DNA of 64,000 nucleotides from Streptomyces sp. Q6 (GTDB taxonomy: Bacteria; Actinomycetota; Actinomycetes; Streptomycetales; Streptomycetaceae), in assembly GCF_036967205.1 (NCBI RefSeq), contig NZ_CP146022.1, forward strand, positions 1,674,001 to 1,738,000. The letters run 5' to 3'. A program made the translations under genes and the position numbers. The notes under the pieces are model-generated. The model was not told where the DNA came from and made no database searches. It saw only the letters and a program-made list of their open reading frames with translations. Shown one piece after another: positions 1-64,000 of this stretch. The stretch's first letter is position 1, and each line of letters opens with the position of its first letter.

Positions 1-1
1 C

Positions 2-2374
2 GGCCAGCTCCTGAAGCAGACCAAGCCCAACGGCAACACGCTCGACATGCGGTACTACCTCGACGGCTCGGTGAAGCAGTCGCAGGAGAAGACGTCGGGC
101 GGCGCCGTCGTCGCGCAGCACGACCTGGAGTACTCGGCCAACGGGCACCGCTCCAAGGACACGCTGAAGCTGATGAACGCCGACGACAACACGGCGTACA
201 TCAACAACACGTACTCCTTCGGCTACGACCCGCAGGACCGGATCACCAAGGTCACCAAGAGCGGGGACGCGCCGTCGTCCGAGTCGTACACGTACGACCG
301 CAACAGCAACATCGTCGCGCAGACGGTCGACGGGACCACCACGACCCAGCGCTACGACCGCAACCGGCTCCTCTCGGCGAGTTCCGGCGGGGTCACGTCC
401 ACCTACAACTACGACCCGCTCGGCCGGCTCGACACGGTCAGCACCAGCGGCCAGACCGTCGAGAAGCACTACTACGACGGCTTCGACCGGGAGGCCAAGG
501 TCCGTCAGGGCGTCGGCGCCTCGGCGGTGACGACGTCGTACGCCTACGACCCGTTCGACCGGACGGTCTCCCAGACCACGTCCGGCGACCAGGGCAAGAC
601 CACGGCGTTCACCTATCTCGGCCTGGACAGCACGCTGTTGCGGGAGACCGTCGACGGCAAGGCCGACAAGGACTACCAGTACCTGGCCGGCAATCAGCGC
701 TCCACGCAGATCACGCACAAGGAGGACGGCAGCAAGGAGTACTCGCAGTACGTCACGAGTCCGCGCGGTGACGTCGAGGCCATCACGAAGGAGAACGGCA
801 ACACCCGTTCCACGTACGGCTACACCGCCTACGGGAGCGCCGACGAGTCCCAGATGACCGGCGCGGACAAGCCGGGCAGCGGGGGCGAGCAGAAGGACGA
901 CTACAACTCCTTCCGCTTCAGCTCCTCGCGCTGGGACGGCGCTTCGGGCACGTACGACATGGGGTTCCGCAACTACGACCCGGGGCTCAACCGCTTCCTG
1001 ACCCGGGACTCGTACAGCGGTGCGCTCGCCGACATGTCGCTGTCCACCGACCCCTTCACCGGGAACCGGTACGCGTTCGCCGGCGGCAACCCGATCAGTT
1101 TCGTGGAGCTCGACGGCCACCTGTTCGGCATGTCGCTCTCGGACATCGGGCACGCCGCGCTCGACGTGGTCGGCCTGGTGCCGGTCGTCGGTGAGGTCGC
1201 CGACGTCGCCAACGGCATCTGGTACGCCGCCGAGGGCAACTACGTCGACGCCGCACTGTCGTTGACCTCGGCGATCCCGCTGGTCGGCTACGGCGCCTCG
1301 GCGGTCAAGGCCGGCAAGTACGCCAAGAAGGGCATCGAGGCGGCCGACGCCGTCAACGACGCCCGCAAGGCGGAGAAGACCGTCGACGCGGCGAACGACG
1401 CCCGCAAGGTGGACGTGCCCGACAAGCCGTCGACGAAGTCGCCGGACAAGCCGGACGCGCCCTCCTGCAAGGTCAACAGCTTCCTGCCGGGCACCAAGGT
1501 CGTCCTCGCGGACGGCTCGTCCCGGTCGATCGAGAAGCTGAAGGTCGGCGACGAGGTCGTGGCGACCGACCCGGAGACCGGGGACACCCGGGCCCGGCAG
1601 GTCACCGGCACCCGCAGCCACCAGGGCGAGAAGGACCTCGTCACCCTGACCGTCGGTTCCGGCGGGAAGGACGGCAAGGGCGGCAAGGCGTTCCAGCTGA
1701 CGTCGACGGCCGCGCACCTGTACTGGCTGCCGGACTACGGCAAGTGGGTCGAGGCCAAGGACCTGAAGTCCGGGATGTGGTTGCAGACCGCGGCCGGCAC
1801 CTGGGTCCAGATCAGTGCGATCGACACGGCGCACCGGTCGGCGCGGGTCCACAACCTCTCCGTCGAGGGTGTCCACACCTATTACGTGGGTGCGGGCTCC
1901 GGCGCGGTCCTCGTCCACAACTGCGGTTACAAGGACGAAGCCGTCGCCGCGCAGAAGCGCGCGCAGGAACTCGCGGGTCAGCTGCACTTCTTCAAGGAGA
2001 GCATGGTGACGGTGGCGGTGATCGGTGTCCGCAAGAAGGGCACGACCGACATCATCCACAAGGTCGGCATGAGTTCCGGTCAGAAGGGCGACCTGCTCAC
2101 CCTCGGCAAGGGCGAGGACTTCGTGGAGGGGGCGCTGGTCCCCGGCCGGGTCACGAAGAAGGGCAATCCGGCGTTCGAGCACGCCGAGGAGTCCGTGATG
2201 AACTGGCTGGAGAAGAACCCCGACTACGAGGTGCTCTACGGCGGTTCGTCGAAGAACGTCTGCTCGGACATCTGCGCACCGCTGGTCGAGAAGACCATGA
2301 AGCTCGGCGGTGAGGTGTTCGGCGGAGCGGCCGACAAGACGGACTTCCGTCAGTTCTGGCGCCTGAGGCGCTAG
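2..2374 (+). CDS. RHS/YD-repeat polymorphic toxin, Hint domain and C-terminal deaminase-like toxin (5' partial)
   Basis: The reading frame is open from base 2, so this is the C-terminal part of a larger protein. Numbering from the ATG at 47, residues 1-300 are YD repeats (many YxYD motifs) and residues about 305-335 are the RHS core (FRNYDPGLNRFLTRD). A short hydrophobic pretoxin segment and a Lys/Asp-rich linker follow. Residues 474-626 are a Hint/intein-like domain, starting Cys474 and ending in VLVHNC626, expected to release the tip by Asn-Cys chemistry. The last 149 residues hold His712-Ala-Glu714 and Cys739-x3-Cys743, the zinc and proton-shuttle pattern of deaminase toxins. By family knowledge this would be a contact-dependent antibacterial effector. 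Deaminase activity and its target (base or nucleotide) are inference, and the exact subfamily is unclear. Confidence 0.85.
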   Translation, partial: GQLLKQTKPNGNTLDMRYYLDGSVKQSQEKTSGGAVVAQHDLEYSANGHRSKDTLKLMNADDNTAYINNTYSFGYDPQDRITKVTKSGDAPSSESYTYDRNSNIVAQTVDGTTTTQRYDRNRLLSASSGGVTSTYNYDPLGRLDTVSTSGQTVEKHYYDGFDREAKVRQGVGASAVTTSYAYDPFDRTVSQTTSGDQGKTTAFTYLGLDSTLLRETVDGKADKDYQYLAGNQRSTQITHKEDGSKEYSQYVTSPRGDVEAITKENGNTRSTYGYTAYGSADESQMTGADKPGSGGEQKDDYNSFRFSSSRWDGASGTYDMGFRNYDPGLNRFLTRDSYSGALADMSLSTDPFTGNRYAFAGGNPISFVELDGHLFGMSLSDIGHAALDVVGLVPVVGEVADVANGIWYAAEGNYVDAALSLTSAIPLVGYGASAVKAGKYAKKGIEAADAVNDARKAEKTVDAANDARKVDVPDKPSTKSPDKPDAPSCKVNSFLPGTKVVLADGSSRSIEKLKVGDEVVATDPETGDTRARQVTGTRSHQGEKDLVTLTVGSGGKDGKGGKAFQLTSTAAHLYWLPDYGKWVEAKDLKSGMWLQTAAGTWVQISAIDTAHRSARVHNLSVEGVHTYYVGAGSGAVLVHNCGYKDEAVAAQKRAQELAGQLHFFKESMVTVAVIGVRKKGTTDIIHKVGMSSGQKGDLLTLGKGEDFVEGALVPGRVTKKGNPAFEHAEESVMNWLEKNPDYEVLYGGSSKNVCSDICAPLVEKTMKLGGEVFGGAADKTDFRQFWRLRR

Positions 2375-2423
2375 AGGTCACGGGGGTCGCGGTTCTGGCC
2401 GCACCACCTTTTCCCGCATGACG

Positions 2424-2456
2424 ACGCCCGGCCGGGGTTCTCCCCCGGCCGGGCGT
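2424..2456. terminator. Bidirectional hairpin terminator between convergent genes
   Basis: A perfect 14-bp inverted repeat (2424-2437 with 2443-2456) with a 5-nt loop lies 50 bp after the RHS stop and just before the 3' end of the convergent propeller gene. TT follows the stem. It probably terminates both genes. Confidence 0.7.
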
Positions 2457-2488
2457 TGCGCGTCCGGACCCGGTGCTCGTCGGGCTCG

Positions 2489-3598
2489 TCAGTTCTTGTC
2501 GGGGAGGGTCCACAGATGGAGCGTGCCGTGGTCGGCGGTCAGGGTGTACCACTGGCCGGGGCCCGCCGGGCGGGGGCTGCCGGTGACCGGGGACGGGTAG
2601 GCGATCTGCCCGCGCACGGACAGGTCGCGGGGGTCGACGAGCCAGTGGCGCGGGGCGGCCGCGTGCTCCTCGGTGCCGACCACGACCCCGTCCTCGTACG
2701 GGTACGCGCCCGCGTAGTCCCAGCGGGCCATGGCCTCCTCGGGTGCGGGCGGCACGGCGTCCCGCGCGTTGAGCCTGCGCACCTCGCTCCCGTCGGTGGC
2801 CTCGTGGAGGTAGAGCGCCCACTGGCCGGGGTCGGTGCCGAGGACGTAGCGGCCCGACGGGGCGACGGACTGGAGCAGCTCGCCCTCGATCCGCTCGACG
2901 GTGAGCGCGGTGCCGTCCCAGTGCCCCCACAGCGCCGGTGAGTCCTCGTGGCCCTCGCCGACGGTCAGCCCCATGTACGCGGGGTCGGGGTGCGGCAGGT
3001 GCTCGGAGGCCGAGCCCACGGTCATGGTGTGCGCGCGGCCGAGCACCTGGCCGTCGGCGGCGTCCAGGACGAGCCACTGCTCGTCCGGCCTGCCGTCGGT
3101 GTACTGCCGGACGTGCGCCCACACCAGCTTGCCGTCGGCGGAGAAGGCGGCGGAGCCGCGGTCCGGGGTGCCGTGGCGGGCGTCGTCGGCGTAGGCGCTG
3201 TACGGGGCGTCGGTCCAGGCGCAGTCGGGGGTGGCCCAGCAGCCGTGCGGGAGCTGCCACAGCACGGCGCCCGCACGGTCGACGGCCCGCACGTCGTGCA
3301 CCCCGGAGAAGACGGCGATGTCGCCCGTCGGCGAGACGGTGGCCTGGCCCGTGCGGCGCGGCCACGGCGTGCGGAAGCGGATCTCGGGGCCCGCGCCCTC
3401 AGGGCCGTCGAGGTCACCGAGGTCACGGACGGCCAGTCGCTCGTCCTCGTGCTGGACGAGGAGCCGGTGCCCCGGCCAGGTCAGGAGGTGCAGGGCGTCG
3501 GCACGGGTGGGGCCGAGCGGGACGGGCACCGCCGCGACGAGGCGGGCGGTGTGCTGCTCGGCAACCGCGTGTATGGGATCGGTGGGCATGCGCAGCAT
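2489..3598 (-). CDS. Beta-propeller-like hypothetical protein
   Basis: This is a 369-residue protein of unknown function (366 if the ATG at 3589 is used). Its frame happens to be continuous with the frameshifted ROK gene upstream, so an automated call may fuse the two. The ATG at 3598 lies 17 bp after the ROK stop at 3616. The sequence is rich in Trp and Asp/Gly turns, with repeated strands such as GDIAVFSGVHD, GKLVWAHVR and GRYVLGTDPGQWALYL, spaced like blades of a WD40 or quinoprotein-type propeller. No signal peptide or catalytic motif is visible. It is last in the ROK/Opp operon, so a role linked to that system is possible but unproven. Confidence 0.7.
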   Translation of the reverse strand: MLRMPTDPIHAVAEQHTARLVAAVPVPLGPTRADALHLLTWPGHRLLVQHEDERLAVRDLGDLDGPEGAGPEIRFRTPWPRRTGQATVSPTGDIAVFSGVHDVRAVDRAGAVLWQLPHGCWATPDCAWTDAPYSAYADDARHGTPDRGSAAFSADGKLVWAHVRQYTDGRPDEQWLVLDAADGQVLGRAHTMTVGSASEHLPHPDPAYMGLTVGEGHEDSPALWGHWDGTALTVERIEGELLQSVAPSGRYVLGTDPGQWALYLHEATDGSEVRRLNARDAVPPAPEEAMARWDYAGAYPYEDGVVVGTEEHAAAPRHWLVDPRDLSVRGQIAYPSPVTGSPRPAGPGQWYTLTADHGTLHLWTLPDKN

Positions 3599-3615
3599 GG
3601 TTCCATACGCGCCGC

Positions 3616-4834
3616 TCAGGGGCGCGGCTGCCCGGAACCGGTGGGCAGGGGTGGGGAGTTGGGGGACGCGGTGCGGCGGTCGAAGACGAGGGGGCGGGCC
3701 GCGCGCAGGGCGGTCGTGAGGGCGCCGAGGAGGACGGCGTCGTCGCCCGCGGTGCTCGCCTCGACGCGGGGCCGCAGCGGGGTGAGACGGTGCAGGGTGC
3801 CGGCGACGGTGGTGAGGAGGAGGTCGGCGCCGCGGCCCACTCCCCGCCGAGCACCACCAGGTCCGGGTCGAGGACGGCGGTGACGGAGGCGACCGCGAGG
3901 GCGAGGCGCTCCCCTCCTGGCGTACGGCGGCGGCCGCGGCCGGGTCGCCGGTGCGGGCGGCGTCGAAGACGCGTTTGGCGGTGAGGGGACCGGTCATGCC
4001 GAGGGCGCGGGCGGCGCGGACCACGGCGTCGGCGGAGACGGCGTCCTCCAGCATGCCGCGGCGGGGGGCGGGGCCGGACTCCGGGAGGCCGTCCAGGGGC
4101 AGGAAGCCGATCTCGCCGGCCGCTCCGTGGGCGCCGAGGAAGAGTTCGCCGTCGGAGACGACGCCCATGCCGAGCCCGGTGCCGATGAGGACGTAGACGA
4201 AGAGGCGGCTGCCCGCGCCCGCGCCGAAGGTGTACTCGCCGAGGGCGGCGAGGTTGGCGTCGTTGTGGACGGAGAGCGGGGTGCCCAGGCTCTCCCGCAT
4301 GCGTTCCACGAGGCCGGGTCTGCCCCAGCCGGGGAGGTTGACGGCGTAGCGGACGCGACCGGTGTGCCGGTCGAAGACACCGGGGGTGCCGACGGCGGTG
4401 TGGACGATGTCGGCGGACGTCAGCCGGGCCTCGGACAGGGCCTGTTCGGCGCAGGCCACCGCCGCGTCGGCGACCGTGGTGGCGGCGCGGCCGCGATTGC
4501 GCACCTCGGTGCGGGACACGATCGTGCCGGCCAGGTCGGCGACGGCCGTGCGCAGCCGGGCGCGGCCGATGTCGATGCCGAGGACGTGCCCCGCGCCGGG
4601 GTCGGGTTCGTACAGGACGGCGACCCGGCCGCGGCTCTGGGCGTGGGTGCCCGCCTCGCGGACCAGTCCGGCGCGTTCGAGGGCGGCGAGGGCCGAGGAG
4701 ACGGTCGGCTTGGACAGGCCGCTGGCGCGGGCGAGCTGGGCCCGGGACGCGGGGCCTTCGAGGCGTAATCGCTCCAGGAGGAGCCATTCGTTGTTGCTGC
4801 GCAGGCGCTGCCGGTTCCAGGGGGGCGCGGTCAT
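3616..4834 (-). pseudogene. ROK-family transcriptional repressor, two frameshifts
   Basis: The N-terminus is a winged helix (LARASGLSKPTVSSALAALE) followed by a ROK domain with GIDIGRARLR and GTGLGMGV, the layout of NagC/XylR-type sugar-responsive repressors. The frame is lost near 3915 (AVRQEG, then ERLALAVASVTAVL continues in another frame) and again near 3838 (VVLGGEW, then GRGADLLLTTVAGTL in the third frame), ending at TGA 3616. Restoring one G in the GGGG run and one G in the GGG run repairs the whole protein to about 406 residues. The start overlaps the stop of the ATPase gene by 4 bp, so it is translationally coupled and probably autoregulates the operon. The usual ROK zinc Cys cluster is not visible. 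Sequencing error is the likelier cause; true decay cannot be excluded. Confidence 0.8.
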
Positions 4835-5804
4835 GGCGCCGTCACGTGGCAGGCCGCCGTATGGCCCTCGTCGACCGGGCGCAGGCGGGGTGTGACGTGG
4901 TGGCAGCGGTCGACGGCGAGGGGGCAGCGGGCGCGGAAGCGGCAGCTGGGGACGGGGTCGATGACGACGGGCGGGTCGGACTTGGCGGTGGCCGCGTCGA
5001 TGTCGAGCGGGGCGCGGGGGTCGGGGACGGCGGAGAGGAGGAGCTCGGTGTACGGGTGGCGGGGCGCGGCGAGGACCGCTTCGGTGGGGCCGGTCTCGAC
5101 GATGTGGCCGCCGTACATGACCGCGATCCGGTCGGAGAGGTAGCGGGCGCTCGCGATGTCGTGGGTGATGTAGAGGATCGAGACGCCTTCGGTGGCGCGC
5201 AGGTCCGCCATGACGTTCAGGAGGCCGATGCGGATGGAGACGTCGAGCATGGAGACGGGCTCGTCGGCGAGGATGAGCCGGGGGCGGTGGGCGAGGGCCT
5301 GGGCGAAGCCGATGCGCTGGCGCTGGCCGCCGGAGAGTTCGTGCGGGAAGCGGTTCAGGACGTCGGCGGCGGGGGTGAGGCCGACGGCCGCGACGACGCG
5401 CTCGGCCTCCGCGCGGCGTGCGGAGGCGTCGAGTTCGGGGCGGTGGAGTTTCAGGCCGCGCAGGATTCCGTGGGAGACGCGGTAGGCCGGGTTGAAGGAC
5501 GCGAAGGGGTCCTGGAAGACCATCGGGACGGCGCCGCGGTAGGCGAGGCGGTCCCGGCGGCGGCGCATACCGCTCACCGGGCGGCCCTGGTAGCGGATGT
5601 CGCCGCGGGTGGGCGGGTGGACCTGGGCGACGAGGCGGGCGAGGGTCGACTTGCCGCTGCCGCTCTCGCCGACGAGCGCGACGATCTCGCGCTCCCCGAT
5701 GGTGAGGTCGACGTCGTCGACGGCGTGCAGGACGCCTCGGGTCAGGCCGGTGCCGACCTTGAAGTGGCGGGTGAGGCCGGTGGTCTCCAGGAGGGGGGTG
5801 TCGT

Positions 5805-5808
<4 letters not shown>
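4831..5808 (-). CDS. ABC transporter ATP-binding protein, OppF/DppF type
   Basis: This is the second ATPase of an oligopeptide-type ABC importer, 325 residues, cytoplasmic. Walker A is GESGSGKST (47-55), the signature is LSGGQ (158-162), and Walker B is LILADE (178-183) with the H-loop in ITHDIA. The C-terminus has the oligopeptide/dipeptide tail with Cys residues (CRFRARCPLA) typical of OppD/OppF proteins. It overlaps the OppD-like gene upstream and the ROK gene downstream by 4 bp each. With two permeases, one lipoprotein and two ATPases the importer is complete. Opp-family importers also carry oligosaccharides in some bacteria, and the sugar kinase and ROK regulator in this operon point that way. 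Confidence 0.93.
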
Positions 5809-6765
<957 letters not shown>

Positions 6766-6773
<8 letters not shown>

Positions 6774-7698
6774 GGCGGCTCCCCTTCCTGGCCCGGACCG
6801 GGCGCAGGGCCGGGTTGCCGATCTCGTCGAAGGCGTAGTTGACCAGGGCGAACGCGACGCCGAGCAGGGCGACGCAGAGGCCCGGCGCGATCGACCAGAG
6901 GGGGGTGCCGGTCTGGAGGGCCTGCTGGTTCTGGGACCAGTAGAGCATCGTGCCCCAGCTCTGCGAGCTCGGGTCGCCGAGCCCGAGGAACTGGAGGCCG
7001 GCGGCGGTGAGGACCGAGTACAGCGCGGCGCCGAGGAAGTTGGCGACGATGAGGGACGTCATCGTCGGCAGGACCTCGCGGACGATGATGTACGAGCGCC
7101 GCTCGCCGCGCACCCGGGCCGACTGGAGGAAGTCGCGGCCCCGCAGGGACAGGGCCTGGGCGCGCATCTGGTTGGCGCCGTAGGACCAGCCGGTGAGGAC
7201 GAGGACGGCGAGGATGACCTCCAGGGAGCCCTTGCCCGCGTACTTGGCGAGGATGATCACCAGGGGGAACGCGGGGATGACCAGGACGACGTTCGTGAGC
7301 AGGGACAGGAGGTCGTCGGCGAGGCCGCCCAGGTAGGCGGCGGAGACGCCGATGAGCACGGACAGGACCGTGGCGAGGGCGCCCGCCACGACGGCGATGA
7401 TCAGTGACTCCCGCGTGCCGTAGACGAGTTGGGAGTAGATGTCCTGGCCGAGGCCCGTGGTGCCCAGGAGGTGGGCGGTGGACGGGCCGAGGCGTGGGGC
7501 GAAGTTCAGCTCGTCGGGGTCGTCGACGGTGGTGAAGAGGCCGGGGAACGCGGCGACGACCGTGAAGAGGAACAGGATGCCGGTGCCGATGAGCGCCTTG
7601 CGGTTGCCGCGGACGGCCTGCCACAGGCCCGCGCCCGCACGGGCGCGGGGTCCGGCCTTGTCGGGCGGCGGTGCGGTGACGGCGGTGGTGGTGGTCAT
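6766..7698 (-). CDS. ABC transporter permease, OppC/DppC type
   Basis: This is an inner-membrane permease of 310 residues with a short N-terminal OppC-type region and about six transmembrane segments. The binding-protein-dependent transport motif (GWSYGANQMRAQALSLRGRDFLQSAR) includes the EAA-like loop. The frame opens at 7722, but the ATG at 7698 makes a 4-bp ATGA overlap with the upstream permease stop, as at the other junctions of this operon, so 7698 is preferred. It forms the membrane channel with the DppB-type partner. Confidence 0.9.
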
Positions 7699-8678
7699 GA
7701 CCTCGCCCTCGGGTCGAGCCACACCGTCGCGAGGTCGACCGCGAGCAGGGCCACGAGCACGGCGACCGTGAACAGCATGAACAGGGCCTGCATCAGCGGG
7801 TAGTCGACGTTCTGGACGGCGTTGTAGAGGAGGTAGCCGACGCCGGGATAGTTGAAGACGTACTCGATGAGGATCGCGCCGGAGATGACGAAGCCGAGGG
7901 ACATCGCGAAGCCGGCCAGGTTCGGCAGGATCGCGTTGCGGGCCGCGTAGCCGTACATGATGCGGCGGCCGGTGAGGCCCTTGGCCCGTGCCATGCGGAC
8001 GTAGTCCTCGGCCAGGGTCGTGATCATGTTGTTCCGCATGGTCAGGATCCAGCCGCCGACGGTGGTGATCAGGAGCGTGGCCGCCGGGAGGATCGCGTGG
8101 GACAGGACGCTGCCGACGAAGCCGGGTGAGAAGCCGGGGACGATCGACGTGTCGTAGTTGAAGTTGGCGGGGAGCAGGCCGCCCGTGCCCTCGGAGAAGA
8201 CGAGGATGAGGAGCAGGCCCACCCAGAAGTAGGGCAGGGCCGACGTGACGACGAAGACGGGCGGCAGGATCGCGTCGAGGGCGCCGCCGCGGCGCCAGCC
8301 CGCGACGGTGCCGATGAGGGTGCCGAGCGCGAAGGCGAGGATCGTCGTCGTGCCGACGAGGCCGAGGGTCCAGGGCAGGGCGCCGCCGATCAGCGAGGTG
8401 ACCGGTTCACCGAGCGTCTGGCCGATGGAGCGGCCCCAGTTGCCGGTGAACATGTGCCCCAGGTAGTCGACGTACTGGACGAACAGGTTCTCGTCGGGCT
8501 TGAAGCCGAACGAGGTCAGCATCTGCTCCAGGGCGTCCCGCGAGACCCGGCCGCGCGTGCGCACCGTCAGCGCGTCGACCGGGTCGCCCGGCATGAAGCG
8601 CGGGATGAAGAAGTTCAGGGTGAGCGCCGCCCAGAGTGTCAGGAGGAAGAACCCCAGGCGGCGAAGGAGGAAGCGCAC
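7695..8678 (-). CDS. ABC transporter permease, OppB/DppB type
   Basis: This is an inner-membrane permease of 327 residues. It begins MRFLLRRLGFFLLTLWAALT, the characteristic OppB/DppB N-terminal helix, followed by the FIPRFMPGDPVD segment. The EAA loop is visible as LAEDYVRMARAKGLTGRRI, and about six membrane segments are expected. It lies 15 bp after the binding-protein gene and overlaps the second permease by 4 bp. Confidence 0.93.
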   Translation of the reverse strand: MRFLLRRLGFFLLTLWAALTLNFFIPRFMPGDPVDALTVRTRGRVSRDALEQMLTSFGFKPDENLFVQYVDYLGHMFTGNWGRSIGQTLGEPVTSLIGGALPWTLGLVGTTTILAFALGTLIGTVAGWRRGGALDAILPPVFVVTSALPYFWVGLLLILVFSEGTGGLLPANFNYDTSIVPGFSPGFVGSVLSHAILPAATLLITTVGGWILTMRNNMITTLAEDYVRMARAKGLTGRRIMYGYAARNAILPNLAGFAMSLGFVISGAILIEYVFNYPGVGYLLYNAVQNVDYPLMQALFMLFTVAVLVALLAVDLATVWLDPRARS

Positions 8679-8693
8679 CGGTCGGTCCCCCGC

Positions 8694-10388
8694 CTACTGC
8701 GCCGACTTGGAGTACAGGTGGGTGAGCACCTGACCCGTGTCGGGGAAGTTGTAGGCCGCGGGCTGCGCGTACGGGTTGTCCTCGGTGGGCCAGCCGCCGA
8801 TGTCCTTGGTGTTGTACTGGAACCAGTCCACCGCCTCGACGACGGGGATCACCGGGACGTCGTCGATCATGCGCTGCGCGACGGCCTTGACGATCTCCAC
8901 CTGGCGCGTCTCGTCGGCCGACGCGTACTCGTTGAGGAGCTTGTCGACCTCCGGGTTCTTGTAGCGCTCGTAGTTGCTGGTGGCGTTCTTGCCGAGCGGC
9001 GCCGTGTTCGCGGAGTGCAGCATCTGGCGCAGTTCGTAGTACGGGGTCGGGCCGCTCGTCTGCTGGTTGTAGTACGCCAGGTCGTAGTCGCCGGAGTAGA
9101 GGCGGCCGATGAACGTCTGCTGGGCGAGGGTCTGCACCGTGAGGTCGATGCCGACGGCCTCGAGGTCCTGCTTGATGACCTTGAGGGAGGCGTCCCAGTC
9201 CGTGTAGCCGGTGATCGAGAGGATCTTCAGCTTCAGCGGCTTGGCGGGTGAGTGGCCGAGGCTCGCCAGGAGCTTCTTCGCGCGGTCCGGGTCGGGCTTG
9301 TCGAAGCCCGCCTTCCGCACGGCGGCCTCGTCGTAGTACGTGTCGAAGGTCGGCATGACGACACCGGACTGGTTGGCCGCGGGCACCTGGCCGCCGACGC
9401 CGATCCTCGCGACCTTCTCACGGTCGATGGCGTACGAGATCGCCTGGCGCACCTTGAGGTTGCTGGAGTCCGGGTGGGACGGGTCGAGGTTCGGGTAGAT
9501 CCCGACGTTCAGGACGGGTGGCGACCACGTGTGGTTGTCGGAGGACTTGTCCAGGTAGAACTGCTTGATGCCCGGGATGAACTGGCTCCCCCACTGCGCC
9601 TTGCCGTTGGCGAGGTCGAGGTTGGCGGGGCCGTTGTCCAGGTAGGCCGGGTACTGGACCTTCTGGATGTACGGCTTGCCCTGCTGCCAGTAGTCGGGGT
9701 TGGCCGTGTACTGGATGTTGTTCGGGTTGCAGGGGTTCACCTCGAAGGGGCCGGTGCCGACGGGCTTCTTGTCGACCCAGGTGTCCGGCTTCTTCGCGGC
9801 CTCGCCCGCGCCGAAGACATGCTCCGGCACGATGGCGACCTGGTGGGCGAACGCGTAGAAGTACGGCTGCGCCGCCGCCTTGAACTTCAGGGTGACCTTG
9901 TCGTCGCCGGACGCGGTGACGGACCGGAGGCCGGCCGTGGTCCACAGGGCGTAGAGGTCGGTCGCCGGGGTCTTCTTCATGAGGTTGAAGGTGAAGGCGA
10001 CGTCCTTGGCCGTGAACGGCTTGCCGTCGTTCCACTTCACTCCGGAGCGGATCGTGAAGTCGATCCGCGTCTTGTCGGCGTTCCACCGGTAGCTCTTGGC
10101 GAGCATCGGCGTCTCGGCCTGGTCCTTGAGCGCGTTCACGAAGATCAGTGGCTCGTAGACGAAGCCGATGGACGTGTTGTAGACGGCCGGGTTGAACGGG
10201 TTGAAGTTGCACGTCCACGTCTGCCCCGCCGTGTTGGCGATGGTGACGGAGCCGCCCTTCTTCTTCGGTCCGTCGCTCTGCGAGGCGTTGTTGTCGTCGG
10301 GTTCCTTGTGCTTCGTCTCCGAGCAGGCCGTGGCGGTCGCGGCGAGCGCCAGGACGACCGCGGTGGCGAGGATGCGCGTGGGCCTCAT
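8694..10388 (-). CDS. ABC transporter substrate-binding lipoprotein, SBP_bac_5 type
   Basis: This is an extracytoplasmic solute-binding protein of 564 residues. The N-terminal signal peptide ends in a lipobox (ATA-Cys22), so it should be a membrane-anchored lipoprotein. The body is a family-5 (oligopeptide/dipeptide) binding protein, with IRSGVKWNDGKPFTAKDVAFTF near residue 110 and VRQAISYAIDREKV near 310, both conserved in that family. It determines substrate specificity. The substrate cannot be read from sequence; peptides are the family default, but the ROK kinase upstream and ROK regulator downstream favour an oligosaccharide. It starts 30 bp after the kinase stop. Confidence 0.93.
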   Translation of the reverse strand: MRPTRILATAVVLALAATATACSETKHKEPDDNNASQSDGPKKKGGSVTIANTAGQTWTCNFNPFNPAVYNTSIGFVYEPLIFVNALKDQAETPMLAKSYRWNADKTRIDFTIRSGVKWNDGKPFTAKDVAFTFNLMKKTPATDLYALWTTAGLRSVTASGDDKVTLKFKAAAQPYFYAFAHQVAIVPEHVFGAGEAAKKPDTWVDKKPVGTGPFEVNPCNPNNIQYTANPDYWQQGKPYIQKVQYPAYLDNGPANLDLANGKAQWGSQFIPGIKQFYLDKSSDNHTWSPPVLNVGIYPNLDPSHPDSSNLKVRQAISYAIDREKVARIGVGGQVPAANQSGVVMPTFDTYYDEAAVRKAGFDKPDPDRAKKLLASLGHSPAKPLKLKILSITGYTDWDASLKVIKQDLEAVGIDLTVQTLAQQTFIGRLYSGDYDLAYYNQQTSGPTPYYELRQMLHSANTAPLGKNATSNYERYKNPEVDKLLNEYASADETRQVEIVKAVAQRMIDDVPVIPVVEAVDWFQYNTKDIGGWPTEDNPYAQPAAYNFPDTGQVLTHLYSKSAQ

Positions 10389-10418
10389 TCCTGCCAGTCC
10401 CTTCGTGGGCCGGATCTT

Positions 10419-11240
10419 CTACGTACCGGGACGCGCGGCCTCGACGGCCAGCGTCAGTGCCCCGAGCAGGGGCGCGTCGTACGGATGCGCGGCTGGGGCG
10501 AGCTGGGGCGGATAGGGCACGGCCGCGTCGAGGGCCCGGCGCAGCGGGTCGTGCAGCGCGTGCCAGGAGCGGACCAGGCCGCCACCGACGACGATCCGCT
10601 CGGGATCGATGGCGATGGCGAGGTTGACGAGGTGAAAGGCGAGCTCGGTCAGGAAACCTTCGTCGAACTCACCTGTGGTGGAGCCCTGTTGGAGCGCCTT
10701 GCCGCTGACGGCCGTCTCCAGCGGGAGGTGGTCGGTGCGGCCGACGTCGGCGAGGGCGCGCAGGTTGTAGCCGATCTCGCCGGACGCGCCGTGCCGCCCG
10801 GCGAGGACGGTGCCGTGCGCGACGACGGCGACGGCGAGTCCGGTGCCGAGGTTCACGTAGAGGCCGGGGTCGCAGCCGGCGAGCGCCCCGGACGCGTGCT
10901 CGTACGCGGCGGCGGCCTTCACGTCGGTGGCGACGCGGATCGCCGACCGCGGGAATTCCGCGGCGAGTTCACGCTCCAGCGGGAGCCGGTCCCAGCCGGG
11001 GATGTTCGGGGCGAGCGCCACTCCGTCGGGGCCGGGGATGCCGATGGTCGCGACCCCCACGGCCCGGGGTTCGCCGCCGTCGAGCAGGGTGCGGGCGGCG
11101 CGCAGGGCACGCCGTAGGTCGCTGTCCGTCTCGATGGTGCGGTGCTGGAGACGGTTTCCGTGGAGGTCGGCGACGGTCAGCGCCGTCTTGGTTCCGCCGA
11201 AGTCGAGAGCGAGGACGACAGGGTCTGCTGCACGGGACAC
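10419..11240 (-). CDS. ROK-family sugar kinase (short form)
   Basis: This is a cytoplasmic ATP-dependent hexose or N-acetylhexosamine kinase candidate of 273 residues. DFGGTKTA (13-20) is the ATP phosphate-binding motif, NLGTGLAVAVV the second phosphate-binding strand, and GRHGASGEIGYN the hexose-site region. The protein is shorter than most ROK kinases (about 300-320) and lacks the CxCGxxGC zinc motif usual after GEIG, so substrate range is uncertain. It is the first gene of the minus-strand operon with the importer, and would phosphorylate the imported sugar or its hydrolysis product. A 12-bp palindrome lies 18 bp upstream of the start. Confidence 0.85.
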   Translation of the reverse strand: MSRAADPVVLALDFGGTKTALTVADLHGNRLQHRTIETDSDLRRALRAARTLLDGGEPRAVGVATIGIPGPDGVALAPNIPGWDRLPLERELAAEFPRSAIRVATDVKAAAAYEHASGALAGCDPGLYVNLGTGLAVAVVAHGTVLAGRHGASGEIGYNLRALADVGRTDHLPLETAVSGKALQQGSTTGEFDEGFLTELAFHLVNLAIAIDPERIVVGGGLVRSWHALHDPLRRALDAAVPYPPQLAPAAHPYDAPLLGALTLAVEAARPGT

Positions 11241-11257
11241 GGGGAGCTCCTCGGTAA

Positions 11258-11269
11258 AGTTACGTAACT
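11258..11269. promoter_or_regulatory. Palindromic operator candidate for the ROK/Opp operon
   Basis: The perfect palindrome AGTTACGTAACT is AT-rich against a GC-rich background and sits just upstream of the first gene of the operon. The operon encodes its own ROK repressor, so this is the natural operator candidate. Binding is inference. Confidence 0.5.
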
Positions 11270-11385
11270 AAACGAGGTGCTACGAGACTGTACGCGCGGC
11301 GGGTGGCCCGCGTAAGTCCCCCTGTAGGAACCGGAGTTGATCGTCCGGCGACGGGACGATGTGGCGGGGCGCCGCCTGAACGGCG

Positions 11386-11430
11386 CGTGCCCCGGCCGAC
11401 GCGCGGATCGCGCGCGTCGGCCGGGGCACG
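11386..11430 (-). terminator. Strong hairpin terminator of the pentose-phosphate cluster
   Basis: A perfect 20-bp inverted repeat (11386-11405 with 11411-11430) with a 5-nt loop begins 20 bp after the gnd stop. There is no clear U-tract, as is common in Streptomyces. It insulates the cluster from the operon downstream. Confidence 0.8.
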
Positions 11431-11449
11431 GTGCTGCTTCCGCCGGGTG

Positions 11450-12325
11450 CTACTTCTTCTCGACCGCGTGGCCGCCGAACTGGTTGCGCAGCGCGGCGAT
11501 CATCTTCATCTGCGGCGAGTCGTCCTGGCGGGACGCGAAGCGCGCGAAGAGGGAGGCCGTGATGGCCGGGAGCGGCACGGAGTGGTCGATGGCCGCCTCG
11601 ACGGTCCAGCGGCCCTCGCCGGAGTCCTGCGCGAAGCCGCGCAGCTGCTCCAGGTGCTCGTCGTCGTCCAGGGCGTTGACCGCCAGGTCGAGGAGCCACG
11701 AGCGGATGACCGTGCCCTCCTGCCAGGACCGGAAGACCTCGCGCACGTCCGTCACCGAGTCGGCGGCCTCAAGCAGCTCCCAGCCCTCGGCGTAGGCCTG
11801 CATCATGGCGTACTCGATGCCGTTGTGGACCATCTTGGAGAAGTGGCCCGCGCCGACCTTGCCCGCGTGGACGTAGCCGTGGTCGCCCTCCGGCTTGAGC
11901 GCGTCGAAGATCGGCTTGACCTTCGCGACGTCCTCGTCGGTGCCACCGACCATCAGGGCGTAGCCGTTCTGGAGGCCCCAGACACCGCCGGAGACACCGG
12001 CGTCGACGAAGCCGATGCCGCGCTCGGCGAGCTCGGCGGCGTGCTTCTCGTCGTCCGTCCAGCGGGAGTTGCCGCCGTCGACGACGATGTCGCCCTCGGA
12101 GAGCAGGCCCTTCAGCTCGTCGACGGTCGACTGGGTCGCGGCGCCGGCCGGCACCATCACCCAGACCACGCGCGGGCCCTCGAGCTTCTCGAGGAGCTCG
12201 GCGAGGGAGGCGACGTCGGAGATCTCCGCGTTGCGGTCGTAGCCGATGACGTCGTGGCCGGCGCGGCGGATGCGCTCGCGCATGTTGCCGCCCATCTTGC
12301 CGAGACCGATGAGACCAAGCTGCAT
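11450..12325 (-). CDS. gnd: 6-phosphogluconate dehydrogenase, decarboxylating (short form)
   Basis: The enzyme oxidises 6-phosphogluconate to ribulose 5-phosphate and CO2 in the oxidative pentose-phosphate pathway, in the cytoplasm. At 291 residues it is the short Gnd/YqeC-like form; the classical enzyme is about 470. The N-terminal Rossmann motif is GLGKMGGNM (7-15). The family motifs VDGGNSRWTDD, GVSGGVWGLQNG and the catalytic Lys region GAGHFSKMVHNGIEY are all intact. It lies 53 bp after pgi and is followed by a strong terminator. Cofactor preference (NAD or NADP) cannot be fixed by eye. It also links to the gluconate locus about 10 kb away, which produces its substrate. Confidence 0.93.
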   Translation of the reverse strand: MQLGLIGLGKMGGNMRERIRRAGHDVIGYDRNAEISDVASLAELLEKLEGPRVVWVMVPAGAATQSTVDELKGLLSEGDIVVDGGNSRWTDDEKHAAELAERGIGFVDAGVSGGVWGLQNGYALMVGGTDEDVAKVKPIFDALKPEGDHGYVHAGKVGAGHFSKMVHNGIEYAMMQAYAEGWELLEAADSVTDVREVFRSWQEGTVIRSWLLDLAVNALDDDEHLEQLRGFAQDSGEGRWTVEAAIDHSVPLPAITASLFARFASRQDDSPQMKMIAALRNQFGGHAVEKK

Positions 12326-12378
12326 GTCAGTTCACTTACCTTCGTGGATTCTCTGCTGTCGGGAAGTACGGCTGGAGG

Positions 12379-14034
12379 TCAGGCGGTACGGCCGCGCAGC
12401 GCGCGGTACGTGGCGACCAGGGACTGCGTGGAGGCGTCGAGGCCCGGGACCTCGGCACCTTCCGTGAGGGCGGGCTCGACGCGCTTGGCGAGGACCTTGC
12501 CGAGTTCGACGCCCCACTGGTCGAAGGAGTCGATGTTCCAGACGGCGCCCTGGACGAACACCTTCTGCTCGTACAGCGCGATGAGCTGGCCGAGGACGGA
12601 GGGGGTGAGCTCCTTGGCGAGGATCGTCGTCGTGGGGTGGTTGCCCTTGAAGGTCTTGTGGGCGACCAGTTCCTCGGCGACGCCCTCGGCGCGCACCTCG
12701 TCCGGCGTCTTGCCGAACGCGAGGGCCTGACCCTGCGCGAACAGGTTCGCCATGAGCAGGTCGTGCTGGCCCGCGAGGTCGTCGCTCAGCTCGTCGACCG
12801 GGTTCGCGAAGCCGATGAGGTCGGCCGGGATCAGCTTCGTGCCCTGGTGGATGAGCTGGTAGTAGGCGTGCTGGCCGTTGGTGCCCGGGGTGCCCCAGAC
12901 GACCGGGCCCGTCTGCCACTCCACGCCGCGTCCCTCGCGGTCCACGGACTTGCCGTTGGACTCCATGTCGAGCTGCTGGAGGTACGCGGTGAACTTGGAC
13001 AGGTAGTGCGAGTACGGGAGCACCGCGTGCGACTGGGCGCCGTGGAAGTTGCCGTACCAGATGCCCAGCAGGCCGAGCAGCAGCGGCGCGTTGGCCTCGG
13101 CCGGTGCCGTGCGGAAGTGGTCGTCGACCAGGCGGAAGCCGTCGAGCAGCTCACGGAAGCGGTCCGGGCCGATGGCGATCATCAGCGACAGGCCGATGGC
13201 CGAGTCGAAGGAGTAGCGGCCGCCGACCCAGTCCCAGAACTCGAACATGTTGGCCGTGTCGATGCCGAAGCCGGACACCTTCTCGGCGTTCGTCGACAGG
13301 GCGACGAAGTGCTTCGCCACCGCCGTCTCGTCGCCGCCGAGACCGGCGAGCAGCCAGCTGCGGGCGGCGGTCGCGTTGGTGATCGTCTCGATCGTGGTGA
13401 ACGTCTTCGAGGCGATGATGAACAGCGTCTCGGCCGGGTCGAGGTCGCGGACGGCCTCGTGCAGGTCGGCGCCGTCCACGTTCGACACGAAGCGGAACGT
13501 CAGCTCGCGCGCGGTGAACGGGCGCAGGGCCTCGTACGCCATCGCCGGGCCGAGGTCGGAGCCGCCGATGCCGACGTTGACCACGTTCTTGATCCGCTTG
13601 CCGGTGTGGCCGGTCCACTCGCCGGAGCGGACCTTGTCGGAGAACGCGGCCATCGTGTCGAGGACGGCGTGCACGCCCGGCACGACGTTCTCGCCGTCGA
13701 CCTCGATCACGGCGTCGGCCGGGGCGCGCAGGGCCGTGTGCAGCACGGCGCGGTCCTCGGTCGTGTTGATCTTCTCGCCGCGGAACATGGCGTCGCGCTG
13801 CCCGAACACGTCGGTGGCGGTGGCCAGTTCCTGGAGGAGGGCGAGCGTCTCGTCCGTGACCAGGTGCTTGGCGTAGTCGATGTGCAGGTCGCCGACCTGG
13901 ACCGTGTAGCGCTCGGCGCGCTCGGGGTCGGCGGCGAACAGGTCGCGCAGGTGGGTGCCGTTGAACTTGGCGCGGTGGTCCTCGAGAGCGGTCCACTGCG
14001 GGCGGCGCGTCAACAGGGGTGCGTGGTCAGGCAT
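12379..14034 (-). CDS. pgi: Glucose-6-phosphate isomerase
   Basis: The enzyme interconverts glucose 6-phosphate and fructose 6-phosphate, joining glycolysis and the pentose-phosphate pathway. It has 551 residues, the usual bacterial length. [35 protein letters not shown], the catalytic-Glu region [15 protein letters not shown] and the C-terminal [18 protein letters not shown] signatures are intact. The start overlaps the opcA stop by 8 bp, with AAGGAG upstream of the ATG. Confidence 0.96.
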
Positions 14035-14977
14035 GTTGAACAGACTCCTTGGAGCCGGAGGTACCGGTGGTGTCGCCGTGCAGCGCGACCGCGTACATCT
14101 CGTCGGCGTCGAGGCGGCGCAGCTCCTCGGCGATCAGCTCGGAGGTCGAGCGGACCTTCAGGGCGAGGGTGCGCTCCGGCTGGCCGGGCAGGGTGAGGGT
14201 GGCGAGCGGGCCGTCGGGACGGTCGATGCGGATCTCTCCGTTGGCCGTGCCGAGGCGGACCGCGGTGACGACGGGGCCGTCCGTGGTGACGCGCTCGACC
14301 TTGACGCCGAGGCGGGCGCCGAGCCAGCGCGCGAGGAGCTCGGCGCTGGGGTTCTCGGCCTCGGACTCGACGGCCGCGGAGACGATGTCGGTGCGGGCCT
14401 GGTCGAGGGCGGCGGCCAGCATGGAGCGCCACGGGGTGAGGCGGGTCCAGGCCAGGTCGGTGTCGCCGGGGGCGTAGGACGTGGCGCGCATGCCGAGGGC
14501 CGCGATCGGGTCCTCGACGGCGTACGCGTCGGTGATGCGGCGGGCGGCGAGCGCGCCGAGCGGGTCCTTGGCGGGCACGTCGGGGGCGTCGACCGGCCAC
14601 CACACGACGACCGGGGCGTCGGGCAGCAGCAGCGGCAGGACGACGGAGTCGGCGTGCCGGCCGACCTCGCCGTACAGGCGCAGGATCACGGTCTCGCCGG
14701 TGCCGGCGTCGGAGCCGACCCGGACCTCCGCGTCGAGGCGGTTGCCCTGCCGGTCGCGCGGCGAGCGGGCGGTGCGCCGGATGACGACGAGGGTGCGCGA
14801 GGGGTGCTCGCGGGACGCCTCCTGGGCGGCCTTCGTCGCGTCGTACGCGTTCTCCTCGTCCGTGACGATGACCATCGTCAGGACCATGCCCACCGCGGGG
14901 GTGCCGATCGCGCGGCGCCCTTCGACGAGCGCCTTGTTGACCTTGCTTGCCGTGGTGTCGGTCAGGTCGATCTTCAT
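14027..14977 (-). CDS. opcA: Glucose-6-phosphate dehydrogenase assembly protein OpcA
   Basis: OpcA is a 316-residue cytoplasmic partner that, in actinobacteria and cyanobacteria, is needed for assembly or redox control of glucose-6-phosphate dehydrogenase. Visible family features are the N-terminal [22 protein letters not shown] and the central [29 protein letters not shown]. It overlaps zwf by 4 bp (ATGA) and pgi by 8 bp. In some Streptomyces clusters the next gene is 6-phosphogluconolactonase; here pgi follows directly. Confidence 0.93.
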
Positions 14978-16506
14978 GGCCTGCGCCAGCTCCGTCCGTC
15001 TCGTGCGAGCATCTCGTCCGCTTCCTTCGGCCCCCAGCTGCCCGAGGCGTACTGGGCCGGCTTGCCGCTGCGGTCCCAGTTCTCCTCGATGGGGTCGAGG
15101 ATGCGCCAGGACTCCTCGACCTCTTCCGTGCGGGGGAAGAGGTTGGCGTCACCGAGCAGCACGTCCAGGATCAGCCGCTCGTACGCCTCGGGGCTGGACT
15201 CCGTGAACGACTCGCCGTACGCGAAGTCCATGGACACGTCGCGGATCTCCATCGACGTACCCGGGACCTTGGATCCGAAGCGTACGGTCATGCCCTCGTC
15301 GGGCTGGACGCGGATGACGATCGCGTTCTGGCCGAGTTCCTCCGTGGCGGTGGAGTCGAACGGGGAGTGCGGGGCGCGCTGGAAGACGACCGCGATCTCG
15401 GTGACGCGGCGGCCCAGGCGCTTGCCGGTGCGCAGGTAGAAGGGGACGCCCGCCCAACGGCGGTTGTCCACCTCCAGCTTGACGGCCGCGAAGGTGTCGG
15501 TCTTCGACTTCGGGTCGATGCCGTCTTCCTGGAGGTAGCCGCGGACCTTCTCGCCGCCCTGCCATCCGGCCGCGTACTGCGCGCGGACCGTGGAGGCGTC
15601 CAGGTCGGCGGGCAGCCGGACGGACTTGAGGACCTTGAGCTTCTCCGTCACGAGCGACTCGGCGTCGAACGAGGCCGGTTCCTCCATGGCGGTGAGCGCC
15701 ATCAGCTGGAGGAGGTGGTTCTGGATCACGTCACGGGCGGCGCCGATGCCGTCGTAGTAGCCGGCGCGGCCGCCGATGCCGATGTCCTCGGCCATCGTGA
15801 TCTGCACGTGGTCCACGTACGACCGGTTCCAGATGGGTTCGTACATCTGGTTGGCGAAGCGGAGCGCCAGGATGTTCTGGACGGTCTCCTTGCCGAGGTA
15901 GTGGTCGATCCGGAAGACCTGGTCGGGGTCGAACACGTCGTGCACGATCGCGTTCAGTTCCTTGGCCGACTCCATGTCGTGGCCGAACGGCTTCTCGATG
16001 ACGGCGCGCCGCCACGAGCCCTCGGGCGCGTCGGCGAGGCCGTGCTTCTTGAGCTGCTGGACGACCTTCGGGAAGAACTTCGGCGGTACGGAGAGGTAGA
16101 ACGCGTAGTTGCCGCTGGTGCCGCGCTTCTCGTCCAGCTCGTCGACGGCCTCGCGCAGCTGCTTGAACGCGGTGTCGTCGTCGAAGTCGCCGGGGATGAA
16201 GCGCATGCCCTCGGCGAGCTGCGCCCAGACCTCTTCACGGAAGGGGGTACGGGCGTGCTCGCGGACCGAGTCGTGGACGACCTGGGCGAAGTCCTGGTCC
16301 TCCCACTCGCGGCGCGCGAACCCGAGGAGCGAGAAGCCCGGCGGGAGCAGACCGCGGTTGGCGAGGTCGTAGACGGCCGGCATCAGCTTCTTGCGGGACA
16401 GGTCGCCCGTGACGCCGAATATGACGAGCCCGGAGGGGCCCGCGATGCGCGGCAGGCGCCGGTCGCGGGGGTCCCTCAGCGGGTTCTGCCAGGCGGTGAC
16501 GCTCAC
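14974..16506 (-). CDS. zwf: Glucose-6-phosphate 1-dehydrogenase
   Basis: This 510-residue enzyme catalyses the first, NADP-linked step of the oxidative pentose-phosphate pathway. The nucleotide-binding motif is [20 protein letters not shown] near residue 31, the substrate/catalytic signature is RIDHYLGKE, and [11 protein letters not shown] and the C-terminal DPIEENW region are conserved. It overlaps tal upstream and opcA downstream by 4 bp each. Confidence 0.96.
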
Positions 16507-17630
16507 TTGGCCTCAGATCCTTCGAGGCGGGAGGTGACGGTGGCGAGGAGGTCGTTCCAGGCGATCTCGAACTTGGAGACGCCCTCGTCCTCCAGCTGCT
16601 GGACGACCTCGTCGTAGGAGATGCCCAGCTTCTCGACGGCGGCGAGGTCGGCGCGCGAGGCGTCGTAGGTGCCGGTGACGGTGTCGCCGGCGATCTCGCC
16701 GTGGTCGGCGGTGGCCTTCAGGGTGCCCTCGGGCATGGTGTTGACGGTGCCGGGGGCGACCAGCTCGACGACGTACAGGGTGTCCTTGTACGCCGGGTCC
16801 TTCACGCCGGTGGAGGCCCACAGCGGGCGCTGCTTGTGGGCGCCGGCGGCCTCCAGGGTGGTGGCGCGCTCGGTGGCGAAGACCTGCTCGTAGGCCTCGT
16901 AGGCGAGCCGGGCGTTGGCGAGGGCGGCCTTGCCCTTGAGCGCGCGGGCCTCGTCGGTGCCGACCTTGTCGAGGCGCTTGTCGATCTCGGCGTCGACGCG
17001 CGAGACGAAGAAGGACGCGACGGAGTGGATGGTGGAGAGGTCGATGCCGCGCTCGTGGGCCTTCTCCAGGCCGGCGAGGTAGGCGTCCATGACGGCCTTG
17101 TAGCGGTCGAGGGAGAAGATCAGCGTGACGTTGACCGAGATGCCGAGGCCGATGACCTCGGTGATGGCCGGGAGGCCCGCGAGGGTCGCCGGGATCTTGA
17201 TCATGACGTTCGGGCGGTCGACGAGCCAGGCCAGCTGCTTGGCCTCGGCGATGGTCGCCTCGGTCTCGTTGGCGAGGCGCGGGTCGACCTCGATGGAGAC
17301 GCGGCCGTCGCGGCCGGCCGTCGCGTCGTACACGGGGCGCAGGATGTCGGCGGCGGCGCGCACGTCGGCGGTCGTCATCATGCGGACGGCCTCGTCGACG
17401 GTGACCTTGCGGACGGCGAGGTCGGCGAGCTGGTCCTCGTAGCCCTCGCCGGAACCGATGGCGGCCTGGAAGATCGACGGGTTCGTGGTGACGCCCACGA
17501 CGTGGCCGGTGGCGACGCTCTCGGCGAGCGAGCCGGACTCGATGCGCTTGCGGGACAGGTCGTCCAGCCAGATGGAAACGCCTTCGTCGGACAGGGACTT
17601 GAGGGGCGACGAGGTGGTGGCGTTACTCAT
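16503..17630 (-). CDS. tal: Transaldolase
   Basis: The enzyme transfers a dihydroxyacetone unit between sugar phosphates in the non-oxidative pentose-phosphate pathway. The chosen start gives 375 residues, in the range of the large actinobacterial TalB-like subfamily. [23 protein letters not shown] and the Schiff-base Lys in NVMIKIPAT are present. An ATG 12 bp further up (17642) is possible but its Shine-Dalgarno would abut the codon. GAAG six bases before the ATG at 17630 favours that one. It overlaps zwf by 4 bp. Confidence 0.93.
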
Positions 17631-17687
17631 GGTGTGCTTCATCTTCTTTCGGTGATGCTCGATACGGAGATGCTCGGTGCGAAGTGG

Positions 17688-19784
<2,097 letters not shown>

Positions 19785-19866
19785 CTGTCTGACTTCCTTC
19801 GCATCCGTTGTCCTGCCCAGGTGCCGAACGGCACCGCCCGTCCGGGACCAAAGGCCCTGGTCGAAC

Positions 19867-19945
19867 CACCTACGAACTTAAAGGTCATACTTTTTGCTCG
19901 GTAGGTGCGCCCGTGCCAGCGTTCGGTGAAAATGAGACACCTACC
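19867..19945. promoter_or_regulatory. tkt/araC divergent promoter region with CACCTAC repeats
   Basis: The 184 bp between tkt and the AraC gene contain CACCTAC at 19867-19873, its reverse complement GTAGGTG at 19901-19907, and CACCTACC again at 19938-19945. AT-rich sequence (AACTTAAAGGTCATACTTTTTG) lies between the first two. They could be binding sites for the divergently encoded AraC protein; this is inference. Confidence 0.35.
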
Positions 19946-19968
19946 GGAGTTGAAGCCAGGGAAGGTTC

Positions 19969-20895
19969 ATGACGGAGCAGGGCCCCGCGCAGACGAGCGC
20001 ACATCTGGGAGCGACCCCCGGAGATCGAGCGCACATCCGCACGTATCCCTTCGATCCGAGCGCGAGCGTCTCCGGCGTCGGGATACAGATCGGGCCGATG
20101 GGCACGGAGGGGCCGTGGGCGGGCGGCGTCGGCCTGTCGCGCCGCGTCCACCGCATCGACTTCCACGTGCTCCTCTTCTTCCGCGAGGGCCCGGTCCACC
20201 ACATGATCGACTTCACCGAGTACGAGGTCGGTGCCGGGGACGTCCTGTGGATCAGGCCCGGCCAGGTGCACGGCTTCTCGACGACGGAGAGCTATGTGGG
20301 CACGGCGCTGACGATGCAGCCCGGGTTCCTGCCCCGCGCGATCGTCGAGGCGACGGGCCTCTACCGCTACGACCGGCCACCGCTGCTGCACCCGGACCCG
20401 CCCCAACTCGCCGCCCTGGAAGCCTCGCTGGAGCAGCTGAGCCGCGAGTACCTGGACACGTCGACGCTCCCGCTGAGCCTGCACACCTCGGTCCTGCGGC
20501 ACTCCCTGACCGCGCTGATGCTGCGCGTGGCGCATGTGTCGGCGCAGGCGGCGGCGGACGAGTGCGCGCCGCAGCCCGACACGACGTTCAGCCGCTTCCG
20601 CTCGGCGGTCGAGAAGGACTTCACCACGAACCACAGCGTCAGCGCGTACGCGGACGAGCTCGGGTACTCGCGCCGCACCCTGGTGCGCGCGGTCCGTGCC
20701 GCAACCGGTCAGACGCCGAAGGCGTTCATCGACCGGCGCGTGATCCTGGAGGCCAAGCGCCTGCTCGCCCACACCGAGCTGCCGGTGGGCCGCATCGGTG
20801 TGGCCGTCGGCTTCGGCGACTCGGCCAACTTCTCGAAGTACTTCCAGCAGCACACGGGCGTGACCCCGGCGGCGTTCCGGGCCGAGCAGGTCTGA
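19969..20895 (+). CDS. AraC-family transcriptional regulator
   Basis: This 308-residue DNA-binding protein has an N-terminal AraC cupin-like ligand domain (FHVLLFFREGPVHHMIDF, VGAGDVLWIRPGQVHGF) and a C-terminal pair of helix-turn-helices (residues about 205-305). The second carries the AraC signature GRIGVAVGFGDSANFSKYFQQHTGVTPAAFR. GAAGG precedes the ATG at 19969. It is divergent from tkt, so a link to the pentose-phosphate cluster is possible; the ligand is unknown. Confidence 0.93.
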   Translation: MTEQGPAQTSAHLGATPGDRAHIRTYPFDPSASVSGVGIQIGPMGTEGPWAGGVGLSRRVHRIDFHVLLFFREGPVHHMIDFTEYEVGAGDVLWIRPGQVHGFSTTESYVGTALTMQPGFLPRAIVEATGLYRYDRPPLLHPDPPQLAALEASLEQLSREYLDTSTLPLSLHTSVLRHSLTALMLRVAHVSAQAAADECAPQPDTTFSRFRSAVEKDFTTNHSVSAYADELGYSRRTLVRAVRAATGQTPKAFIDRRVILEAKRLLAHTELPVGRIGVAVGFGDSANFSKYFQQHTGVTPAAFRAEQV

Positions 20896-20961
20896 CGCGC
20901 CGTGGGCGCGGTGCGCCGTCGAGCGGGCGGGCGGGGCACCGCCCGCGGGTAGGGTCGCCGC

Positions 20962-21360
20962 ATGGCACGCCCCACCTCCACCCCCACCTGCCCCTGCGGT
21001 CTCCCGGCCCCGTACGAGGAATGCTGCGGCCGGTACCACTCGGGTGCCGCCGCCGCGCCGACCGCCGAGGCGCTCATGCGGTCCCGGTACGTCGCCTTCA
21101 CCCGGCGCGACGCCGCGTATCTGCTGCGCAGCTGGCACCCGGACACCCGGCCGCCGGTGATCGAGTTCGACCCGGGGCTGACTTGGACGGGCCTGGAGAT
21201 CCTCGGGACGAGCGAGGGGACGGCGTTCCACCAGAGCGGCACCGTGACGTTCCGCGCGCGGTACGAGGACGGGGGCCGGCCGGGCGCGCTGTACGAGCGC
21301 AGTCAGTTCCTGCGGGTGGGCGGCGCGTGGGTGTACGTCGACGGCGAGTTCATCCAGTAA
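20962..21360 (+). CDS. YchJ-family (UPF0225) SEC-C motif protein
   Basis: This small cytoplasmic protein has 132 residues. The N-terminal SEC-C zinc motif is CPCGLPAPYEECCGRYH (residues about 10-26), followed by the YchJ core EALMRSRYVAFTRRDAAYLLRSWHPDTRP. Family function is not established; SEC-C motifs bind zinc. It starts 66 bp after the AraC gene and converges on gntR. Confidence 0.9.
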   Translation: MARPTSTPTCPCGLPAPYEECCGRYHSGAAAAPTAEALMRSRYVAFTRRDAAYLLRSWHPDTRPPVIEFDPGLTWTGLEILGTSEGTAFHQSGTVTFRARYEDGGRPGALYERSQFLRVGGAWVYVDGEFIQ

Positions 21361-21378
21361 CCCCCGAAGCCCCCGCCC

Positions 21379-22080
21379 TCACGGCGCCAGGATGTCCAGC
21401 TCCTGGAGGGCGCCGACCGCGATCTCGCGCGTGAGCGCCTCCGCGCGGTCCGCGTCCCCCTCCCGTACGGCCTCCGCGACGTGCACGTGCAGGGTGACGG
21501 CCGCCGGGTCCGGGTCCTCGAACATGACCTGGTGGTGGGTGCGGCCCGAGAGGACCTCGGCGACCAGGTCGCCGAGGTGGGCGAACATCTCGTTGCCGGA
21601 GGCGTTCAGGACGATCCGGTGGAACTCGATGTCGTGGACGAGGTACTTCTCCAGCTGCTGACCGCGCGAGCTGGCCACCATGCCGAGGGCGCACTCGGTG
21701 AGCGCCGCGCACTGCTGGGCCGTCGCGTGCCGCGCGGCCAGGCCCGCGGCGACCGGTTCGACCGCAAGCCGCAGCACCGTGAGCGAGCGCAGCTGGCGCG
21801 GCCGGTCGGCGCCCGCCAGCCGCCAGCGGATGACCTGCGGATCGTAGACGTGCCACTCCTCGGCGGGCCGTACGGTCACGCCGACGCGGCGCCGGGACAC
21901 CACGAGGTGCATGGACTCCAGGACGCGCACGGCCTCGCGCATCACCGAGCGGGACACCTCGTAGCGCTGGGCGAGCTCGTCCGTGCGCAACACGCTGCCC
22001 GCCGGGTACTCCCCCGCTGTGATGGCGGGGCCGAGGCTGTCGAGAACGCGTGCGTGCAGCCCCTGGCCCTGTGTGGTCAT
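21379..22080 (-). CDS. gntR: FadR-type GntR repressor of the gluconate operon
   Basis: This is a 233-residue GntR/FadR-subfamily regulator. The N-terminal winged helix is residues about 10-75 (LAQRYEVSRSVMREAVRVLESMHLV), followed by an all-helical FCD ligand domain with the metal-binding His residues in HDIEFHRIVL and HVHVAEAVREGD. It is divergent from gntK-gntP across a 176-bp region with two GTCTGAC operator-like sites. By analogy with other gluconate systems it should repress gntKP until gluconate or 6-phosphogluconate binds. Confidence 0.88.
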   Translation of the reverse strand: MTTQGQGLHARVLDSLGPAITAGEYPAGSVLRTDELAQRYEVSRSVMREAVRVLESMHLVVSRRRVGVTVRPAEEWHVYDPQVIRWRLAGADRPRQLRSLTVLRLAVEPVAAGLAARHATAQQCAALTECALGMVASSRGQQLEKYLVHDIEFHRIVLNASGNEMFAHLGDLVAEVLSGRTHHQVMFEDPDPAAVTLHVHVAEAVREGDADRAEALTREIAVGALQELDILAP

Positions 22081-22154
22081 GACGAAAGGGTAGACGGCGA
22101 CGACGGAGGGAGTGCCGGAGGTCCCGAGGAATCACGGCCCGAGGGCCGGGAACA

Positions 22155-22197
22155 AAAAGTCTGACTTTTATGTCACAGCCTCTTGAATTAGTCAGAC
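22155..22197. promoter_or_regulatory. Twin GntR operator sites
   Basis: Site 1 is a perfect interrupted palindrome, AAAAGTC-T-GACTTTT, at 22155-22169. Site 2 has the same GTCTGAC core on the other strand at 22191-22197 (GTCAGAC within TTAGTCAGACCTTTT). Cores are about 32 bp apart, near three helical turns, in the gntR/gntK intergenic region. They are probable sites for the FadR-type GntR. Confidence 0.6.
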
Positions 22198-22256
22198 CTT
22201 TTGGGTTTCAGTGACGTGACACAGCGATGTCGATGAAGACAGCGAGGCAGTACGCG

Positions 22257-22781
22257 ATGAGCACCCCCCACGTCGTCGTGGTCATGGGCGTGGCAGGCAC
22301 CGGCAAGACGACGATCGGTCCCCTGCTCGCCGAACGACTCGGCGTCCCCTACGCCGAGGGCGACGACTTCCACCCCCAGGCCAACATCGACAAGATGTCG
22401 GCGGGGACCCCCCTGGACGACGACGACCGCAGGCCCTGGCTCGAAGCCATCGGCCGGTGGGCGCACGGCCGGGCCGGACTCGGCGGGGTCGTCTCCAGCT
22501 CCGCGCTCAAGCGCTCCTACCGGGACCTGCTGCGCGGCGAGGCCCCGGACGCCGTCTTCCTGCACCTGACCGGCAGCAGGGAGCTCATCCTCGACCGGAT
22601 GAGCCACCGCGAGGGCCACTTCATGCCGACCAGCCTGCTGGACTCCCAGTTCGCCACGCTCCAGCCCCTGGAGCGGGACGAAGCGGGTGTCGCCGTCGAT
22701 GTGTCGGGCTCCCCGGAGGAGATCGCCGACCGGGCCGCGGAGGCTCTGGCCGGACTCGACCCCTCCGCTCCGCAGTCGTAA
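22257..22781 (+). CDS. gntK: Gluconokinase
   Basis: The enzyme phosphorylates gluconate to 6-phosphogluconate with ATP. From the ATG at 22257 it has 174 residues, the normal GntK length, with GAGG nine bases upstream; ATGs at 22227 and 22233 are less likely. The P-loop is GVAGTGKTT, with the GntK motifs EGDDFHPQANIDKMSAGTPLDDDDR, SSALKRSYRDLLR and GHFMPTSLLDSQFATLEP-like (here ATLQP). It is followed 41 bp later by the gluconate transporter. Confidence 0.95.
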   Translation: MSTPHVVVVMGVAGTGKTTIGPLLAERLGVPYAEGDDFHPQANIDKMSAGTPLDDDDRRPWLEAIGRWAHGRAGLGGVVSSSALKRSYRDLLRGEAPDAVFLHLTGSRELILDRMSHREGHFMPTSLLDSQFATLQPLERDEAGVAVDVSGSPEEIADRAAEALAGLDPSAPQS

Positions 22782-22822
22782 CTCCCGTCCCCCTCCCCCC
22801 TCTTCGTACAAGGGATTAGACC

Positions 22823-24229
22823 GTGACCAGTCTCAGCGTCGAGATGCTGGCAGCGGACACCGTCGAGCCGATCACGTCCGCTGGCCATGCCCAGCTCGGG
22901 ATCGCCGTGCTCGCCGGCATCGCCGTCATCGTCCTGCTCATCACGAAGTTCAAGCTGCACGCCTTCCTGGCCCTGACCATCGGCTCGCTCGCGCTCGGCG
23001 CGTTCGCCGGAGCACCGCTCGACAAGGCCATCGCCAGCTTCACCGCGGGGCTCGGCTCCACGGTCGCCGGTGTCGGCGTACTGATCGCGCTCGGCGCGAT
23101 CCTCGGCAAGCTGCTCGCCGACTCCGGCGGCGCGGACCAGATCGTCGACACGATCCTCGCCAAGGCCGGCCGGTCCGGCGGGCGGGCCATGCCCTGGGTG
23201 ATGGTCCTGATCGCCGCCGTGATCGGTCTGCCGCTCTTCTTCGAGGTCGGCATCGTGCTGCTGATCCCGGTCGTCCTGATGGTCGCCAAGCGCGGCAACT
23301 ACTCGCTGATGCGCATCGGCATCCCGGCGCTCGCGGGCCTGTCGGTCATGCACGGTCTGATCCCGCCGCACCCCGGCCCGCTCGTCGCGATCGACGCGGT
23401 CGGCGCCAACCTGGGCATCACCCTCGCGCTCGGCATCCTCGTCGCCATCCCGACGGTGATCATCGCCGGTCCGGTGTTCTCCCGGTACGCCGCGAAGTGG
23501 GTCGACGTCCCGGTGCCGGAGAAGATGCTCCCGGCGCGCGCCTCCGAGGACCTGGTCAAGCGCCCCAGCTTCGGCGCCGCCCTGGCCACGATCCTGCTGC
23601 CGGTCGCCATGATGCTGTCCAAGGCCCTGGTCGACATCATCGTGGACAACCCGGAGCACACGGTCCAGCGCGTCTTCGACGTCGTCGGCTCCCCGCTGAT
23701 CGCGCTGCTCGCGGCCGTCATCCTCGGCATGTTCACGCTGGGCCGCGCCGCCGGCTTCAGCAAGGGCCGGCTCCAGTCCACCACCGAGAAGTCCCTCGCC
23801 CCGATCGCGGGCATCCTGCTCATCGTCGGCGCGGGCGGCGGCTTCAAGCAGACCCTGATCGACTCGGGCGTCGGCCAGATGGTCCTGGACATCTCCAAGG
23901 ACTGGTCGATCCCGGCCCTGCTGCTCGCCTGGCTGATCGCCGTCGTGATCCGCCTCGCCACCGGCTCGGCGACCGTCGCGACCGTCTCGGCCGCCGGTCT
24001 GGTCGCGCCCCTCGCGGCCGGTATGACCGACACGCACACGGCACTCCTCGTCCTCGCGATCGGCGCGGGCTCGCTGTTCTTCAGCCATGTCAACGACGCC
24101 GGGTTCTGGCTGGTCAAGGAGTACTTCGGGCTGAGCGTCGGCCAGACCCTGAAGACGTGGTCGATCATGGAGACGATCATCTCCGTGGTCGCGGGAGGCT
24201 TCGTCCTGCTCCTGTCGTTGGTGATCTAG
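22823..24229 (+). CDS. gntP: Gluconate:H+ symporter, GntP family
   Basis: This inner-membrane permease of 468 residues has about 12-14 membrane segments and belongs to the GntP/GntT family that imports gluconate with protons. It starts at GTG. The signatures PLFFEVGIVLLIPVV, HGLIPPHPGPL, SATVATVSAAGL and HVNDAGFWLVKEYF are all present. Its TAG stop is the last three bases of a CTAG that borders the palindromic element downstream. Confidence 0.96.
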   Translation: MTSLSVEMLAADTVEPITSAGHAQLGIAVLAGIAVIVLLITKFKLHAFLALTIGSLALGAFAGAPLDKAIASFTAGLGSTVAGVGVLIALGAILGKLLADSGGADQIVDTILAKAGRSGGRAMPWVMVLIAAVIGLPLFFEVGIVLLIPVVLMVAKRGNYSLMRIGIPALAGLSVMHGLIPPHPGPLVAIDAVGANLGITLALGILVAIPTVIIAGPVFSRYAAKWVDVPVPEKMLPARASEDLVKRPSFGAALATILLPVAMMLSKALVDIIVDNPEHTVQRVFDVVGSPLIALLAAVILGMFTLGRAAGFSKGRLQSTTEKSLAPIAGILLIVGAGGGFKQTLIDSGVGQMVLDISKDWSIPALLLAWLIAVVIRLATGSATVATVSAAGLVAPLAAGMTDTHTALLVLAIGAGSLFFSHVNDAGFWLVKEYFGLSVGQTLKTWSIMETIISVVAGGFVLLLSLVI

Positions 24230-24402
24230 GGCCTGTCTCCCAGATCCCTCCGTCCGCCCGAAGGGCGGGCCCTGCGGCGTCTGGTGCGTGCTCTCGGCGT
24301 GCCGGGTGCAGGGCCTCGTACTGGATGTACTTGGCCTTGGGCCCGGTGCGGCGAGAGCGCGTGCCAGGCGTCGCGGGGCAGGAGGGATCTGGGAGACAGG
24401 CC
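24230..24402 (+). mobile_element. 173-bp palindromic element (MITE-like) with three-way-junction fold
   Basis: The ends are a perfect 22-bp terminal inverted repeat (24230-24251 and 24381-24402) flanked on both sides by CTAG (24226-24229, 24403-24406). CTAG may be a target-site duplication, as in IS5-like insertions, or part of the repeat since it is itself palindromic. Inside, 24254-24259 pairs with 24263-24268 around a GAA loop, and 24269-24321 pairs with 24327-24379 as a long arm ending in a GTAC stem with a TGGAT loop. The two helices abut, leaving only GT and A unpaired at the junction. The long arm has ten differences from perfect pairing that are all G-U on the plus strand and four true mismatches. 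No transposase gene is present. It lies exactly between the gntP stop and its terminator. Confidence 0.75.
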
Positions 24403-24440
24403 CTAGCCGCGCGGCCGCTTCCGTAGAGGTCAAGAGAAGA

Positions 24441-24473
24441 TCAAGGGTCCGTGCACGGCGCACGGACCCTTGA
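24441..24473 (+). terminator. Hairpin terminator of the gntK-gntP operon
   Basis: A perfect 14-bp inverted repeat (24441-24454 with 24460-24473) with a 5-nt loop precedes the aldo/keto reductase start. It is separated from the gntP stop by the 173-bp element, so the element probably inserted between the gene and its terminator. Confidence 0.75.
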
Positions 24474-24508
24474 CTTCGAGAGCACTCCAACACGTTGACT
24501 GTGCGCCC

Positions 24509-25516
24509 ATGCGATACACCCAGCTCGGACGCACCGGACTCAAGGTCAGCCGACTCGTGCTCGGCACGATGAACTTCGGCGGCCAGACCGACGAGAAGAC
24601 CAGTCACACCCTCATGGACGCCGCGCTCGACGCGGGCGTCAACTTCTTCGACACCGCGAACATCTACGGCACGGCCGAGGAGCGGGGCGCCACGGAGCGC
24701 ATTCTCGGGTCCTGGTTCGCGCAGGGCGGCGACCGGCGCGACAAGGTCGTCCTCGCCACGAAGCTGTACGGGAACATGGAGAACGGCACAGCGCCCGGCT
24801 CGACGGGCTGGCCCAACCACACCCGGCTCAGCGCCGTCAACATCCGCCGCTCCGTGGACGCGTCGCTGCGGCGCCTCGCGACCGATCACATCGACATCTA
24901 CCAGTTCCACCACGTCGACCGGGACACCCCGTTCGACGAGATCTGGCAGGCGATGGACGTCCTGATCCAGCAGGGCAAGATCCTGTACGCGGGGTCCTCC
25001 AACTTCCCCGGCTACAAGATCGCCCAGGCCAACGAGGTGGCGAAGGCCCACGGCCGCGTCGGCCTGGTCAGCGAGCAGTGCCTCTACAACCTCTTCGAGC
25101 GGCGCGCCGAGATGGAGGTGCTCCCGGCCGCGCAGGAGTACGGCGTCGGCGTGATCCCCTGGTCTCCGCTGCACCAGGGCCTGCTCGGCGGTGCCCTGCG
25201 CAAGCAGCGCGAAGGCGTCGGCTCGCGCACCCTGATGGGCCGATCGGCCGACGGCACGGCCGACCCTCAGGTGCGGGCGAAGGTCGAGGCGTACGAGAAG
25301 GCCGTCGAGGAGCACGGGTTCGAGCCCGGCGAGGTGGCCCTGGCGTGGCTGCTCACCCGGCCCGGGGTGACCGGTCCGATCGTGGGTCCGCGGACGCGGG
25401 AGCAGCTGGACTCGGCGCTGCGGGCGCTCGAACTGGAGCTGCCCGAGAGCCTGTTGACGGCCCTGGACGAGATCTTCCCCGGACCGGGACCGTCGCCGGA
25501 GGCGTTCGCCTGGTGA
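24509..25516 (+). CDS. Aldo/keto reductase
   Basis: This is a 335-residue NADPH-dependent oxidoreductase of the AKR superfamily (TIM barrel), cytoplasmic. MRYTQLGRTGLKVSRLVLGTMNFGG is the usual start, so the ATG at 24509 is used. The catalytic tetrad is visible as D and Y in NFFDTANIYG, K in VLATKLYGN and H in YQFHHVDRDTP. The C-terminal cofactor site has GPIVGPRTREQLDSALRALE. The substrate is unknown; this subgroup includes YajO/Tas-like enzymes. Confidence 0.95.
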   Translation: MRYTQLGRTGLKVSRLVLGTMNFGGQTDEKTSHTLMDAALDAGVNFFDTANIYGTAEERGATERILGSWFAQGGDRRDKVVLATKLYGNMENGTAPGSTGWPNHTRLSAVNIRRSVDASLRRLATDHIDIYQFHHVDRDTPFDEIWQAMDVLIQQGKILYAGSSNFPGYKIAQANEVAKAHGRVGLVSEQCLYNLFERRAEMEVLPAAQEYGVGVIPWSPLHQGLLGGALRKQREGVGSRTLMGRSADGTADPQVRAKVEAYEKAVEEHGFEPGEVALAWLLTRPGVTGPIVGPRTREQLDSALRALELELPESLLTALDEIFPGPGPSPEAFAW

Positions 25517-25541
25517 CGTGCGGGCCGTCTGCGCTCCTACG

Positions 25542-26129
25542 TCACTGAAGCCATTCGCCGTGCTCGCGCTCGGCCCAGTCGCGCCGGACGAATCCGGTGC
25601 GCATGCCCGCGCGGGCCTCGGGGTCGCCGGCCGCCATGCCGATATGGCCGGCGATCACGATGCCGAGCGCGAGCGACAGCCAGTCGTGCACGAAGGTGCT
25701 GCCGGTGCGCCAGGCCAGCGGGGCGAGATGCGTGAACCACATCAGCAGGCCGGTGCCGAGCATGACGAGGACGGCGCCCGCGAGCCACGCGGCCCACAGT
25801 TTCTGCCCGGCGTTGAACTTGCCCGCGGTGCGCCCCGGACGCCGTCGCAGCGTCGCGCGCAGCCACGCCGTGTCGCGGGGCCCGAAGCGGTTGAGGCGGT
25901 GCAGGTCGGTGCGGAAGGCGCGGGAGGCGAGGCCCAGCAGGAACGGCGCGGGCAGCAGCAGTCCCGCCCACTCGTGGAGCCGGACGACGAGGTCGCGGCG
26001 GCCGACGAGTTCGGCGAGCTGGGGCAGGTACAGGCAGGCGGCGGTGGCGACGCAGACGCCCATGAGCGCGGCGGTCGTGAAATGGACCCAGCGCTCGGCG
26101 CGGGTGAACCGTTCAACTCGTGGGTTCAT
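25542..26129 (-). CDS. Cytochrome b561-type membrane protein
   Basis: This integral membrane protein of 195 residues has four membrane helices. Candidate haem ligands are His in WVHFTTAALM, RLHEWAGLLLP, FVHDWLSLALG and IAGHIGMAAGD, the pattern of formate-dehydrogenase-gamma or Ni-Fe-hydrogenase cytochrome b subunits. The longest frame starts at 26204, but the ATG at 26129 (MNPRVERFTRAERWVHFT) fits the family. It overlaps the molybdopterin oxidoreductase gene by 17 bp and probably passes electrons to or from it. A convergent aldo/keto reductase ends 26 bp away. Confidence 0.85.
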   Translation of the reverse strand: MNPRVERFTRAERWVHFTTAALMGVCVATAACLYLPQLAELVGRRDLVVRLHEWAGLLLPAPFLLGLASRAFRTDLHRLNRFGPRDTAWLRATLRRRPGRTAGKFNAGQKLWAAWLAGAVLVMLGTGLLMWFTHLAPLAWRTGSTFVHDWLSLALGIVIAGHIGMAAGDPEARAGMRTGFVRRDWAEREHGEWLQ

Positions 26130-26837
26130 CGCCCCGCCCGTTCGACCGGCCGACCCAGGCGTCGACGTCGTATCCCCGCTCCTCCCAGTAGCCGGGCCTG
26201 ACACGGTCGGTGACCTCGATCCCGGAGAGCCACTTGGCCGACTTGTAGAAGTACATGGGCGCCACGTACAGCCGCACCGGGCCGCCGTGGCTGTGCGCGA
26301 GATCCTCGTCCCGCATCCGCAGCGCGACCAACACGTCCGCGCGACGGGCCTGTCGCAGGGTGAGGCTCTCGCTGTACGTGCCGTCGCAGCAGGTCAGCCG
26401 TACGGCCCTGGCGGTCGGTCGCACTCCCGCGGCATCCAGGATCCGCGAGAGCCGTACGCCTTCGAAGGGCGTTCCGGGGACGCGCCAGCCGGTGACGCAC
26501 TGGACGTCGCGGACGAGGCGGGTCTGGGGCAGCGCGCGCAGGGCGGCGAGCGTGTAGGAGGCGGGGCGCTCGACCAGGCCGTCGACGGTGAGGCGGTAGT
26601 CCCGCGCGGACGTGTGCGGGACGGAGGCGGCGACGGAGTAGTAGCGGAAGCCGCCGCCGTTGGGGAGCAGGTCGGTGAGGCCGGTGGGGTCCTTCTGGGC
26701 GACGCCTTCGAAGGCGTCCTGGAGCGCGGGGCGGCGGCCGCGCCGAGCGCGGCCGCGCCCAGCATGCCGAGGATCACCCGGCGGCCCACGGGCGCGCCGG
26801 GTTCCCGGTCGGGCCGGGGTGCGGGGTGCGGGGTCAC
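26113..26837 (-). CDS. Sulfite-oxidase-family molybdopterin oxidoreductase, one frameshift near the N-terminus
   Basis: The body is a single-domain molybdopterin enzyme of the sulfite oxidase/YedY type. It has PYT-like DYRLTVDGLVERPASYTLAALRALP, the Mo-ligand Cys in VQCVTGWRVPGTPFEG, and DLAHSHGGPVRLYVAPMYFYKSAKWLSGIEV. The natural N-terminus (MTPHPAPRPDREPG then GRRVILGMLGAAALGAAAA, a Tat/membrane-anchor-like segment) is in another frame. It joins the body near 26735 if one C is restored in a CCCC run. In the body frame the ORF would open at 26853 with a spurious Arg-rich leader. The next gene is a cytochrome b, so this looks like an exported reductase with a membrane electron donor. Substrate unknown. 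Confidence 0.8.
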
Positions 26838-26949
26838 GCCTCGATTCGAGCACTCACGGAGGACGGAGGCCAGCGTCCGCCGGCCTCCGTCAGCAATTCG
26901 TCATCTCCTGGGCCCGGCCGTGCGGCCCCACCGCGGCTTCGCGGGTGCG

Positions 26950-28491
26950 TCAGCTCGCCTTCTTCTCCAGCTGGAACGCCTCGTTGCCGAGGCCGATCCG
27001 GGCGTGCGCCTGCGGGTTGCGGCCGCGGAGCACGACGCTGTACGCGACGCCGACGAGCGCGGCGACGGCGATGATGCCCGGGAGGATCCAGTTCAGGGCG
27101 GAGTCGGGGCCCGAGCCGGCCAGGACGTCGAAGTCCTTGACGGTGTATCCGGCGATGACCAGCAGGGCGAGGCCCGCGAGGCCGGAGCAGACGATGCGCC
27201 ACAGCTGCGCGCCCGCCGCGCCGCGCTTCACGAAGAAGACGATGACGGCGAGGGACGCCGTGGCCATCAGGAGGATGACGCCGAGCGCGCCCACGTTGCC
27301 GCCCCACGTGAACAGGTGCAGGACCGGTGTCGTCGGGTCCCCGGCGACACCGTCGTCGGCGATCGCGAACCCGGCGACGACCACCAGGGAGACGACCGAC
27401 TGGAGGACGGAGCCCGTGCCCGGCGCCCCGGTGCCCGAGTGGGTGCGGCCGAACCGCGCCGGCAGCAGCCCCTCGCGGCCCATCGCGAACGCGTACCGCG
27501 CGACGACGTTGTGGAAGGAGAGCAGCGCCGCGAACATCCCGGTGACGAACAGGACGTGGACGATGTCGGTGAACGTGCCGCCGAGCCGGTCCTCCGTCAG
27601 CCCGAACAGCAGGCCGGCCGACTGCTTCTGTGCCGCGCCCACGATCGAGGCGGGCCCGGTGGCGACGGTCAGCGCCCAGGAGCTGATGGCGAAGAAGACG
27701 GCGACGCCGCCGACCGCCAGGAACATGACGCGGGGCACCAGGATGTGCGGGCGGCTGGTCTCCTCGGCGTAGACCGGCGCCTGCTCGAAGCCGGTGAACC
27801 CGGCGATGCAGAAGCACAGGGCCGTGCCGAGGCCGACGCCGGACAGCGTGCCCGGGTCGAAGGCGTGCAGGGACAGGCCCTGGGGGCCCGGGTCGCCGAT
27901 CGCCGCGATGTCGAAGACGACCACGACGGCCACCTCGATCAGGAGCAGCACGCCGAGGACCTTCGCGTTCACGTCGATCTTCAGCAGACCGAGCACGCCG
28001 ACCGCGACGACGGCCAGCAACGCCGGTATCCACCAGGCGAGTTCGATGTCGAGGTACTGCTGCGCGAGAGAGGCGACCTCGAAGCCGAACATGCCGTAGA
28101 TGCCGACCTGGAGGACGCTGTACGCGACGAGCGCGACCAGGGCCGCGGCGGCGCCGGCGGTCGGGCCGAGCCCGCGGGATATGTACGCGTAGAACGCGCC
28201 CGCGTTGTGCACGTGCCGGCTCATCTCCGCGTAGCCCACGCTGAAGAGGGCGAGGACGACGCCGAGGATGAGGAAGAGCAGGGGCTGGCCGACGACACCC
28301 ATCACCGCGTACGTCGTCGGCATCACGCCCGCGACGACCATCAGCGGCCCGGTCGCGGCGAGCACGGACAGGAGCAGCCCCGCCGTGCCGAGCCGTCCGG
28401 CGCGCAGCGCGCTCTCCTCGCCCAGATACGTGCTGATGCCCGGCTCGTCACCGACTGCTCTGCCGGTCGCGCTCGAACTACCCGTCGTCAT
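26950..28491 (-). CDS. APC-family amino acid permease
   Basis: This inner-membrane transporter of 513 residues has about 12-14 membrane segments. The APC signature region is near the N-terminus (LSVLAATGPLMVVAGVMPTTYAV), followed by GAFYAYISRGLGPTAGAAAALVALVAY and GFTGFEQAPVYAEET. It resembles putrescine/amino-acid permeases of the APA type. The substrate cannot be assigned. It stands alone on the minus strand. Confidence 0.93.
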   Translation of the reverse strand: MTTGSSSATGRAVGDEPGISTYLGEESALRAGRLGTAGLLLSVLAATGPLMVVAGVMPTTYAVMGVVGQPLLFLILGVVLALFSVGYAEMSRHVHNAGAFYAYISRGLGPTAGAAAALVALVAYSVLQVGIYGMFGFEVASLAQQYLDIELAWWIPALLAVVAVGVLGLLKIDVNAKVLGVLLLIEVAVVVVFDIAAIGDPGPQGLSLHAFDPGTLSGVGLGTALCFCIAGFTGFEQAPVYAEETSRPHILVPRVMFLAVGGVAVFFAISSWALTVATGPASIVGAAQKQSAGLLFGLTEDRLGGTFTDIVHVLFVTGMFAALLSFHNVVARYAFAMGREGLLPARFGRTHSGTGAPGTGSVLQSVVSLVVVAGFAIADDGVAGDPTTPVLHLFTWGGNVGALGVILLMATASLAVIVFFVKRGAAGAQLWRIVCSGLAGLALLVIAGYTVKDFDVLAGSGPDSALNWILPGIIAVAALVGVAYSVVLRGRNPQAHARIGLGNEAFQLEKKAS

Positions 28492-28530
28492 CGCGGGGTT
28501 GTCCCTTCCCGTGGGTGCTCACTGAAGTGG

Positions 28531-29511
28531 TCACGCCGAGCCGAGCGCGGCACTGCGCGCGGCGCGGAACGCTTCGTCCGGGTCCCGGTCCGGATACGAC
28601 CAGGGGGCCGGGGTGACATGGCGGCCGATGCGGTGGAACAGGGCGGCCGCCTCGGCGGGACGGCCCTCGCAGTACTTGGCGTGGGCGAGGAAGTTGAGGT
28701 CGATGCGGCCGCGCGGGTGCGTGACGCCGGCCCGCTCGTGCGGGTCGCCCCACTCCAGCCACCAGTCGAAGGCGGCCTTCATGACCAGCCGGGCCCGCCG
28801 CCCGGTCCAGTGCCCGGAGGCCTTCGGATCATCGGGTTCGCTGCCCGCCGTCGCGAGGACGCGGTAGCGCTCGGCGTGGGCGACGACCGGCAGGACCGCC
28901 AACGGCGATGCGGGCGGCGCCTGTTCGGCCGCCCAGGCCGCGAAGTCGTACACCTCGTGCAACGGGTCCTGACCGGCCTCGGGGCGCCGCTCGGCGAGCC
29001 TGGCGATCATCAGGTGGTGCGCGTGATGGTGCCCGGGGTGGCGGTGGCGGACCTCGTCGAAGAGCCGTACGACGTCCTCCTCGCGGCCCAACTCCCGCTC
29101 CAGGATCAGCAGTCCGAGCCAGGGCGTGGGGTCGTCCGGCACCAGGGACGCCGCGTCGAGGCAGGCGTCGCGGGCCGTGTCGGGGCGCTCCTTGCCGGCG
29201 ATGGCGCGGTACACGGCGGCGCAGGCGAGCAGCACGGGCGCGTCGGTCGACTCGGGTTCGGCGAGGTGCCAGTCGCGCACCCAGGCGGTCACCGTGGGTT
29301 CCTGCGCGAGGACCGTCATCCGGTGCCCGCGCCGGTCCCAGTCGTCCCCGGTGGCGGCGAGCAGGGTCCGGGTCTCGGTCCAGCGGCCCTGCGCGAGCGC
29401 GGTGCGGGCGGCGACGAGCGCGGGGTCGTCGAGTGCGGGATCGCCGGTGCCCGCGGAGTGCGCGGCCTTCTTCTTGCGGGAGCGCCCGAGGGGAGGCGGG
29501 GGTGGGGTCAC
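28531..29511 (-). CDS. Hypothetical TPR-like helical-repeat protein
   Basis: I do not recognise this as a named family. From the GTG at 29511 it has 326 residues; GAGGAA lies 8-9 bases upstream, which decides against the longer frame opening at 29631. The N-terminus is a Pro/Lys-rich tail (PPPPPLGRSRKKKAA). The rest is helical with Ala/Leu-rich pairs such as PALVAARTALAQGRWTETRTLLA and ILERELGREEDVVRLFDEVRHRHP, suggesting tetratricopeptide-like repeats. No signal peptide or membrane segment is visible, so a cytoplasmic scaffold is likely. Confidence 0.8.
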   Translation of the reverse strand: MTPPPPPLGRSRKKKAAHSAGTGDPALDDPALVAARTALAQGRWTETRTLLAATGDDWDRRGHRMTVLAQEPTVTAWVRDWHLAEPESTDAPVLLACAAVYRAIAGKERPDTARDACLDAASLVPDDPTPWLGLLILERELGREEDVVRLFDEVRHRHPGHHHAHHLMIARLAERRPEAGQDPLHEVYDFAAWAAEQAPPASPLAVLPVVAHAERYRVLATAGSEPDDPKASGHWTGRRARLVMKAAFDWWLEWGDPHERAGVTHPRGRIDLNFLAHAKYCEGRPAEAAALFHRIGRHVTPAPWSYPDRDPDEAFRAARSAALGSA

Positions 29512-29890
29512 CGCGGCGGTTCCTCTACGACTGTTCAGATCTCGGTGGGGGGTACGCAAGCAGGTGGGGCGGAGCATGACGGCTCCGACGGCGCGACGCT
29601 GCGCGGCCGGGCGAATGATCACGCACAGCAAAGCGGTACGGAGGGCTCCACGTCAAGGGCCGCCGGGTGACGGGATTCACCAACTGGTGCCGATCGCAAC
29701 CGAGTTCGCCCGTCCCGCTCGTCAACCCCACTCTTGAGCAGCGGCGTTGTCCGAGCGACACGAGTAAGTCGCGGTCACGTGTCGGACCACTCGTGCGGGG
29801 CGCTCGTGGAGCGGTAGGCGGCCCGGGGCGCTATCGTCAGCCCCATACCACCACCCCTGCCCGATCCAGCAGCCGTCCGAGGTGCGCAGC
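29512..29890. other. Non-coding divergent promoter region (379 bp)
   Basis: It lies between the divergent TPR-like and DMT-like genes. It holds the GAGGAA ribosome site of the minus gene and the GAGG of the plus gene. No convincing ORF, repeat or RNA structure was seen. Confidence 0.5.
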
Positions 29891-30781
29891 GTGTCGGTTC
29901 TCGTTCTCGTCCTCGCCGTGAGCGCCGCCTGCTGCCTGGGCGCGGGGTTCGTCCTCCAGCAGAACGCGGCCCGGCGGGCGCCGCTCGGCGACTTCCTCTC
30001 CCCGCGGCTCCTGGTCGACCTGGTGCGGGTGCCCGGCTGGCTGGCCGGCATCGGCCTGATGGTGTGCGGCATGGTCCTCGGCGCCGTCGCGCTCGCCCAC
30101 GGCGAGGTCACCCTGGTGGAACCGCTCCTCGCCACGAACCTGCTCTTCGCGCTCGCCCTCTCCCGCCACCGGACGAGACAGCCCCTCGGCCGCCAGGGCT
30201 GGGCCGGGCTGCTGCTGCTCGCGGGCGGCGTCACGGCGTTCATCGTCGCGGGCCGGCCGCACGGCGGCAGCGCGGTCGCCGACCCGCTGCGGCACTGGCT
30301 GATCGTGGGCGTGATGGTCGGCGGGGCCCTGTTCCTCGCGGCGCTCGCCAAGCGGTCCCGGCTCAGCGCGGGCCCGGTCCTGCTCGCCGTGGCGGCGGGC
30401 CTGCTGTACGGGGTGCAGGACGCGCTGACCCGGGTGAGCGGGCAGCGGTTCGGCGCGGGCGGCCTGACGGAACTTCTCACCGGCTGGCAGCCGTACGCGG
30501 TCGTCGCCCTCGGGGTGACCGGGCTCGTCCTCGTGCAGAGCGCGTTCGAGACGGCGCCGCTGCGGATGTCGCTGCCCGCGCTGACGGCGGCGCAGCCGCT
30601 CGCCGGGATCGCCTGCGGCGTGGGCTTCCTGGGCGACCGGCTGCGCACGGACACCGGGGCCCTGGCCTGGGAGGCGGCGGGGCTCGCCGGGATCGTGGTG
30701 GGCGTGGTGCTCCTCGGGCTGCACCCGGCGATGCCGGGCGCTGTCGCGCGGGACCGGGATCGCGCGGGGGCCGGCGTCTGA
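29891..30781 (+). CDS. DMT-superfamily membrane transporter
   Basis: This integral membrane protein of about 296 residues has nine or ten hydrophobic segments in the two-fold repeat style of the drug/metabolite (EamA/NIPA-like) superfamily. HGEVTLVEPLLATNLLFALALS in the first half and ALTAAQPLAGIACGVGFLGDRLR in the second are the family's paired motifs. The GTG at 29891 has GAGG at good spacing; a GTG at 29882 is too close to it. The substrate is unknown. Confidence 0.85.
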   Translation: MSVLVLVLAVSAACCLGAGFVLQQNAARRAPLGDFLSPRLLVDLVRVPGWLAGIGLMVCGMVLGAVALAHGEVTLVEPLLATNLLFALALSRHRTRQPLGRQGWAGLLLLAGGVTAFIVAGRPHGGSAVADPLRHWLIVGVMVGGALFLAALAKRSRLSAGPVLLAVAAGLLYGVQDALTRVSGQRFGAGGLTELLTGWQPYAVVALGVTGLVLVQSAFETAPLRMSLPALTAAQPLAGIACGVGFLGDRLRTDTGALAWEAAGLAGIVVGVVLLGLHPAMPGAVARDRDRAGAGV

Positions 30782-30848
30782 TCCCCGGGCCGCGCCACCG
30801 GTCCGGCGGACGCCGGTCGTGTCGTACGCGGCGCGTAGCCTCGCCCCC

Positions 30849-31364
30849 ATGACTCCCGTGAATCCCGCCGAAGAGATCCTCGACATCGTCGACGAGCAGG
30901 ACCGCGTCATCGGCCAGGTCCCTCGCGGTGAGGTCTACGCGAAGGGCCTGCGGCACCGGTGCGCGTTCATCCTGGCCACCGATCCGCAGGGCCGGGTCTT
31001 CGTGCACCGCCGGACGACGACCAAGCTCGCCTTCCCCGGGATGTACGACATGTTCGTCGGCGGGGTCGTCGGCGCGGGCGAGTCGTACGACGAGGCGGCC
31101 CTGCGCGAGGCCGAGGAGGAGCTCGGCGTCACCGGACTGCCGCGGCCGAGGCCCCTGTTCAAGTTCCTGTACGAGGACGACGGCGGCGGGTCCTGGTGGT
31201 CGTACGTGTACGAGGTGACGGTCGACACCCCGGTGCACCCGCAGGCCGAGGAGATCGACTGGCACGCGTTCCTGAGCCGGGACGAGCTGGAGCGCAGGAT
31301 CGGCGAGTGGGAGTGGACGCCGGACGGTCTCGCGGCGTACGAGCGCTGGAAGAAGCACGGGTAG
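30849..31364 (+). CDS. NUDIX hydrolase
   Basis: This 171-residue cytoplasmic enzyme hydrolyses a nucleoside-diphosphate-linked compound. The Nudix box is intact: GGVVGAGESYDEAALREAEEELGV. The N-terminus EEILDIVDEQDRVIGQVPRGEVYAKGLRHR resembles YfcD/isopentenyl-diphosphate-isomerase-like Nudix proteins. The ATG at 30849 is preferred to an upstream GTG at 30819. Substrate unknown. Confidence 0.92.
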   Translation: MTPVNPAEEILDIVDEQDRVIGQVPRGEVYAKGLRHRCAFILATDPQGRVFVHRRTTTKLAFPGMYDMFVGGVVGAGESYDEAALREAEEELGVTGLPRPRPLFKFLYEDDGGGSWWSYVYEVTVDTPVHPQAEEIDWHAFLSRDELERRIGEWEWTPDGLAAYERWKKHG

Positions 31365-31385
31365 TGCGCGGGTAATGTCCTGCGG

Positions 31386-31778
31386 GTGATCGAATTCGCA
31401 CGCACCGTCCGGCTCTGGTTCGCGCCCGAGCGGATCAGGGACGAGGGTGACACGCCCGACTACCGCTTCTCGCTGGCCAACGAGCGCACCTTCCTGGCGT
31501 GGGTGCGCACGGCGCTCGCGCTGATCGGCGGCGGGTTCGCCGTGGACCAGTTCCTGCCCGATCTGCGCTGGGGCTGGCGGGTCGGGCTCGCCCTCGCGCT
31601 GCTCGCCGCTGGTGTGCTGTGCTCGTTGCGGGCCGTGAGCCACTGGGTGCGCTGCGAGCGGGCGATGCGGCGCGGCGAGGACCTGCCGGTGTCCCGGTTC
31701 CCGGCGCTGCTGAGCCTGGTGGTCGCCCTGGTGGCCATCGCCATGGTCCTCGTGGTGCTCGTCGGCTGGGAGGGCTAG
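31386..31778 (+). CDS. DUF202 (YidH-type) membrane protein
   Basis: This small inner-membrane protein of 130 residues has three helices. The DUF202 motif DTPDYRFSLANERTFLAWVRTALALIGGG is at residues about 21-50. It starts at GTG. Two bases separate it from a second DUF202 gene, so the pair is probably one operon and could form a heteromer. Family function is unknown. Confidence 0.9.
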   Translation: MIEFARTVRLWFAPERIRDEGDTPDYRFSLANERTFLAWVRTALALIGGGFAVDQFLPDLRWGWRVGLALALLAAGVLCSLRAVSHWVRCERAMRRGEDLPVSRFPALLSLVVALVAIAMVLVVLVGWEG

Positions 31779-31780
31779 CC

Positions 31781-32101
31781 GTGAGCGGGGCGGTGCGCGA
31801 CCCGGGGCTCCAGCCGGCGCGGACGCGGCTCGCGTGGCGCCGTACGACGCTGTCGTGCACCGTCGCGGCCGTGCTCGCCGTGAAGGCCGCGCTCCAGAGC
31901 TCCGGCGGACGGACGCTCGGGGTCGTCGCGTCGGCGCTGGTGATGCTGGTCTGGCTCGGGTTCCTCGCGGTCGCCCACCGCCGGATCACGGGCCTGGCCC
32001 TGAACGAGTCCGAGCCGCCGCCGATGTCCCGGCGCGGGGCGACGACGGCGGCGCTGTGCGTGGTCGCGATGGCGGTGTTCGCGGCGGCGCTCGTGGTGTG
32101 A
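31781..32101 (+). CDS. DUF202 membrane protein, second copy
   Basis: This 106-residue protein starts at the GTG two bases after the previous gene. It carries a shorter DUF202 motif, DPGLQPARTRLAWRRTTLSCTV, and three hydrophobic segments. The full open frame extends upstream inside the first gene and should not be used. It is likely a diverged partner of the first DUF202 protein. Confidence 0.88.
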   Translation: MSGAVRDPGLQPARTRLAWRRTTLSCTVAAVLAVKAALQSSGGRTLGVVASALVMLVWLGFLAVAHRRITGLALNESEPPPMSRRGATTAALCVVAMAVFAAALVV

Positions 32102-32201
32102 CGATCCGACAAAGAGTCACGCGGGCGCCAGAGCGCGGCCTTCCGGACATTCCGGGCTAGCCTGACGCGGTCAGCCACGGCCGTCACCGAAGGTGAGCAC
32201 C

Positions 32202-32498
32202 ATGACCACCCTCCACCAGGAGCACCCCGTCCACGAGCACACCCACGGCCCGTCCTGCGGGCACCCGGCGGTGCGCCACGGGGACCACGTCGACTACGCG
32301 CACGACGGGCACCTGCACGCCGAGCACGACGGACACTGGGACGAGTGCGAGCCCGGCGGCCACGTCACGCACGCGGAGCACGCGCACCGGCACGGCGCCG
32401 ACTGCGGGCACCAGGCGGTCCCGCACGGCGATCACGTCGACTACGTCCACGACGGCCACCGGCACGCGGAGCACGACGGACACTGGGACGACCACTGA
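32202..32498 (+). CDS. Small His-rich metal-binding protein with internal duplication
   Basis: This 98-residue protein has roughly a quarter His residues. It consists of two near-identical repeats of CGHxAVxHGDHVDYxHDGH and HAEHDGHWD. The two DNA copies are also very similar, so the duplication looks recent. AAGG eight bases before the ATG at 32202 favours this start over the GTG at 32193. No signal peptide or membrane segment is visible. Binding and storage of zinc, nickel or copper is inferred from composition only. A terminator follows 22 bp after the stop. Confidence 0.85.
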   Translation: MTTLHQEHPVHEHTHGPSCGHPAVRHGDHVDYAHDGHLHAEHDGHWDECEPGGHVTHAEHAHRHGADCGHQAVPHGDHVDYVHDGHRHAEHDGHWDDH

Positions 32499-32519
32499 TC
32501 CCGTGGAGATACGCGCACA

Positions 32520-32544
32520 GGGCCCGGCACTCGCTGCCGGGCCC
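32520..32544 (+). terminator. Intrinsic terminator after the His-rich gene
   Basis: A perfect 10-bp stem (32520-32529 with 32535-32544), a 5-nt loop and a TTT tail form a classical rho-independent terminator. Confidence 0.85.
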
Positions 32545-32615
32545 TTTCGCTCGTCCCGGCGACCGGGCACCGTAGGCACGTAATGACGATCACGTTTCGC
32601 CCATCCACTGGACGA

Positions 32616-32635
32616 CATACCGACTGGTCGGCATG
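32616..32635. promoter_or_regulatory. TetR-type operator upstream of the phosphotransferase-ACAD operon
   Basis: CATACCGACTGGTCGGCATG is a near-perfect palindrome (CATRCCGAC arms around TG). Its first 13 bases are repeated in reverse complement at 39206-39218, upstream of the operon that encodes a TetR protein. It resembles the ACCGACyrGTCGGT sites known for some fatty-acid or phenylacetate TetR regulators. Confidence 0.65.
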
Positions 32636-32673
32636 ATGAGTGGCACCCTGCCACTCGCCCCCGGAGGACCGCG

Positions 32674-33711
32674 ATGAGTCACCCCCCAGGCCTCGACCTC
32701 GATCAGCTGCGCACGCACCTCGACCGTGAGCGGCCCGGTCTGGTCGGCGGCCCGCTGTCCGGGCGGCTCATCGAGGGCGGGCGGTCGAACCTCACCTACG
32801 GGGTGACCGACGGGACCACGAAGTGGGTGGTGCGGCGGCCGCCGCTCGGCCACGTCCTGGCGACCGCGCACGACATGAAGCGCGAGCACCGGGTGATCGC
32901 CGCGCTGCACCCGACGAAGGTGCCGGTGCCCGAGCCGCTGCTGCTGTGCGAGGACGACAGCGTGCTGGGCGCGCCGTTCTACGTCATGGAGTTCGTGGAC
33001 GGGACGCCGTACCGGACCGCCGAGGAGCTCGCGCCGCTCGGCGCCGAGCGGACCCGGGCCGCCGTGCTCGGGCTCGTGGACACGCTCGTCGATCTGCACG
33101 CGGTCGACCCGGCGGCGGTCGGGCTCGGCGACTTCGGGCGCCCCGAGGGCTTCCTGGAGCGGCAGTTGAGGCGCTGGGGCAAGCAGCTCGACGCGTCCCG
33201 CAACCGCGACCTCAAGGGGATCGACGAGTTGCAGGCGTCGCTCGCCCGTACCCTCCCGGACTCCCCCGCGCCGACGATCGTGCACGGCGACTACCGCCTC
33301 GACAACGTCCTCGTACGGCAGGATCCCGACGGCGCCGACCGCATCAAGGCGATCCTCGACTGGGAGATGTCGACGCTCGGCGATCCGCTCACGGACGTGG
33401 GCCTGCTGGTGATGTACAGCGCGCCGCTCGAACTGCCGGACTCCCCCATCTCCACGACCGCCACGGCCCCCGGGCATCCGTCCCCCGCCGAGCTGGTCGA
33501 GCGGTACGCCGCGCGCTCGGGGCGCGACGTGTCCGCGATCGCCTGGTACACGGCGTTCGCCTGGTTCAAGCTCGCGGTGATCCTCGAGGGCATCCACTAC
33601 CGGTACACGCTCGGTCAGACGGTCGGCGCCGGATTCGACCGGATCGGCGAGCTGGTCCCCGTCTTCATCGAGCACGGTCTCACCACCCTTCAGGGTCTTC
33701 AGGAAGGCTGA
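32674..33711 (+). CDS. Acyl-CoA-dehydrogenase-associated phosphotransferase (APH fold)
   Basis: This 345-residue kinase-like protein has the aminoglycoside phosphotransferase fold. The catalytic loop is HGDYRLDNVLV and the metal-binding motif is LDWEMSTLGDPLTDVG. Members of this branch (ACAD10/ACAD11-like kinases) are usually encoded beside an acyl-CoA dehydrogenase, and in animals some phosphorylate 4-hydroxyacids. Here the ACAD gene starts 8 bp after the stop, so a joint role in fatty-acid or hydroxy-acid catabolism is likely. Confidence 0.9.
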   Translation: MSHPPGLDLDQLRTHLDRERPGLVGGPLSGRLIEGGRSNLTYGVTDGTTKWVVRRPPLGHVLATAHDMKREHRVIAALHPTKVPVPEPLLLCEDDSVLGAPFYVMEFVDGTPYRTAEELAPLGAERTRAAVLGLVDTLVDLHAVDPAAVGLGDFGRPEGFLERQLRRWGKQLDASRNRDLKGIDELQASLARTLPDSPAPTIVHGDYRLDNVLVRQDPDGADRIKAILDWEMSTLGDPLTDVGLLVMYSAPLELPDSPISTTATAPGHPSPAELVERYAARSGRDVSAIAWYTAFAWFKLAVILEGIHYRYTLGQTVGAGFDRIGELVPVFIEHGLTTLQGLQEG

Positions 33712-33719
33712 TCCCCATC

Positions 33720-34934
33720 ATGGACTTCGCATTCGACGCGCGTACGGAGGAGTTGCGGGAGCGGCTGCTCACCTTCATGGACACGCATGTGTACCCGGCG
33801 GAGGCCGTCGCCGCCGAGCAGCGCGCGGCGCTCGGCTCGCCGTGGGAGACCCCGGCCGTGGTGGCGGAGCTGAAGGCCGAGGCCCGCAAGCAGGGCCTGT
33901 GGAACCTGTTCCTGCCGGACGCCGAGCACGGAGCCGGGCTCACCAACCTCCAGTACGCGCCGCTGGCCGAGATCACCGGCCGCAGCCCGCAGTTGGCGCC
34001 CACGGCCGTCAACTGCGGCGCCCCGGACACCGGGAACATGGAGGTGCTCGCGCAGTTCGGCACCGAGGCGCAGCGCAAGCAGTGGCTGGAGCCGCTGCTC
34101 GCCGGGGAGATCCGTTCGGCGTTCGCGATGACCGAGCCGGAGGTCGCCTCCTCCGACGCCACCAACATCACGACGCACATCGAGCGCGACGGCGACGACT
34201 ACGTCATCACGGGCCGCAAGTTCTACATCTCGGGTGCCATGAACCCGGACTGCAAGATCTTCATCGTGATGGGCAAGACCGATCCGGACGGTGCGGACAT
34301 CCGCCGCCAGCAGTCCATGGTCCTGGTGCCGCGCGACACCCCGGGGGTCGAGGTGCGCCGGGCGATGACGGTGTACGGCTTCGAGGATCACTGGCACGGC
34401 GGCCACGCCGAGGTCGTCTTCGACCACGCGCGCGTCCCGGTGTCGAACCTGGTCGGCGAGGAGGGCGGCGGCTTCGGTATCGCCCAGGCCCGGCTCGGCC
34501 CCGGCCGGATCCACCACTGCATGCGCCTGATCGGCATGGCCGAGCGGGCGATCGAGCTGATGTGCAAGCGGGCCGTGGCCCGTACCGCGTTCGGCAAGCC
34601 GCTGGCCCAGCAGGGTGTCGTGCAGGAGTGGATCGCCGACGCCCGGGTCGCCGTCGAGCAGTTGCGTCTGCTGGTCCTCAAGACGGCCTGGCTGATGGAT
34701 ACCGTGGGCAACCGCGGCGCCCACACGGAGATCCAGTCCATCAAGATCGCGACCCCGCGCACGGTCGTCGACATCATCGACAAGGCCGTGCAACTGCACG
34801 GCGCGGGCGGCGTCTCGCAGGACTTCCCCCTGGCCGAGCTGTGGGCCGGGGCGCGCACGCTCCGCCTGGCCGACGGCCCGGACGAGGTGCACCAGCGGTC
34901 GCTGGCCCGGCGGGAGCTGAAGACGTACCTCTAG
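33720..34934 (+). CDS. Acyl-CoA dehydrogenase
   Basis: This 404-residue FAD enzyme catalyses alpha,beta-dehydrogenation of an acyl-CoA. FAFDARTEELRERLLTFMDTHVYPAE is the N-terminal region, FAMTEPEVASSDATNI the flavin/substrate signature, and AVQLHGAGGVSQDFPLAELWAGARTLRLADGPDEVH the C-terminal domain of the ACAD10/11-like group. The open frame begins far upstream inside the phosphotransferase gene; the ATG at 33720 is the real start. It is co-transcribed with the phosphotransferase. Confidence 0.95.
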   Translation: MDFAFDARTEELRERLLTFMDTHVYPAEAVAAEQRAALGSPWETPAVVAELKAEARKQGLWNLFLPDAEHGAGLTNLQYAPLAEITGRSPQLAPTAVNCGAPDTGNMEVLAQFGTEAQRKQWLEPLLAGEIRSAFAMTEPEVASSDATNITTHIERDGDDYVITGRKFYISGAMNPDCKIFIVMGKTDPDGADIRRQQSMVLVPRDTPGVEVRRAMTVYGFEDHWHGGHAEVVFDHARVPVSNLVGEEGGGFGIAQARLGPGRIHHCMRLIGMAERAIELMCKRAVARTAFGKPLAQQGVVQEWIADARVAVEQLRLLVLKTAWLMDTVGNRGAHTEIQSIKIATPRTVVDIIDKAVQLHGAGGVSQDFPLAELWAGARTLRLADGPDEVHQRSLARRELKTYL

Positions 34935-34963
34935 AGGTCACCGGTCGGCACCCGCGGCCCCCG

Positions 34964-35110
34964 CTAGTACCCTCCGCCGATGGTGTGATCGGCCAGGGCG
35001 AGCCTGCGCAGGAAGCAGCGCAGACGCAGGAGTCCGCGGGACGCCGCCCGCAGCAGGCGCGGGTGGTGCGGGGCGTACGCGGCGGTCCAGAGGACGGGTA
35101 CGTGGTCCAT
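34964..35110 (-). CDS. Small Arg-rich protein (48 aa), divergent from LysR
   Basis: This is a candidate 48-residue protein with the ends MDHVPVLWTAAYAPHHP and LALADHTIGGGY. The middle is Arg/Leu-rich and likely an amphipathic helix. GGAGG lies 9 bases before the ATG, a strong ribosome site. It is divergent from the LysR gene, where LysR targets are commonly found, and ends 30 bp from the convergent ACAD. I do not recognise a family. It could be chance, but the ribosome site and position support it. Confidence 0.45.
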   Translation of the reverse strand: MDHVPVLWTAAYAPHHPRLLRAASRGLLRLRCFLRRLALADHTIGGGY

Positions 35111-35165
35111 GGCCGCCAGCCTCCCGCCGCCTCGGGCGCCCGGTCCAACAGATCGTTTCGCTCGG

Positions 35166-35188
35166 ACCCATCGATAGAATCGATGGGT
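35166..35188. promoter_or_regulatory. LysR operator overlapping the lysR start codon
   Basis: A perfect 10-bp inverted repeat, ACCCATCGAT and ATCGATGGGT around AGA, contains a T-N11-A LysR box (T35171 to A35183). Its right edge covers the first two bases of the GTG start. Autorepression is the obvious inference. Confidence 0.65.
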
Positions 35189-36107
35189 GGAGATACGCCA
35201 GCTGCGCCACTTCGTGGCGGTCGTCGACGAGGGCGGTTTCACGGCCGCGGCCCGCACCGAGCTCATCGTGCAGTCCGCGCTCAGTACGTCGGTCCGGAAC
35301 CTGGAGCGCGAACTGGGCGCGGAGCTGTTCGACCGGACGGGCCGCCGGGTCGTGCTCACGGAGGCCGGTCGGGCGCTGCTGCCGCAGGCGCGGCAGTTGC
35401 TGGCCGGGGCCGCCGCCGCGAAGGAGTCCGTGGCCCGGGTGACCGGGCTCGGTACGGGACGGGTGGCGATCGGCACCATCCAGACCCTGACCTGCGTGGA
35501 CCTCGCGGCCGAACTCGCCGCGTTCCACCAGGAGTTGCCCGGCATCCAGGTGTCCGTGCGCGAGAGTCCCGTGGAGGAGCTGATCGAGGGGCTGCGGGCC
35601 GGCGAGCTCGATCTGGCGTTCCTCGCGCCGGATGCCCGTCAACTCCCGGACGGGCTGGCCGTGTTCGGGACCTGGCGGGAGGAGCTCGTCCTGGTGACCG
35701 CGCCGGGGCATCCGCTGGCGCGGGCGGGGCGGACCCTCATGAGCGATCTCGCGGACGAGCCGTTCGTCGACTTCAAGGCCGGTACGGGACTGGAGACGGC
35801 GGTCCGCAGGCTCGCCGCGCACTGCGGCCTGGAGCGGCGCATCACCTGTGACGTGACACAGATCGGGCTGCTCGTGGATCTCGTACGGGCCGGGATCGGC
35901 GTCGCGATCGTGCCCCGGCGGATCGGTGAGGCGGCGGGGCTGCCGTGCGTGACCATCCGGCAGCCCGAGCCGGGCCGGGCCGTCGTCCTCGCGGGGCGGG
36001 CGCCCCGGCCGCGCAATCCGGCGGCCGGGGCGCTGCTGCGCAGATTCACGGACGCAGCGCCCGCAGCAGCAGGTCCGCCAGCTGGTCGGCGAGCTGCTGA
36101 GGGGTGA
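35187..36107 (+). CDS. LysR-family transcriptional regulator
   Basis: This 306-residue protein has an N-terminal winged helix (MEIRQLRHFVAVVDEGGFTAAARTELIVQSALSTSVRNLER region, residues 1-60) and a periplasmic-binding-protein-like effector domain (residues about 90-290). It starts at the GTG inside its own operator; with so short a leader the mRNA may be leaderless. The 3' end overlaps the convergent TetR gene by 62 bp. The effector is unknown. Confidence 0.93.
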   Translation: MEIRQLRHFVAVVDEGGFTAAARTELIVQSALSTSVRNLERELGAELFDRTGRRVVLTEAGRALLPQARQLLAGAAAAKESVARVTGLGTGRVAIGTIQTLTCVDLAAELAAFHQELPGIQVSVRESPVEELIEGLRAGELDLAFLAPDARQLPDGLAVFGTWREELVLVTAPGHPLARAGRTLMSDLADEPFVDFKAGTGLETAVRRLAAHCGLERRITCDVTQIGLLVDLVRAGIGVAIVPRRIGEAAGLPCVTIRQPEPGRAVVLAGRAPRPRNPAAGALLRRFTDAAPAAAGPPAGRRAAEG

Positions 36108-36651
36108 GCGGCCCGTCCGGGCGGTACCAGGTCGACAGGTGGTGGACCGAGCCGAAGTGGTAGTCGACCACCAGGTCGGCCGGGGTCTCGGTGGAGAAGA
36201 CGCCCGCCTTCTGGCCCTCTTCGATCAGGGCCCGGAACCGCTCGTGGTAGCGGCGCCGCTCGGCCCGTACCTGCTTGTTCTTCTCCGGGCTGAGGTGGTG
36301 CATGGAGCGGAAGAAGATCGACGCGTCGTCGAGGTTCTCGATCGTGGTGACGACGACGTCCGCCGCCGCCCCGCGCAGCCGCTGCTCGATCGGCTCGGAC
36401 CCGTCGGCGAACGCGTCGAGCCGCTCCTGCTGGAGCCGCAGCACGCGCGCGTACACCTCGTGCAGGAGGTCGTCCTTCGAGCCGAAGTAGTGGTAGAGCG
36501 CGCCCTTGGTGACGCCGGCCGCCTCCACGATCTCCTGCACCGACGTGCGGTCGTAGCCCTGCTCGGCGAACAGCCGGGTGGCGGCCGCGAGGAGTCGTTG
36601 CGGGACGGGCGTGCCGTCGCCGTCCGTCGTGGTCCTGGCCACTGCCGCCAC
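36046..36651 (-). CDS. TetR-family transcriptional regulator
   Basis: This 201-residue repressor has an N-terminal TetR helix-turn-helix (residues about 17-63: RLFAEQGYDRTSVQEIVEAAGVTKGALYHYFGSKDDLLHEVY). The C-terminal ligand domain resembles those of fatty-acyl-CoA-responsive TetR proteins. It is the last gene of an SDR-ligase-TetR operon, 17 bp after the ligase stop. The operator-like sequences at 39206 (own operon) and 32616 (phosphotransferase-ACAD operon) are its likely targets, released by an acyl-CoA. The C-terminal coding end overlaps the convergent LysR gene. Confidence 0.93.
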   Translation of the reverse strand: MAAVARTTTDGDGTPVPQRLLAAATRLFAEQGYDRTSVQEIVEAAGVTKGALYHYFGSKDDLLHEVYARVLRLQQERLDAFADGSEPIEQRLRGAAADVVVTTIENLDDASIFFRSMHHLSPEKNKQVRAERRRYHERFRALIEEGQKAGVFSTETPADLVVDYHFGSVHHLSTWYRPDGPLTPQQLADQLADLLLRALRP

Positions 36652-36668
36652 CTGCCTTTCCGATGCGT

Positions 36669-38345
36669 CTATGCCTGTGCCGGGGAACGCAGTTCCCGCC
36701 GGAGGATCTTCCCACTCGCCGTCTTGGGCAGCTCGCGCAGGACCTCCACCTCACGGGGGTACTTGTACGCGGCCAGGCGTTCCTTGCAGTACGCGGACAG
36801 TTCCTCGGGGCTCGCGTCGGCGCCGGGGCGCAGGCTCACGTACGCCTTGACGCTCTCGCCGCGGTACGCGTCCGGGATGCCGACGACGGCCGCCTCGCGG
36901 ACCGCGGGGTGCGTGTAGAGGACGTCCTCGACCTCACGCGGCCACACCTTGAAGCCGGACGCGTTGATCATGTCCTTCTTGCGGTCGACGACGTACAGCC
37001 AGCCGTTCGCGTCCATGAAGCCGATGTCGCCGGTGCGCAGCTCGCCGTCGGGGAAGGCCTCGGCGGTGGCGTCGGGGCGGCGCCAGTAGCCGGGCACGAC
37101 CTGCGGGCCGCGGACCGCGATCTCGCCCTGTTCGCCGAAGGGCACGTCGTCGCCGAGGTCGTCGACGATGCGGACGACCGAGTCGGGGCCGGGGACACCG
37201 ACCGCGAGGGTGCCCGAGACCGGGTCGACGGGCGCCTCGACCCCCGGCGGCACGGACGCGCAGGGCGCGGTGCACTCGGTGAGTCCGTAGCCGTTGTGGA
37301 TGTACGGGCCGAACGCGTCGCGGAACTTCTCGACCAGCGCGGGCGGCACCGGGGCGCCGCCGGAGGAGATCGACGAGAACGACGCGAAGTGCTCGCGGGT
37401 CGCCTGCGGCTGGGCGGCGAGGGCCATGAACGCGGTGGACGGGCCGACCGTGTAGGCGGGCCGGTGCTCGGCGAACGCGTCCAGGACGACGCCCGGCTCG
37501 AAGCGGTAGGCGAGGGCGAGCGTGCCCGCGTTGGCGAAGGAGGCGACGAGTTCGCAGACCATGCCGGTGATGTGGAAGAGCGGCGCGAGCGCGAAGTAGG
37601 TGGCGCCTTCGGGCAGGCCGAGGCCGGTGCGCTGGCGTTCCGCGTTGTACGTGATGTTGCCGTGCAGGTTGGTGGCGCCCTTCGGGGTGCCGCTCGTGCC
37701 GGAGGTGTAGCTGATGAGCGCGATGTCGGCGGCGGCGGGCTCCCGGTCGTCGGGGGTCTTGTGGCCCGCGCGGGCCACGCGCACGAGGTCGTCGGCGTCG
37801 GTGGCCTCTGGGGTGACCCGCGCGAAGTTCAGGACCCGCTCGTCGCCGCGCGTCTGGAGGTCGAGTTCGCAGGCGGTGAGCACGATCCGTACGGGTGAGT
37901 CGGCGGCCGTCTCGCGCAGGTACGCCTCCCAGGCCCGGTCGGAGCAGACCAGCGCGGTCACCTCGGCGTCGTGCAGGACGTGCCCGACCTCACCCGACTT
38001 GTACATCGGGTTCACGGGGACGACGACGGCGCCGGCCTTGAACGCGCCGAGCAGGGCGAGCACGAAGTGCGGCGAGTTCTGCAGCATGATCGCGACGCGG
38101 TCGCCGCGCTCCAGGCCGCGAGCGGCGAGGTGACCGGCCACGGAGTCGGAGAGGGCGTCGACCTCCGCGTAGGTCAGGCGGCCGTCGAAGTACGCGAGGG
38201 CGGTGCGGTCGGGGGCGCGGCGCACCGCGTCGGCGAAGGCGTGGACGACGGTGGGCGCGGGGTCCACCGGGGCCTTCTGCGCGTCGTTGAGGACGCCGAG
38301 CCAGGGCCGGGCCGCGTAGATCGATTCCTGGGTGGTGTCGCTCAC
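36669..38345 (-). CDS. AMP-dependent acyl-CoA ligase
   Basis: This 558-residue member of the ANL superfamily activates a carboxylic acid to its CoA thioester through an acyl-adenylate. The AMP-binding P-loop is ISYTSGTSGTPKGATNLHGN and the A5 region is NGYGLTECTAPC. The hinge is LRTGDIGFMDANGWLYVVDRKKDMI and the C-terminal catalytic Lys is in LPKTASGKILRREL. The GTG at 38345 makes a GTGA overlap with the SDR stop, preferred over the frame opening at 38360. It supplies acyl-CoA to ACAD-type enzymes. Confidence 0.95.
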   Translation of the reverse strand: MSDTTQESIYAARPWLGVLNDAQKAPVDPAPTVVHAFADAVRRAPDRTALAYFDGRLTYAEVDALSDSVAGHLAARGLERGDRVAIMLQNSPHFVLALLGAFKAGAVVVPVNPMYKSGEVGHVLHDAEVTALVCSDRAWEAYLRETAADSPVRIVLTACELDLQTRGDERVLNFARVTPEATDADDLVRVARAGHKTPDDREPAAADIALISYTSGTSGTPKGATNLHGNITYNAERQRTGLGLPEGATYFALAPLFHITGMVCELVASFANAGTLALAYRFEPGVVLDAFAEHRPAYTVGPSTAFMALAAQPQATREHFASFSSISSGGAPVPPALVEKFRDAFGPYIHNGYGLTECTAPCASVPPGVEAPVDPVSGTLAVGVPGPDSVVRIVDDLGDDVPFGEQGEIAVRGPQVVPGYWRRPDATAEAFPDGELRTGDIGFMDANGWLYVVDRKKDMINASGFKVWPREVEDVLYTHPAVREAAVVGIPDAYRGESVKAYVSLRPGADASPEELSAYCKERLAAYKYPREVEVLRELPKTASGKILRRELRSPAQA

Positions 38346-39106
38346 CGGGCCGCCTCCCACTTCTGCTGGATGTGGTTCATGTTCGACAGCCAGCGGTCGG
38401 GCTGGGCGGCGCGGGCCGCGTAGTACCCGGCGACCTCGGGGTGCGGCAGGATCAGGAAGCGGTCCTCGGCGATCCCCGCGAAGAGGGCCTCGGCGACGTC
38501 CTCGGGGTCGATCGCGGTCGGCGCGAGCACCAGGTCACCGGCGGAGCCCGCCGCGGTCAGCATGTCGGTGCGCACGCCCTGCGGACAGATGGCGTGGACC
38601 TTGATCCCGCGGTGCCGGTACGTGAGCGAGAGCCACTCGGCGAAGGCGTACGCGCCGTGCTTGGTGACGCTGTACGGGGCGGCGCCGACCATGGTGAGCA
38701 GGCCCGCGGCCGAGACGGTGGAGACGAAGCGGCCGCTGCCGCGCTCCAGCCAGCCGGGGATCAGCGCGTGCGCGGCGCGGACGTGCGCCATCACGTTCAC
38801 GTCCCAGGCCGCGGCCCACACCTGCTCGTCGGCGGCCTCGGTGCCGCCGGAGGCGAGGCCGGCGTTGGCGCAGTAGACGTCGACGGTGCCGCCGAGGGCG
38901 TCCCGGGCCTCCTCGATGATCGCGGAGGCGTCACCGGGGACGGCCGTGGCGCCGAGCTCGTCGGCGACGGCCTTCGCCTTGTCGGCGTCCAGGTCGTTGA
39001 CGACGACGCGGGCTCCGGCGGCCGCGAATCTGCGGGCGATGGCGGCTCCGATGCCGCCCCCGGCGCCCGTGACGACGACTGACTGCCCCTGCACACTCTC
39101 CACCAT
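38342..39106 (-). CDS. Short-chain dehydrogenase/reductase
   Basis: This 254-residue NAD(P)-dependent oxidoreductase has the Rossmann motif TGAGGGIGAAIA near residue 13, and NAG in CANAGLAS. The catalytic Ser lies in STVSAAG, with YSVTKHG supplying the YxxxK. It is the first gene of the SDR-ligase-TetR operon, with AAGGAG before its ATG at 39106. A role as a hydroxyacyl-CoA or alcohol dehydrogenase in the same pathway is inferred. Confidence 0.95.
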   Translation of the reverse strand: MVESVQGQSVVVTGAGGGIGAAIARRFAAAGARVVVNDLDADKAKAVADELGATAVPGDASAIIEEARDALGGTVDVYCANAGLASGGTEAADEQVWAAAWDVNVMAHVRAAHALIPGWLERGSGRFVSTVSAAGLLTMVGAAPYSVTKHGAYAFAEWLSLTYRHRGIKVHAICPQGVRTDMLTAAGSAGDLVLAPTAIDPEDVAEALFAGIAEDRFLILPHPEVAGYYAARAAQPDRWLSNMNHIQQKWEAAR

Positions 39107-39205
39107 CGGTCTCCTTCGACACGATTTCGGCTTCGGCTTCGGCTCTGCCCGGTTTCGGCTCGGCCCCGACCTCGCCGCAACGGCTCCGGCTGCCTCAGCA
39201 GACTA

Positions 39206-39218
39206 ACCAGTCGGTATG
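39206..39218. promoter_or_regulatory. TetR-type operator upstream of the SDR-ligase-TetR operon
   Basis: ACCAGTCGGTATG is the exact reverse complement of the first 13 bases of the operator at 32616-32635. It lies 100 bp upstream of the SDR start. The second half-site is degenerate. Confidence 0.6.
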
Positions 39219-39330
39219 TCGCCGGGGAAGAGGTTCCGGGAGGCGATCACCGCCGGGTTCGTTCCGCGACGCGGGCGGGGGCGCTAGCGTGCATGACCAT
39301 GCCAGTTCCGGTGATCACGGAGGTATCTGC

Positions 39331-40584
39331 ATGAGCGTGTCGAGACGGGTCCTGCTCGCGGCGAGCGCGGGGGCGGGTGTCGTGGGCGCACTGAGCTCGG
39401 GGGGCTCCGCGGCCGCGGCCTCCGCCCCCGAGGGGCGGCCCCTGCGGACCGGGTTCGAGCGGCTCGCGGCCGACGGGTACGCGCTGCTCGACGGCCAGAA
39501 GGTCGGCGTCGTCACCAACCCGACCGGCGTCACCCGCGACGTCCGGCACATCGTGGACGTGATGCACGGCGACGAACGCGTCGACCTGAAGGCCGTGTTC
39601 GGGCCCGAGCACGGGTTCCGCGGCACGGCGCAGGCGGGCGGTTCGGAGGGCCGCTACGACGATCCGGCGACCGGACTGCCCGTCTACGACACGTACTTGA
39701 AGAGCGGGCAGCCGCTCGCCGACATCTTCACGGCGTCCGGCGTGGACACGATCGTCTTCGACATCCAGGACGTGGGCGCCCGCTTCTACACGTACATCTG
39801 GACGCTGTACGACTGCATGGAGGCGGCGCAGCTCGCGGGCAAGAAGTTCGTGGTCCTCGACCGGCCGAACCCGGTGACGGGCCGCAACGCCTACGGTCCC
39901 GTCCTGCACAAGGAGTTCGCGACCTTCGTCGGACGCAGGGAGATCTCCCAGGCGCACGGCATGACGGTCACGGAGCTGGCCCGCCTCTTCAACGGCGAGT
40001 ACCTCACGCACCCGGTCGAGCTGGCCACGGTCACGATGACGGGCTGGAAGCGGCGCGACTTCTACGACGTGTCGGCGCTGCCGTGGGTGCCGCCGAGCCC
40101 CAACATGCCCACCCCGGACACCGCGTTGGTGTACTCGGGGACCTGTCTCTTCGAGGGCACGAACCTCTCCGAGGGGCGCGGCACGACCCGCCCCTTCGAA
40201 CTCCTCGGCGCCGAGGGCATCGACGCGCGCTGGGCGGCGAAGGCCAATGAACTCGCCCTGACCGGTGTGCACTTCAGGGAGGCGTACTTCGCGCCGACGT
40301 TCTCCAAGTTCCAGGGCAAGACGGTCGGCGGGGTCCAGATCCACGTCGACGACCGCGACGCCTTCGACCCGGTCCGCACCGGCATCGCCCTGCTGGTGAC
40401 CGCCAAGTCGGCCTGGAGCGGCTTCGCCTGGCGTTCGGACAACTGGATCGACAAGCTCACCGGGTCGACGCAGGTGCGGACGATGATCGACGCGGGCGCG
40501 TCGACGGACGAGGTCGTGGCGGGCTGGCAGGCGGAGCTGGCCGCGTTCAGGGACGTGCGGCGCCGGTACCTCACGTACAAGTAG
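39331..40584 (+). CDS. DUF1343 / NamZ-like exo-beta-N-acetylmuramidase, secreted
   Basis: The family enzyme (NamZ of Bacillus) removes terminal N-acetylmuramic acid from peptidoglycan fragments. From the ATG at 39331, with GGAGG 7 bases upstream, it has 417 residues. The N-terminus SRRVLLAASAGAGVVGAL is a Tat-like signal peptide, so the protein is exported. DUF1343 motifs are intact: GVVTNPTGV, FGPEHGFRGTAQAG, VFDIQDVGARFYTYIWTLYDCMEAA, VLDRPNP and the C-terminal Y-rich end. The adjacent MHS transporter could in principle take up a product. Confidence 0.92.
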   Translation: MSVSRRVLLAASAGAGVVGALSSGGSAAAASAPEGRPLRTGFERLAADGYALLDGQKVGVVTNPTGVTRDVRHIVDVMHGDERVDLKAVFGPEHGFRGTAQAGGSEGRYDDPATGLPVYDTYLKSGQPLADIFTASGVDTIVFDIQDVGARFYTYIWTLYDCMEAAQLAGKKFVVLDRPNPVTGRNAYGPVLHKEFATFVGRREISQAHGMTVTELARLFNGEYLTHPVELATVTMTGWKRRDFYDVSALPWVPPSPNMPTPDTALVYSGTCLFEGTNLSEGRGTTRPFELLGAEGIDARWAAKANELALTGVHFREAYFAPTFSKFQGKTVGGVQIHVDDRDAFDPVRTGIALLVTAKSAWSGFAWRSDNWIDKLTGSTQVRTMIDAGASTDEVVAGWQAELAAFRDVRRRYLTYK

Positions 40585-40627
40585 GCGCGAGACACCGGCG
40601 GCCGGGCTGGATTCCTCTCGATGCGCG

Positions 40628-40690
40628 TGGATCCGTACCGAGCCGCACCGACCCGTACCGACCCGCATCCATCCACATCGATCCGTGTCT
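40628..40690. repeat. Degenerate CCGTACCGA-like tandem repeat
   Basis: About five imperfect copies of a 9-12 base unit (GATCCGTACCGAG, CCGCACCGA, CCCGTACCGA, CCCGCATCCA) lie between the NamZ-like gene and the MHS transporter. No function is apparent. Confidence 0.4.
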
Positions 40691-40754
40691 CGATATCCGG
40701 GACGCTCGTCCCAGAATATTGACTGGACAGTACACGGACAATCAGAGTCGGCTC

Positions 40755-42083
40755 GTGCTCAAAGACGACTCAACCAGGGAAGACGCCTCCGCCGGCGCGG
40801 CGCGGGCTCGGCCGGACCAGCCGGAGAGCCTGCGCCGCGTGGCCGTGGCGAGTTTCATCGGGACCGCCATCGAGTTCTACGACTTCTACGTCTACGGAAC
40901 GGCCGCGGCCCTCGTCCTGAACGCCGCGTTCTTCCCGAACCTCTCGTCCCTCAACGCCACTCTCGCCTCGTTCTCGACGTACGCCGTCGCGTTCGCGGCC
41001 CGCCCGATCGGCTCGCTGGTCTTCGGCCACTTCGGCGACCGGATCGGCCGCAAGTCGGTGCTGGTGGCGTCGCTGCTCCTGATGGGCCTGTCGACGGCGT
41101 GCGTCGGACTGCTGCCCGGCTACGACACGTGGGGGGTGTGGGCGCCGATCCTGCTGGTGCTGCTGCGTTTCCTTCAGGGCGTCGGGCTCGGCGGCGAGTG
41201 GGGCGGCGCGGCACTGCTCGCGGTCGAGCACGCGCCGCGCGGCAAGCGCGGCATGTTCGCGGCGTTCCCCCAACTCGGCCCGTCCGTCGGCTTCTTCGCG
41301 GCGACCGGCATCTTCTGGCTGCTCTCGGAGTCGCTGTCGGACGACGCCTTCCAGGCGTGGGGCTGGCGCATCCCGTTCCTGCTGTCCTTCCTGCTGGTCG
41401 CGGTCGGTCTGTTCGTCCGCCTGAAGATCAGCGAGACACCGGTCTTCGCCAAGGTGATGGAGGATCAGGAGGCCAGCAAGGCACCGGCGTTGGAGGTGTT
41501 CAAGCGCCACCCCAAGGAGATCCTGCTCGGCGCGGGCGGCATGATCGTCGCCTATGGCCTCTTCTACACGGCCACCACGTACTGCCTCGCCTACGGGACG
41601 AAGACGCTGGGCGTGCCACGCTCGACGATGCTCGCGGTGTCGCTCGTCGCCTGTCTGTTCCTGGCGGCCGGCACCTGGCTCGCGGCCACCCGCTCGGACG
41701 CCGGCGGCCGCCGCCGGATGGTCCTCGTGGGCTCCGGCCTCGCGGTCGTCTGGGGTCTGGCCCTGTTCCCGCTGATGGACACCGAGCAGCCCGCGCTCAT
41801 CGCGCTCGCGCTCGGCGGCGCCCTGTTCTGCATGGGCGTGGTGTACGGCCCGATGGGCGCGTACCTGCCGGAGCTGTTCGGGGTGCGCGTGCGCTACTCC
41901 GGGGCCTCGTTCGCGTACAACCTGGGCGGTGTGCTGGGCGGCGCGGTGGCGCCGCTGGTGGCGACGCGACTCCAGAGCGCGTTCGGGTCGTCGTCGGTGG
42001 GCTGGTACGTGAGCGCGATGGCGGTCGTGTCGCTGCTGTGCGTGCTGGCGCTGCCGGAGACGCGGGAGCGCGAACTGGGCTGA
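40755..42083 (+). CDS. MFS transporter, metabolite:H+ symporter (MHS) family
   Basis: This inner-membrane transporter of about 442 residues has 12 membrane segments. Signatures of the MHS branch (ProP/ShiA/KgtP-like) are the N-terminal SFIGTAIEFYDFYVYGTAAAL, GHFGDRIGRKSVLV, and FLQGVGLGGEWGGAALLAVEHAP. The frame can begin at a TTG at 40719; the GTG at 40755 has a weak AGAG upstream and fits the family length. The substrate, probably a small carboxylate or amino acid, is unknown. Confidence 0.9.
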   Translation: MLKDDSTREDASAGAARARPDQPESLRRVAVASFIGTAIEFYDFYVYGTAAALVLNAAFFPNLSSLNATLASFSTYAVAFAARPIGSLVFGHFGDRIGRKSVLVASLLLMGLSTACVGLLPGYDTWGVWAPILLVLLRFLQGVGLGGEWGGAALLAVEHAPRGKRGMFAAFPQLGPSVGFFAATGIFWLLSESLSDDAFQAWGWRIPFLLSFLLVAVGLFVRLKISETPVFAKVMEDQEASKAPALEVFKRHPKEILLGAGGMIVAYGLFYTATTYCLAYGTKTLGVPRSTMLAVSLVACLFLAAGTWLAATRSDAGGRRRMVLVGSGLAVVWGLALFPLMDTEQPALIALALGGALFCMGVVYGPMGAYLPELFGVRVRYSGASFAYNLGGVLGGAVAPLVATRLQSAFGSSSVGWYVSAMAVVSLLCVLALPETRERELG

Positions 42084-42178
42084 GCCGCGCGCCATTTGGG
42101 CCCTCCGGGCGTATGGCCAACCCCCGGGCACGGCGGGACGATGCGGCACACGCTCGACGCCTACCACGGGGGTTGGCC

Positions 42179-43456
42179 ATGGCCGCGGCACCGGAAGTCC
42201 GGGTACGTCCCTACTGGGAGCTGATGCTCGACGCCGACGGGGATCCCGAGTCCGGTCGCCGCGACCGGCTGCTGCGCGAGGTGCGCGAGCGCGGCGTGCG
42301 GGACCTGGTCGTGTTCGCGCACGGCTGGAACAACGACCGGTCGATGGCGACCCGCCTCTACGACCTCTTCTTCGCGCCGTTCCCCTCGCTGGCACCGGAC
42401 GCCCACCTCGGGTACGTGGGGGTGCTGTGGCCGTCGATGCGGTTCACGGACGAACACATCCCGGACTTCGACCCGTCCGCGGTGGCGGCGCGGCCGGTGA
42501 CGCCGCGCACGACGCTCGACCAGGGCACCCGGCACGCGCTCGGCGCGACGTTCCCCCACAGCGCGACGGTCGTCGACCATCTGGCGAAGCTCCTGGAGCA
42601 ACAGCCGGAGCGGCGCGAGGCGTTCGACGAGTTCGGGGGTCTCGTACGGCAGCTCGTCGGCATCCGGGCGGTCGCCTTCGGCGCGGACACGACCGAGGAG
42701 GAGTCGGCGAACACGGCGCCCGCGATGCTCCAGGAGAACACCCGCGACATCTGCCTCCGGTTCGCCGACGCGCTGGAGGCGACGGCGGACGCCGCGGCGC
42801 TGCGGCTGCCCGGCGGCCTGTCCCGGGCCTGGAAGGGCGGCCACGAACTCCTGCGCCAGGCGACGTACTTCGCGATGAAGAGGCGTGCGGGCAGGGTGGG
42901 CCAGAAGGGCCTCGGCCCGGTCCTCGGCCGTCTCGCGGCCGAGGCGCCGGACGTGCGCGTGCACCTGGTGGGGCACAGCTTCGGCGCGCGCCTCGTGTCG
43001 TTCGCCCTCGCCGGTCTGCCGGACACCGCCCGCAACGTGCGGTCCGTGACACTCCTCCAGGGAGCCTTCTCGCACTACGCGTTCGCCGAGCGCGGCGCGC
43101 TCAAGGGGCGACAGCGGCGAATCCAGGGCCCGTTGGTGGCGTGCTATTCGCGCTTCGACACCGCGCTCGGCACGATGTACCCGCTGGCGTCCCGGCTGGC
43201 CGGTGACGACGCGGGCGCCCTCGACCTCGGCGTCCGCTGGGGCGCCCTGGGCTTCGACGGCATCCAGGACGTACCGGGCTCGGTCCGCTCCACCCTGGCC
43301 GGCGTGCTGCGGGACGGGGTGCCGCACGCGGGGTGCGTGAGCGTCGACGCGGCGTCCGTGGTCCGCCACGGGCCCCCGCCGTCGGGGGCCCACAGCGACA
43401 TCTGCCACGAGGAACTGGCCCGGATCGTGCTCGGAGCGGGACGGGTGACCCCGTAG
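42179..43456 (+). CDS. Alpha/beta-hydrolase-fold hypothetical protein
   Basis: This 425-residue protein of unknown role is not a named family I can place. HGWNNDRS (residues about 46-53) resembles the oxyanion strand and GHSFGARLVSFALAG (263-277) the nucleophile elbow G-x-S-x-G of serine hydrolases. No signal peptide is visible, so it is probably cytoplasmic. The ATG at 42179, with GGGGG upstream, is preferred; the open frame extends back through the transporter gene. It converges on the acylase gene with 25 bp between stops. Confidence 0.8.
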   Translation: MAAAPEVRVRPYWELMLDADGDPESGRRDRLLREVRERGVRDLVVFAHGWNNDRSMATRLYDLFFAPFPSLAPDAHLGYVGVLWPSMRFTDEHIPDFDPSAVAARPVTPRTTLDQGTRHALGATFPHSATVVDHLAKLLEQQPERREAFDEFGGLVRQLVGIRAVAFGADTTEEESANTAPAMLQENTRDICLRFADALEATADAAALRLPGGLSRAWKGGHELLRQATYFAMKRRAGRVGQKGLGPVLGRLAAEAPDVRVHLVGHSFGARLVSFALAGLPDTARNVRSVTLLQGAFSHYAFAERGALKGRQRRIQGPLVACYSRFDTALGTMYPLASRLAGDDAGALDLGVRWGALGFDGIQDVPGSVRSTLAGVLRDGVPHAGCVSVDAASVVRHGPPPSGAHSDICHEELARIVLGAGRVTP

Positions 43457-43481
43457 GGACGGCCCGCCCCGCCCTGGTGCG

Positions 43482-46313
43482 CTACCGGTGGCTGGGGAAC
43501 TCCACCACCTGCTGATACGTCGGCCGGTTCTGCCACTGCATCGACCGGTGGGTGATCCCGCCGAGCGCCCGGTGGACGATGGTGTCCGCGCACCACTGGT
43601 CGCCCGCCTTGCAGGTGTCGTCCCCGGGGTAGACCTCCGTGGCCGGCTTCGCGACGGCTTCGGTCAGCGAGGCGAGCAGCGTGTCGCGGCACGCGGAGAG
43701 GTCGCCCGCACCGCAGTACCGTGCCCCGAGCTCACCGCGGACCGGCTGTCCGAGCACCGCCCGCAGATCCTTGTCGACGTAGCCCCACCAGCCGTACTGG
43801 AACGCCGACCCGGCGTGCGAGCCGGTCGGGCCGTGCCCGGCGGACGGCGCCTCGTCGACGCTCAGCTGACCGGTGAGCGCCGTGTACAGGCCGGTCCCGA
43901 GTCCCGGCTCGAACTCGGCTTTCACGAGCAGCGGCCACCAGGCGTCCATGATGCGTACGGCGTCCGGGTGCGCGTAGGTCTTCGACCCGGCCGACGTCTG
44001 GTTGCGCTGCGCCCCGGCCTTGCGCCAGGCCTCCAGCTGCTCGACCGCCTTGGCGAGTTGCGGGTCGTCGACGGGCTTGCTGCGGATGACCTTGAGGATC
44101 TCCGGGAGCACCTGCTCGCCGCGCAGGTCCGTCACCGCCGCTTCCTCCATGGCCTGGGTGAGCGAGGCCCGGGTGACCCCGCCCTCGGCCGTGAGCTTCT
44201 TGACGCGGTCGTCGAGGAGGTTGCCGCGATGGACCGCGCCCAGGCTGAAGTTGGCCGCGGTGAAGCCCTTGGCCTGTTTGTTGTTCCAGGAGATGTAGTA
44301 GTCCTGGTTCGTGGAGTTCGGGTGCTCGGCCGCGGGCGTGTAGGCCGCCGTGTTGTCGGCCGGATCGAAGTCCCGCCACTCATAGGCCTGTTCGCCCTTG
44401 ACCGGCAGCGACATGTCGACGTCCGTCGCCCGTACCGGGTTGGAGCCGCTGTTGTAGTACGCGATGTCGCGCGAGTCGGCGTAGAACCAGTTGAAGGCGT
44501 AGCTGATGTGCTGTGCCGCCTTCTTGAACGACGAGGCGTCCGTGACGTACGACGGGTCGTTCAGCATCTGGAAGCCGATGATGGAGTCGGCCTCGTGCCG
44601 GTACGTGGAGCGCAGCGCCGTGTACGCGACCGGTTCGCCGTCGACCGTGGCGCGGTGGGTGACGATGCCGTACTTCGTGCGGAAGACCTGCATCCGGTAG
44701 GAGCCCGCGGCCGTGGAGTCGGCGACGGTGGGCTTCCACGCGTTCGTCCGCTCCATCTTCTCCATGGGAGTGCAGGTGCCTCGGTACAGGTACGACGTGG
44801 ACCGCTTCGTCGGGGCTCCGCCGCCGGGCTCGCACAGCTGGACCGCGTACGTGTCGGTGATGTCCTGCCCCGCCGAGGTCGCCGACCAGGCGTAGTCCTG
44901 GCCGCGGCCCAGCTGGATGTACATGCCGACGCCGGCGAAGGAGACGCCGCGCGCGCTGATGCCGGGCCCTTGCAGCTCCTGCATCATCAGGAGCTGGGGC
45001 GCGAAGTAGCCGGTCTGCGGGCCGAACACGGCGACCGGGTGGCCGGACGCGGTGTGCGCGCCGGAGACGAGGAGGGCGTTCGACATGCCCTTCTTGGAGG
45101 CCGTGTCCGTGAAGAGGTCGGAGGGGAGCACCCCGTCGTCGTACATGCCCTGGAGCGGCTTGAGCCGCGACGGCGCCTCGACCGGGGCCTTCTTCCCGGT
45201 GACCGCGGAGCCGGTGCGGTCGTACACGAGGGGTTCGCGCTCGACCGATCCCCGGTCGGGCAGCGCCCGGCCGCGCGCGTCCTTCGGCTTGGTGCCGTAG
45301 GGGAAGCTCGTGCCGTCGTGGACGGTGGTGACGGCCTCGGGGTCGTCGCGGCCGCGGAACGACTCCCAGACCTGGGTGCCCTTCTCGACGCCGTACTTCT
45401 CCTGGGACGCGAGGAGCGAGAGGGCCGCGTCGACCTCTCCCCCGCCGCCGTTGCCGAAGAGTCCGCCCACCACCGATGCGAGGGCGATCATGTCGGTCAC
45501 CTTGAACGGCTGGATCTCGCCCACGTTCGTGATCGCGTCGATCTTGCCGGTGAGGACGTACTCGCCCGGGAAGTAGCGGCCGTTCTTGGACTTCACGCGG
45601 TAGGCGTTGAGGCCGTCGATGTAGGCCTGCGCGTCCTCCATGGCCTGCTTGCCGCGGGCCCCGCCGGACGTCCTGATGTAGTCGACCTGCTTCTGGAGAT
45701 CCTCCTCGGTGTACGGGGCCTGCGGCCAGAACTCCTGCTCGAGTCCCTGGTTCGCGAGGGCGCCGCCGGCGAAGGACGTCAGCTCGCCGCGGCCGATGTG
45801 CCGGAACAGGTCGATCAGCCAGAGGCGGTCCTGACCTGCGGCGTAGCCGGCGCCGAACTCGGTTCCGTAGCGCGTGGAACCTTTGATGTGGGGTACGCCG
45901 TTCTTCTTGTCACGGGTGATCGTCACATCGTCGCGGGGGCGGGTGACGGAGCCCACCGCATCGTCGGGGACGCCGAAGGAGGAGTCGTTGAAGAATTTCG
46001 TGAGTGTGTCGTCCGTGAGTGAGGGATACCCGGACGACAGCGCGTCGTAGGGACCGAGCTGGTCGTCGGCGTGTGCGGGCTGGGTACCGAACAGCTTGTT
46101 GCCGAGGATCTCGGCGAGGGTGGCGCTGCCGTTCGCACCGGGCGGCAGGATGTCCGCGCACTGCCCCTCGCAGTGGTCGGACACGGGTACGGGTACGGGA
46201 TCGTCGGCGGCCGTGGCCGTCGACAGCGGAGAAAGCAGTCCGGCGGTGAGCAACAGGGCCGCCGTGGCCGTAAGTCTCCTGTGCAGGGTGGTTCGTGGGA
46301 TGCGTCGTCGCAT
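43482..46313 (-). CDS. Penicillin-acylase-family Ntn hydrolase, secreted
   Basis: This 943-residue precursor has an Arg-rich N-terminal signal peptide (RRLTATAALLLTAGLLSPL), so it is exported. Residues about 100-940 are a penicillin acylase/acyl-homoserine-lactone acylase domain: KNGVPHIKGSTRYGTEFGAGYAAGQDRLWLIDLFRH in the alpha chain, then the autoproteolytic site GM-Ser411 (SNALLVSG). Ser411 would become the N-terminal nucleophile of the beta chain. The family hydrolyses amides such as penicillins, AHL signals or lipopeptide acyl tails. The substrate here is not known. It stands alone, divergent from the gene at 46581. Confidence 0.92.
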   Translation of the reverse strand: MRRRIPRTTLHRRLTATAALLLTAGLLSPLSTATAADDPVPVPVSDHCEGQCADILPPGANGSATLAEILGNKLFGTQPAHADDQLGPYDALSSGYPSLTDDTLTKFFNDSSFGVPDDAVGSVTRPRDDVTITRDKKNGVPHIKGSTRYGTEFGAGYAAGQDRLWLIDLFRHIGRGELTSFAGGALANQGLEQEFWPQAPYTEEDLQKQVDYIRTSGGARGKQAMEDAQAYIDGLNAYRVKSKNGRYFPGEYVLTGKIDAITNVGEIQPFKVTDMIALASVVGGLFGNGGGGEVDAALSLLASQEKYGVEKGTQVWESFRGRDDPEAVTTVHDGTSFPYGTKPKDARGRALPDRGSVEREPLVYDRTGSAVTGKKAPVEAPSRLKPLQGMYDDGVLPSDLFTDTASKKGMSNALLVSGAHTASGHPVAVFGPQTGYFAPQLLMMQELQGPGISARGVSFAGVGMYIQLGRGQDYAWSATSAGQDITDTYAVQLCEPGGGAPTKRSTSYLYRGTCTPMEKMERTNAWKPTVADSTAAGSYRMQVFRTKYGIVTHRATVDGEPVAYTALRSTYRHEADSIIGFQMLNDPSYVTDASSFKKAAQHISYAFNWFYADSRDIAYYNSGSNPVRATDVDMSLPVKGEQAYEWRDFDPADNTAAYTPAAEHPNSTNQDYYISWNNKQAKGFTAANFSLGAVHRGNLLDDRVKKLTAEGGVTRASLTQAMEEAAVTDLRGEQVLPEILKVIRSKPVDDPQLAKAVEQLEAWRKAGAQRNQTSAGSKTYAHPDAVRIMDAWWPLLVKAEFEPGLGTGLYTALTGQLSVDEAPSAGHGPTGSHAGSAFQYGWWGYVDKDLRAVLGQPVRGELGARYCGAGDLSACRDTLLASLTEAVAKPATEVYPGDDTCKAGDQWCADTIVHRALGGITHRSMQWQNRPTYQQVVEFPSHR

Positions 46314-46580
46314 GCCTGGTCCTCCCGACGATGGTGAGCCGGAGGTTACCGGCGGTTATCGAACGACAGAAGATGAACATGCGTCACGTTTTCGGAATCA
46401 CCACAGGGAACACTCAGGGACTCCCCGGCCTCAGAAGAGTCCGGTAATGACCCCCATCGGAAATCGGATGGGACCGACCGGCCTTCTGAGGGATCCGAAT
46501 CGCGTGTCGATACGTCTACTCGGCAACGTCGCTTCATGGCTGCGGCGACGCCGACGTACGTGTGACGGAGGTGCAGGGCG

Positions 46581-47183
46581 ATGGCTGGATTCCGGAGTCT
46601 GGCAAGACAGGTGCGCGATCCACTGAGCGATCTGGCACTGCGGCGGTACTCGCTGCGCAAGTGCCTGGAGAGGTTTGCCCCCTACGGTCATCGGGCGACC
46701 TGGGACCATCTCTGCTCCCGGGCGGGGTTCGGACCCGAGGACCGCTCACCCGACCCGGCCCGCCTGGTGGCGGCGCTGGAGGAGCTCGAAGAGGCGCGGG
46801 CCGTCTGGCTCGCGTACGAAGTCGCCTTCGCGGAGCGCAGGCGCAAGGAGAAGCACGACGGGCTGCGCCGCCCGGGCACGGTGGACGACTGGCACCGGCT
46901 GACCTGGGGCGGCTTCGGTGTCGCCTGGTGCGACGACCCGTCGGTGCACCCCACCGAGTCGCTGGCCGAAGTGCTGCGGCGGCTCATCGCGGCCCTGGAG
47001 CGCGAACCGGGCGCGTGCTGCCCGGTGTGCGCGGACAGCGGTCTCGTCTGGAAGCACGACCTGGCGCACGAACCGTCGTCGGGCCCCGTCTGCACCCACT
47101 GCGGCATCGTCGTGCCGCGGCCCGTCCTCACCCCCGCGGCCCTGGCGGACGCCAGGCGCGCGCGGGATCTGGTCTCGGTATAG
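46581..47183 (+). CDS. Hypothetical protein with zinc-ribbon-like C-terminus
   Basis: I do not recognise the family. It has 200 residues; GGAGG lies upstream of the ATG at 46581. The N-terminal two thirds are helical and charged, with LEELEEARAVWLAYEVAFAERRRKEKHD. The C-terminal part has two Cys pairs, CCPVC and CTHC, about 40 residues apart, which could bind zinc. No signal or membrane segment is visible. It converges on the Imm49-like gene across a hairpin terminator. Confidence 0.8.
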   Translation: MAGFRSLARQVRDPLSDLALRRYSLRKCLERFAPYGHRATWDHLCSRAGFGPEDRSPDPARLVAALEELEEARAVWLAYEVAFAERRRKEKHDGLRRPGTVDDWHRLTWGGFGVAWCDDPSVHPTESLAEVLRRLIAALEREPGACCPVCADSGLVWKHDLAHEPSSGPVCTHCGIVVPRPVLTPAALADARRARDLVSV

Positions 47184-47188
47184 CGCGA

Positions 47189-47220
47189 CGGGGGTGCGGC
47201 CGATCACCGGCGCACCCCCG
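47189..47220. terminator. Bidirectional terminator hairpin
   Basis: A perfect 10-bp stem (47189-47198 with 47211-47220) with a 12-nt loop lies between the convergent genes ending at 47183 and 47232. Confidence 0.6.
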
Positions 47221-47231
47221 GATTCAGGGCG

Positions 47232-48959
47232 TCACCCCGGGATGTGCTCCAGGCGCTGCCGGTTGAGCAGGTACGCCGGCAGATACGGCTGGTCGGTGCG
47301 GACCGGGAACTCCATGTCGTACGCCAGGCAGGCCAGGGCGAGCGGCCCGAGGGCCACATGGGCGCGCGGCGCCGCCGAGTCGCCCCAGTAACTCCCGTGC
47401 TGCGCCAGGGCTTCCGTGAGGACGTCGGCGAACGCCTCGTGGTCCCCGGTGAGCATCCGGTGAAAGAGTGCGACGGGCTGGTAGTCGACGGAGTTCAGGA
47501 AGTCCTTCGGCGCGAGCGTCACGGTGTCCGGGTGCGAGGTCTCCATCGTGGTGACCAGTTTCGCCACGATGTCGTCCAGTGCGCTGCTGTTCCAGTAGCT
47601 CTGGAGGACGTCGACCCAGTGGAGCACGTAGTCGTCGACGGGACCGTCCCCGCGCAGCGCGTCGAGCGGCACCTCGCACAGGCGCTGCGTGCGGTCCCGC
47701 TCGCGGGTCACCAGGGTGAGGTAGAAGGCGTCGAGCCAGGCGCGGGCGTCGCCGTGGACCTCGGGTCCGGCGGCGGGGACGGTCAACCGCCGCTCTTCCA
47801 GCGGGACGTCGACCGCTTTGGTCTGTGTGAACAGGGCGGTGCCGAGCTGGAGCGCGGCGACCCACGCGTCCCATGTCTCCACCCGGTCGGCGCGGGGGTC
47901 GGCGGCGGCGTGCGCGTGACTGAGGGCGACGGCCGACGCGAAGGCGTCCGGCAGGTCCTCGGGCCGGTCGTCCAGTCCGCTGATCAACTCGGCGGTGGCG
48001 TCGGTGAGTTCCTCGATGCCCCTGGCGGCGGTGGTCGTCGAGGCGAGGCGCCCGGCCCGGTCGAGGCCGCGCAGCGCCTTCAGGATGTCGACGAGCGCGG
48101 CCGGCGGCTCCTGCGCGAAGGCGCGGGCCTCGTGGTCGACGGCGGTGAGTGAGGTGAGGCGCCCCCCGTGCCACCAGTACACGCGCGGCGAGAGCGATCC
48201 CGGGCCGTCCTGGTGGGCGCGGAAGGCGTACGTGGCCAGGTCGTTGACGGCGTCGGCCGCGCTGCCGTCGACGATCGGGTGGAACGCGAGCAGGTGCCGG
48301 GTGGGGACGACGACGAGCGCGCCGGCCTCCGGCATGCGGCGGCCGGTGACCTCGGCGACCACCTCCGGCAGCACGAGTGCCTTGCTGGACACGAACGGGG
48401 AGTCGCCGTACACGGAGTACAGCACGGGGTGCCCGTCGAGCCTGACCTCCTCGGAGCGCATGGGCGCGCGGACCAGGTTGCGCCGCGCGGCGGCCCACAG
48501 CTCGTCGGCCCCGGCCCGCGCCACGTCCTCGTCGGTCAACAGCCGTACGGAGGTGGGGGCGTCCAGCGCGAGGGCGAGGTGGAGGCCGTCGGCGACGCCG
48601 CGCAGGTAGCCGAACCCGGCCGCCGCGTCGGCGGCCGACAGGGTGCCCGGAGCGACCAGGCGCAGGCAGGTGCGCGCGAGCAACTCCTCGGCGCTCTCGC
48701 CTCCTTGGGATGCCTCGGCCAGGCTGTCGAAGTGCGCGTCGACCAGTTCGGGCCAGTGCTCCTCGGGTGCGGCGGCGCACGACTGCGCCAGGTTCGTCAG
48801 CGGGTGGCGGCGGCCGTCGGCCTCCGCCGTGTCGCCGACGACCGTGGGGCGGGTGCCCGTGCGGCTGTGCAGGTGGTCGGTGACGAGGCCGCGCAGGCGG
48901 TCGGCCTGTGCGCCGGTGAGCAGGGGCAGGTGCGGGTCGGGCGCGTCGTGTGCTGTCAC
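47232..48959 (-). CDS. Imm49-like immunity-family protein with N-terminal extension
   Basis: This 575-residue protein starts at a GTG overlapping the DUF4180 stop (GTGA). The N-terminal half has strands such as HPVLYSVYGDSPFVSSKALVLPE and ALVVVPTRHLLAFHPI, similar in style to DUF1444-type proteins. The C-terminal 280 residues resemble Imm49: QSYWNSSALDDIV, ALAQHGSYWGD and the end LGPLALACLAYDMEFPV with YLPAYLL. Imm49 proteins usually neutralise polymorphic toxins, but no toxin gene is adjacent here. The family assignments are by eye and moderately certain. No signal or membrane segment is visible. Confidence 0.78.
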   Translation of the reverse strand: MTAHDAPDPHLPLLTGAQADRLRGLVTDHLHSRTGTRPTVVGDTAEADGRRHPLTNLAQSCAAAPEEHWPELVDAHFDSLAEASQGGESAEELLARTCLRLVAPGTLSAADAAAGFGYLRGVADGLHLALALDAPTSVRLLTDEDVARAGADELWAAARRNLVRAPMRSEEVRLDGHPVLYSVYGDSPFVSSKALVLPEVVAEVTGRRMPEAGALVVVPTRHLLAFHPIVDGSAADAVNDLATYAFRAHQDGPGSLSPRVYWWHGGRLTSLTAVDHEARAFAQEPPAALVDILKALRGLDRAGRLASTTTAARGIEELTDATAELISGLDDRPEDLPDAFASAVALSHAHAAADPRADRVETWDAWVAALQLGTALFTQTKAVDVPLEERRLTVPAAGPEVHGDARAWLDAFYLTLVTRERDRTQRLCEVPLDALRGDGPVDDYVLHWVDVLQSYWNSSALDDIVAKLVTTMETSHPDTVTLAPKDFLNSVDYQPVALFHRMLTGDHEAFADVLTEALAQHGSYWGDSAAPRAHVALGPLALACLAYDMEFPVRTDQPYLPAYLLNRQRLEHIPG

Positions 48960-49351
48960 GCCCCCGACTCTACGAGGCGCGCCTCCAGCGCGGCGGCGTC
49001 CGCCAGGAACCACAGCGCGCGGCCGCGGTTGCTCTCCCGTACGAAGTCGCGCAGTGCCGTGCCGGCGGCGGTCTCGGCGGTGATGTCGCCGAGAACGGCA
49101 AGACCCATACGGTAGTTGACGAACTTCTGCGCGACGTCCCCGGCGACGCGGGTGCGCAGCCGGAAGAACTCCTCGCCGCAGCGCTCGGCGGGGACGGCGA
49201 CCCAGGCGGCGCCCTGATATCCGGCGTCGCCGATGAGGTCGAGCGCGGCCCGCTCGCTGTCCAGTTTCGGCCCGTGGGACGAGCAGAACAGGACGGGCAC
49301 GCCCGCCAACTCCTTGAGCTCGACGGTGGGTTCGGGTTCGGTGCCGGTCAT
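48956..49351 (-). CDS. DUF4180-family protein
   Basis: This is a 131-residue cytoplasmic protein. The C-terminal part carries the DUF4180 pattern (KFVNYRMGLAVLGDIT and ALRDFVRESNRGRALWFLAD). Function is unknown. It overlaps the HTH gene upstream by 4 bp and the Imm49-like gene downstream by 4 bp, so all three proteins are translationally coupled and probably act together. Confidence 0.85.
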   Translation of the reverse strand: MTGTEPEPTVELKELAGVPVLFCSSHGPKLDSERAALDLIGDAGYQGAAWVAVPAERCGEEFFRLRTRVAGDVAQKFVNYRMGLAVLGDITAETAAGTALRDFVRESNRGRALWFLADAAALEARLVESGA

Positions 49352-49779
49352 CGGGTGTCCTTCACGAGCGTGTCGACGATTCTCAGGAGTTCGGCGGCCT
49401 CGGCGAGCCCGCCGAGCACGATGATCTTCAGCACGGCGCGGTGCTCGTCGTAGACGCTCTCGACGCGCAACGGGCCGCCGGCGCGCCCGCCACTGGTGCT
49501 GTTCGCGGTGGCGACGACCGTGTTGGCGAGCCGCATCGCGGCCTGCGGGTCCACTCCGTCGACCTGGACGATGACGGACACCTCGGCGTGCGGGCCGCCG
49601 CTCGCGCCGGGAGCGTCCGGCGTGCCGGTGAAGGCGGCGAGGTCCTCGCGCGTGACGCGGTACCGGCGGCCGACCTGGGCGGCCTTGAGGCGGCCGTCGC
49701 GGACGTAGCCGCGGACCGTGCGCACGTGCAGGCCGAGCAGATCGGCGACCTGGTCGAGGGAGTAGTACTGCTGATTCAC
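49348..49779 (-). CDS. BldC/excisionase-like HTH regulator with C-terminal partner domain
   Basis: This 143-residue protein starts at GTG 49779. ATG codons at 49797 and 49800 are alternatives, but the operator-like repeats cover that region. Residues 5-55 are a MerR-type minimal helix-turn-helix (YYSLDQVADLLGLHVRTVRGYVRDGRLKAAQVGRRYRVTREDLAAF), as in BldC and phage excisionases. Residues 70-140 are an alpha/beta domain (VSVIVQVDGVDPQAAMRLANTVVA) I cannot name. It is first in the HTH-DUF4180-Imm49 operon and probably binds the phased repeats upstream. Confidence 0.85.
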   Translation of the reverse strand: MNQQYYSLDQVADLLGLHVRTVRGYVRDGRLKAAQVGRRYRVTREDLAAFTGTPDAPGASGGPHAEVSVIVQVDGVDPQAAMRLANTVVATANSTSGGRAGGPLRVESVYDEHRAVLKIIVLGGLAEAAELLRIVDTLVKDTR

Positions 49780-49780
49780 T

Positions 49781-49825
49781 CCCTCAACATACCTCATCAT
49801 CCCTCGTTTACCCTCGTGGAGCCTC
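49781..49825. promoter_or_regulatory. Five CCTC(A/G) repeats at exact 10-bp pitch
   Basis: The decamers beginning at 49781, 49791, 49801, 49811 and 49821 read CCCTCAACAT, ACCTCATCAT, CCCTCGTTTA, CCCTCGTGGA and GCCTCATCGA, all with nCCTC(A/G) at the same phase. They end immediately upstream of the HTH gene's GTG start. Same-face direct repeats are what head-to-tail BldC-type proteins bind, so this is the likely operator. Confidence 0.65.
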
Positions 49826-49857
49826 ATCGAGGGAGTGTCAAGGAGTCTCACGCCCCT

Positions 49858-50370
49858 TCAGGGCCTGATCACGTCCGTCTCGATGGAGAGCTTGAACTCG
49901 GCCAGCATGATCGGCACGGCGAGCTTCGTGTCACCGGAGCGGGCCGCGATCTTCAGGCCGACCGGGGTGCCCGGGTGCACGAACATCTGCCAGGTGTAGG
50001 CGCGGTACTGGGCGCCGCCGGTGGCCGCGGTGTCCGTGGTCGCGGTCGAGTCGTAGCCCGTGGAGAGGTCGAGCGGGTCGCGCACGAAGCGGGCGCGGTA
50101 CTCGGTGGCCCGGCTGTCGGCCTTCCAGAAGACCAGCGCGGACAGGGTGCCCCAGCCGTGGTGGCTGGGCCAGATCAGACCGGAGCGGGCGTCGGGGTAC
50201 TTGGACGCACCGCCGCCGCCGGCCGGGTCGTGCATCTTCCACGGGTCGTACGACTCCTCGGCGGCCGCGTACGGGAACCGCACGAGGTGGTAGCCGTCGC
50301 TGTCGTACCTGATGGCCTGGGCACCCGAGCGGGCGGCCTCGTACTTCAGTGAGGTGATCGCGAGTGGCAT
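49858..50370 (-). CDS. Hypothetical protein (170 aa)
   Basis: I do not recognise the family. It starts at the ATG at 50370 and is rich in aromatic residues and beta-strand pattern (YHLVRFPYAAAEESYDPW, TEYRARFVRDPL, QYRAYTWQMFVHPGTPVGLKIAAR). It has no signal peptide or membrane segment. A single compact beta-sandwich is plausible. The open frame extends to 50988 antisense to the next gene and is not used there. It ends 8 bp from base 49850, after the HTH promoter region. Confidence 0.7.
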   Translation of the reverse strand: MPLAITSLKYEAARSGAQAIRYDSDGYHLVRFPYAAAEESYDPWKMHDPAGGGGASKYPDARSGLIWPSHHGWGTLSALVFWKADSRATEYRARFVRDPLDLSTGYDSTATTDTAATGGAQYRAYTWQMFVHPGTPVGLKIAARSGDTKLAVPIMLAEFKLSIETDVIRP

Positions 50371-50427
50371 TTGAGCGGCTCCCCCGTGCTGCTGCCGTTG
50401 TCGGTGCCGGGTGGCACCATCGCGTAC

Positions 50428-51159
50428 ATGGTCTTCGTGCAGGTGTGTCCGAACGGCGCTCGGGGCGCGGCCGACGGCGCGGTCGTGCCGCTCTCCCCCG
50501 GCGCGCTGGCCGATGCCGTCGCGGCGGCGGTGGCGGCCGGTGCGTCGGATGTGCATGTTCACCCCAAGTCCCCTTGTGGACAAGACACGTTGTCGCCCCG
50601 TTCGGTTGCGGCGACGCTGGAGGCGGTCCGGGCGCGGGCGGCGGTCCCGGTGGGGGTGACGACGGGCGCGTGGGCCGAGCCGGATCCGGCGGCGCGGGTG
50701 GCGCGCATCCGGTCGTGGACGGTGCTGCCGGACCACGCGTCGGTGAACTGGCACGAGGAGGGCGCGGAGGCCGTCGCGGCGGCGCTGCTCGATCGCGGTG
50801 TCGGCGTCGAGGCGGGCCTGTGGTCCGGCACGGACGGTCCCGACCGGTTCGCCGCGTCGCCGCTGGCGCCCCGGGTGCTGCGTGTGCTGGCCGAAGTCAT
50901 GGACACGGCCCCGGAGTCGGCCGAGGCCACGGCCCTGACGCTCCTGGGCTCGATCGGCACCGCACACGGCAGACCGGTCCTGCTGCACGGCATGGACGGC
51001 GGGACCTGGCCGGTGCTGGACCTCGCGGCCCGCCTCGGTCTCGCGACACGGGTCGGCCTGGAGGACACCCTGCTGCTGCCGGACGGCGATCGGGCGGACG
51101 GGAACGCTCAGTTGGTGACGGCGGCCCTGGCCCGGTACGGAGCGGCCCCGGGTGCGTGA
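50428..51159 (+). CDS. BKACE-family (DUF849) beta-keto acid cleavage enzyme
   Basis: The family condenses a beta-keto acid with acetyl-CoA, releasing acetoacetate and a new CoA ester; the type enzyme is 3-keto-5-aminohexanoate cleavage enzyme. From the ATG at 50428 it has 243 residues, shorter than the usual 270-310. The zinc-binding His pair is HVHP (residues 44-47 region) in GASDVHVHPKSPCGQDTL. NWHEEGAEAVAAALLDRGVGVEAGLW and LLHGMDG follow. The substrate class is unknown. Confidence 0.85.
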   Translation: MVFVQVCPNGARGAADGAVVPLSPGALADAVAAAVAAGASDVHVHPKSPCGQDTLSPRSVAATLEAVRARAAVPVGVTTGAWAEPDPAARVARIRSWTVLPDHASVNWHEEGAEAVAAALLDRGVGVEAGLWSGTDGPDRFAASPLAPRVLRVLAEVMDTAPESAEATALTLLGSIGTAHGRPVLLHGMDGGTWPVLDLAARLGLATRVGLEDTLLLPDGDRADGNAQLVTAALARYGAAPGA

Positions 51160-51181
51160 CCCGCGCGTGCGGGACGGGCGC

Positions 51182-51655
51182 TCACGACGCCGTGCCGTCC
51201 CTGCGCTCCGCCAACAGCCGTGATCCGGTGAGGCGTTCGCCGAAGACGTCGTCCGGGTTGGAGAGCACGCAGTTCTCCAGGGAGAGGCAGCCGCAGCCGA
51301 TGCAGTCGGTGAGGTGGTCGCGCAGCCGGTTCAACTGCCGGATCCGCTCGTCGAGTTCGGACTGCCATGCGGCCGAGAGGTGCGCCCAGTCCTCGCGGGT
51401 CGGGGTGCGCTCCTCGGGGAGCCGGGCCAGCGCGTCGCGGATCGTCGCGAGCGGGATGCCGACGCGCTGCGCGGCGCGGATGAACGCGACGCGGCGCAGG
51501 GTGTCGCGGTGGTAGCGGCGCTGGTTGCCGGAGGTGCGGCGGCTGGTGATCAGACCCTTGGACTCGTAGAAGTGCAGGGCGGACACGGCGGCTCCGCTGC
51601 GCGCCGCCACCTGGCCGACGGTGAGCTCGTGGATCTTCTCCGGAATCTGAGGCAC
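51182..51655 (-). CDS. soxR: Redox-sensitive transcriptional activator SoxR
   Basis: SoxR is a 157-residue MerR-family homodimer with a [2Fe-2S] cluster. The N-terminal helix-turn-helix (residues about 13-60: [38 protein letters not shown]) and the cluster motif C-x2-C-x-C-x5-C ([12 protein letters not shown]) are intact. In Streptomyces SoxR responds to redox-active metabolites rather than general oxidative stress. It converges on the BKACE gene; no dedicated SoxR box was identified by eye. Confidence 0.95.
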
Positions 51656-51706
51656 CCGGCCGAGCCTAGTCGCCGGGCGGGTGCGTTGTTAGCATGCTCC
51701 GAGGAC

Positions 51707-51721
51707 TGAGCAAGCGCTTAG
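51707..51721. promoter_or_regulatory. TGAGCAAGCGCTTAG motif upstream of the MaoC gene
   Basis: This motif lies 27 bp before the MaoC start. It differs at one base from TGAGCGAGCGCTTAG at 52906-52920, upstream of the convergent TetR gene. The centre AAGCGCTT is palindromic. It is a probable shared TetR operator. Confidence 0.55.
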
Positions 51722-51747
51722 ACAACGGACACGGAAGGCTACTCACC

Positions 51748-52209
51748 ATGGCGGAGCCGCGGGTTTTCAAGGACGTCGACGAGCTGAAGGGCGCCGTGGG
51801 CGAGCAGCTCGGCTACAGCGACTGGGTCGAGATCGAGCAGGAGCGGGTCGACCGGTTCGCCGAGGCCACCGGCGACCACCAGTGGATCCACGTCGACCCG
51901 GAGCGCGCGAAGGAGGGCCCGTTCGGCACGACCATCGCCCACGGCTACCTGACGCTGTCCCTGCTGCCCCTGTTCGGCCCGCAGCTGCTCTCCGTCGAGG
52001 GCGTGAAGATGGGCGTCAACTACGGCACGAACAAGGTGCGCTTCCCCGCCCCGGTACCGGTCGGCTCGCGGCTGCGCGCCACCGCGACGATCACGTCCGT
52101 GGACGACGTGCCGGGCGGCGTCCAGCTCTCCGTCGCGTTCACCGTGGAGCGTGACGGCGGCGACAAGCCGGTGTGCGTCGCCGAGTCGGTGTCGCGGTAC
52201 TACCTGTAG
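51748..52209 (+). CDS. MaoC-type dehydratase / (R)-enoyl-CoA hydratase
   Basis: This 153-residue hot-dog-fold protein carries the hydratase motif FAEATGDHQWIHVDPERA (catalytic Asp and His) and FGTTIAHGYLTLSLLP. The enzyme hydrates trans-2-enoyl-CoA. The ATG at 51748 has GGAAGG upstream; the frame opens earlier at 51694. It converges on a TetR gene that shares an operator motif with it. Confidence 0.93.
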   Translation: MAEPRVFKDVDELKGAVGEQLGYSDWVEIEQERVDRFAEATGDHQWIHVDPERAKEGPFGTTIAHGYLTLSLLPLFGPQLLSVEGVKMGVNYGTNKVRFPAPVPVGSRLRATATITSVDDVPGGVQLSVAFTVERDGGDKPVCVAESVSRYYL

Positions 52210-52211
52210 CC

Positions 52212-52853
52212 CTACCGGGGAGCGCGCGCTCCCACCATCCTGAGGACGAGGTCGGCGTAGAACGCGCCGACCTCGTCGGGCGTCCGGCGGCCCTGCGGGT
52301 TGAACCAGCGGGCCACGTCGATGCACAGGGAGAGGATCGCGACGGTGGTGCCGGGCTCGTCCGGGACGTCGAACTCCCCCGCCTTCACCCCGTCATCGAT
52401 GATCTCGCGGACCGCGGCGTCGCTCTGCCGGCGCAGGTCCATGATGACCGGCCGGTGGTCCTCGCCGAGCGACTCCAGCTCGTACTGGACGACGCGCGCG
52501 GTCGTGTGGTGCCCCGCGTGCCAGCGGACGAAGCAGCGGACGGCCTCCGTGAGGCGGTCCGCCGCCGTGCCCTCGGCCTCGACCGCGTGGCGCAGGATCC
52601 GCAGCGCCTTCTCGTGGCCGATGCGGCTGATCCGGAGGAGGAGCTCCTCCTTGGTCTTGTAGTGGATGTAGAGCGCGGCCGGGCTCATCCCGGCCCGGCT
52701 CGCGATGTCGCGCGTCGTGGTGGCGTGATAGCCGCGCTCGGCGAACGCCTCGACCGCGGCGACCAGCAGGCGCCGGGCCGCGTCGGGGTTGACCTCGGCC
52801 CACGGCATCTCGTCCGTGACCTGGAGGTCCTCGACCCGCTCATCCTGCGACAT
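52212..52853 (-). CDS. TetR-family transcriptional regulator
   Basis: This 213-residue repressor has an N-terminal helix-turn-helix (RLLVAAVEAFAERGYHATTTRDIASRAGMSPAALYIHYKTKEELL), followed by a helical ligand domain of the fatty-acid-linked type. The start is uncertain: the frame opens at 52889 and a GTG at 52865 is also possible; 52853 is chosen as the first ATG near the domain. Its operator candidate at 52906-52920 is shared with the MaoC promoter, so it probably controls both. Confidence 0.9.
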   Translation of the reverse strand: MSQDERVEDLQVTDEMPWAEVNPDAARRLLVAAVEAFAERGYHATTTRDIASRAGMSPAALYIHYKTKEELLLRISRIGHEKALRILRHAVEAEGTAADRLTEAVRCFVRWHAGHHTTARVVQYELESLGEDHRPVIMDLRRQSDAAVREIIDDGVKAGEFDVPDEPGTTVAILSLCIDVARWFNPQGRRTPDEVGAFYADLVLRMVGARAPR

Positions 52854-52873
52854 CGCTGCGCTCACATCCTCAC

Positions 52874-52889
52874 GTGGGGCTGGCCCCAC
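52874..52889. promoter_or_regulatory. Perfect 7-2-7 palindrome in the TetR leader
   Basis: GTGGGGC-TG-GCCCCAC lies between the TetR start and the TGAGCGAGCGCTTAG motif. It could be a second operator or an mRNA hairpin. Confidence 0.35.
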
Positions 52890-52905
52890 ACCATACCCTC
52901 CGGGG

Positions 52906-52920
52906 TGAGCGAGCGCTTAG
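52906..52920. promoter_or_regulatory. TGAGCGAGCGCTTAG motif upstream of the TetR gene
   Basis: 14 of 15 bases match the motif at 51707-51721. It is the expected position for TetR autoregulation. Confidence 0.55.
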
Positions 52921-52937
52921 AGCGTTCTCCGGCCGGA

Positions 52938-53228
52938 CTAGACCACCGGCTTGAAGGGGTCGTGCTCCGCGAGGATCTTCTCCAGCCGGGCCTGGTCCAC
53001 CCGGCTCACGATCTGGCCGGCCTCCTGGCGGTCGCGGATGACCTTGGCCAGGGTGAAGGCGGAGGTCGTGAGGTAGAGGACGGCGATCGCCAGGAAGGCC
53101 CGGATCCAGCCGCTGACGTCGAGGCTGTAGATGCCGATCGCCGTCGCGGCGAGAGCGACGACGAAGGACGCGAGGGCCTGTCCGTAGAAGGCCGTGGTGT
53201 TCTGCTGCTTGACCGGTGTCTCACTCAT
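52938..53228 (-). CDS. YiaA/YiaB-family inner-membrane protein
   Basis: This small membrane protein of 96 residues has two helices (ALASFVVALAATAIGIYSLD and IRAFLAIAVLYLTTSAFTLAKVIRDR), matching YiaA/YiaB. The ATG at 53228 is taken; one at 53240 directly abuts a hairpin. Function is unknown. Confidence 0.88.
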   Translation of the reverse strand: MSETPVKQQNTTAFYGQALASFVVALAATAIGIYSLDVSGWIRAFLAIAVLYLTTSAFTLAKVIRDRQEAGQIVSRVDQARLEKILAEHDPFKPVV

Positions 53229-53240
53229 GCCGGACAGCAT

Positions 53241-53272
53241 GGAGCGGATGTGGCCGCAGTCACATCCGCTCC
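53241..53272 (-). terminator. 12-bp perfect hairpin between ACAD and YiaA genes
   Basis: GGAGCGGATGTG (53241-53252) and CACATCCGCTCC (53261-53272) form a perfect stem with an 8-nt loop, 28 bp after the ACAD stop and touching the first possible ATG of the YiaA gene. It may terminate ACAD or control YiaA translation. Confidence 0.5.
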
Positions 53273-53299
53273 GCTACCTAGGTACGTACTCAGAAGCGC

Positions 53300-54451
53300 T
53301 CAGAACGCCGATACGCCGGTCAGCGCGCGGCCGATGATGAGCTTCTGGATCTGGCTCGTGCCCTCGTACAGCGTCATGACGCGGGCGTCGCGCAGCAGCT
53401 TGCCGACGGGGTACTCGTCGATGTAGCCGTAGCCGCCGAAGACCTGGAGGGCGTTGTTGGCGCAGCGCACGGCGGCCTCCGACGCGAACAGCTTCGCCTT
53501 CGAGGCGGCGGTGGCGAAGTCCTCGCCGCGGTCGATGAGGTCGGCGACGCGCCAGGTCAGCAGGCGCGCGGCGTCCACATCCAGGGCGATGTCACTGATC
53601 AGCTCCTGGACGAGCTGGTACGAGGCGATGGACTTGCCGAACTGCTCGCGCTCGCCCGCGTAGCCGACCGCGGCGTCGAGCGCGGCCTGGGCGATGCCGA
53701 CACAGCCGGCCGCGACGGACATCCGGCCCTTGGCGAGCGCGGACATCGCGATCGAGAAGCCCTTGCCCTCCTGGCCGAGCATCGCGGAGGCGGGCACGCG
53801 CACGTCCTCCAGGAAGAGTTCGGCGGTGGCCTGGCCGCGCAGGCCGAGCTTGCCGTGGATGGTGCGGCGGGTCAGGCCGGGGGTGTCGGTGGGGACCAGG
53901 AAGGCGGAGACACCCTTGTGCCCGGGGGCGTCCGTGGAGCGGGCGAAGAGGAGGACGACGTCGGCCCAGGTGCCGTTGGTGATGAACATCTTGGAGCCGT
54001 TGATGACGTAGTCGTCGCCGTCACGGACCGCCCTGGTCGTCAGATTGCCCGCGTCGGAGCCGGTGCCGGGCTCGGTCAGGCCGAAGCAGCCGAGGGCGTC
54101 GCCGGACGTCAGGGCGGGCAGCCACCGCCGCTTCTGCTCCTCGGTCCCGTACGACTGGATCGTCTTGGTGACCAGCCCGAGGGATACGGAGACGATGCCG
54201 CGCACGGACGAGTCGCCGCGGCCCAGCTCCTCCGTGACCAGGCAGTACGCGAGGTGGTCACCGCCGGAGCCGCCGTACTCCTCGTCGATGGTCAGGCCGA
54301 GGAAGCCGACCTCGGCGAGCTTCTTGACGAGGGAGCGGTCGACTTCCTCGGCGCGGTCCCACGCCACCACGTTCGGCGCGATCTCGCGGTCCACGAAGTC
54401 CTTGGCGAGCTGACGGACGGCCGTCTGCTCCTCGCTCAGCTCCAGATTCAT
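53300..54451 (-). CDS. Acyl-CoA dehydrogenase
   Basis: This is a 383-residue FAD enzyme. The ACAD signatures are GCFGLTEPGTGSDAGNL and QVFGGYGYIDEYPVGKLLRDARVMTLYEGTSQIQKLIIGRAL. The catalytic Glu is in YEGTSQIQ, typical of short/medium-chain and branched-chain enzymes. It is divergent from a TetR gene, with a TAGCACTGCTA operator candidate in between. Exact chain-length preference is unknown. Confidence 0.95.
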   Translation of the reverse strand: MNLELSEEQTAVRQLAKDFVDREIAPNVVAWDRAEEVDRSLVKKLAEVGFLGLTIDEEYGGSGGDHLAYCLVTEELGRGDSSVRGIVSVSLGLVTKTIQSYGTEEQKRRWLPALTSGDALGCFGLTEPGTGSDAGNLTTRAVRDGDDYVINGSKMFITNGTWADVVLLFARSTDAPGHKGVSAFLVPTDTPGLTRRTIHGKLGLRGQATAELFLEDVRVPASAMLGQEGKGFSIAMSALAKGRMSVAAGCVGIAQAALDAAVGYAGEREQFGKSIASYQLVQELISDIALDVDAARLLTWRVADLIDRGEDFATAASKAKLFASEAAVRCANNALQVFGGYGYIDEYPVGKLLRDARVMTLYEGTSQIQKLIIGRALTGVSAF

Positions 54452-54490
54452 GGACGACTCCCCAGACTTGCGCGGCAGGTGCCTTTAAAT

Positions 54491-54508
54491 TAGCACTGCT
54501 AGTTTTTG
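54491..54508. promoter_or_regulatory. TetR operator candidate between ACAD and tetR
   Basis: TAGCACTGCTA is palindromic except at the centre and is followed by GTTTTTGG. A closely similar sequence is found at 59871-59888 upstream of the aldehyde dehydrogenase gene. Confidence 0.55.
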
Positions 54509-54532
54509 GCTGACAGCCCTACTATGTGCCGC

Positions 54533-55195
54533 ATGGCCCGACCGCGCAAGCCCCTCCTGAGCACCGACCGCATCGTCGACGCGGCGCGCGCCCTCGTCGA
54601 CGCGGAGGGCCTCGCGGCGCTCTCGACGCGGCGGCTCGCGGCCGAGCTCGGGGTCAGCGGGCCCTCCCTCTACAACCACTTCCGCACCAAGGACCAGATC
54701 CTGGAGGCGGTCGCGGACTCGGTGAGCGCGCAGGTCGACCTGTCGATGTTCGACGCGCCCGCGGACGGCGCCGGGCGGGACTGGCGGACCGCGCTGCACG
54801 ACTGGGCCGTCTCCTACCGGGCGGCGCTGCGCGAGCACCCGAACATCGTGCCGGTGCTCGCGCGCGGGCCGGGCCGCCGTCCGGCCGGTCTGCGGCTCGC
54901 GGACGCGGTGTTCGGGGCGATGGTCGACGCGGGGTGGCCGCCCGCGCAGGCGACCTCGATCGGCGCGCTGATGCGGTACTTCGTGATGGGGTCCGCGATC
55001 GGGTCGTTCGCGGGCGGGTTCGTGGACGACGAGACGGCGTACGACCCCGCGGACTATCCGCACCTCGGGCAGGCGCATCTGCTCGCCGAGCGGCAGGACG
55101 CCGTGGACGAGCGGGCCTTCGAGACGGGGCTCGCCGCGCTGCTCGACGGGCTCGCGGTGCAGTTCGCGCAACTGCCCGCGGCGGCCTCGCACTGA
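54533..55195 (+). CDS. TetR-family transcriptional regulator
   Basis: This 220-residue repressor has an N-terminal helix-turn-helix (RIVDAARALVDAEGLAALSTRRLAAELGVSGPSLYNHFRTKDQILEAV) and a C-terminal domain of the tetracycline-repressor-like type. The ATG at 54533 fits the domain; 54524 and a TTG at 54506 are possible. There is little leader, so the mRNA may be leaderless. It is divergent from ACAD and probably represses it and itself. Confidence 0.92.
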   Translation: MARPRKPLLSTDRIVDAARALVDAEGLAALSTRRLAAELGVSGPSLYNHFRTKDQILEAVADSVSAQVDLSMFDAPADGAGRDWRTALHDWAVSYRAALREHPNIVPVLARGPGRRPAGLRLADAVFGAMVDAGWPPAQATSIGALMRYFVMGSAIGSFAGGFVDDETAYDPADYPHLGQAHLLAERQDAVDERAFETGLAALLDGLAVQFAQLPAAASH

Positions 55196-55262
55196 GCCGT
55201 GCGCTGATCCTCGCGGTCACCTTTCGGTGTGTGCCGAACTGTGCCGGGCGCATCCTTGAGGC

Positions 55263-55973
55263 ATGGCTGCTTCCCAGGAACCCGGCGCCCCGCGGCTCGC
55301 CGCGCTCGCCTCACTGATCGCCGACGAGACCCGGGCCGCGTGTCTGCTCGCGCTGCTCGACGGGCGGGCCTGGACGGCGGGTGAGCTGGCGCGGCACGCG
55401 GGCGTGGCCCCGTCCACCGCGAGCGAGCACCTCGGCAAGCTGGTCGCGGGCGGGCTGCTCGCACAGGAGCGACAGGGCAGGCACCGCTATGTGCGGCTCG
55501 CGGACGCGCAGGTCGCACAGCTCGTCGAGAGCCTCGCCGGATACGCCGTGCCCGGCGGCGGGGAGCGCCCGCGCACGCTGCGGGCGTCGTCGGCACGGGA
55601 CGCCATGGCGCGCGGGCGGACCTGCTACGACCATCTGGCGGGGCGGCTCGGGATCGCGGTGGCCGACGGGATGGCGGAGCGGGGGCTGCTGCGCGTCGAG
55701 ACGGGGTTCTCGCTGACCGACGCGGGGCTGGCGTGGTTCCGCGCGCTCGGGGCGCCGCTGGATCCCGCGTCCGGCGGGCGGCGGCCGCTGGTCCGGGGCT
55801 GTCTGGACTGGACGGAGCGGCGCCATCACCTGGCGGGGGTGGCCGGGGCGGTCCTGTGCCGCCACGCGTTCGACTCCGGCTGGGTGGAGCGGATCGGGTC
55901 GGAACGGGCGGTTCGGGTGACGGGGGTCGGGGCGGGGGTTCTGGGGGCGGAGCTGGGGGTGCGGGTGCCGTGA
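55263..55973 (+). CDS. ArsR-family winged-helix regulator
   Basis: This 236-residue DNA-binding protein has an N-terminal winged helix (residues about 10-85: LDGRAWTAGELARHAGVAPSTASEHLGKLVAGGLL, wing ERQGRHRYVRLAD). The C-terminal domain has Cys and His residues (TCYDHLAGRLG, CLDWTERRHHLAG, CRHAFDSGW). It does not show the classical CVCDL metal site, so the signal may not be a metal. The group includes regulators of this longer type with unknown ligand. Confidence 0.9.
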   Translation: MAASQEPGAPRLAALASLIADETRAACLLALLDGRAWTAGELARHAGVAPSTASEHLGKLVAGGLLAQERQGRHRYVRLADAQVAQLVESLAGYAVPGGGERPRTLRASSARDAMARGRTCYDHLAGRLGIAVADGMAERGLLRVETGFSLTDAGLAWFRALGAPLDPASGGRRPLVRGCLDWTERRHHLAGVAGAVLCRHAFDSGWVERIGSERAVRVTGVGAGVLGAELGVRVP

Positions 55974-56028
55974 TGAGGGGTCGCCGCGGGCGGCGCCGAA
56001 GGTGCGACGCCGCCTGCCGTGGCCGTCT

Positions 56029-56075
56029 CGGGGCTCTGCCCCGGACCCCGCTCCTCAATCGCCGGAGGGGCTTGA
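56029..56075. repeat. Streptomyces-type intergenic repeat (GC-rich, hairpin-bearing)
   Basis: CGGGGCTCTGCCCCGG begins it, and CTCCTCAATCGCCGGAGGGG follows. I recognise this kind of sequence as a dispersed repeat found after many Streptomyces genes. It may assist termination after the ArsR gene. Confidence 0.5.
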
Positions 56076-56076
56076 A

Positions 56077-56199
56077 ATGCTGGAGCGGCTCAAGATGTCG
56101 GAGCGGCTTGAGATGGCGGAGCAGCTTGGAGGTTGGAGCAGCTCGAGATGGCGGAGCGGCTTGAAGGTTGGAGCGGCTTCAAGCTTGGAGCGGCTTCAA
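56077..56199. repeat. Seven tandem 17-18-bp repeats, consensus GGAGCGGCTTGAA
   Basis: Units start at 56077, 56095, 56113, 56131, 56148, 56166 and 56183, each containing GGAGCRGCTYNA. The core resembles the GGAGGGGCTTGAA end of the preceding intergenic repeat, so it may have arisen by expansion of that sequence. The last unit contains the stop codon of the VOC gene. Confidence 0.8.
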
Positions 56200-56684
56200 G
56201 CGGAGGCTGCTGCCTCTTCCAGTTCCGCGACCTCGATCTTGTGCATCTTCATCATCGCCGCCATCACCCGGCTCGCCCGCTCCGCGTCCGGGTCCGCCAG
56301 GAGTTCGGGCAGGCGGCGCGGGACGATCTGCCAGGACAGGCCGAACCGGTCCTTCAGCCAGCCGCAGGGGCCCGGCTCCCCGCCGTCGGCGGTCAGGCGC
56401 TCCCACAGGTGGTCGACCTCGGCCTGGTCGGCGCAGTCGACGCTGAAGGAGACGGCCTCGTTGAAGGTGAACTGGGGGCCGCCGTTGAGCGCCATGTACT
56501 CGGTGCCCGCGAGCCGGAACGTCATGGTGAGGACCGACCCGGGCTCGCCCGGCCCCTCCTTGCCCCAGCGCTGCACCTCCAGGACCTCCGAGTCGGGGAA
56601 GAGCGACCGGTAGAACGTCACGGCCTCCTCCGCCTTGCCGTCGAACCACAGACAGGGGCGGATCTTCTGCACGGTGCTGGTCAT
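56196..56684 (-). CDS. VOC-superfamily protein, PhnB-like
   Basis: This 162-residue member of the vicinal oxygen chelate fold resembles PhnB/3-demethylubiquinone-methyltransferase-like proteins. Features are QKIRPCLWFDGKAEEAVTFYRSLFPDSEV, GTEYMALNGGPQFTFNEAVSF, DHLWERLTADGGEPGPCGWLKDRFGLSWQIVPR. The reaction is unknown. Its stop codon lies in the last unit of the tandem repeat. Confidence 0.92.
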   Translation of the reverse strand: MTSTVQKIRPCLWFDGKAEEAVTFYRSLFPDSEVLEVQRWGKEGPGEPGSVLTMTFRLAGTEYMALNGGPQFTFNEAVSFSVDCADQAEVDHLWERLTADGGEPGPCGWLKDRFGLSWQIVPRRLPELLADPDAERASRVMAAMMKMHKIEVAELEEAAASA

Positions 56685-56791
56685 AGTGGTGTGCCTCCGG
56701 TTCCCGGTGTTCCTGTTTCAGGCTTCTCCTGGGTAAGACCGCCCGCAACACGAGAACTCATCGGCGCGCCCGAGCCCTTTGCGCACGGCAT

Positions 56792-56825
56792 CAGTAACGC
56801 CTCAGTAACTGCCCGCGCCTAGCTT
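56792..56825 (+). promoter_or_regulatory. Promoter with 11-bp-pitch CAGTAAC direct repeat
   Basis: CAGTAAC at 56792-56798 and 56803-56809, then 10 bases, then TAGCTT at 56820-56825 as a -10-like hexamer. The same architecture recurs at 59926-59959 before the subtilase gene. The leader to the ATG is about 90 bp. Confidence 0.6.
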
Positions 56826-56921
56826 CTGCGTTGCTCGTCGGACAAGGTCAACACCCGTGCGGCGCAGCGAGGTTCGGTCCGCGCGGCCACAAGCCGTGCC
56901 CAACTACGCAGGAGATCATTC

Positions 56922-57281
56922 ATGTTGCGACCCAACGTCATGCGCGCCGTCCTGTGCGGCGCCACCATGACCGCCATGGCCGCGTTCGGTACGGATGCGG
57001 CGAGCGCCGTCGGCACCGACTCCCTTGCCTGTCACGCCGACGGTTACGTGTGCATGACCGTGGTCGACGAGTACTTGCCGGAGACGATGGGCGTCGTGGA
57101 GGGGCAGGATTTCGCCTTTGACGCTCCCACCACGGTCACCAGCATGTCGAACGACACGACCGTGACGTACTGCGTCGACGCCGAGTACGACTTCAGCCTG
57201 CCTCCGGGCAAGTCCATCGAAGTGACGCACTCCGTGAACAAACTGACCGTGCTGGCCGCAGGCGCCTCCTGCCTGATCTGA
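56922..57281 (+). CDS. Small secreted hypothetical protein
   Basis: This is a 119-residue precursor. The N-terminal signal peptide (MRAVLCGATMTAMAAFGTDAASA) is cleaved after about residue 28. The mature part has four Cys residues (ACHADGYVC, YCVD, SCLI), so two disulfides are likely, in a beta-rich domain. GGAG precedes the ATG. I do not recognise the family. Its promoter motif is shared with the subtilase gene 3 kb away. Confidence 0.82.
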   Translation: MLRPNVMRAVLCGATMTAMAAFGTDAASAVGTDSLACHADGYVCMTVVDEYLPETMGVVEGQDFAFDAPTTVTSMSNDTTVTYCVDAEYDFSLPPGKSIEVTHSVNKLTVLAAGASCLI

Positions 57282-57293
57282 CCGGTCCGGCAC

Positions 57294-57324
57294 CGGCGGC
57301 CCGCCCCACGGAGGCGGGCCGCCG
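57294..57324. terminator. Bidirectional terminator hairpin
   Basis: A perfect 12-bp stem (57294-57305 with 57313-57324) with a 7-nt loop lies between convergent genes ending at 57281 and 57331. Confidence 0.75.
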
Positions 57325-57330
57325 CGGCGC

Positions 57331-58413
57331 CTAGAACACCACCAGCGCCCGCCCGCCCTTGCCCGCGACCATGTTGTCGAACGCGGCCGGGATCCCGTCG
57401 AGCGAGATGTGCTCCGTGACCAGCGCGCTCAGGTCCAGGCGGCCCGCGCGGACGTGTTCGGCCAGGACCGGCAGGTCCTCGGCCGGGTTGGAGTTGCCGT
57501 AGACACAGCCGGACAGGGTGCGGCCCCAGTGGAAGAGTTCCAGGGCGTTGAAGGTGACCTGCTGGTCCTTGCCGCCGATGCCGACGACCGTGGTGCGGCC
57601 GCCGCGGCGCGTGGACTCCCAGGCCGTACGGATCGTCACAGCGCGGCCCACGCACTCGACGGCCACGTCGACGCCCTGCTTGCCGGTGAGGGCGCGGATC
57701 TCGCGGGCCGTGTTGTCGGAGGCGACGACATAGTCCGTCGCGCCTGCCTGGCGGGCCAGTTCCTCCTTCTCGGGCGACACGTCGACCGCGATGATCTTCG
57801 AGGCACCCGCGATGCGCGCCGCCTGGATCGTGGCGAGGCCGACACCGCCGACGCCGTACACCGCGACCGTCTCGCCCTCGCGGACGCGCGCCGAGTGACG
57901 GATCGCCCCGTAGCCAGTGAGGACGGCGCAGCCGAGCAGGGCGGCGTCGGTGAGCGGGACGCCGTCCGGGACCGGCAGGACCGTGTTCGCGGCGACGACC
58001 GTCTCCTCGGCGAACGCGGCGACGTTCAGCCCCGGGTGGAGGTCGGAGCCGTCGGATGCCCTCTTCGCGTACACGTTCGCCGAACCGGCCAGCGCGTTCG
58101 CGCACAGCCACACCTCACCCAGCGAGCAGGCGTGGCAACTGCCGCACGACGGCGCCCAGTTGAGGACCACGCCGTCGCCGGGCGCGACGTGGGTGACGCC
58201 CTCGCCGACGGAGACCACGGTGCCCGCGCCCTCGTGGCCGAGGACGGCCGGGAGCGGCACGCGCATGGTGCCGTTGGTCAGGGACAGGTCGGAGTGGCAG
58301 ACCCCGGCGGCGGCGAGCTTGACGCGGACCTGCCCAGGGCCGGGCTCGGGCAGGTCGATGTCGGTGATCTCCAGCGGGGAACCGACGGCGGTGCAGACAG
58401 CGGCGCGGACCAT
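57331..58413 (-). CDS. Zinc-dependent alcohol dehydrogenase (MDR family)
   Basis: This 360-residue NAD-dependent enzyme has catalytic zinc ligands in [12 protein letters not shown] and [15 protein letters not shown]. The structural-zinc lobe is [15 protein letters not shown] and the Rossmann motif is [13 protein letters not shown]. It resembles class-III-type (formaldehyde/mycothiol-linked) dehydrogenases. The open frame is longer because it runs back into the aldehyde dehydrogenase gene; the ATG at 58413, 17 bp after that stop, is the start. The pair would oxidise an alcohol to acid. Confidence 0.93.
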
Positions 58414-58430
58414 GGTGATCGTGAACTCCC

Positions 58431-59819
58431 TTAGAACTGGAGGGACTTGGTCTGGAGGTACTCGCTCAGGCCGTGTGCGCCGAGCTCGCGGCCGACGCCC
58501 GACTGCTTGTAGCCGCCGAACGGGGCGAGGGGGTTGAAGCGGCCGCCGTTGATGTCGACCTGGCCGGTGTCCATGCGGCGCGCGAACGCGACGGCCTCGG
58601 CCTCGTCGGCCGCCCACACGGCGCCCGCGAGCCCGTACACGGTGCCGTTGGCGATGCGCAGGGCGTCGTCCTCGTCCTCGTAACGGATGAGTGAGACGAC
58701 GGGGCCGAAGATCTCCTCCTGGGCGATCGCCATCTCGGGGGTGACGTCGGCGAAGACGGTCGGGGCGACGAAGTAGCCCTTCTCGTGCGGGGTTCCGGTG
58801 CCGCCCGCGACGAGCCGCGCGCCCTGCTCCGTGCCCTTCTCGATGTAGCCGCGCACGCGTGCCTGCTGCTTGGCGTTGACGAGCGGGCCGATGCGGTCGC
58901 CGTACTTGGCGGCGGCGGCCTTCGCCAGCTCGACGGCCTCGTCGTACTGGTCCGTGTGCACGAGCATGCGGGTCCAGGCGCTGCACGTCTGGCCGGAGTT
59001 GCCCATGACGTTGGCGACGCCGACGCTCACCGCCTTCGCGAGGTCGGCGGAGGGCAGGATCACGTTCGCGGACTTGCCGCCCAGCTCCAGGGCGACGCGC
59101 TTGACCGCGGCGCCCGCCGTCGCGCCGATCTGCCGGCCGACCGCGGTGGACCCGGTGAAGGAGACGAGGTCGACGTCGGCGTGCTCGGCCAGGGCCTGGC
59201 CCGCGACCGCGCCGATGCCGGTGACGAGGTTGAACACACCGGCGGGGATGCCCGCCTCCTCGACGGCCTCGGCGAACAGCTGGGCGGTCAGCGGGGTGTC
59301 CTCGGCCGGCTTGAGGACGACCGTGCACCCCGCGGCGAGCGCCGGGGCGACCTTGGCGACGATCTGGTGGAGCGGGTAGTTCCAGGGCGTGATGGCGCCG
59401 ACGACGCCGACCGGCTCGGAGTAGACGGTGGAGTTGCCGACCTTCTCCTCGAAGGCGTACGTGGCGGCGAGTTCGGCGTACGAGCCCGCCACCAGGATCG
59501 GTACGCCGGCGTGCACCGCCTGCGAGAACGGCAGAGGCGCACCCAGCTCCGCGGTGACCGTCTCGGCGATCTCGTCCTTGCGGGCCACGAGCACGTCGCG
59601 CAGGGCGGCGATCCGGGCGGCGCGCTCGGCGGGCGGCGTCGCGGCCCAGCCAGGGAACGCGGCGCGGGCGGCGCGCACCGCGGCGTCGACGTCCTCGGCG
59701 TTGCCCGCGGGGACATGGCCGATGACCTGCTCGTCGACCGGGTTGACGACGGCGATCGTCTCGCTGGTCGCGGCGGCCCGCCACTCTCCGCCGATGTACA
59801 TCCCGTCGTGCGCCTTCAT
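58431..59819 (-). CDS. Aldehyde dehydrogenase
   Basis: This is a 462-residue NAD(P)-dependent enzyme. The motifs [43 protein letters not shown] and [12 protein letters not shown] carry the general-base Glu, and [14 protein letters not shown] the catalytic Cys. [20 protein letters not shown] completes the family pattern. It is the first gene of the ALDH-ADH operon. A TetR-type motif shared with the ACAD/tetR region lies 52 bp upstream. Confidence 0.95.
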
Positions 59820-59870
59820 GTGTCTCCTCCGTACTGAGGTACTGCCTGCCGGTCGTCCTGCGCCCCAAAC

Positions 59871-59888
59871 TAGCGGTGTTAGTTTTCG
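59871..59888. promoter_or_regulatory. TetR operator candidate upstream of the ALDH-ADH operon
   Basis: TAGCGGTGTTAGTTTTCG aligns with TAGCACTGCTAGTTTTTG at 54491-54508 at 14 of 18 bases. It is probably read by the TetR protein at 54533. Confidence 0.5.
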
Positions 59889-59925
59889 GGCGCCAGGGAC
59901 CCGTTGGAGACCCCTGTCACGCTGC

Positions 59926-59959
59926 CAGTAATTCCTCAGTAACGGCGGCTTTCTAGCGT
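59926..59959 (+). promoter_or_regulatory. Promoter with 11-bp-pitch CAGTAAY direct repeat
   Basis: CAGTAAT at 59926-59932 and CAGTAAC at 59937-59943, then 10 bases, then TAGCGT at 59954-59959. Pitch and spacing equal those of the site at 56792-56825. Confidence 0.6.
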
Positions 59960-59998
59960 GCGAACTCCCCCGTACCGTTCCCGGAGGAGTGCCCCCCG

Positions 59999-62566
59999 AT
60001 GCACCTGCCCCGACCGCCCCGGCGGAGATCCGCCTCTTGGGCGGCGGCCGCGTTCACCGCGACCGCTCTGGTGACCGGCGTGATGCCGGCCGTCGCCGCC
60101 GACGCCTCGTCCACGGCCGACACCGCGAAGATCGACTCGGCGCTGAGCAGCGCCGTCGCCAAGGGTGGCGAAGCGAAGTTCTTCGTCGTCCTCAAGGACC
60201 AGGCCGACCTGACGACCGCCAAGAAGCAGTCCTCGCACGCGAAGGCCGCGAAGGCCGCGTACCAGGCGCTGAAGACGACCGCCGAGGACAGCCAGAAGTC
60301 GCTCGCCGCCTTCCTCGACAAGGAGAAGGTCGGGCACAAGGACTACTGGATCGCCAACGCCGTCCAGATCACCGGCGACAAGGACCTCGTCGAGCAGCTC
60401 GCGAAGCGCTCGGACGTCAAGGAGCTCGTCAAGTCGCAGACGTACCGGCTCGACGACATCGAGACGTCCGACACCAAGGTCACGAACGCGCGGACGACCG
60501 CCACCGGCGACGCCGTCAGCGACGCCACCCCTGACTGGGGCATCTCCGACATCAAGGCCGACCAGGTCTGGGACAAGTACCAGGACCGCGGCGAGGGCGT
60601 CGTCGTCGCCAGCGTCGACTCGGGTGCGCAGTACGACCACCCGGACCTTGTCGCCAACTACCGCGGCAACAACGGCGACGGCACGTTCACGAACGACTAC
60701 AACTTCTACGACGCGACCGACACCTGCGCCACCACCAGCACACCGTGCGACGACAACGGCCACGGCACCCACACGATGGGCACGATGGTCGGCAAGAACG
60801 GCATCGGTGTCGCGCCGAAGGCGAAGTGGATGGCCGCCAAGGCATGCGCGGGACCGAAGGGCGAGTGCCTCGACGAGGACACGCTCGCCGCCGGTCAGTG
60901 GATCCTGGCGCCGACGGACCACAACGGTCAGAATCCGCGGCCGGACCTCGCCCCGAACATCGTCAACAACTCGTGGGGTGGCGGCGTCACGACGTTCTAC
61001 CAGGACATCGTCCAGGCGTGGAACGCCGCGGGCATCTTCGAGGCGTTCGCGGCCGGCAACAACGGTGACGGCAAGACCTGCTCCACCACTCGCGCGCCCG
61101 GCGCGCAGGACACGTCGTACGGCGTCGGCGCGTACAACAACGCCGACGCGATCGCGAACTTCTCCGGCTTCGGGCCCTCCCCCGTGGACGGCTCGGCCAA
61201 GCCGAACATCTCGGCGCCGGGCGAGGACATCACCTCGGCGTGGCCGACCGACTCCTACAACACCATCGACGGTACGTCGATGGCGACGCCGCACGTCGCC
61301 GGCTCGGTGGCGCTGCTGTGGTCGGCCGCCCCCGAGCTGGTCGGCAAGATCGACGAGACCCGCCGGCTCCTGAACGAGGGCGCCCGCGACGTCGACGACA
61401 CGCACTGCGGCGGCACCGCCGGCATGAACAACGTCTGGGGCGAGGGCAAGCTCGACATCCTCGCGTCCGTCGACGCCGCCCCGCACACCGCCGTGCACGT
61501 GTCCGGCACCGTGACGGACAAGGACACCGGCAAGGCCCTGAACAACATCACCGTCACGGCCTCGAACGCCACCACCGGCACCCGTACGGCCACCACCGGC
61601 ACCGACGGCTCCTACCGTCTGACGCTGCCCCCGGGCACGTACGACTTCACGCTGACGGGCTACGGCTACCAGCCGAAGACCCTCTCGGGCGTGGAGCTGA
61701 CCACCGGCTCGCCGCTCACCCAGGACGTCGCGCTGAGCGCCGCCCCGTCGCACGCCGTCACCGGCACCGTCCTCGACGTCACCGGCAAGGCTCTCGCCGG
61801 GGCGACCATCGAGCTCAACGGCACCCCGCTGCAGGCGGTCACCTCCGGCTCCGACGGCACGTTCACGCTGCCGAAGGTCGCCGAGGGCACGTACTCGCTG
61901 CACGTGAAGCCCGCCGAGCCGATTCTGTGCAACGGCACCTCCACCGGTTCGCTGACCGTCGACGGCGACGAGAACCGCACTGTCCGGCTCCCGGCCCGCA
62001 CCGACGCCTCGGGCAACAGCTGCGCCCCGGCCTCCTACTCCTGGATCTCCGGCTCCAGCAAGGTCGCCCTGAGTGGTGACGAGGACGCCAAGACCATCTC
62101 GCTGCCCTTCCCGGTCTCCCTGTACGGGGTGAAGTACTCCAGCGCCGCGGTCACCACCGACGGTCTGATCAACTTCCTCTCGCCGCGCATCGGCGACTAC
62201 GCCAACGAGGCGCTGCCGAGCGCGACCGAGCCGAACGGCATCGTCACCCCGCTCTGGGACGACCTGGCCCTCGACAAGAAGTCCAGCGTGCAGACGGCCA
62301 CCACCGGCACCGCCGGCAGCCGTAAGTTCGCCGTCGTCTGGAACAACGTCCTGTTCAGCGGGACCACGGACCGCGCCACCTTCGAGGCCGTCTTCGACGA
62401 GGCCACCGGCGCGATCACCTTCCAGTACCAGTCCGTCGCGGGCAAGGGGTCCTCGGCCACGGTCGGCATCGAGAACCAGGCCGGCAGCGACGCCCTCCAG
62501 TACTCGTACAACCAGGCCGTGCTGAGCGCCGGTTCGGCGATCCGCATCGCGCAGGGAGCCAAGTGA
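59999..62566 (+). CDS. Secreted S8 subtilisin-like serine protease with carboxypeptidase-regulatory-like repeats
   Basis: This 855-residue precursor has an N-terminal signal peptide (residues about 1-38). Residues 45-155 are an I9-type propeptide (AKGGEAKFFVVLKDQADL). The S8 catalytic domain has Asp207 (SVDSGAQYDHPD), His255 (GHGTHTMG) and Ser427 (GTSMATPHVAG). Two CarboxypepD_reg-like repeats follow (HVSGTVTDKDTGKALNNITVTA, AVTGTVLDVTGKALAGATIEL). The last 190 residues are an all-beta domain. There is no LPxTG or membrane anchor, so it is released. CCGGAGGAG before the ATG is a strong ribosome site. It is followed two bases later by another secreted protein. Confidence 0.95.
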   Translation: MHLPRPPRRRSASWAAAAFTATALVTGVMPAVAADASSTADTAKIDSALSSAVAKGGEAKFFVVLKDQADLTTAKKQSSHAKAAKAAYQALKTTAEDSQKSLAAFLDKEKVGHKDYWIANAVQITGDKDLVEQLAKRSDVKELVKSQTYRLDDIETSDTKVTNARTTATGDAVSDATPDWGISDIKADQVWDKYQDRGEGVVVASVDSGAQYDHPDLVANYRGNNGDGTFTNDYNFYDATDTCATTSTPCDDNGHGTHTMGTMVGKNGIGVAPKAKWMAAKACAGPKGECLDEDTLAAGQWILAPTDHNGQNPRPDLAPNIVNNSWGGGVTTFYQDIVQAWNAAGIFEAFAAGNNGDGKTCSTTRAPGAQDTSYGVGAYNNADAIANFSGFGPSPVDGSAKPNISAPGEDITSAWPTDSYNTIDGTSMATPHVAGSVALLWSAAPELVGKIDETRRLLNEGARDVDDTHCGGTAGMNNVWGEGKLDILASVDAAPHTAVHVSGTVTDKDTGKALNNITVTASNATTGTRTATTGTDGSYRLTLPPGTYDFTLTGYGYQPKTLSGVELTTGSPLTQDVALSAAPSHAVTGTVLDVTGKALAGATIELNGTPLQAVTSGSDGTFTLPKVAEGTYSLHVKPAEPILCNGTSTGSLTVDGDENRTVRLPARTDASGNSCAPASYSWISGSSKVALSGDEDAKTISLPFPVSLYGVKYSSAAVTTDGLINFLSPRIGDYANEALPSATEPNGIVTPLWDDLALDKKSSVQTATTGTAGSRKFAVVWNNVLFSGTTDRATFEAVFDEATGAITFQYQSVAGKGSSATVGIENQAGSDALQYSYNQAVLSAGSAIRIAQGAK

Positions 62567-62568
62567 TC

Positions 62569-64000
62569 ATGAGAGCCACCACCTCGCGGCGGGCCCTGAC
62601 GCTCGCCTCCGCCCTGGTCGCGGCGGGCCTGACGCTGACGGCGGCGCCGCACGCGCTGGCCGACGACTTCTCGACCGAAGCGACGACGCTGAGCAGCGAC
62701 GCGGCCAAGACCCTCGCCGACAACGTGAACGTCGACGTGTACGGGGACCAGTTCGCGGCCAAGGCCGACGACTCCGACGAATCCGACGGCTCCGGCGCGG
62801 CCTCCTCCACCGAGGCCACCACCGCCGCGAACACGCCGGTCTCCTTCACCAACAAGTCCAAGATGGAGACCGTGCGCGGCCTTGCCGCGACCGTCCCGGC
62901 CGGTTCCGACGGCAGCTACTTCACCGTGCACAGCCTGGGCAACATCCAGCTGCACAAGGCCGACGGCTCCACCGCCTGGGCGCGCACCAACGCCTCGTAC
63001 TACACGGACTGGCAGGTCAAGCCGCTGCAGGTCTGGCGAACCGAGCCGTACCCGGCGCGCATCGTGATGGGCTACAACGCGGTCAGCCCGTCCTCGCCCT
63101 ACTCCGACCAGGGTTACGACACCGCCGACCTGACCGGTGACGGAACGAAGGACATCGTCTTCTCCGCGCAGGTCGGCATGTCGCCGACGCCGCGGCCGTT
63201 CACCTCGCCCGGCTCCTCGCTGTCCACCGGCACCTTCGTGACGGTCCTCGACGGCAGGACGGGCAAGACGGTCTGGTCTAAGCTGTACTCGTACGCCACC
63301 AACGTCAAGGTCGTCGACGGCACGCTGCTCATCGCCAACGCGCCGCGCCTGAACTCGAACGCGCCCGCGACGGAGACGGCCACCCTCACAGGTATCCGCT
63401 TCTCCTCCGCCGACGGCAAGCTGACCCCCTCGTCGACGTGGACCTACGACGCCGGTACGGCCCAGGCCAGCTGGGGCGCCCTGGAGTCCGCCGGCAGCGG
63501 CAAGGTCGCCGCGGTCTGGAACCTGCGCAAGTCCGCCACGAACGCCGCGCGCGGCCGCACCCTCGTCCTCGACACGGCCGACGGCACCGTCACGTGGCAG
63601 ACGGACAGCGCCTTCTACGGCCGCCAGCTGCGTCTGGACGCGTCCCGGAGCCGGGTCGTCGCCCTGGAGCAGGCGGACACCTCCGACGCGGTGCAATACG
63701 AGATCGCCGCGTACGACCTGGCCGACGGCAAGCGCACCGAGCTCGACAGCCGCGTCAACGTCCTGCCCACCGCCCTCACGGTCGGTGACGCGGCGTCCGG
63801 CGGCGGCAACGAGATCGCGGTCAGCGAGTCCGCATACTCCGCGGGGTACGTTGTCACCTCCAGCACGATCCGGGTCTTGGACGGCTCGGACGGCTCGACG
63901 GCCAAGTGGACGTACACCACCAAGCGTTCCGCCGAGAACAGCGGCAACGGCGCCAACACCTGGAGCCTGGTCACCAAGGGCGGTCTGCTCTACGCGGCGG
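62569..64000 (+). CDS. Secreted beta-propeller (PQQ/FG-GAP-like) protein, 3' partial
   Basis: The frame is open from the ATG at 62569 to the window end (at least 477 residues). A signal peptide (RRALTLASALVAAGLTLTAAPHALA) and a Ser/Asp/Ala-rich linker come first. Blade-like strands follow: GSYFTVHSLGNIQLHKADGSTAWARTNASY, TADLTGDGTKDIVFSAQVG, TVLDGRTGKTVWSKLYSY, LVLDTADGTVTWQTDS. The pattern fits a PQQ-repeat or FG-GAP propeller. It starts two bases after the protease stop, so the two are co-expressed. Confidence 0.85.
   Translation, partial: MRATTSRRALTLASALVAAGLTLTAAPHALADDFSTEATTLSSDAAKTLADNVNVDVYGDQFAAKADDSDESDGSGAASSTEATTAANTPVSFTNKSKMETVRGLAATVPAGSDGSYFTVHSLGNIQLHKADGSTAWARTNASYYTDWQVKPLQVWRTEPYPARIVMGYNAVSPSSPYSDQGYDTADLTGDGTKDIVFSAQVGMSPTPRPFTSPGSSLSTGTFVTVLDGRTGKTVWSKLYSYATNVKVVDGTLLIANAPRLNSNAPATETATLTGIRFSSADGKLTPSSTWTYDAGTAQASWGALESAGSGKVAAVWNLRKSATNAARGRTLVLDTADGTVTWQTDSAFYGRQLRLDASRSRVVALEQADTSDAVQYEIAAYDLADGKRTELDSRVNVLPTALTVGDAASGGGNEIAVSESAYSAGYVVTSSTIRVLDGSDGSTAKWTYTTKRSAENSGNGANTWSLVTKGGLLYAA

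Follow-up and report, generated by a model that had tools for sequence, protein, structure and literature searches.

The palindromic element at the gntP stop codon of Streptomyces sp. Q6 is probably a non-autonomous Streptomyces MITE made up of a core and exchangeable ends, mobilized in trans, with a core that would be kept for the sake of its folded plus strand. The element was followed up in a window of 64,000 nucleotides (the whole stretch of DNA that was analyzed, to which all coordinates refer) and in copies collected from other genomes. Its core folds far better on one strand than on the other, is shared by copies whose ends differ, and lies mostly in one orientation relative to replication. 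For the form in which the folded strand acts, we lean toward RNA; single-stranded DNA is the less likely form and, judging from the sequences, would be an unlikely one.

The element at the gntP stop codon and its copies

Positions 24226 to 24406 read CTA, the 175-bp element (24229 to 24403), and TAG, and the TAG stop of gntP is formed by the target TA and the initial G of the element (Table 1). An earlier note on this DNA, made from the letters alone, had described CTAG on both sides, with the gntP stop as part of a three-way junction, and the sequence agrees. Refolding likewise returned the GAA-capped hairpin (24254 to 24268), the long arm with ten wobbles, each of them G·T when read on the plus strand and none A·C, and four mismatches (24297:24351, 24308:24340, 24316:24332, and 24317:24331). 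As the note had said, all but three junction bases are paired, the exceptions being 24252, 24253, and 24380. The terminal repeat is perfect, as claimed, but its length was given as 22 bp, whereas refolding gives 23 bp inside the duplicated TA; counting both CTAG, the terminal stem (P1) comprises 26 perfect pairs. In 7 of 101 cores, the closing C-G pair of the apical hairpin is replaced by G-C.

Table 1. Features at and around the element, in window coordinates
Feature	Position	Strand	Basis
gntP (GntP permease)	22823..24229	+	ORF; Pfam PF02447, 1.2e-140
Left duplicated target TA (site CTAG)	24227..24228		Sequence; CTA and TAG flanks in 91/149 family copies
Left terminal inverted repeat (TIR), 23 bp, end class A	24229..24251	+	Sequence, refolding, end classes
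6-bp hairpin, GAA loop	24254..24268	+	Refolding
Long quasi-palindromic arm, ten plus-strand G·U, zero A·C	24269..24379	+	Refolding
Conserved core, 102 nt, common to copies with differing terminal repeats	24272..24373	+	Copy comparison
Conserved apical GTAC-TGGAT-GTAC hairpin of the core	24318..24330	+	Copy comparison
Right TIR, 23 bp, perfect complement of the left	24381..24403	-	Sequence, refolding
Right duplicated target TA	24404..24405		Sequence
Terminator-like hairpin, 16 pairs, minus-strand T-run	24440..24474	-	Lies beyond the element

Folded as RNA, positions 24220 to 24410 had an MFE of -177.8 kcal/mol on the plus strand (z, -15.4) and -137.5 kcal/mol on the minus strand (z, -13.2), and on neither strand did any of 200 shuffles fold as well. 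No promoter-like site was found in 24100 to 24520 with a consensus of the E. coli type. The element sits between gntP and a strong terminator-like hairpin (24440 to 24474). Rfam 15 returned no match at E ≤ 1 for positions 23000 to 26000 of the window. Five related loci yielded two microRNA matches below the gathering threshold (39.9 bits against 97, E 1.5e-4; 27.2 bits against 80, E 0.43), which we read as hairpin likeness and not as microRNA identity. The family itself was found neither in Rfam, over the same window interval and five loci, nor as a published description among the titles and abstract openings that a literature search listed.

The first of two readings offered in the earlier note, a MITE, fits the element well. 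It is short and non-coding, with 23-bp TIRs and a duplicated TA on both sides of its 175 bp, and it is multicopy: among the best 40 of 99 first-look candidates scored in its own genome, at least eight are full or near-full copies. The same genome also carries shorter pieces of about 67 to 80 bp that resemble deletion forms. The other reading was a REP-like element that moves in hairpin form. REP/RAYT elements are multicopy intergenic palindromes, and membership would imply a hairpin without TIRs or target duplication, whereas this element has long TIRs, a TA duplication, and ends that resemble those of IS5 and IS630 DDE transposons; we therefore did not adopt it.

A search against Streptomyces genomes, which the note had suggested, gave matches to the window element in 77 of the 101 genomes sampled from the genus. 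When a related copy served as the query, the order yielded matches in 145 of 197 genomes (141 in the same genus, 1 in the same family, and 3 in the same order); of the four matches outside the genus, one had an E of 2.5e-9 and the other three (E 2e-4 to 9e-4) were close to the threshold. A stringently filtered covariance-model search, which scored 13 candidates in each genome, was positive in 5 of 296 genomes of the phylum, all of the same genus. Scanning named genomes for exact matches to the left arm of the core recovered at least 114 loci. Among the 80 matches listed, nearly all had Streptomyces titles, the rest being a few labeled “Actinobacteria bacterium” and one Kitasatospora. Plasmid records with matches numbered 32 (29 Streptomyces, 2 Embleya, and 1 Kitasatospora). 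The phages searched held no match to the element, and viral contigs gave five exact 18-base matches. Genomes G499 and G419 had 30 and 27 matches, respectively, counts in which one copy can match on both strands.

CTAG, the target implied by the gntP site, is the preferred insertion site of the family. In the 149 copies for which both ends could be placed by end class, with TA not required, TA stood on both sides in 104 and the site read CTA to the left and TAG to the right in 91. A stricter count that demanded TA at both ends found the longer motif in 89 of 103 copies. We also looked for empty sites at gntP in relatives, on the gene side only, with no locus aligned on both flanks: 20 of the 29 loci other than our own were readable, none had the element, and 14 ended in CTAG.

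A common core with differing ends

The 197 distinct copies that we extracted have in common a core of about 100 nt (GCGTCNGGTGCGTGCTCTCGGCGTGCCGG ... CTCGTACTGGACGTACTTGG ... CCGGTGCGGCGAGAGTGCGTGCCNGGCGTC) and vary in their ends. The first 18 end bases sort into ten classes, a number that depends on how we split them. The class was the same at both ends in 146 copies and different in 3; only one end could be classified in 24 copies, and neither end in another 24. Class G stands 10 to 14 of the 18 bases apart from each of the others, while the nine remaining classes differ from one another at 2 to 11 (D and F at only 2). By this comparison the nine resemble each other and may form one broad IS5-like kind, so it is class G that carries the argument for two transposase families.

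The three copies with mixed ends are of unequal weight. L238 (F/D) is hardly informative, given the similarity of D and F, but L201 (F/G) and L279 (B/C) look like two convincing chimeras. We propose that the core swaps ends through recombination between copies.

Several end classes resemble the ends of insertion sequences, as counted in mismatches over 20 bases at the left and right ends; most classes are without an assigned IS. Class G showed 2 + 2 mismatches to a 1,503-bp IS (L292) whose transposase matches NF033545 (1.3e-42), and copies of this class are IS630-linked MITEs in the sense of sharing a TIR with an IS630-family IS. Class C showed 0 + 1 mismatches to the 887-bp IS of L296 (NF033580, IS5 family) and 2 + 0 to the 889-bp L297, whose scanned frame had no Pfam match. 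Class A, to which the window copy belongs, was 2 + 4 mismatches from a 938-bp Pseudonocardia IS (L294) that is 98.5% identical to L293, and the two frames of L293 match NF033580. No autonomous partner of class A was seen in the element's own genome, where an IS5-family element (L301, L308) has ends 4 mismatches from class B. IS5 and IS630 belong to different DDE families (DDE_Tnp_1 and DDE_3). Pattern searches for autonomous partners returned mainly ends of the element. We postulate that an IS5 or IS630 transposase that recognizes a given pair of ends mobilizes the element in trans. Separately, HMM matches to IS5-family transposases numbered 78, many of them close to one end of the chromosome (G000:C1 below ~0.9 Mb) and on the second contig (G000:C2).

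A regular expression found a second GC-rich palindrome (TGGGGGT...GGGGGAGC) inside the core in 31 of the 197 copies, in the right arm of 25 and the left arm of 6. In the examples read, it lies ahead of GTGC, whichever the arm, and copies of several end classes have it; carriers include L048, L049, L056, L080, L087, L089, L125, L179, L182, L190, L270, and L277. This placement suggests a site-specific inserter of the REP-like sort. At L217:2106-3446, two class-F copies that are inverted relative to each other enclose an ORF-containing stretch of about 1 kb, an arrangement that we did not adopt as a composite transposon.

Strand-specific folding of the core

The plus strand folded better than the minus strand in all 101 deduplicated cores, with mean energies of -79.7 versus -50.5 kcal/mol as RNA and -40.4 versus -26.6 kcal/mol as DNA. 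The earlier note had drawn attention to plus-strand G·U pairs in a single copy, and the excess over A·C holds throughout the family. Over the 101 cores we counted 887 G·U, 28 A·C, and 268 other mismatches, a ratio of G·U to A·C inflated by fixed wobble columns and by retrieval through the left arm of the core. Columns with a Watson-Crick majority give the fairer figures of 223 G·U, 27 A·C, and 203 other mismatches. All of these are counts of sequences and not of independent events; copies were found by core likeness (114 loci by the exact left-arm match), which inflates the conservation of fixed wobbles, and the filter that removed 7 of 162 inner cores, on account of their length or because over 10 pairs were broken, leans toward pairing. 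The TIR stems had 81 G·U and 16 A·C, or 26 and 13 when positions 3 and 20 to 22 are left aside.

The copies do not differ at random where pairing is concerned. In 33 distinct cores, 96.7% of cells were paired and 13 pairs had two-sided changes, compared with 7.0 in shuffles, and none of 500 shuffles reached any of the measures. The signal was lost when partners were slid, a comparison in which the structure, drawn from the same consensus, is favored over the slides. Neither of the outcomes that the note had named against its reading, a lack of other copies or differences random to pairing and equally A·C and G·U, was found. Retention of the core is in our view best explained by activity of the plus strand in folded form, most likely as RNA in read-through transcripts. 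We speculate that this RNA works as a stable hairpin that an RNase III-type enzyme might cleave, and not as a 3′ untranslated region (UTR) functioning in the sense direction only; G·U pairs would preserve the RNA hairpin yet interrupt the DNA palindrome.

The spectrum of one-sided changes, read against the commonest pair and without a tree, bears on whether mutation could have produced this pattern. At paired columns, departures yielding G·U were C>T in 148 cases and A>G in 19, and those yielding A·C were G>A in 18 and T>C in 2; pair-breaking transversions (161) were about as many as C>T. Pairing and the G·U bias might then be by-products of strand-biased C-to-T deamination and template switching, with no selection on the fold. 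That C>T is the commonest one-sided departure agrees with such an origin, and so does L006:1466-1716, where one core arm has become perfectly complementary to the other over a greater length, the outcome that template switching in a palindrome should give; the same process could produce some of the two-sided changes. C deamination does not, however, give the excess of A>G over T>C at A-T pairs, C>T and T>C are alike in unpaired columns, and the plus strand is mostly the leading-strand template (see below), which is expected to be less single-stranded. We regard this origin as decidedly improbable, and the spectrum argues for selection on plus-strand pairing over C-deamination bias alone.

The core might instead be kept as a duplex-DNA binding site for the transposase or a host factor, without regard to folding. 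Both arms do carry GTGCGTGC and GGCGTC in one and the same direction, with direct GTGC repeats, but a variable helix (columns 35 to 42 with 65 to 72) keeps its pairing and not its sequence, and the core is missing from seven IS spans whose ends resemble those of the element (L292, L293, L294, L296, L297, L301, and L308). We consider a duplex binding site very unlikely.

Orientation, neighboring genes, and related systems

Of 183 copies, 135 have the plus strand, which folds better, as leading-strand template (binomial p 9e-11), where a plus strand that points to the origin, placed by dnaA, is taken to be that template. The p value is too small, since copies within a genome are related, and the tally is made without regard to gene strand. 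The majority lay in this orientation in 11 of 11 genomes of a first set (102/138 copies; 16 handles), which was chosen after the trend had been seen and includes genomes that showed it. In a second set (33/45 copies, 13 further genomes; 16 handles), the same orientation was the majority in 9 genomes and the minority in 4; this set was not blind, as some positions in some genomes were known beforehand. An earlier tally by contig centers had 96 of 137 copies in the leading-template orientation. For the dnaA-based set, G012, G074, and G424 (4 rows) were dropped and three G495 rows added. G007 and G506, with dnaA at the contig end, were treated as circularly cut, which changed G007 from 0/4 to 4/4 (one row was added later) and left G506 at 0/2; without both, the count is 130/176. 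At most the best 40 candidates per genome were scored. The count also excludes rows below ~60 bits, the second contig of G000, G064, which had no match, three genomes in which all rows were weak (G489, G442, and G444), and G479, whose rows were weak and whose dnaA is far from the contig center.

A transposase cannot easily choose an orientation, because the ends of the element are nearly symmetric. The simplest reading is loss of, or selection against, a strong hairpin on the lagging-strand template, and in our model copies with a strong plus-strand hairpin on the single-stranded lagging template would be those lost or selected against.

The same orientation could mean that the plus strand acts as folded single-stranded DNA in the manner of attC, with a recombinase or nuclease recognizing the fork-exposed hairpin and the leading-template orientation limiting its activity. 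According to a review (PMC8946536), attC sites are imperfect palindromes in which one strand is the functional fold, and in sedentary chromosomal integrons the leading-strand template carries most of their bottom strands. The plus strand of our element is better folded as DNA too, and the second palindrome, found within one arm, is REP-like. On the other hand, TIRs and a TA duplication resembling the ends of DDE transposons require no single-stranded DNA step, and they set the element apart from attC, to which the likeness is in strand use only, the favored strand being mostly the leading-strand template in both. That G·U is so strongly preferred to A·C also suits RNA better than DNA. We think an attC-like mode of action unlikely, and folded RNA is the form that we prefer.

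Gene neighbors were counted for 182 copies with usable flanks, with genes called by codon bias. The earlier note had proposed that the element supplies a structured 3′ UTR, but genes whose 3′ end faces the element were sense to its plus strand in 92 cases and antisense in 102, and a sense 3′ UTR role is unsupported because orientation to the neighboring 3′ end is random. Genes whose 5′ end faces it were more often antisense (52) than sense (26; p 0.004), an excess that may stem from replication orientation together with gene strand bias.

Gene 3′ ends face the element on 194 sides and 5′ ends on 78. This preference, together with the strong folding of both strands, could point to a bidirectional terminator or mRNA stabilizer useful to the host and spread by transposition. 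Yet the position at gene ends is explainable by the target, because TAG stops are CTAG sites: the stop codon is split at the insertion (TA plus the G of the element) in 79 of the 161 3′-facing genes with placed ends. No T-run, as found in an intrinsic terminator, follows the hairpin of the element in 24100 to 24520, and a bidirectional role would leave the conservation of the plus strand unexplained. Such a host function appears quite unlikely; conservation of the plus strand as folded RNA remains our preferred explanation.

Small non-coding repeats of other bacteria offer comparisons. RUP of Streptococcus pneumoniae is, according to PMC2229807, a 107-bp MITE linked to IS630-Spn1, with IS630-like TIRs and a TA-containing target, thought to be mobilized in trans; MITE transcripts are described there as highly base-paired. 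The Streptomyces family is like RUP in its TA-containing target and, for end class G, its IS630-like TIRs, and differs in having one core with several end classes that resemble both IS5 and IS630 ends, a strand-specific fold, and an orientation to replication. The same paper (PMC2229807) presents Correia/NEMIS as small non-coding repeats near genes, and NEMIS stem-loop transcripts as proposed RNase III substrates. Our element is similarly small, non-coding, and near genes, but it is GC-rich, has varied ends, and shows no sense bias at gene 3′ ends.

More tentatively, and as a possibility that we consider doubtful as a whole, the element may be a mobile nucleic acid, most likely RNA, with a structure specific to one strand, and a module of its own that swaps IS5/IS630-type ends and whose folded plus-strand activity is conserved in Streptomyces. 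To our knowledge, known MITEs take their ends from a single transposon. A folded core carrying ends of two transposase-family types would show that a small module can outlive its mobilizer. From its replication-oriented distribution one could read, across whole genomes and in a testable way, how fork polarity filters folding DNA. Present in most of the Streptomyces genomes sampled (77/101), the element bears on gene ends and on annotation in the main antibiotic producers.
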